Source: Hyphomicrobiaceae bacterium
GTDB taxonomy: Bacteria > Pseudomonadota > Alphaproteobacteria > Rhizobiales > HXMU1428-3
NCBI GenBank assembly: GCA_028285025.1
Contig: JANQQH010000362.1
Location: forward strand, 1-14,317
DNA: 14,317 nucleotides
Direction: 5' to 3'
A program made the position numbers and the translations under genes. Positions 1 to 14,317 of this stretch are shown in pieces; position 1 is the stretch's first letter; each line of letters starts with the position of its first letter. The notes beneath the pieces are model-generated. The model was not told the DNA's origin, did no database searches, and saw nothing but the letters and a program-made list of their open reading frames with translations.

Positions 1-387
1 AACGCTGTCATCGCTCACAGACTCAATGCTATCAATCGTGCGTACACCATGGCCATAACGGCGCCACGCCATTTCATGTGAAGAAAAAGTAGGAGACAAC
101 ACCGCCACTTTTGATCGTGGCCGAAGTTGAGGCAAAGCATTAATTTAAAATTCAGAGCCTGGCGCTGCAATAAGTCCTGTGCCTTTTTTGACACCGTAAG
201 CGTGGCGAGCCACGTCTTCTAACGCAGCCAAATCTTGAGCTTGCGGCAAATGGTGAAAACAAGATTGCGGCAACCCTTTAATTTCATAACCATTCGGGTT
301 AATGCCGGTTGACAAATCAATCCATTTTGAGCGCTCAATCCCATATGTCTTGATCGCACGATCCAAATCACCACCATGCTCAACCAT
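1..387 (-). pseudogene. cobD: Threonine-phosphate decarboxylase (CobD/CobC type), 5' part with in-frame stop
   Basis: The family is a PLP-dependent aminotransferase-fold enzyme that decarboxylates L-threonine-O-3-phosphate to (R)-1-aminopropan-2-ol phosphate, the linker of the cobalamin nucleotide loop. Seen here: the N-terminus has the family pattern HGGDLDRA, then WIDLSTGINPNGY, then AAPGSEF. At codon 81 there is a TAA (145-147). Beyond it the same frame continues as INALPQLRPRSKVAVLSPTF, which is what follows the PGT/PGS motif in this family, so the TAA sits where a Leu-like codon is expected. The frame stays open to the window edge, and the PLP-lysine region lies outside. The ATG at 387 has AAGGAG 7 nt upstream. 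Either the gene is inactivated by a nonsense mutation or the base is a sequencing error. Aerobic-pathway literature calls this gene cobC. Family call is confident; loss of function is inferred. Confidence 0.85.
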
Positions 388-468
388 ACCAATACTCCTT
401 AACTTAAACTGGTAATTACTATGCCTTAACCTTGGGTTTCAGGCAATATTCTAAATCACTTGACTTAC

Positions 469-489
469 AAGACAAATTCAAGACAAATT
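469..489. repeat. Tandem 10-bp direct repeat in the cobD/DUF1636 divergent promoter gap
   Basis: AAGACAAATT occurs at 469-478 and again at 480-489, a period of 11 bp, about one helical turn. It lies in the 133 bp gap between the divergent cobD and DUF1636 starts, about 30 bp before the latter. It could be a regulator site, but this is inference from position and spacing only. No B12-box-like sequence or riboswitch fold was recognised in this gap. Confidence 0.4.
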
Positions 490-520
490 GCGCCTTGATT
501 GTATTTAAGCAAGAGACCTC

Positions 521-931
521 ATGACCCATTCACCAGAGCTAGAAATCTACATTTGCGGCGTCTGCCGCCCGAAAAACGCTGACAGTGACGACCCAAGGCG
601 TCCCGGACGCGATTTAATGAAAAAGTTAAAATCCAAGCTGGAAGAACAGGGTCTAGAAGAGCGTTTTGCCTTGAAAATGATGCAATGTATGAGCGTGTGC
701 AAACGCCCCGCCACCATAACGATCGTCAGTCCCGGCAAGTTCACGTTTACTGTGGGTGATTTGGATCCAGAGACCACAGCCAATGATATCATCACCTTTG
801 CCAAACTCTATGCTGCCAGCCAAGACGGCATCCCAGACTGGAGCGACCGACCTGAATGTATCCGCCAAGGCATCATCGCCCGCACCCCACCCTTTAATGC
901 CATCCATCAACGGGTGAAGGATGTCGGATAA
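521..931 (+). CDS. DUF1636 family cysteine-motif protein, cobalamin-neighbourhood
   Basis: A 136-residue cytoplasmic protein without signal peptide or membrane segment. It opens with EIYICGVCRPKN and carries a CX2C pair (C12, C15) and a later CX3C pair (C56, C60). This is the pattern of the DUF1636 family, small thioredoxin-fold ferredoxin-like proteins that may hold a [2Fe-2S] cluster. Family members are frequently encoded beside cobalamin biosynthesis or transport genes in alphaproteobacteria, and here it is divergent from cobD and close to cobB-cobK-cobL. The biochemical role is not established, so no reaction is assigned. The start ATG has only a weak purine stretch (AAGAGA) before it. 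It converges with the AraC gene 57 bp downstream. A decayed second copy of its 3' end lies at 2789-2915. Family assignment is fairly sure; the iron-sulfur and cobalamin link is inferred. Confidence 0.85.
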   Translation: MTHSPELEIYICGVCRPKNADSDDPRRPGRDLMKKLKSKLEEQGLEERFALKMMQCMSVCKRPATITIVSPGKFTFTVGDLDPETTANDIITFAKLYAASQDGIPDWSDRPECIRQGIIARTPPFNAIHQRVKDVG

Positions 932-988
932 AGGAAGTAAAAGGATCGACGCTTGAATAAAATAGCATAAGGCCGGTCAGTCCGGTAT

Positions 989-1984
989 CTACGCAATTTT
1001 TCTCTGTTCCCATTTTCGATATTGTGAGGGAGACATTCCTGTCCAGCGTCGAAATGCCCGCGAGAAGTGCCCACTATCATTATAGCCCAATTGAAGAGCG
1101 ATATCGACCAAACGCTGATTGGTCGTCTCAAGCAAAAACAACGCCCGATCCTGTAATATACCCTCAACGATACTAGAAAAGCTGTGCCCTTCTGCCTCCA
1201 ACGCACGCTGTAAAGAACGACGGCTCGTTTCTAATTTTGACGCAACCCAGTCAATCTTTGGAAACCCTTCAAGCAACGCAATCGCAACAAGGGCAGCAAC
1301 TTCAGATTGACACCCAGAAGTCGTGGGGATTTCAGGCTCAGAACTAAAATCCGGGTTTATCTGTCGCCGCCCAGTCATAGAAAGCAAAGAAAGATCAAAT
1401 TCTATTGATGATACTGACATGCCATGCATAACAGGCGCGGCAAATACCTTTTCCAATGCAGCCGCCTGCGCTGGCCCAGTACAGGTCGACCTAATCAATG
1501 ATGGAGACCACCCAGATCCAACAAATTTCCGCACAAGGTCAACTAAATAACCTAATCCCAATAATTCGTTTTGAAATTTACCGTCTGCCCCAACATCAAG
1601 AAACTTGATCGACCAACGTGCCTTTGTGTCAAGAATTTCAAGTTTTAAATCAGTTTCTGTCTGAAGATAACGATTCAACCCGCGAGCAGCTCGTTCAATC
1701 GCACTTGCTAAAGTTGGAGCGCTCGTTATCCATTTACCGTACGCCCCCAACGCCCGCACATCTACCAATTGCCCCAAAGTCCCGCCAAAAAATGGGTCGC
1801 CAATTTCACGCCCAGCTTGACTAAGTATTTTAAACTGCTCGCGTAACGGCAGCGGTAAATCGGGATTTTTCAGCAAGCTAAGAGGCAGATCCACACAATT
1901 AAACACTCTTTCTATCGATCCACCACGGACCTCAACAAAATCCGCAATTGGCCCAAGCGCACTAACACGTGTATATCCTTGCAT
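989..1984 (-). CDS. AraC-family transcriptional regulator with arabinose-binding-like N-terminal domain
   Basis: From the start chosen here the protein has 331 residues. The first about 200 (VSALGPIADFVEVRGG onward) resemble the ligand-sensing domain found in OruR/ArgR-like AraC regulators. Residues about 241-327 form the double helix-turn-helix: SRRSLQRALEAEG is the first recognition helix, and LVDIALQLGYNDSGHFSRAF followed by RRWTGMSPSQYR is the second-helix signature. I prefer the ATG at 1984 because GGGGAG stands 6 nt before it. The upstream in-frame ATG at 2050 would add 22 residues but has no visible ribosome binding site. It is divergent from the Tat-cupin gene at 2110, so it probably regulates that gene and itself; ligand and targets are unknown. 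The 3' end converges on the DUF1636 gene. It is probably part of an accessory cassette inserted among the cobalamin genes. Confidence 0.9.
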   Translation of the reverse strand: MQGYTRVSALGPIADFVEVRGGSIERVFNCVDLPLSLLKNPDLPLPLREQFKILSQAGREIGDPFFGGTLGQLVDVRALGAYGKWITSAPTLASAIERAARGLNRYLQTETDLKLEILDTKARWSIKFLDVGADGKFQNELLGLGYLVDLVRKFVGSGWSPSLIRSTCTGPAQAAALEKVFAAPVMHGMSVSSIEFDLSLLSMTGRRQINPDFSSEPEIPTTSGCQSEVAALVAIALLEGFPKIDWVASKLETSRRSLQRALEAEGHSFSSIVEGILQDRALFLLETTNQRLVDIALQLGYNDSGHFSRAFRRWTGMSPSQYRKWEQRKIA

Positions 1985-2109
1985 ATAAAACTCCCCACGA
2001 GTAAATTCTGGCACCAAATGGCAAGAAAGTAAAGCGTCCACATGTAACACTGAAACGGTGAATCCGTGAGATTAAAAATCTTCTTATTTCATTATCATGG
2101 GAGGGTACA

Positions 2110-2661
2110 ATGAAGGAAATGAACATCACACGCCGCGAAGGGATTCTTGCCTTAGGCGCAGCAGCAGCGGCAACAGCATTGGGTTCTGGAACTGCTGTCG
2201 CAAAAAAATTTGCCGGAGAATTCGATCAAACCAATATCAAATGGAACACGTTGGAAGGGATTGAAGACGTTTGGTACCACGTTTTAAGGGTCGACTCTGA
2301 AGAAGAAATCGTCGACATACTTTTCAAGTTCGCAGCCAACAAGCAAGCTGTTTTACATCGTCATAAAGCAGATTACAGCACATTCATCATCCAGGGTGAG
2401 TTACGGCTTTACGACAAAGATGGCGCTCTAACGGAAATCCGCCCGACAGGCAGCTATGTTCAGAAAAAAGCTGACGGCCCGCCACATAATGAAGGCGGAG
2501 GTGATGTAGACTGTGTTGCATTGTTTAGCAATTGGGGCACAAAAGGTACAATATATGAAGTGTTAGGGCCAGATCTAGAAGTCGTTGGAACCCTGGGATT
2601 TAAAGATTTCCAAGAGCTTCACGAAGCACAGCCAAAGCCAGTACAACCCATGAAACCCTAG
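2110..2661 (+). CDS. Exported cupin-domain protein with Tat-type signal
   Basis: A 183-residue protein. Residues 7-31 form a twin-arginine-like signal: T7-R8-R9-E, a hydrophobic alanine-rich stretch, and a probable cleavage after AVA near residue 31, so a periplasmic location is likely. The mature part is one cupin barrel: motif 1 is LHRHKADYSTFIIQGELRLY (H83, H85) and motif 2 is PTGSYVQKKADGPPHNE (H126). The Glu that usually follows HxH in motif 1 is absent, with D/Y/S at 88-90. Three His could still bind a metal, as in acetylacetone-dioxygenase-like and ChrR-like cupins, but the substrate cannot be told. GGGAGGG precedes the ATG at 2110. A second in-frame ATG (codon 4) is possible and would leave the twin-arginine motif intact. 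It is divergent from the AraC gene, its likely regulator. Cupin fold is confident, export likely, function unknown. Confidence 0.85.
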   Translation: MKEMNITRREGILALGAAAAATALGSGTAVAKKFAGEFDQTNIKWNTLEGIEDVWYHVLRVDSEEEIVDILFKFAANKQAVLHRHKADYSTFIIQGELRLYDKDGALTEIRPTGSYVQKKADGPPHNEGGGDVDCVALFSNWGTKGTIYEVLGPDLEVVGTLGFKDFQELHEAQPKPVQPMKP

Positions 2662-2679
2662 CACACCAAATAGAAACAG

Positions 2680-2714
2680 GCACACCAACCAACAAAATAA
2701 ACCGGTTGGTGTGC
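2680..2714 (+). terminator. Hairpin after the cupin gene
   Basis: GCACACCAACC (2680-2690) and GGTTGGTGTGC (2704-2714) form a perfect 11-bp stem with a 13-nt AT-rich loop, 18 bp after the cupin stop codon. No T-run follows, so it may be a weak intrinsic terminator or a 3'-stabilising hairpin rather than a canonical terminator. Confidence 0.45.
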
Positions 2715-2788
2715 TATCCATAGGCAAATAAACCCGTTATTTTATTCAGGTTTTGAAGCATCAAATACACAAACCAGCCTTAAATCCC

Positions 2789-2915
2789 ATCTTCACCTTT
2801 GCCAAATTTTATGCGGCCAGCCAAAATAGCATTCCACAGTGGAGCAACATCCACCAAGATGTTAGCCCACCCCGCCTTTAATACGGTTCATCAGCGAGTG
2901 AAAGGTGTCTGTTAA
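2789..2915 (+). pseudogene. Decayed 3' remnant of a second DUF1636 gene
   Basis: This stretch aligns with 788-931, the 3' end of the intact DUF1636 gene. Over 2789-2845 about 47 of 57 bases match, and the reading is IFTFAKFYAASQNSIPQWSN against IITFAKLYAASQDGIPDWSD. After a region shortened by deletions, the match resumes in another frame as HPAFNTVHQRVKGVC-stop against TPPFNAIHQRVKDVG-stop. The remnant is 127 bp against 144 bp, a difference not divisible by three, so there is a frameshift. The 5' two thirds of the gene, with both cysteine pairs, is not recognisable upstream. It is therefore a broken paralogue and cannot make a DUF1636 protein. Similarity may reach back weakly to about 2773. 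Confidence 0.85.
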
Positions 2916-2942
2916 ATAGTTCTAGTTAGACAGTTTTCCAAA

Positions 2943-3110
2943 ATGAGCTATTGGTATAAAAGTGCCATCAGCCGTCATATTCACGGGGTATTAATTAGAG
3001 TATATTTTGTTCAAATTTATAACATTGGGAGTCAAAAAATTATACTGGGTGAAAACGAAGAATTGCATGTGATTGAAAAAACTATAAAAGCTTTGGAAGT
3101 TAAGTTATAA
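2943..3110 (+). CDS. Possible small protein, 55 residues, unknown
   Basis: An ATG-to-TAA frame in an AT-rich stretch: it begins MSYWYKSAISRHIHGVLIRV and ends with ILGENEELHVIEKTIKALEV, then KL. The second half looks like an ordinary amphipathic helix rather than random translation. No ribosome binding site is visible before the ATG and no family is recognised. It lies 38 bp before the membrane-protein gene on the same strand and shares its AT-rich composition. It could be a real small gene, a fragment of a larger gene, or chance. Low confidence. Confidence 0.3.
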   Translation: MSYWYKSAISRHIHGVLIRVYFVQIYNIGSQKIILGENEELHVIEKTIKALEVKL

Positions 3111-3148
3111 AAAACTATTTAAACATTTTAAAAAAGAAGTTAGCTTAA

Positions 3149-3628
3149 ATGATTGAAGAAAAAATAGCCCCACAAAACACATCTAATTCTAAACCAGTAA
3201 AGCATCCCTGGGTTATTTACTTCGTTGCACTTTGGTCATTTTTTGGAATTGCTGGCTTTGTATCTACCTTTATACGAGTTATGACACGAGCAAGCCCAGT
3301 GCTAAATCAACTCTTTAATTTAGTTCTTTTTGCACTTATTATTGCAATAATAATATACGTCATGAAAATGAGAAGATCAGCAATTATCTCGTTTGGTATT
3401 GCTTGTATTTTATTGGCATTATATAATTTAATCAACATCATATTTCTATTGTTATCTAATGGACTAACAGATGAAGCAATACATTTAGGGATTTTTTATG
3501 CCATCCCGTCAGTCATTTTAGCAGCAATTGTATTGAGACCAAGTTTTCTAAAACTTGCTAATCAATATCAAACCTACAAAAAATTTGAATCTGAACAGAT
3601 TTTAGCACTAAAAAAGTCTTTGCAATAG
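3149..3628 (+). CDS. Hypothetical four-helix membrane protein
   Basis: The 159-residue product is not recognised. It has a short polar N-terminus (1-19), then four hydrophobic stretches at about 20-44, 52-73, 77-103 and 111-130, and a charged C-terminal tail (YKKFESEQILALKKS). The basic loop KMRRS after helix 2 and the polar N-terminus suggest that both termini are cytoplasmic. No catalytic motif or signal peptide can be seen. Base composition is clearly more AT-rich than in the flanking cobalamin and hem genes, with many ATT/ATA/TTA codons, which suggests horizontal acquisition. Only a weak purine stretch (AAAGAAG) well upstream could serve as ribosome binding site. It lies between the DUF1636 remnant and the convergent cobB gene. 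That it is coding is likely from its length and coherent membrane topology; its function is unknown. Confidence 0.7.
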   Translation: MIEEKIAPQNTSNSKPVKHPWVIYFVALWSFFGIAGFVSTFIRVMTRASPVLNQLFNLVLFALIIAIIIYVMKMRRSAIISFGIACILLALYNLINIIFLLLSNGLTDEAIHLGIFYAIPSVILAAIVLRPSFLKLANQYQTYKKFESEQILALKKSLQ

Positions 3629-3741
3629 AAAATATAAACACTCTTAGTGTTGACCTCAGAAGTTCAGCTCAGGATCAAACCCAGCATTCAAGCAATACAA
3701 TTTTTTATGTCCTCTACTCAAAGAACAACAGAAGTAGACTA

Positions 3742-5046
3742 TCACCCCCCATCAATCAAATGCACAAACGACCCTGAAACCCTGCCCTTAACCAGCCCAT
3801 AACACCCCTCACCGTCAACATCTTGATAAAGCCCCTCCCCCTCTTGCCTCAAAACACTCGCATAATGAAACTCATGCCCGCGAAACACTTGACCATCGCC
3901 ACTGCGCACAACATGACGATACCCAAGATGAAGCTTGCGTTTCTCAAAGCTGGTCTCCAAATCCAACAACCCAGCCATCGCATGGCGCTGGCCTTGTTGA
4001 TCAATCAGCCCTTGGCCCAACACCATATAGCCCCCACACTCTCCATAAACTCTCTTGCCGTGCTTGGCCGCCTCTCTCAGCCCATTCATGAAACGCTGAT
4101 TGCCCGCAAGCTGCCCACCATAAAGCTCCGGATATCCACCCGGTAAATAAACCGCATCAGCCCTGCTGTCGGGCGCTTCATCTTGAAGGGGAGAAAAGAA
4201 ACTCAAAGTCGCCCCAGCTTCACGCCAGCCTGTTTGCAAATGCGGATAGAAAAACCCAAACGCCTCATCGCGCGCCACGGCAATATGGTTGCCAAGCGGC
4301 ACAATACCTTGCCTCACTTCACGTGCACCCAAGCCATCAAACCCAAACAAGCCAGCGACCCTTTGCAGTGCTTCTAAATCCACATGCGCCGCAACATGAT
4401 CAGCAATTTCATTCAAACGTTCATCAAGCTCTTGCGTCTCACATGCCTGCACCAATCCCAAATGACGTGAAGGCAAAGCCATAGCCTCAAAACGCGGCAC
4501 CGCCCCCAACACAGGCACACCGATTTGCGCTAACGCATCTTCCATCATCGCCACATGGCGCAAAGACCCAAGCTTGTTCAAAATCACACCAGCCAATGTG
4601 AGAGAAGGATCAAACTCTGCAAACCCTTTCACAAGCGCTGCCACTGACTGCCCCATACCCGCACAATCCACCACCAACACCACTGGCAAATCAAACACCC
4701 GCGCAATATCAGCCGTGGCCCCATGGCCAAGCACCCCTGGTTTAACCGCCCCATCAAACAACCCCATCACCCCTTCAATTAAGGTCAACTCACTTTGGCT
4801 GGCAAGCTGTCGGCCCAAACTGGCAAGCGTCTCCCCTTGCATCGCCCATCCATCCAAATTAACGGAAGGACCGCCAGCCGCCACCTCATGAAATTGCGGA
4901 TCAATATAATCCGGCCCAATTTTAGCTGGCGATAAAGACACCCCCAGTCGCGCCAAAGCGCGCAACAGGCCAATGGTCAAACAGGTTTTGCCGGATCCAC
5001 TATGGGGGGCAGCGATCACCAATCCTTTAGGCGAAGTTTCAGTCAT
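3742..5046 (-). CDS. cobB: Cobyrinate/hydrogenobyrinate a,c-diamide synthase CobB
   Basis: CobB uses glutamine and ATP to amidate the a and c side chains of hydrogenobyrinic acid (or cobyrinic acid). The product from the ATG at 5046 is 434 residues, normal for the family. The N-terminal P-loop ATPase-like domain has APHSGSGKT (14-21), KIGPDYIDPQFH and EGVMGLFDG. The C-terminal class I glutamine amidotransferase domain has LPGGYPELY (about 301-309), GECGGYM with nucleophile C337, GHEFHY (390-395) and a final GSFVHLI with H429. The same frame is open up to 5310, but that extension has no family similarity and would overlap cobK, so 5046 is preferred; it is the family-typical start (MTETSPKGLVIAAPHSGSGK). 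No strong ribosome binding site is seen. The gene is divergent from cobK across 88 bp. Assignment is very secure. Confidence 0.96.
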   Translation of the reverse strand: MTETSPKGLVIAAPHSGSGKTCLTIGLLRALARLGVSLSPAKIGPDYIDPQFHEVAAGGPSVNLDGWAMQGETLASLGRQLASQSELTLIEGVMGLFDGAVKPGVLGHGATADIARVFDLPVVLVVDCAGMGQSVAALVKGFAEFDPSLTLAGVILNKLGSLRHVAMMEDALAQIGVPVLGAVPRFEAMALPSRHLGLVQACETQELDERLNEIADHVAAHVDLEALQRVAGLFGFDGLGAREVRQGIVPLGNHIAVARDEAFGFFYPHLQTGWREAGATLSFFSPLQDEAPDSRADAVYLPGGYPELYGGQLAGNQRFMNGLREAAKHGKRVYGECGGYMVLGQGLIDQQGQRHAMAGLLDLETSFEKRKLHLGYRHVVRSGDGQVFRGHEFHYASVLRQEGEGLYQDVDGEGCYGLVKGRVSGSFVHLIDGG

Positions 5047-5102
5047 AAAATATACAGGTTCCAAAACAGGTCTCAATAAACCGCCATACCTAGCAAGCCA
5101 TT

Positions 5103-5120
5103 GCAAATTATGCAATTTGC
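5103..5120. promoter_or_regulatory. Palindrome in the cobB/cobK divergent gap
   Basis: GCAAATT (5103-5109), spacer ATGC, AATTTGC (5114-5120) make an inverted repeat with 7-bp arms, 14 bp before the cobK start. Its place between two divergent cobalamin genes makes it a candidate operator or part of a bidirectional promoter. No regulator is known, and chance AT-rich symmetry cannot be excluded. Confidence 0.35.
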
Positions 5121-5134
5121 TATAACAAGAAGCC

Positions 5135-5917
5135 ATGCAAAAACAAATTCTACTGTTAGGTGGTTCCAGCGAAGCCTTCACCCTTGCCCAAACCCTAGAA
5201 CAGCACCCAAGATTTAAGGTGATCAGTTCTCTGGCAGGCCGCACCTCCCTGCCTCGAAAACCGGTTGGTAAATACCGCACGGGCGGTTTTGGCGGGCTTG
5301 ATGGTCTCATCAGCTATTTGCAAACCAATTCCATTGAGGCAATCATAGACGCCACCCACCCCTTTGCCAGCAAGATGAGCCAAACAGCAAATCAAGCCGC
5401 CCTTACAACCAACATACCCATCCTTCATCTTTGGCGCCCCGCCTGGCAGAAAAAACCCGATGATAACTGGATCGAAGTCAATACGATGCAAGAGGCAGCA
5501 ACAGCTCTAAAAACAGATCACAGCCCCGCCTTCCTCACCATAGGCCGCCTAGAACTAGCCCCTTTTTTATCAAGGCCAGACCTAGACTTTCTTGTGCGCG
5601 CCATTGAGCCACCAAAAAAGTCCGAGCAAAAAACCCAGCTCACACCGCAAGGACAAGAGCAAGACTGGCCGGAGAACTTCACCTTCATTTATGCCAAAGG
5701 CCCGTTTTGCTATGAACAAGAACAATCACTGATACAAAAACACAATATCAAAACCATAGTCACCAAAAACAGCGGCGGCCCTGCCGCTTACGCCAAATTA
5801 GACGTTGCCCGCGCTTTAAAATTACCCGTCATTATGGTGAACCGCCCCCCCAAACCAAACGGCCCAACAGTTGCCACCCCAGATGAAGCAATCACTTGGC
5901 TAGAGAAAACGCTTTAA
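5135..5917 (+). CDS. cobK: Precorrin-6A reductase CobK
   Basis: CobK uses NADPH to reduce precorrin-6A to precorrin-6B in the corrin ring pathway; the same family (CbiJ) acts on the cobalt form. The product is 260 residues, the usual length. Visible marks are the N-terminal dinucleotide-fold start ILLLGGSSEA (5-14), SSLAGRTSLPRKPVG, GGFGGLDGL, DATHPFASKMS, the central TIGRLELAPF, and the C-terminal TKNSGGPAAYAKLDVARAL with LPVIMVNRPP. All are characteristic of CobK/CbiJ. AAGAAG just upstream of the ATG is a plausible but close ribosome binding site. It is followed 58 bp later by cobL on the same strand, and the two act in consecutive steps, so co-transcription is likely. It is divergent from cobB. 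Nothing is missing or truncated. Confidence 0.95.
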   Translation: MQKQILLLGGSSEAFTLAQTLEQHPRFKVISSLAGRTSLPRKPVGKYRTGGFGGLDGLISYLQTNSIEAIIDATHPFASKMSQTANQAALTTNIPILHLWRPAWQKKPDDNWIEVNTMQEAATALKTDHSPAFLTIGRLELAPFLSRPDLDFLVRAIEPPKKSEQKTQLTPQGQEQDWPENFTFIYAKGPFCYEQEQSLIQKHNIKTIVTKNSGGPAAYAKLDVARALKLPVIMVNRPPKPNGPTVATPDEAITWLEKTL

Positions 5918-5975
5918 TTGTTTTTTTTGGAAAGCTAAAAAGAGATACAAACGAAAAGCGATCATACAAAAAATT

Positions 5976-7214
5976 ATGACAGATACCACAAACACACCCT
6001 GGCTCACCATCATTGGTCTCACCCCAAACGGCCATGCTGGCTTGTCTTTTCATGCACAAGCTCTCATACACGCCGCCCGCTTACTCATTGGCAGCAAGCG
6101 CCAATTAGACCTGATCCCTGAAACGGCTTCGCCTGCCTCAAGAGAACAATGGCCAAGTCCAATACAACCTCGACTGGAAAGCCTAACATCTGAAAAACCC
6201 CAAAGCACAGTTATCCTTGCCACAGGCGATCCCTATTGTTGGGGCATTGCTGAATACTTTGCAAAACACCTCCCCGCAAATCAAATGCAAACCATTCCAG
6301 CCCCTTCCATTATCTCACTCATTTGCGCAAAAATGCGCTGGCCAAGCGCAACAACCCAAAGCCTATCTTTATGCAGCCAACCCATTGAGAGCCTGGCCCG
6401 CTTGTTAGAACCAGGCAAAAACATAATCACTCTTTCCGCCAAGGGCGACCATCCAAACCAAATAGCCAAATATCTAATCGATAACGGTTATAAAAATTCA
6501 ACCATAACCGTGCTTGAAAATTTAGGCTCTGATCAAGAAGCCATCACCCAAACAACCCCTGAAAAACTACTAGATGCAAAACCGTTCTGCGCTCTAAACA
6601 GTCTAGCCATTACGCTAACAACACACCCAACAGTCCAGCGCCTAACCACGTCACCTGGCTTACCCGACAGCGCCTTTGAACATGATGGCCAGCTGACCAA
6701 ACAAAATATGCGCGCCATCACCTTAGCTCACCTGCGTCCCTCTTATGGGGAATGTTTGTGGGACATTGGCTGTGGCAATGGCTCAATCAGCATTGAATGG
6801 CTCCGTGCTGCCCAAAACACCCACGCCATCGCCATTGAGCAAAACCCCCAAAGAGCGGCCCGCACCAAAATCAACGCAAAAAAATTAGGCGTGCCTCATC
6901 TAGAATTAATAGAAGGTCAAGCCCCTGACTGTTTGAAAAATTTAAAAACCCCAGACGCCATCTTCATAGGCGGCGGCATCTCAACCCCAAATCTACTAGA
7001 AACCGCCCTCAAAGCATTGAATCCAAATGGCCGCCTGGTGGCAAATACTGTAACCCTAGAAGGCCAAGCCCAACTGCTCCACGCTCACCAAACCCATGGC
7101 GGCGCTCTTACACAGCTTTCAATAGAACAAGCTGACCCCGTCGGCACCTTCCACGGCTGGCGCCCGCAAATGCCCATAAGCCAATGGGTCTATCAAAAAC
7201 ATAATGAAGTTTAG
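5976..7214 (+). CDS. cobL: Precorrin-6B (6Y) C5,15-methyltransferase, decarboxylating, CobL
   Basis: CobL methylates C5 and C15 of precorrin-6B with SAM and decarboxylates the C12 acetate, giving precorrin-8x. The 412-residue protein is a fusion of two domains. Residues about 10-200 are CbiE-like tetrapyrrole methylase (WLTIIGLTPNGHAGLS near the start, ATGDPYCWGIAEYF in the middle). Residues about 225-400 are CbiT-like (GQLTKQNMRAITLAHLRP, SAM-binding LWDIGCGNGSISIEWL at about 260-275, then DAIFIGGGIS). This fused form is usual in aerobic-pathway bacteria. No clear Shine-Dalgarno sequence precedes the ATG, but WLTIIG begins only nine codons in, so the start fits the family. It follows cobK by 58 bp, a gap with a T8 run but no convincing hairpin. 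A long palindrome begins 10 bp after the stop codon. Confidence 0.95.
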   Translation: MTDTTNTPWLTIIGLTPNGHAGLSFHAQALIHAARLLIGSKRQLDLIPETASPASREQWPSPIQPRLESLTSEKPQSTVILATGDPYCWGIAEYFAKHLPANQMQTIPAPSIISLICAKMRWPSATTQSLSLCSQPIESLARLLEPGKNIITLSAKGDHPNQIAKYLIDNGYKNSTITVLENLGSDQEAITQTTPEKLLDAKPFCALNSLAITLTTHPTVQRLTTSPGLPDSAFEHDGQLTKQNMRAITLAHLRPSYGECLWDIGCGNGSISIEWLRAAQNTHAIAIEQNPQRAARTKINAKKLGVPHLELIEGQAPDCLKNLKTPDAIFIGGGISTPNLLETALKALNPNGRLVANTVTLEGQAQLLHAHQTHGGALTQLSIEQADPVGTFHGWRPQMPISQWVYQKHNEV

Positions 7215-7224
7215 AGCCTAGTTC

Positions 7225-7348
7225 GTGCCTTAATTTCCATGGTTAGACTTTGGCATTTTGAAATCGCTTGTCAAGGATTTCACTTGCGCTCCGCGTCCTT
7301 GACAAGCGATTTCAAAATGCCAAAGTCTAACCATGGAAATTAAGGCAC
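7225..7348. repeat. Long palindromic repeat, copy 1 (53-bp perfect arms)
   Basis: Left arm 7225-7277 and right arm 7296-7348 are perfect reverse complements over 53 bp, beginning GTGCCTTAATTTCCATGG and ending TTGTCAAGGA at the inner side. The 18-nt centre holds a mini-hairpin GCG-CTC-CGC (7286-7294). It lies between the convergent cobL and HemY_N genes, 10 bp after one stop codon and 18 bp before the other, and could act as a two-way transcription block or mRNA-end stabiliser. It has no coding capacity and no adjacent target duplication. A related but diverged copy is at 13701-13820, so it is a repeat family and not a single terminator. Perfect arms suggest recent origin or active homogenisation. 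Confidence 0.95.
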
Positions 7349-7366
7349 CCCTCAGGCATACGCGAT

Positions 7367-9055
7367 CTAATACCTTACAGGTCGCATACCCTTTATCGTT
7401 CCTGTATCATCACCATCAGTATCAATCCCCGGGTCATCTGGCGCAGGAGGAGCCACATAAATCTTCGCCCGCTTACGCCGACGTTTTTTCTTTGGTATAT
7501 TTTCTTCTTTTTCGTTTTTTTCACGCGCCGCCTCTTTACTTTGCGGCTCGTCCTTTTCAGGCTCAATTATCTCCGGCTCAACAACCTCAACCGGTTCAGC
7601 CTCTGCTTTGCTCTCTTCCTCTGGCTCTTCAGCTGTTTCAACCACCACAGGCAATTGCTCGTCATACGCGTCTTCAAAAGGCTCTTGCGGCTCCTTTGCC
7701 TCATCCAAAGCCTCAGCGGTTAACAAACCAGCAATCATATGTTTTAGCGTTACACTGTCATCTCTTGCCATCTCATCTTGGTCTGGCACCTTCCATTCAA
7801 AAGCATCCAACCGACCAGAAATTGGCGAAACCGGTGCCCAGTCATCAAACACTGTCCCATCAGCCACCCATTGCAGATCAGGTGGTGCAGAAACAGCACG
7901 GGCCAACCATTCACGTATCACCCCTTTGTTGCCAGTCTCTTGCGTCTCAATCCGTGCCATTAAGGTGCACACCTTCTGACTTGGCCGCCCACGCACCAAA
8001 GGCCCCAAGCTTTCACGCGCCAAAGTCCAATCTTGTGCTTCAACTGCTGCTTGCGCTACAGCCATTGCCGCCTCTTTATGACCCGGCGTTAAACTGGCCA
8101 AAGATTGGATCCGGGTTAAACGATCACGCACACTATCACCAGGACGTGCAAAGGCGCTCACCATCGCCAAATCTGGATGCGGTGCTAGTTTCCAACATTT
8201 GCGCACAATCTTTAACGCATTGGTCATGTGCGATTTGCTGGCATTGATCCGCCCGGCAATCACAGCCGCTGGAATTAAGCCTGGCGCCAACCTCACCGCT
8301 TCCATTGCATAGCCCAAAGCCTCATCTATCCGGCTGTCTTCAAGCTCTTGCGCCAAAGCAGTTAACAACACCGCCCGCTGTCGCTTGGCCTTTTTGGCCT
8401 CAAGATGTCCCTGAACTTGGGCAATTTTAAGCGTCTCTAGGGCCTGGGCCCAAGCTGAGCGCTTGCACTGCAAATCAAACAACCCCATCACAGCCCATTG
8501 CAAATCGCCGCGCCGTTTGACCGCTCTGGCCACATATTGTTCAGCCGCCACAAATTCCTTTTGCTCCAGCGCCAACAAATATAGCCCGCGCAGTCCCATA
8601 ATTTCGGTGTCAGAGGCGGCCAACATGCTTTCATAAATCCGTGTAGCCTGGCCCGTATCACCCTTTAATTGCGCGGCTTGCGCCCGCAGCATTTGCGTCA
8701 TCGGATCATTTGGCAAGGCTTTGCGCGCCTGATCAGCCAAACGATGAGCTTTACTTTTATCCCCTGCCCCAATGGCAATCAGCCCACTGCTTAAAGCGGC
8801 CAAGCCTTTTTCCTGTTTTTTACGGCTAAAATAACGCGACAAAGCGCCAGGGGAGGTCAAAATCATCCGAAACAAAGACCAGCCCAACATTACCAGCAAA
8901 ACAAGTGCTGCAAACACTATCACTGCCTGCATGAGTGTTGGTTGAATTTCTCCTCCTGGCCATTGGATGATCAATTTACCATCCATATCCGCCACCAGCG
9001 ACAATCCAAAGGAAAGCACGCCAATAATTAAAATGAAAAAGAATATCCGAAACAT
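7367..9055 (-). CDS. hemY: HemY N-terminal-domain / TPR membrane protein
   Basis: This is the proteobacterial HemY_N family, an inner-membrane protein with TPR repeats that is encoded with heme genes. It is not the protoporphyrinogen oxidase that shares the name. Its exact role in heme synthesis is unclear. Of 562 residues, two membrane helices lie at about 1-22 and 42-64 with a short loop between them (DMDGKLIIQWPGG). The family pattern SRKKQEKGLAALSSGLIAIG follows, then helical TPR-like repeats to about residue 430. The C-terminus is a long acidic Glu/Pro-rich tail, then the basic cluster KKKRRRKRAK (522-531) and APPAPDDPGID, an ending frequently seen in alphaproteobacterial members. The start is 59 bp after the mitofilin-like stop, and both are probably on one transcript. 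The ribosome binding site is weak. The stop lies 18 bp from the palindromic repeat. Confidence 0.9.
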   Translation of the reverse strand: MFRIFFFILIIGVLSFGLSLVADMDGKLIIQWPGGEIQPTLMQAVIVFAALVLLVMLGWSLFRMILTSPGALSRYFSRKKQEKGLAALSSGLIAIGAGDKSKAHRLADQARKALPNDPMTQMLRAQAAQLKGDTGQATRIYESMLAASDTEIMGLRGLYLLALEQKEFVAAEQYVARAVKRRGDLQWAVMGLFDLQCKRSAWAQALETLKIAQVQGHLEAKKAKRQRAVLLTALAQELEDSRIDEALGYAMEAVRLAPGLIPAAVIAGRINASKSHMTNALKIVRKCWKLAPHPDLAMVSAFARPGDSVRDRLTRIQSLASLTPGHKEAAMAVAQAAVEAQDWTLARESLGPLVRGRPSQKVCTLMARIETQETGNKGVIREWLARAVSAPPDLQWVADGTVFDDWAPVSPISGRLDAFEWKVPDQDEMARDDSVTLKHMIAGLLTAEALDEAKEPQEPFEDAYDEQLPVVVETAEEPEEESKAEAEPVEVVEPEIIEPEKDEPQSKEAAREKNEKEENIPKKKRRRKRAKIYVAPPAPDDPGIDTDGDDTGTIKGMRPVRY

Positions 9056-9114
9056 CTAACCCAACACCCTTAAATTACCGACAATACCCATTGCAAAGAC
9101 CCCAGCCTTACCAG

Positions 9115-10593
9115 CTAGTCTTGCCTGGGTTGCAGCGAGGTTAACAATTGATCCTCTAATTTATGCATCGCTTGTTCAACCAAAAGCCTTGCTTTTAATT
9201 TGGTAAGCCAAGGGGCAATCACCTGTTGCGCCTTTGGCTGCAATTGGCTGGCCTCGCTTACCACCTGTTCTAAATGACCCTGTTTAAATTTATGTTCCAT
9301 ACGGGCCAGCACCGCCTCACTGCTATCACCTTTCACATCACCTGTACGCCGATAACGAAACGTGCTGCGCGCTTTTTGCGTAAGCTTATCCCAGGTTGTT
9401 GTAGACTCAACAGCGGTCTCATCAGCAATCGCTTTGCTGGCCAAAGCCGGAAACGCCTCCATCAAGCTTTGCTCACTGGTAAGCCCCTCATGGGACAATT
9501 GTTCCAACAAACTAAAATCTCGGGCCAAAGCGGATTGCTCTCCCGACAAACGCTTAACAGCTTCCAGTTCATTTGAAAATCCGCTGCCTTGTTCCATTGC
9601 ACGCTTTAAGTTGGCAAAGGCCAAGGCCAAAGCACTACGACGAGCCGTTTCATGCGCATCTTGTTCTAATTTTTTTAAACGACCCATTTGCGCATCAATC
9701 TCGGTGATTTGCGCTTTTAAGCCTTGCACTTGCGCTTCCAAAACATCTTTAGAAACACTGCCCGAACGAACTCCCTCAACAGAACCGCGCAATTGCTCAA
9801 AATTAGAAACGAATTGATTTGAGCGCGCCTCCAGCCTAGCCAAACGTTTGCCAAGTTCATCAGCTGTTAGCTTCACACCCTCAATTTGCACCAAAGATTC
9901 TTGAGCGGCAACAATCTTAGAAAGCTTGGTCACTTCCTGGCGCAATTCATTTGAAAAGCTATTCTTCACATCTGTTAACTGTTGATCAAGCCGGGCTTCA
10001 ATACCGTTCATTTTTGTTGCCAGAGCGGCCACCCCTTCAATGCGCTCATCACCAGCCTCAGCCGTCTTTGCCACATCAGCCAGCAAAGCGTCCATTTTAT
10101 CTAACCGCTCGAGCACACCTTGAGCACTTTGTCCATTATCAACTTTTTCTTGCAACGCGGCCATCTGTTGAGACAATTCATCAGCCCCGGTTGACTCTAT
10201 CAAAGTCTCCAATCCTAAAATTTTTTCAGTCAAGCTCTCAAGGGTTAGCTTGTCTTGATCATGAGTGACCAATTTCGGCATAAATTGCTGGCCGCCCAGT
10301 GCCAACACAGCGCCAATGACACCAGCCGCCAAAGTTTTGATAAAAGATCCCCCACCAGAGCTTTGTTTTTTTGCCACAACTTGGGTTTCTTCTGATTTCA
10401 CATCTTCTTTTTTAACTGTTTTTTCCTGTTTTGGATCTTTTTGCTCAGTATCTTTTGATTTGGAACCAGAGCTCTTTTTCTCAGATTCTTCAGGGCCTTT
10501 AGAGGCCTTTTTTACTTCTTCAGCCTCAAGATCAAGTGTCTGAGCTGGCCGTTTGGAAGATTTTGTATCTTGATTGTCAGTGCGCCGTGCCAT
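9115..10593 (-). CDS. Mitofilin/Mic60-like inner-membrane protein (COG4223)
   Basis: The alphaproteobacterial relative of mitochondrial Mic60, linked to inner-membrane architecture and usually encoded between hemD and hemY, as here. From ATG 10593 it has 492 residues. Residues 1-80 are a charged, low-complexity Lys/Glu/Ser segment, cytoplasmic by topology. One membrane helix lies at about 84-104 (FIKTLAAGVIGAVLALGGQQ). A long periplasmic coiled coil covers about 115-340 (heptad-rich, for example LDKMDALLADVAKTAEAGDE). The C-terminal part, from about 345, is the mitofilin-type helical region ending in QAMHKLEDQLLTSLQPRQD. TAGGAG stands 8 nt before ATG 10593. A GTG codon directly before it (10596) is a less well spaced alternative. 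A 195 bp gap separates it from hemD, so it may have its own promoter. Confidence 0.88.
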   Translation of the reverse strand: MARRTDNQDTKSSKRPAQTLDLEAEEVKKASKGPEESEKKSSGSKSKDTEQKDPKQEKTVKKEDVKSEETQVVAKKQSSGGGSFIKTLAAGVIGAVLALGGQQFMPKLVTHDQDKLTLESLTEKILGLETLIESTGADELSQQMAALQEKVDNGQSAQGVLERLDKMDALLADVAKTAEAGDERIEGVAALATKMNGIEARLDQQLTDVKNSFSNELRQEVTKLSKIVAAQESLVQIEGVKLTADELGKRLARLEARSNQFVSNFEQLRGSVEGVRSGSVSKDVLEAQVQGLKAQITEIDAQMGRLKKLEQDAHETARRSALALAFANLKRAMEQGSGFSNELEAVKRLSGEQSALARDFSLLEQLSHEGLTSEQSLMEAFPALASKAIADETAVESTTTWDKLTQKARSTFRYRRTGDVKGDSSEAVLARMEHKFKQGHLEQVVSEASQLQPKAQQVIAPWLTKLKARLLVEQAMHKLEDQLLTSLQPRQD

Positions 10594-10698
10594 CACCTAA
10601 ACTCCTACCCGCTAAAAAAACCCAAACAACAGCAAACAATGCCGCAAAACGAAGTACCATAATATCTACATAAGACCCCAAACCAAAAATACGACCAA

Positions 10699-10704
10699 AT
10701 TATA
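10699..10704 (-). promoter_or_regulatory. Candidate -10 element upstream of the Mic60-like gene
   Basis: Reading on the minus strand, TATAAT occurs within the 195 bp gap between hemD and the mitofilin-like gene, about 105 bp before that start codon. No TTGACA-like -35 box is found 16-18 bp upstream, so this rests on one hexamer in an AT-rich gap. The gap otherwise shows no ORF, strong hairpin or repeat. Confidence 0.2.
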
Positions 10705-10791
10705 AACCAAATGTCACCAACATATGAGATTTTCTATATTTTTTGCCATTGAACAGAAAAATATCTCTAAAATATAGCAAGTTAAAAATTT

Positions 10792-11511
10792 TCAGCGCTG
10801 TAATAATCCAATCAAAGCCTCTTGGCTGGGCTGAGGGGCTATAAAAATTTTTTCCTGCGGCACATCAATTAAGTGATCCGCCACAGCTTGAGACAGACAA
10901 AAATGCGTAAGGTTTTTCTTCACCCCCTCAAGCCTGGCCTTCCCCATGAACCTTTGATAGGCGCGGGCCGTGCGCGGCGACATTAAAACCACATCGCTTA
11001 TGGCCCCATTGACCAGTTGTGCTTTAAATTCAGTCGCCAAACCACCCACTTCATTCATGCGATAACTCACCACTTCAACAATTGATACATTTTCTGCGGC
11101 CAAAGCTTGCTTTAAATCAAATGCCAGATCCTCGCCGCGCCAAAAAAACAAAGGAGCCGTGCCCTCAAAGCTTTTCTTAATGAAAGGAACCAAACAAGCT
11201 GCCCCGCCCCCTTGTGTAACATCGGGAAACCGCACATCTTTAAACCCAAGCTCAAAGGCCATATTTGCCGTTGCAGACCCCACTGCAAACAAAGGCAAAT
11301 TCCACCAAGACTCTGGAAAGAGACTCGCAACAGCCCCTCTCAACCCATTGCGACTGGTCACGATTAAACCACCAACTTCGCGAACACCTGAATAATCAAT
11401 GGCAAGCAACTCCAACTCTAACAAAGGATAACAACAATAAGCCAGGCCCCGCTCAGACAAAGCCGTCGCCAAACGGCAAGCATCAGCCTGTGGCCTTGTG
11501 ATCCAAATCAT
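10792..11511 (-). CDS. hemD: Uroporphyrinogen-III synthase HemD
   Basis: HemD cyclises hydroxymethylbilane with inversion of ring D, giving uroporphyrinogen III, from which both heme and cobalamin are made. The 239-residue product has the family's usual length and two-lobed layout. The N-terminal ITRPQADACRLATAL is a HemD hallmark, then LIVTSRNGLRGAV, LFAVGSATANMAFELGF, and in the second lobe FFWRGEDLAFDL, VVSYRM and VLMSPRTARAYQRF. HemD sequences diverge greatly, but these motifs together with the place next to hemC make the call firm. The ATG lies 5 bp after the hemC stop, and the TAAGG around that stop can act as ribosome binding site, which indicates translational coupling. Nothing is broken. 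Confidence 0.95.
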   Translation of the reverse strand: MIWITRPQADACRLATALSERGLAYCCYPLLELELLAIDYSGVREVGGLIVTSRNGLRGAVASLFPESWWNLPLFAVGSATANMAFELGFKDVRFPDVTQGGGAACLVPFIKKSFEGTAPLFFWRGEDLAFDLKQALAAENVSIVEVVSYRMNEVGGLATEFKAQLVNGAISDVVLMSPRTARAYQRFMGKARLEGVKKNLTHFCLSQAVADHLIDVPQEKIFIAPQPSQEALIGLLQR

Positions 11512-11516
11512 ATGCC

Positions 11517-12449
11517 TTATACCATCGCTGCCATAAAATCAGGTCCTGCTCGGTCAATTAAAGTTTCGGCCAATAATATCCCAATCGCTTGCCCTTCACC
11601 AACAGATCCGGTTAAACGATCAGAAAATTCTTCAGACCCATCAGGCGCCAAAATTTGCCCCCGTAAGGAAAGACGGTCACCCTCCAGTTTCGCCAACGCA
11701 GCTATGGGTGTGCGGCAAGATCCATCAAGCCGTTTTAAAAACGCCCGCTCACACGACACAACTGTAAAACTTGTCTGGTCATTGAGCGGCGCCAACAAAG
11801 GTTCTACCCGCTCATCGCCGACCCGGCATTCAAGCCCAATCGCCCCTTGGGCAACAGCAGGCAACATCTCTTCAGGGTCAATTGCACAAGTAATATGATC
11901 TTTCATCCCCAACCTGTTCAACCCAGCTACCGCCAAAAAGGTCGCTGCCACTTCACCTCGTTCCAATTTTTCTAACCTTGTTTGCACAGAGCCGCGAAAC
12001 ATCACCACGTCTAAATCTGGACGCACCACTTTGATTTGCGCTTGTCGGCGCAAACTAGAAGTCCCCACTTTAGACCCTTGTGGTAAGCTCACTAAATCTG
12101 GCGCGACGAGACTTATAAACCCATCCCTAACATCTTCACGCGGCAACATAGCACGAATATGCAAACCATCAGGCAATTGGGTCTGTACATCTTTCATCGA
12201 ATGCACCGCCAAATCAATTCTGCCATCCAAAAGCGCTTCTTCAATCTCTTTAGTAAACAGCCCCTTGCCACCAAAGTCCCGCAGTGCTTTATCTTGAATT
12301 TGATCCCCTTGGGTTTTGATCACTTCAATCTTAATTTGTTCGTCTGCAAAACCATGCGCTGCCTTTAACCGATCTCGCGTCTCATACGCTTGCGCCAAAG
12401 CAAGCGGGCTGCCTCTTGTCCCAAGGATCAGCGGACCATCCATAATCAT
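11517..12449 (-). CDS. hemC: Porphobilinogen deaminase (hydroxymethylbilane synthase) HemC
   Basis: HemC joins four porphobilinogen units into hydroxymethylbilane using a dipyrromethane cofactor. The protein has 310 residues, the usual size. Motifs in order: LILGTRGSPLALAQ (7-20), KTQGDQIQDK (45-54), GGKGLFTKEIEEALL (60-74), AVHSMKDVQT with catalytic D87, VGTSSLRRQAQI (128-139), FRGSVQTRLEKL, LAVAGLNRLG, LPAVAQGAIGLEC, and LDGSCRTPIA with the cofactor-binding C245. GGGAG precedes the ATG at 12449, with a second ATG two codons on that is also usable. It is the first gene of hemC-hemD and is divergent from tsaD over 140 bp, where no convincing promoter or operator was recognised. Confidence 0.97.
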   Translation of the reverse strand: MIMDGPLILGTRGSPLALAQAYETRDRLKAAHGFADEQIKIEVIKTQGDQIQDKALRDFGGKGLFTKEIEEALLDGRIDLAVHSMKDVQTQLPDGLHIRAMLPREDVRDGFISLVAPDLVSLPQGSKVGTSSLRRQAQIKVVRPDLDVVMFRGSVQTRLEKLERGEVAATFLAVAGLNRLGMKDHITCAIDPEEMLPAVAQGAIGLECRVGDERVEPLLAPLNDQTSFTVVSCERAFLKRLDGSCRTPIAALAKLEGDRLSLRGQILAPDGSEEFSDRLTGSVGEGQAIGILLAETLIDRAGPDFMAAMV

Positions 12450-12589
12450 TTCACTCCCACATGATTTAATCCGTTATAAATCTTGTCTCTATCACAAAAT
12501 TTAAACCGCCCGATAGCCTTAAAACACTTTAAAGCCCTCAAGAAGCATAAAAAACTTGCGTCACCGCCCAACTTTGCTATGCCAAACCC

Positions 12590-13684
12590 ATGCAATCAAA
12601 AACCCTAACCCTTCTTGCCATTGAAACCAGCTGCGATGAAACCGCAGCCAGTGTTGTGCGCCGTCATGAAGATGGCACAGGCCAAATCGTATCCAACATT
12701 GTACGCAGCCAGTTAAAAGAACACGCAGCCTTTGGCGGTGTGGTGCCAGAAATTGCCGCCCGCGCACATATTGAAAACCTAGACACCCTCATCAAAGCCG
12801 CTTTAACAGACGCCAATATAACCTTAGATGACCTTAATGGCATTGGCGCCACAGCTGGCCCCGGCCTCATTGGCGGCCTTTTGGTAGGCATGATGACAGC
12901 TAAAGCAATCGCCGCGGTGAAAAAAATTCCCTTCATTGCCGTCAACCACCTTGAAGGTCACGCCCTGACCGTCGGCCTCACCCACAATCAAAAACCACCC
13001 TATTTGCTCCTGCTGGTCTCCGGCGGCCACACGCAGCTCATCTGGGTGCAAGACATTGGCCGCTACACCCGCATCGGCAGCACCATTGACGACGCTTTGG
13101 GCGAAGCGTTTGACAAAACCGCCAAACTTTTAGGCCTGGGCTATCCTGGCGGGCCTGAAGTTGAAAAATGGGCCCAAAATGGCGACCCGAACCGGTTCGA
13201 CTTGCCAAAACCTTTAAAAGCAAACAAACAGCCAAACTTTTCTTTTTCCGGTTTAAAAACCGCTTTGCGCCAAAAGGCACAAAAATGCGAACCCCTAAGC
13301 GAGCAAGACATAAAAGACCTATGCGCCTCTTTTCAGCGCGCTTTAATCACCAGCGTGATTGACCGGTTAGAACTAGGCATTAAAAACGTAAGCACCCGTT
13401 TTGCCCCTCAAAAAGCGTTTCCCATTGTCGTTGCCGGCGGCGTTGCTGCCAACAAATCATTGCGCGCAGAACTAGAACATCTAACACAAAAAGCAAACCA
13501 TCCCCTCATTATCCCGCCGTTTGACTTATGCACGGATAACGCAGCCATGATCGCCTGGGCCGCCGCTGAACATTTATCCCGTGGCCACCAAGACCCTTTA
13601 ACAACCCCTGCCAGATCCCGCTGGCCGTTGGACGAACAATCGACCCCGATCCTAGGTTCTGGCAAAGCAGGAGCTAAAGCTTAA
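12590..13684 (+). CDS. tsaD: tRNA N6-adenosine threonylcarbamoyltransferase TsaD
   Basis: TsaD transfers the threonylcarbamoyl group to A37 of ANN-decoding tRNAs (t6A), working with TsaB and TsaE in bacteria. The product is 364 residues. Motifs: AIETSCDETAASVV (10-23), the family signature around GGVVPEIAARAHIENL, the metal-binding NHLEGH (H120, H124), LLVSGGHTQL (141-150), the ATP-binding GSTIDDALGEAFDKTAKLLG and YPGGPEVE, SFSGLKTALRQ, VVAGGVAANKSLR, and the late PPFDLCTDNAAMIAWA. All expected ligands appear intact. No Shine-Dalgarno sequence is visible before the ATG, but the conserved AIETSCDET begins at the usual distance. It is divergent from hemC and upstream of gpsA, a layout common in alphaproteobacteria. 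A long palindrome begins 16 bp after its stop. Confidence 0.97.
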   Translation: MQSKTLTLLAIETSCDETAASVVRRHEDGTGQIVSNIVRSQLKEHAAFGGVVPEIAARAHIENLDTLIKAALTDANITLDDLNGIGATAGPGLIGGLLVGMMTAKAIAAVKKIPFIAVNHLEGHALTVGLTHNQKPPYLLLLVSGGHTQLIWVQDIGRYTRIGSTIDDALGEAFDKTAKLLGLGYPGGPEVEKWAQNGDPNRFDLPKPLKANKQPNFSFSGLKTALRQKAQKCEPLSEQDIKDLCASFQRALITSVIDRLELGIKNVSTRFAPQKAFPIVVAGGVAANKSLRAELEHLTQKANHPLIIPPFDLCTDNAAMIAWAAAEHLSRGHQDPLTTPARSRWPLDEQSTPILGSGKAGAKA

Positions 13685-13700
13685 AACTTCGCCAAACCAA

Positions 13701-13820
13701 GCCTTAATTGCCATGGTGAGATTTTTGCATTTTAAAAGTCCATGTCAAGGACGTGCAACGCTTCGTATATCCTTGACATGGACTTTTAAAATGCGAAAGT
13801 CTTATCATGGAATTTAAGGC
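13701..13820. repeat. Long palindromic repeat, copy 2
   Basis: Left arm 13701-13751 and right arm 13770-13820 pair over 51 positions with six non-Watson-Crick sites. The innermost 25 bp (13727-13751 with 13770-13794) are perfect. The 18-nt centre holds a mini-hairpin ACG-CTT-CGT (13758-13766). It shares GCCTTAATT, CCATGG, GCATTTT and TGTCAAGGA with copy 1 at 7225-7348, with the same arm and centre lengths. It starts 16 bp after the tsaD stop and ends 21 bp before the gpsA start, so it stands between two codirectional genes and may uncouple their expression. A second TTAAGGC (13825-13831) lies just outside the right arm. Confidence 0.93.
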
Positions 13821-13841
13821 GGACCTTAAGGCACAATATCT

Positions 13842-14317
13842 ATGACCACATTTCAATCCATCGGCGTATTAGGCGGCGGCGCCTGGGGCACAGCTCTGGC
13901 CCAATCAGCCTGTCTGGCTGGGCGCACTGTCACGATCTGGGCAAGAGAGCCAGAAACAGTTGAGGCCATCAACACAAGCCATAAAAACACTCACTTTCTC
14001 AAAGGGATCAAACTTGATGCCAATTTAACCGCCACCACTGATCTGGAACAGGTGGCCCAAAATGATGCTTTGCTGCTGGTCACACCAGCCCAATTTGTCA
14101 GGCAAACCGCCATAAACCTAAATCCATTTGTGAAAGATAAAACCCCTGTCATCATCTGTGCCAAAGGCATTGAAACCTCCAGCTACAAATTAATGAGCGA
14201 AGTGCTGGGCGAAACACTGCCACAAGCAGTACTTACAATTCTATCCGGACCAAGCTTTGCCCCTGAGGTTGCCAAAGGCCTGCCTACCGCAGTTACCCTG
14301 GCTGCCAAAGATGAACA
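13842..14317 (+). CDS. gpsA: Glycerol-3-phosphate dehydrogenase [NAD(P)+], 5' part
   Basis: GpsA reduces dihydroxyacetone phosphate to sn-glycerol 3-phosphate for phospholipid synthesis. The window holds the first 158 codons; the gene runs off the end. Seen are the Rossmann nucleotide-binding start GVLGGGAWGTALAQSA (8-23), LLVTPAQFVR, ICAKGIE with the conserved K108, and LSGPSFAPEVAKGLPTAV, all typical of GpsA. The ATG at 13842 puts the glycine motif at the normal distance. The only ribosome-binding candidate is AAGG about 10 nt upstream, within the 21 bp between the palindromic repeat and the start. It follows tsaD, as in many alphaproteobacteria. The C-terminal substrate domain is outside the window. 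Confidence 0.95.
   Translation, partial: MTTFQSIGVLGGGAWGTALAQSACLAGRTVTIWAREPETVEAINTSHKNTHFLKGIKLDANLTATTDLEQVAQNDALLLVTPAQFVRQTAINLNPFVKDKTPVIICAKGIETSSYKLMSEVLGETLPQAVLTILSGPSFAPEVAKGLPTAVTLAAKDE

Follow-up and report, generated by a model that had tools for sequence, protein, structure and literature searches.

Two long palindromes lie between genes in the window, the whole 14,317-nt stretch of DNA analysed here (Table 1). The first separates a cobL-like gene from a convergent hemY, and the second lies between tsaD and a gene that we take, from its translation, to be gpsA. The near-equal geometry originally claimed for the two holds, with arms of 53 nt in copy 1 and 51 nt in copy 2 around centres that are 18 nt long in both, and with complementarities of 100% and 88%, respectively. 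In the inner 44 nt of copy 2 adjoining the core, the mismatches consist of four G.T and no A.C. The inner stems had been described as perfect; GAAATCGCT in copy 1 and AAAAGTCCA in copy 2 are indeed exactly matched in the opposite arm, although copy 2 is imperfect outside its inner stem. Folded as + strand RNA with short flanks, the copies reach -103.2 and -82.2 kcal/mol (z-scores of -18.8 and -14.7; 0 of 200 shuffles were equally low). A module farther out in the arm is symmetric in copy 1, because the right arm has the form of the left, and the arms of copy 2 carry TGAGATTTTTGC and GCGAAAGTCTTA, so that the asymmetric module has been kept there.

Table 1. Features of the two hairpin copies in the window and of their surroundings
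Feature	Position	Strand	Basis or remark
Copy 1, cobL-like gene	stop 7214		Pfam TP_methylase
Copy 1, whole repeat unit (~144 bp)	7215-7358		perfect palindrome 7225-7348 plus flank conservation
Copy 1, module, left arm TTAGACTTTGGC	7243-7254	+	same form in right arm, 7319-7330
Copy 1, hypervariable stem, left strand GAAATCGCT	7260-7268	+	partner 7305-7313; columns 39-47 of alignment A1
Copy 1, conserved core TGTCAAGGA	7269-7277	+	partner TCCTTGACA, 7296-7304
Copy 1, loop, 18 nt, mini-hairpin GCG-CTC-CGC	7278-7295	+	sequence
Copy 1, hypervariable stem, right strand AGCGATTTC	7305-7313	+	exact complement of 7260-7268
Copy 1, convergent hemY	7367-9055	-	Pfam HemY_N
Copy 2, tsaD	stop 13684	+	Pfam
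Copy 2, whole repeat unit (~144 bp)	13689-13832		imperfect palindrome 13701-13820
Copy 2, module, T-rich arm TGAGATTTTTGC	13717-13728	+	opposite arm, 13793-13804, is GCGAAAGTCTTA
Copy 2, hypervariable stem, left strand AAAAGTCCA	13734-13742	+	partner 13779-13787
Copy 2, loop, 18 nt	13752-13769	+	sequence
Copy 2, hypervariable stem, right strand TGGACTTTT	13779-13787	+	exact complement of 13734-13742
Copy 2, gpsA (presumed)	start 13842	+	named from its translation
Arm sequence of the hairpin repeat CCTTANNTTCCATGG

The existence of the two palindromes is thus confirmed, and they belong to something larger than was reported. The original prediction spoke of a two-copy family, which we reject: an intergenic hairpin with a unit of about 144 bp occupies 57 places in the genome from which the window comes (the host genome; 150 of 1565 candidates scored) and at least 81 in G054, a genome from another family of the order (150 of 1252 candidates scored, all 150 of which matched). 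The combined total for this one hairpin is at least 138 places. Of 150 genomes of the order, the remaining 148 yielded no copy apart from a decayed half-copy in G001, the closest congener; filtering was stricter in this search and 23 candidates were scored in each genome, so that weak or few copies could escape it. The seven congeners likewise yielded only this half-copy, and all seven are free of the element at both the tsaD-gpsA and the cobL-hemY site. The tsaD-gpsA spacer measures 157 bp in the host genome versus 10 bp in G001.

Placement was tabulated for 56 of the 57 host-genome places (the anchor pattern did not catch L002) and for 68 copies of the at least 81 places in G054. None of the copies examined in either genome (0/56 and 0/68) overlaps by more than 30 nt a gene predicted by our own hexamer scoring, which was used in place of a published gene finder. 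Host-genome copies sit close behind stop codons, the median distance beyond the extended element being 7 nt over 33 tandem spacers, and tandem copies in G054 lie far from genes (medians of 125.5 and 162.5 nt). Carriage by plasmids or phages was rejected, copy 1 having no blastn match in 72,556 plasmid records, which presumably included RIME-bearing replicons, or among phages. Two pattern matches on viral contigs contained no hairpin by eye.

It had been proposed that pairing is maintained in this family, whether through selection on structure or through correction of one arm by the other, and the further copies in two genomes support this. Neither a family confined to two copies nor additional copies with unpaired arms was found. 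Alignment A1 holds 43 of the 57 host-genome places (two were dropped by a de-duplication key, one at a contig end, one as divergent and ten as long-loop or late-found copies). Standard pairs fill 96.5% of its 2279 pair cells, and change is seen on both sides in 26 of 53 pairs; double-changed cells number 249 against a shuffled mean of 69, a count that 0 of 500 shuffles reached, and slid controls were at most 49.6% paired. The 68 G054 copies gave 98.9% of 2720 cells paired and 268 double-changed cells (shuffled mean 81). All of these differences are between dispersed copies, with one genome per species, and not along a lineage.

The hypervariable stem (A1 columns 39-47) takes 38 distinct left-arm 9-mers in 43 copies, with 382 of 387 cells Watson-Crick, and its counterpart in G054 takes 31 left-arm forms in 68 copies, with 404 of 408 cells Watson-Crick. 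Mismatch within a copy is 1.3% (5/387) in these columns versus a difference of 49.8% between copies, a ratio of 38; the same ratio is 5.7 in the outer variable columns 12-15, and the G054 helix is paired at 99.9% in its inner and 97.2% in its outer part. The concert between the arms is therefore strongest near the tip. Mismatched stems occur in 8 of 111 copies. One of these (L235) combines two stems that are both perfect elsewhere, and in four others one arm matches a stem that is perfect elsewhere.

The stem is enclosed by the blocks CCTTA, CATGG, GCATTTT and TGTCAAGG, which are fixed across the family, TGTCAAGG being almost invariant in alignments A1 and A2. The element is inverted across almost its whole length and so possesses the terminal inverted repeats of a MITE. 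Conservation in 106 pooled flanks decays about 13 nt outside CCTTA, and their profile reads GGC[CT]T[AG], three to four loose positions, mostly GTG or TCC, and CCTTA in that order, with no conserved GTAG at the ends. The ends in G054 are of an A-type containing CCGTCC and a B-type containing CCTGTCC; CGTC is thus present at one end at most, and not in the host genome.

In most copies the module differs between the two arms. Identical modules occur in both arms of 10 of 56 host-genome copies (a row in which neither arm gave a module was excluded, and in a few further rows one module is missing), in the forms GTTAGACTTTGGC (five copies) and GTGAGACTTTGGC, GTGAGATTTTTGC, ATAAGACTTTCGC, ATGAGATTTTTGC and GTAAGCTTTTTGC (one each); the symmetric form of copy 1 makes up five of these ten. 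The two module forms of G054 are far more dissimilar, and only 1 of 68 copies has identical ones. Module and ends are mostly linked in G054 (34:8). The strand of the T-rich arm is unbiased with respect to transcription, at 6:8 in the host genome and 16:15 in G054.

The loops bear on a further part of the original prediction, the covariation of a mini-hairpin at the tip. The two mini-hairpins, GCG-CTC-CGC and ACG-CTT-CGT, are present, and a tip stem of at least 3 bp is found in 41 of 43 host-genome loops (shuffled mean 29, maximum 37) and 68 of 68 G054 loops (shuffled mean 67). Because the G054 loops barely exceed their shuffled mean, covariation of the tip is at most faintly suggested, and because the loop type of copy 1 sits in both orientations, the two mini-hairpins may not occupy homologous positions. 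This type, CACTTGCGCT, is divided 5:5 relative to the asymmetric arms in the 10 classifiable host-genome copies, and the GGCTACCGC loop has a single relative orientation (0:4). Loop orientation in G054 is 37:22 with respect to the T-rich arm (9 of the 68 copies could not be classified), 22:20 relative to the ends (42 typed copies) and 26:16 relative to the module among 42 fully typed copies. Both orientations thus occur in G054 and for the CACTTGCGCT loop, as template switching would produce, although exchange between copies could also invert a loop. Given the 4/4 of the GGCTACCGC loop and the 26:16 in G054, inversion is not fully random.

Comparison with Rfam, which the original prediction had suggested, gave no match at gathering score in the window. 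A lax threshold on 7100-7450 returned only a miRNA and an lncRNA model, both far below gathering; lax matches in G054 were likewise miRNA/lncRNA models under gathering scores, and a known Rfam family was rejected on these grounds. Among the matches listed from open-licence PMC, no paper describes this repeat in its title or the start of its abstract. In being extragenic, palindromic and dispersed in many copies, the repeat resembles the REP, BIME and REPIN elements associated with RAYT (TnpA_REP), to which passages of PMC3116915 and PMC3733652 ascribe hundreds of copies per genome and a hairpin in ssDNA. It differs from them in its unit of about 144 bp (REP, ~20-60 bp), in the lack of a conserved terminal GTAG (or of CGTC at one end in the host genome) and in the hypervariable paired stem amid fixed blocks, and no Y1/RAYT gene was found in the host assembly. 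The Y1_Tnp model (PF01797) gave 0 matches there and, as a control, found matches in 5 of 14 well-known genomes; a RAYT-mobilised REP was rejected accordingly. Such a gene could be missing, since the completeness of the assembly is 90.38%. ERIC and NEMIS-type repeats, likened here by description, are also long palindromes between genes, about 100-130 bp in length, in different hosts. Also by description, the repeat is like Brucella Bru-RS1/RS2, which passages of PMC2267715 present as palindromic, intergenic, 103-118 bp long and in tens of copies or more, and like the RIME, Sm-repeats, and AB and C motifs of Sinorhizobium meliloti, intergenic and of conserved secondary structure in passages of PMC2573895. 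Palindromic repeats of Neisseria and Yersinia are mentioned as mRNA stability determinants in a passage of PMC2267715.

We propose, with a probability slightly above one half (about 0.53), that the family is a dispersed non-coding REP/MITE-like repeat whose stem is kept paired largely by arm-to-arm template copying. A miniature mobile element of ~144 bp would enter gene spacers via a putative mobilising enzyme, and CCTTA, CATGG, GCATTTT and TGTCAAGG would be its probable recognition blocks. The stem between them could change freely, both strands evolving together, if during replication the hairpin lets one arm template the other. The same copying process may sometimes homogenise the asymmetric module and flip the loop. 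We favour arm-to-arm copying because arm homogenisation and loop inversion are the published signature of template switching: passages of PMC8604942 describe both as its products between inverted-repeat arms, and passages of PMC8794818 name it as one origin of compensatory changes. The quasipalindrome correction treated in these papers shares with the present family its homogenised arms, inverted spacers and paired changes; events are inferred on phylogenies in the passages concerned, whereas dispersed copies are compared here with no phylogeny. Compensation with loop inversion is regarded in PMC8794818, in the part cited, as the strongest support for template switching, and as extremely rare in the RNA genes studied. 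In the present family, arm identity extends from the stems of both genomes to the identical modules of some copies. Copying would then be confined to part of the arm, with the asymmetry perhaps under selection, because identical modules are so rare in G054 and module and ends are linked there. Since the blocks are conserved in two families, a function is plausible. We infer transposition as the mode of mobility and template switching as the cause of the pairing; visual inspection of the flanks revealed no target-site duplication, and the congener spacers are too diverged to place the insertion point.

The main rival is selection on an RNA or ssDNA hairpin (needed to mobilise the element, process mRNA or bind a protein), which would remove or compensate one-arm mutations with no special copying. 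It is possible, if clearly the less probable account, and would agree with the fixed blocks and the stem that varies yet stays paired in two families of the order, the stable folds of both window copies, the near absence of identical modules in G054 and the composition of the host-genome stem, which to the eye looks A/T-rich toward the outside and G/C-rich toward the inside. Where perfect stems differ by a single pair, transitions are at least as common as transversions (6:3 in the host genome, 9:8 in G054), a pattern that is also expected from stepwise change through G.U and that counts against arm-to-arm copying. On the other hand, G.T intermediates in the stem are nearly nil (3/387 in the host genome, 2/408 in G054), though about half of the sites differ between host-genome copies, and two-thirds of the pairwise double differences in the A1 stem are of transversion type (2667 of 3915, with 1248 of transition type, counted over copy pairs and thus not as independent events). 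Nor does selection on one defined structure predict both loop orientations, seen for one host-genome loop type and for the G054 loops, and the unbiased strand of the T-rich arm disfavours a sense RNA with a defined asymmetry, which we rejected. The evidence leans toward correction. A bolder version, which we think rather unlikely, is that the element spreads by single-stranded fold-back copying via a novel mobiliser, the inner arm being re-synthesised from its partner in each round, so that the stem would drift yet stay perfect and the loop would often be re-oriented; the asymmetric module, conserved in two families, would then be a strand-recognition mark.

Cassettes of stem, core and loop might also be swapped between copies by homologous recombination at the palindromic conserved blocks, in either orientation. 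This would explain why G054 stems recur with different loops, modules and orientations (e.g. CAGCTGGT, in 12 copies) and why stem, module and end types are found in many combinations, but exchange only shuffles existing stems, and the 38 stems in 43 copies and 31 in 68 could not arise without arm copying or compensation. At about 10-20 nt, the shared blocks are, moreover, short for homologous recombination, and we consider exchange an unlikely explanation. That the hairpin is a gene-regulatory part, be it a bidirectional terminator, an mRNA-stabilising hairpin or an outward promoter, appears highly improbable. The core does contain TTGACA 16 nt from the end of TGC, with an A-rich stretch following, and copy 2 has two promoter-like matches where 0.2 are expected (the better, 10/12, at 13748-13721 on the - strand); host-genome copies lie close behind stops, and T-runs outside the element are found in 19 of 107 flanks there against 8 of 105 control stretches. 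However, copy 1 has no promoter-like site and neither window copy has a terminator-like one, for which reason the bidirectional terminator was rejected. The T-runs of G054 are at control level (12/132 flanks, 11/129 controls), its tandem copies are distant from genes, and the T-rich arm is biased toward the downstream gene in neither genome.

The family amounts to a natural experiment on how pairing is kept up in DNA hairpins. Paired changes in two arms are usually read as the mark of a selected structure, and template switching can give the same pattern by mutation alone; here at least 138 places combine a paired stem that is hypervariable with two loop orientations, and their asymmetric region serves as an internal control. 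A high covariation score of a dispersed bacterial repeat does not by itself prove a functional RNA. Besides full copies, the repeat also occurs as solo arms. The arms of copy 1 also contain GTTAGAC and GTCTAAC, in the order opposite to the R''/R' boxes that lie outermost in integron attC sites (RYYYAAC ... GTTRRRY).

The hairpin repeat to which both window palindromes belong (family 1) is present at 57 places in its own genome, and not in two copies as the original prediction had it. This count comes from a covariance model (R1) built from 43 own-genome copies, which gave 113 strand-level matches among the best 150 of 1565 candidates scored. DNA searches of the same genome returned 82 strand-level matches with copy 1 and 63 with copy 2, and the arm pattern CCTTAANTTCCATGG, with one mismatch allowed, occurred 54 times forward and 51 times in reverse (reversed control pattern, 0). 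Since conservation in 106 pooled end flanks dies away about 13 nt beyond CCTTA, we place the unit at about 144 bp. Both palindromes lie at their predicted positions (table), and as + strand RNA they fold at -103.2 kcal/mol (copy 1, z -18.8) and -82.2 kcal/mol (copy 2, z -14.7), with 0/200 shuffles equally low in either case. A further 18 stretches, fetched on account of extra arm or tip-module matches, were classed by reading: 12 are half-copies or carry internal deletions, three are truncated by a contig end, two have no arm match, and one looks like a chance match within coding sequence. Locus L142 retains only the outer arms, as a 24-nt mini-palindrome. One variant copy has the usual ends and core and a different middle (CAAACCAATTCGGCGATTTTTCATATGC); its gene row also contains a normal copy.

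Anatomy of family 1 from the outside inwards, and positions of the features discussed
Feature	Position	Description
Copy 1	window 7225-7348	53-nt arms, perfect match; 18-nt centre
Copy 2	window 13701-13820	51-nt arms, 88% complementary; 18-nt centre
Ends	outermost	two types
CCTTA block	next inward	CCTTA and 2-4 variable positions, mostly paired
CATGG	inward of CCTTA block	
Asymmetric module, own genome		one arm GTGAGATTTTTGC, other arm GTTAGACTTTGGC or ATAAGACTTTCGC
Asymmetric module, G054		GTGAGCGTTTTT and [AG]TGAGACACTG
GCATTTT	inward of module	
Hypervariable stem		9 pairs; in G054 6 highly variable
Core	inward of hypervariable stem	TGTCAAGG
Loop		about 18-30 nt
TTGACA to TGC, example	window 13748-13721 (-)	
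Variant copy	L028 1627-1762	normal copy at L028 850-976
Direct repeat, first copy	window 788-847	within ORF 521-931
Direct repeat, second copy	window 2789-2848	
GC-rich repeat	L141 ~640-800, L144 ~660-821	also cobL-hemY spacer of G002 (L164) and G004 (L163)
~40-nt repeat	own-genome (G000) loci L103-L129	inside family-1 copies L033 ~1505, L038 ~1316, L034 ~990, also L099, L100, L101
Third repeat	L104, L108, L115, L125	

Seven congeners searched with R1 yielded no family-1 copy. In G001, the congener nearest the window by TsaD (81% identity), a single 51-nt blastn match is, by reading, a decayed right half of the repeat, in a spacer upstream of what we take to be pheS. Among 150 genomes of the order, searched with stricter filters, family 1 was found in two from different families, its own and G054. 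All 150 strand matches scored in G054 were positive, giving at least 81 places. The G054 copies share CATGG, GCATTTT, TTGTCAAGG and the layout with those of the own genome; because their ends and loops are different, we do not regard them as cross-contamination. This distribution would reflect either shared ancestry with loss, or transfer. Neither window site is occupied by family 1 in any of the seven congeners. The tsaD stop lies 157 bp from the next ATG in the window vs 10 bp in G001; two congeners hold other repeats at the tsaD site, and the cobL-hemY spacer contains a different GC-rich repeat in two and several other repeats in one, so these spacers take up several kinds of repeat.

The pairing that the original prediction took to be maintained is evident in the alignments of both genomes. 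In the 43-copy own-genome alignment, 96.5% of 2279 cells hold standard pairs and 26 of 53 pairs have changed on both sides; the alignment of 68 G054 copies covers 40 pairs, and 98.9% of its 2720 cells pair (99.9% in the inner helix, 97.2% in the outer). Double-changed cells number 249 against a shuffled mean of 69 in the former (0/500 shuffles reach any of five measures) and 268 against 81 in the latter (no shuffle as high), although these shuffles disregard the relatedness of copies and could be exceeded on that account. Slid controls, which keep relatedness, pair no more than 49.6% and 49.7% of cells, respectively, with the caveat that a structure derived from the same sequences tends to beat slid versions regardless.

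This concert of the arms peaks in the tip-proximal stem and is weaker beyond the module, as the regional counts indicate. The own-genome hypervariable stem is mismatched in 5/387 cells (3 G.T, 0 A.C, 2 other), and its sites differ between copies in 49.8% of comparisons (ratio 38). For the outer variable columns 12-15 the corresponding figures are 11/172, 36.7% and 5.7, and for the module 119/473, 18.7% and 0.7. In G054, pairing holds in 404/408 cells of the six variable stem positions (2 G.T, 2 A.C), and the 68 copies show 31 distinct 8-mers; at three variable outer positions 174/198 cells pair (66/68 copies). A mismatched stem occurs in only 8 of 111 copies. Of the pairwise double differences in the own-genome stem, 2667/3915 are of transversion type (pairs of copies counted, not events); this two-thirds share is about the free-base expectation, unlike single G.U steps. 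Perfect stems one pair apart show transitions and transversions at 6:3 in the own genome and 9:8 in G054, which does not strongly favor either template switching or selection on structure, the latter having been one of the two explanations first offered.

We prefer template switching as the means by which the arms stay matched: one arm would template the other, homogenizing the arms and flipping the loop. This preference rests on the literature, which lists both arm homogenization and spacer inversion among the products of template switching within inverted repeats, from one arm to the other (PMC8604942). Compensation accompanied by an inverted loop is described there as the best support one could have, though extremely rare in that study's data (PMC8794818). 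Going from a population pattern to a mechanism is an inference. Measured against the T-rich arm, the G054 loops point one way in 37 copies and the other way in 22, with nine copies unclassified. The 42 copies typed in full split 22:20 when the loop is set against the ends and 26:16 when it is set against the module; module type and end type mostly go together (34:8). In the own genome, ten copies with the CACTTGCGCT loop and an asymmetric module divide 5:5 by orientation, and the count for the GGCTACCGC loop is 0:4. Both arms carry identical modules, parental and hybrid forms alike, in 10/56 own-genome copies, and in 1/68 from G054. Exchange of inner hairpins between copies is a less probable source of the pattern.

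Family 1 behaves like REP/MITE-type repeats, within which it is a new family; no Rfam entry matched it at gathering score. We do not file it under REPIN/RAYT, because its pooled flanks lack a GTAG end and no Y1 transposase gene was found in the own assembly. Its unusual features are the hypervariable paired stem, the conserved asymmetric module and the two loop orientations. Overlap of more than 30 nt with a predicted gene was seen in 0/56 own-genome and 0/68 G054 copies, so all those examined are intergenic. Copies that have a called gene no more than 600 nt away on each side lie in tandem, convergent and divergent spacers in 33, 10 and 4 cases (own genome) and 32, 12 and 8 (G054). In tandem spacers the T-rich arm shows no bias relative to transcription (6:8, p 0.79, and 16:15, p 1.0, respectively). 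T-runs outside the element occur in 19/107 vs 8/105 control stretches in the own genome, without excess in G054 (12/132 vs 11/129). No terminator-like site was found at copies 1 and 2, which have 0 and 2 promoter-like sites, respectively. We see no need to call for a host function, though one is possible.

In both genomes the core TTGACA and the end of a TGC that precedes an A-rich stretch are separated by 16 nt. The hypervariable stem is the spacer between them, and the spacing matches an extended -10 promoter; the hexamer after TGC makes a weak -10 in G054, and no promoter-like match was obtained at copy 1.

Other repeats were encountered along the way. A 60-nt direct repeat in the window is 82% identical between its copies, the second of which is possibly a gene remnant, since no + strand ORF of at least 80 aa is present there. 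A GC-rich intergenic repeat, by eye GAAGAAGGAGTG..GGACATGGCG..CGGAGGGC..AATAGCCCGTGAGA, twice stands immediately behind a family-1 left half and is also present in two congeners. The ~40-nt repeat TAGCGC-GGTTGCTGGTGGGC-ATCCAAAGCGCC has 27 exact core matches in the own genome (reversed control, 0), one of them (L124) in apparent coding sequence. It lies at the hairpin tip, or close to it, in several family-1 copies, and also inside two further repeat families, at times as tandem units. By appearance it is a small repeat that enters the tips of hairpins; the similar GGTTGCTGGTAGGC is present in congeners G002 and G006. A third repeat, AAAAGTGN..ACCGGTTT, has the 40-nt module beside or within its hairpin and presumably resembles a repeat widespread in Hyphomicrobiales.
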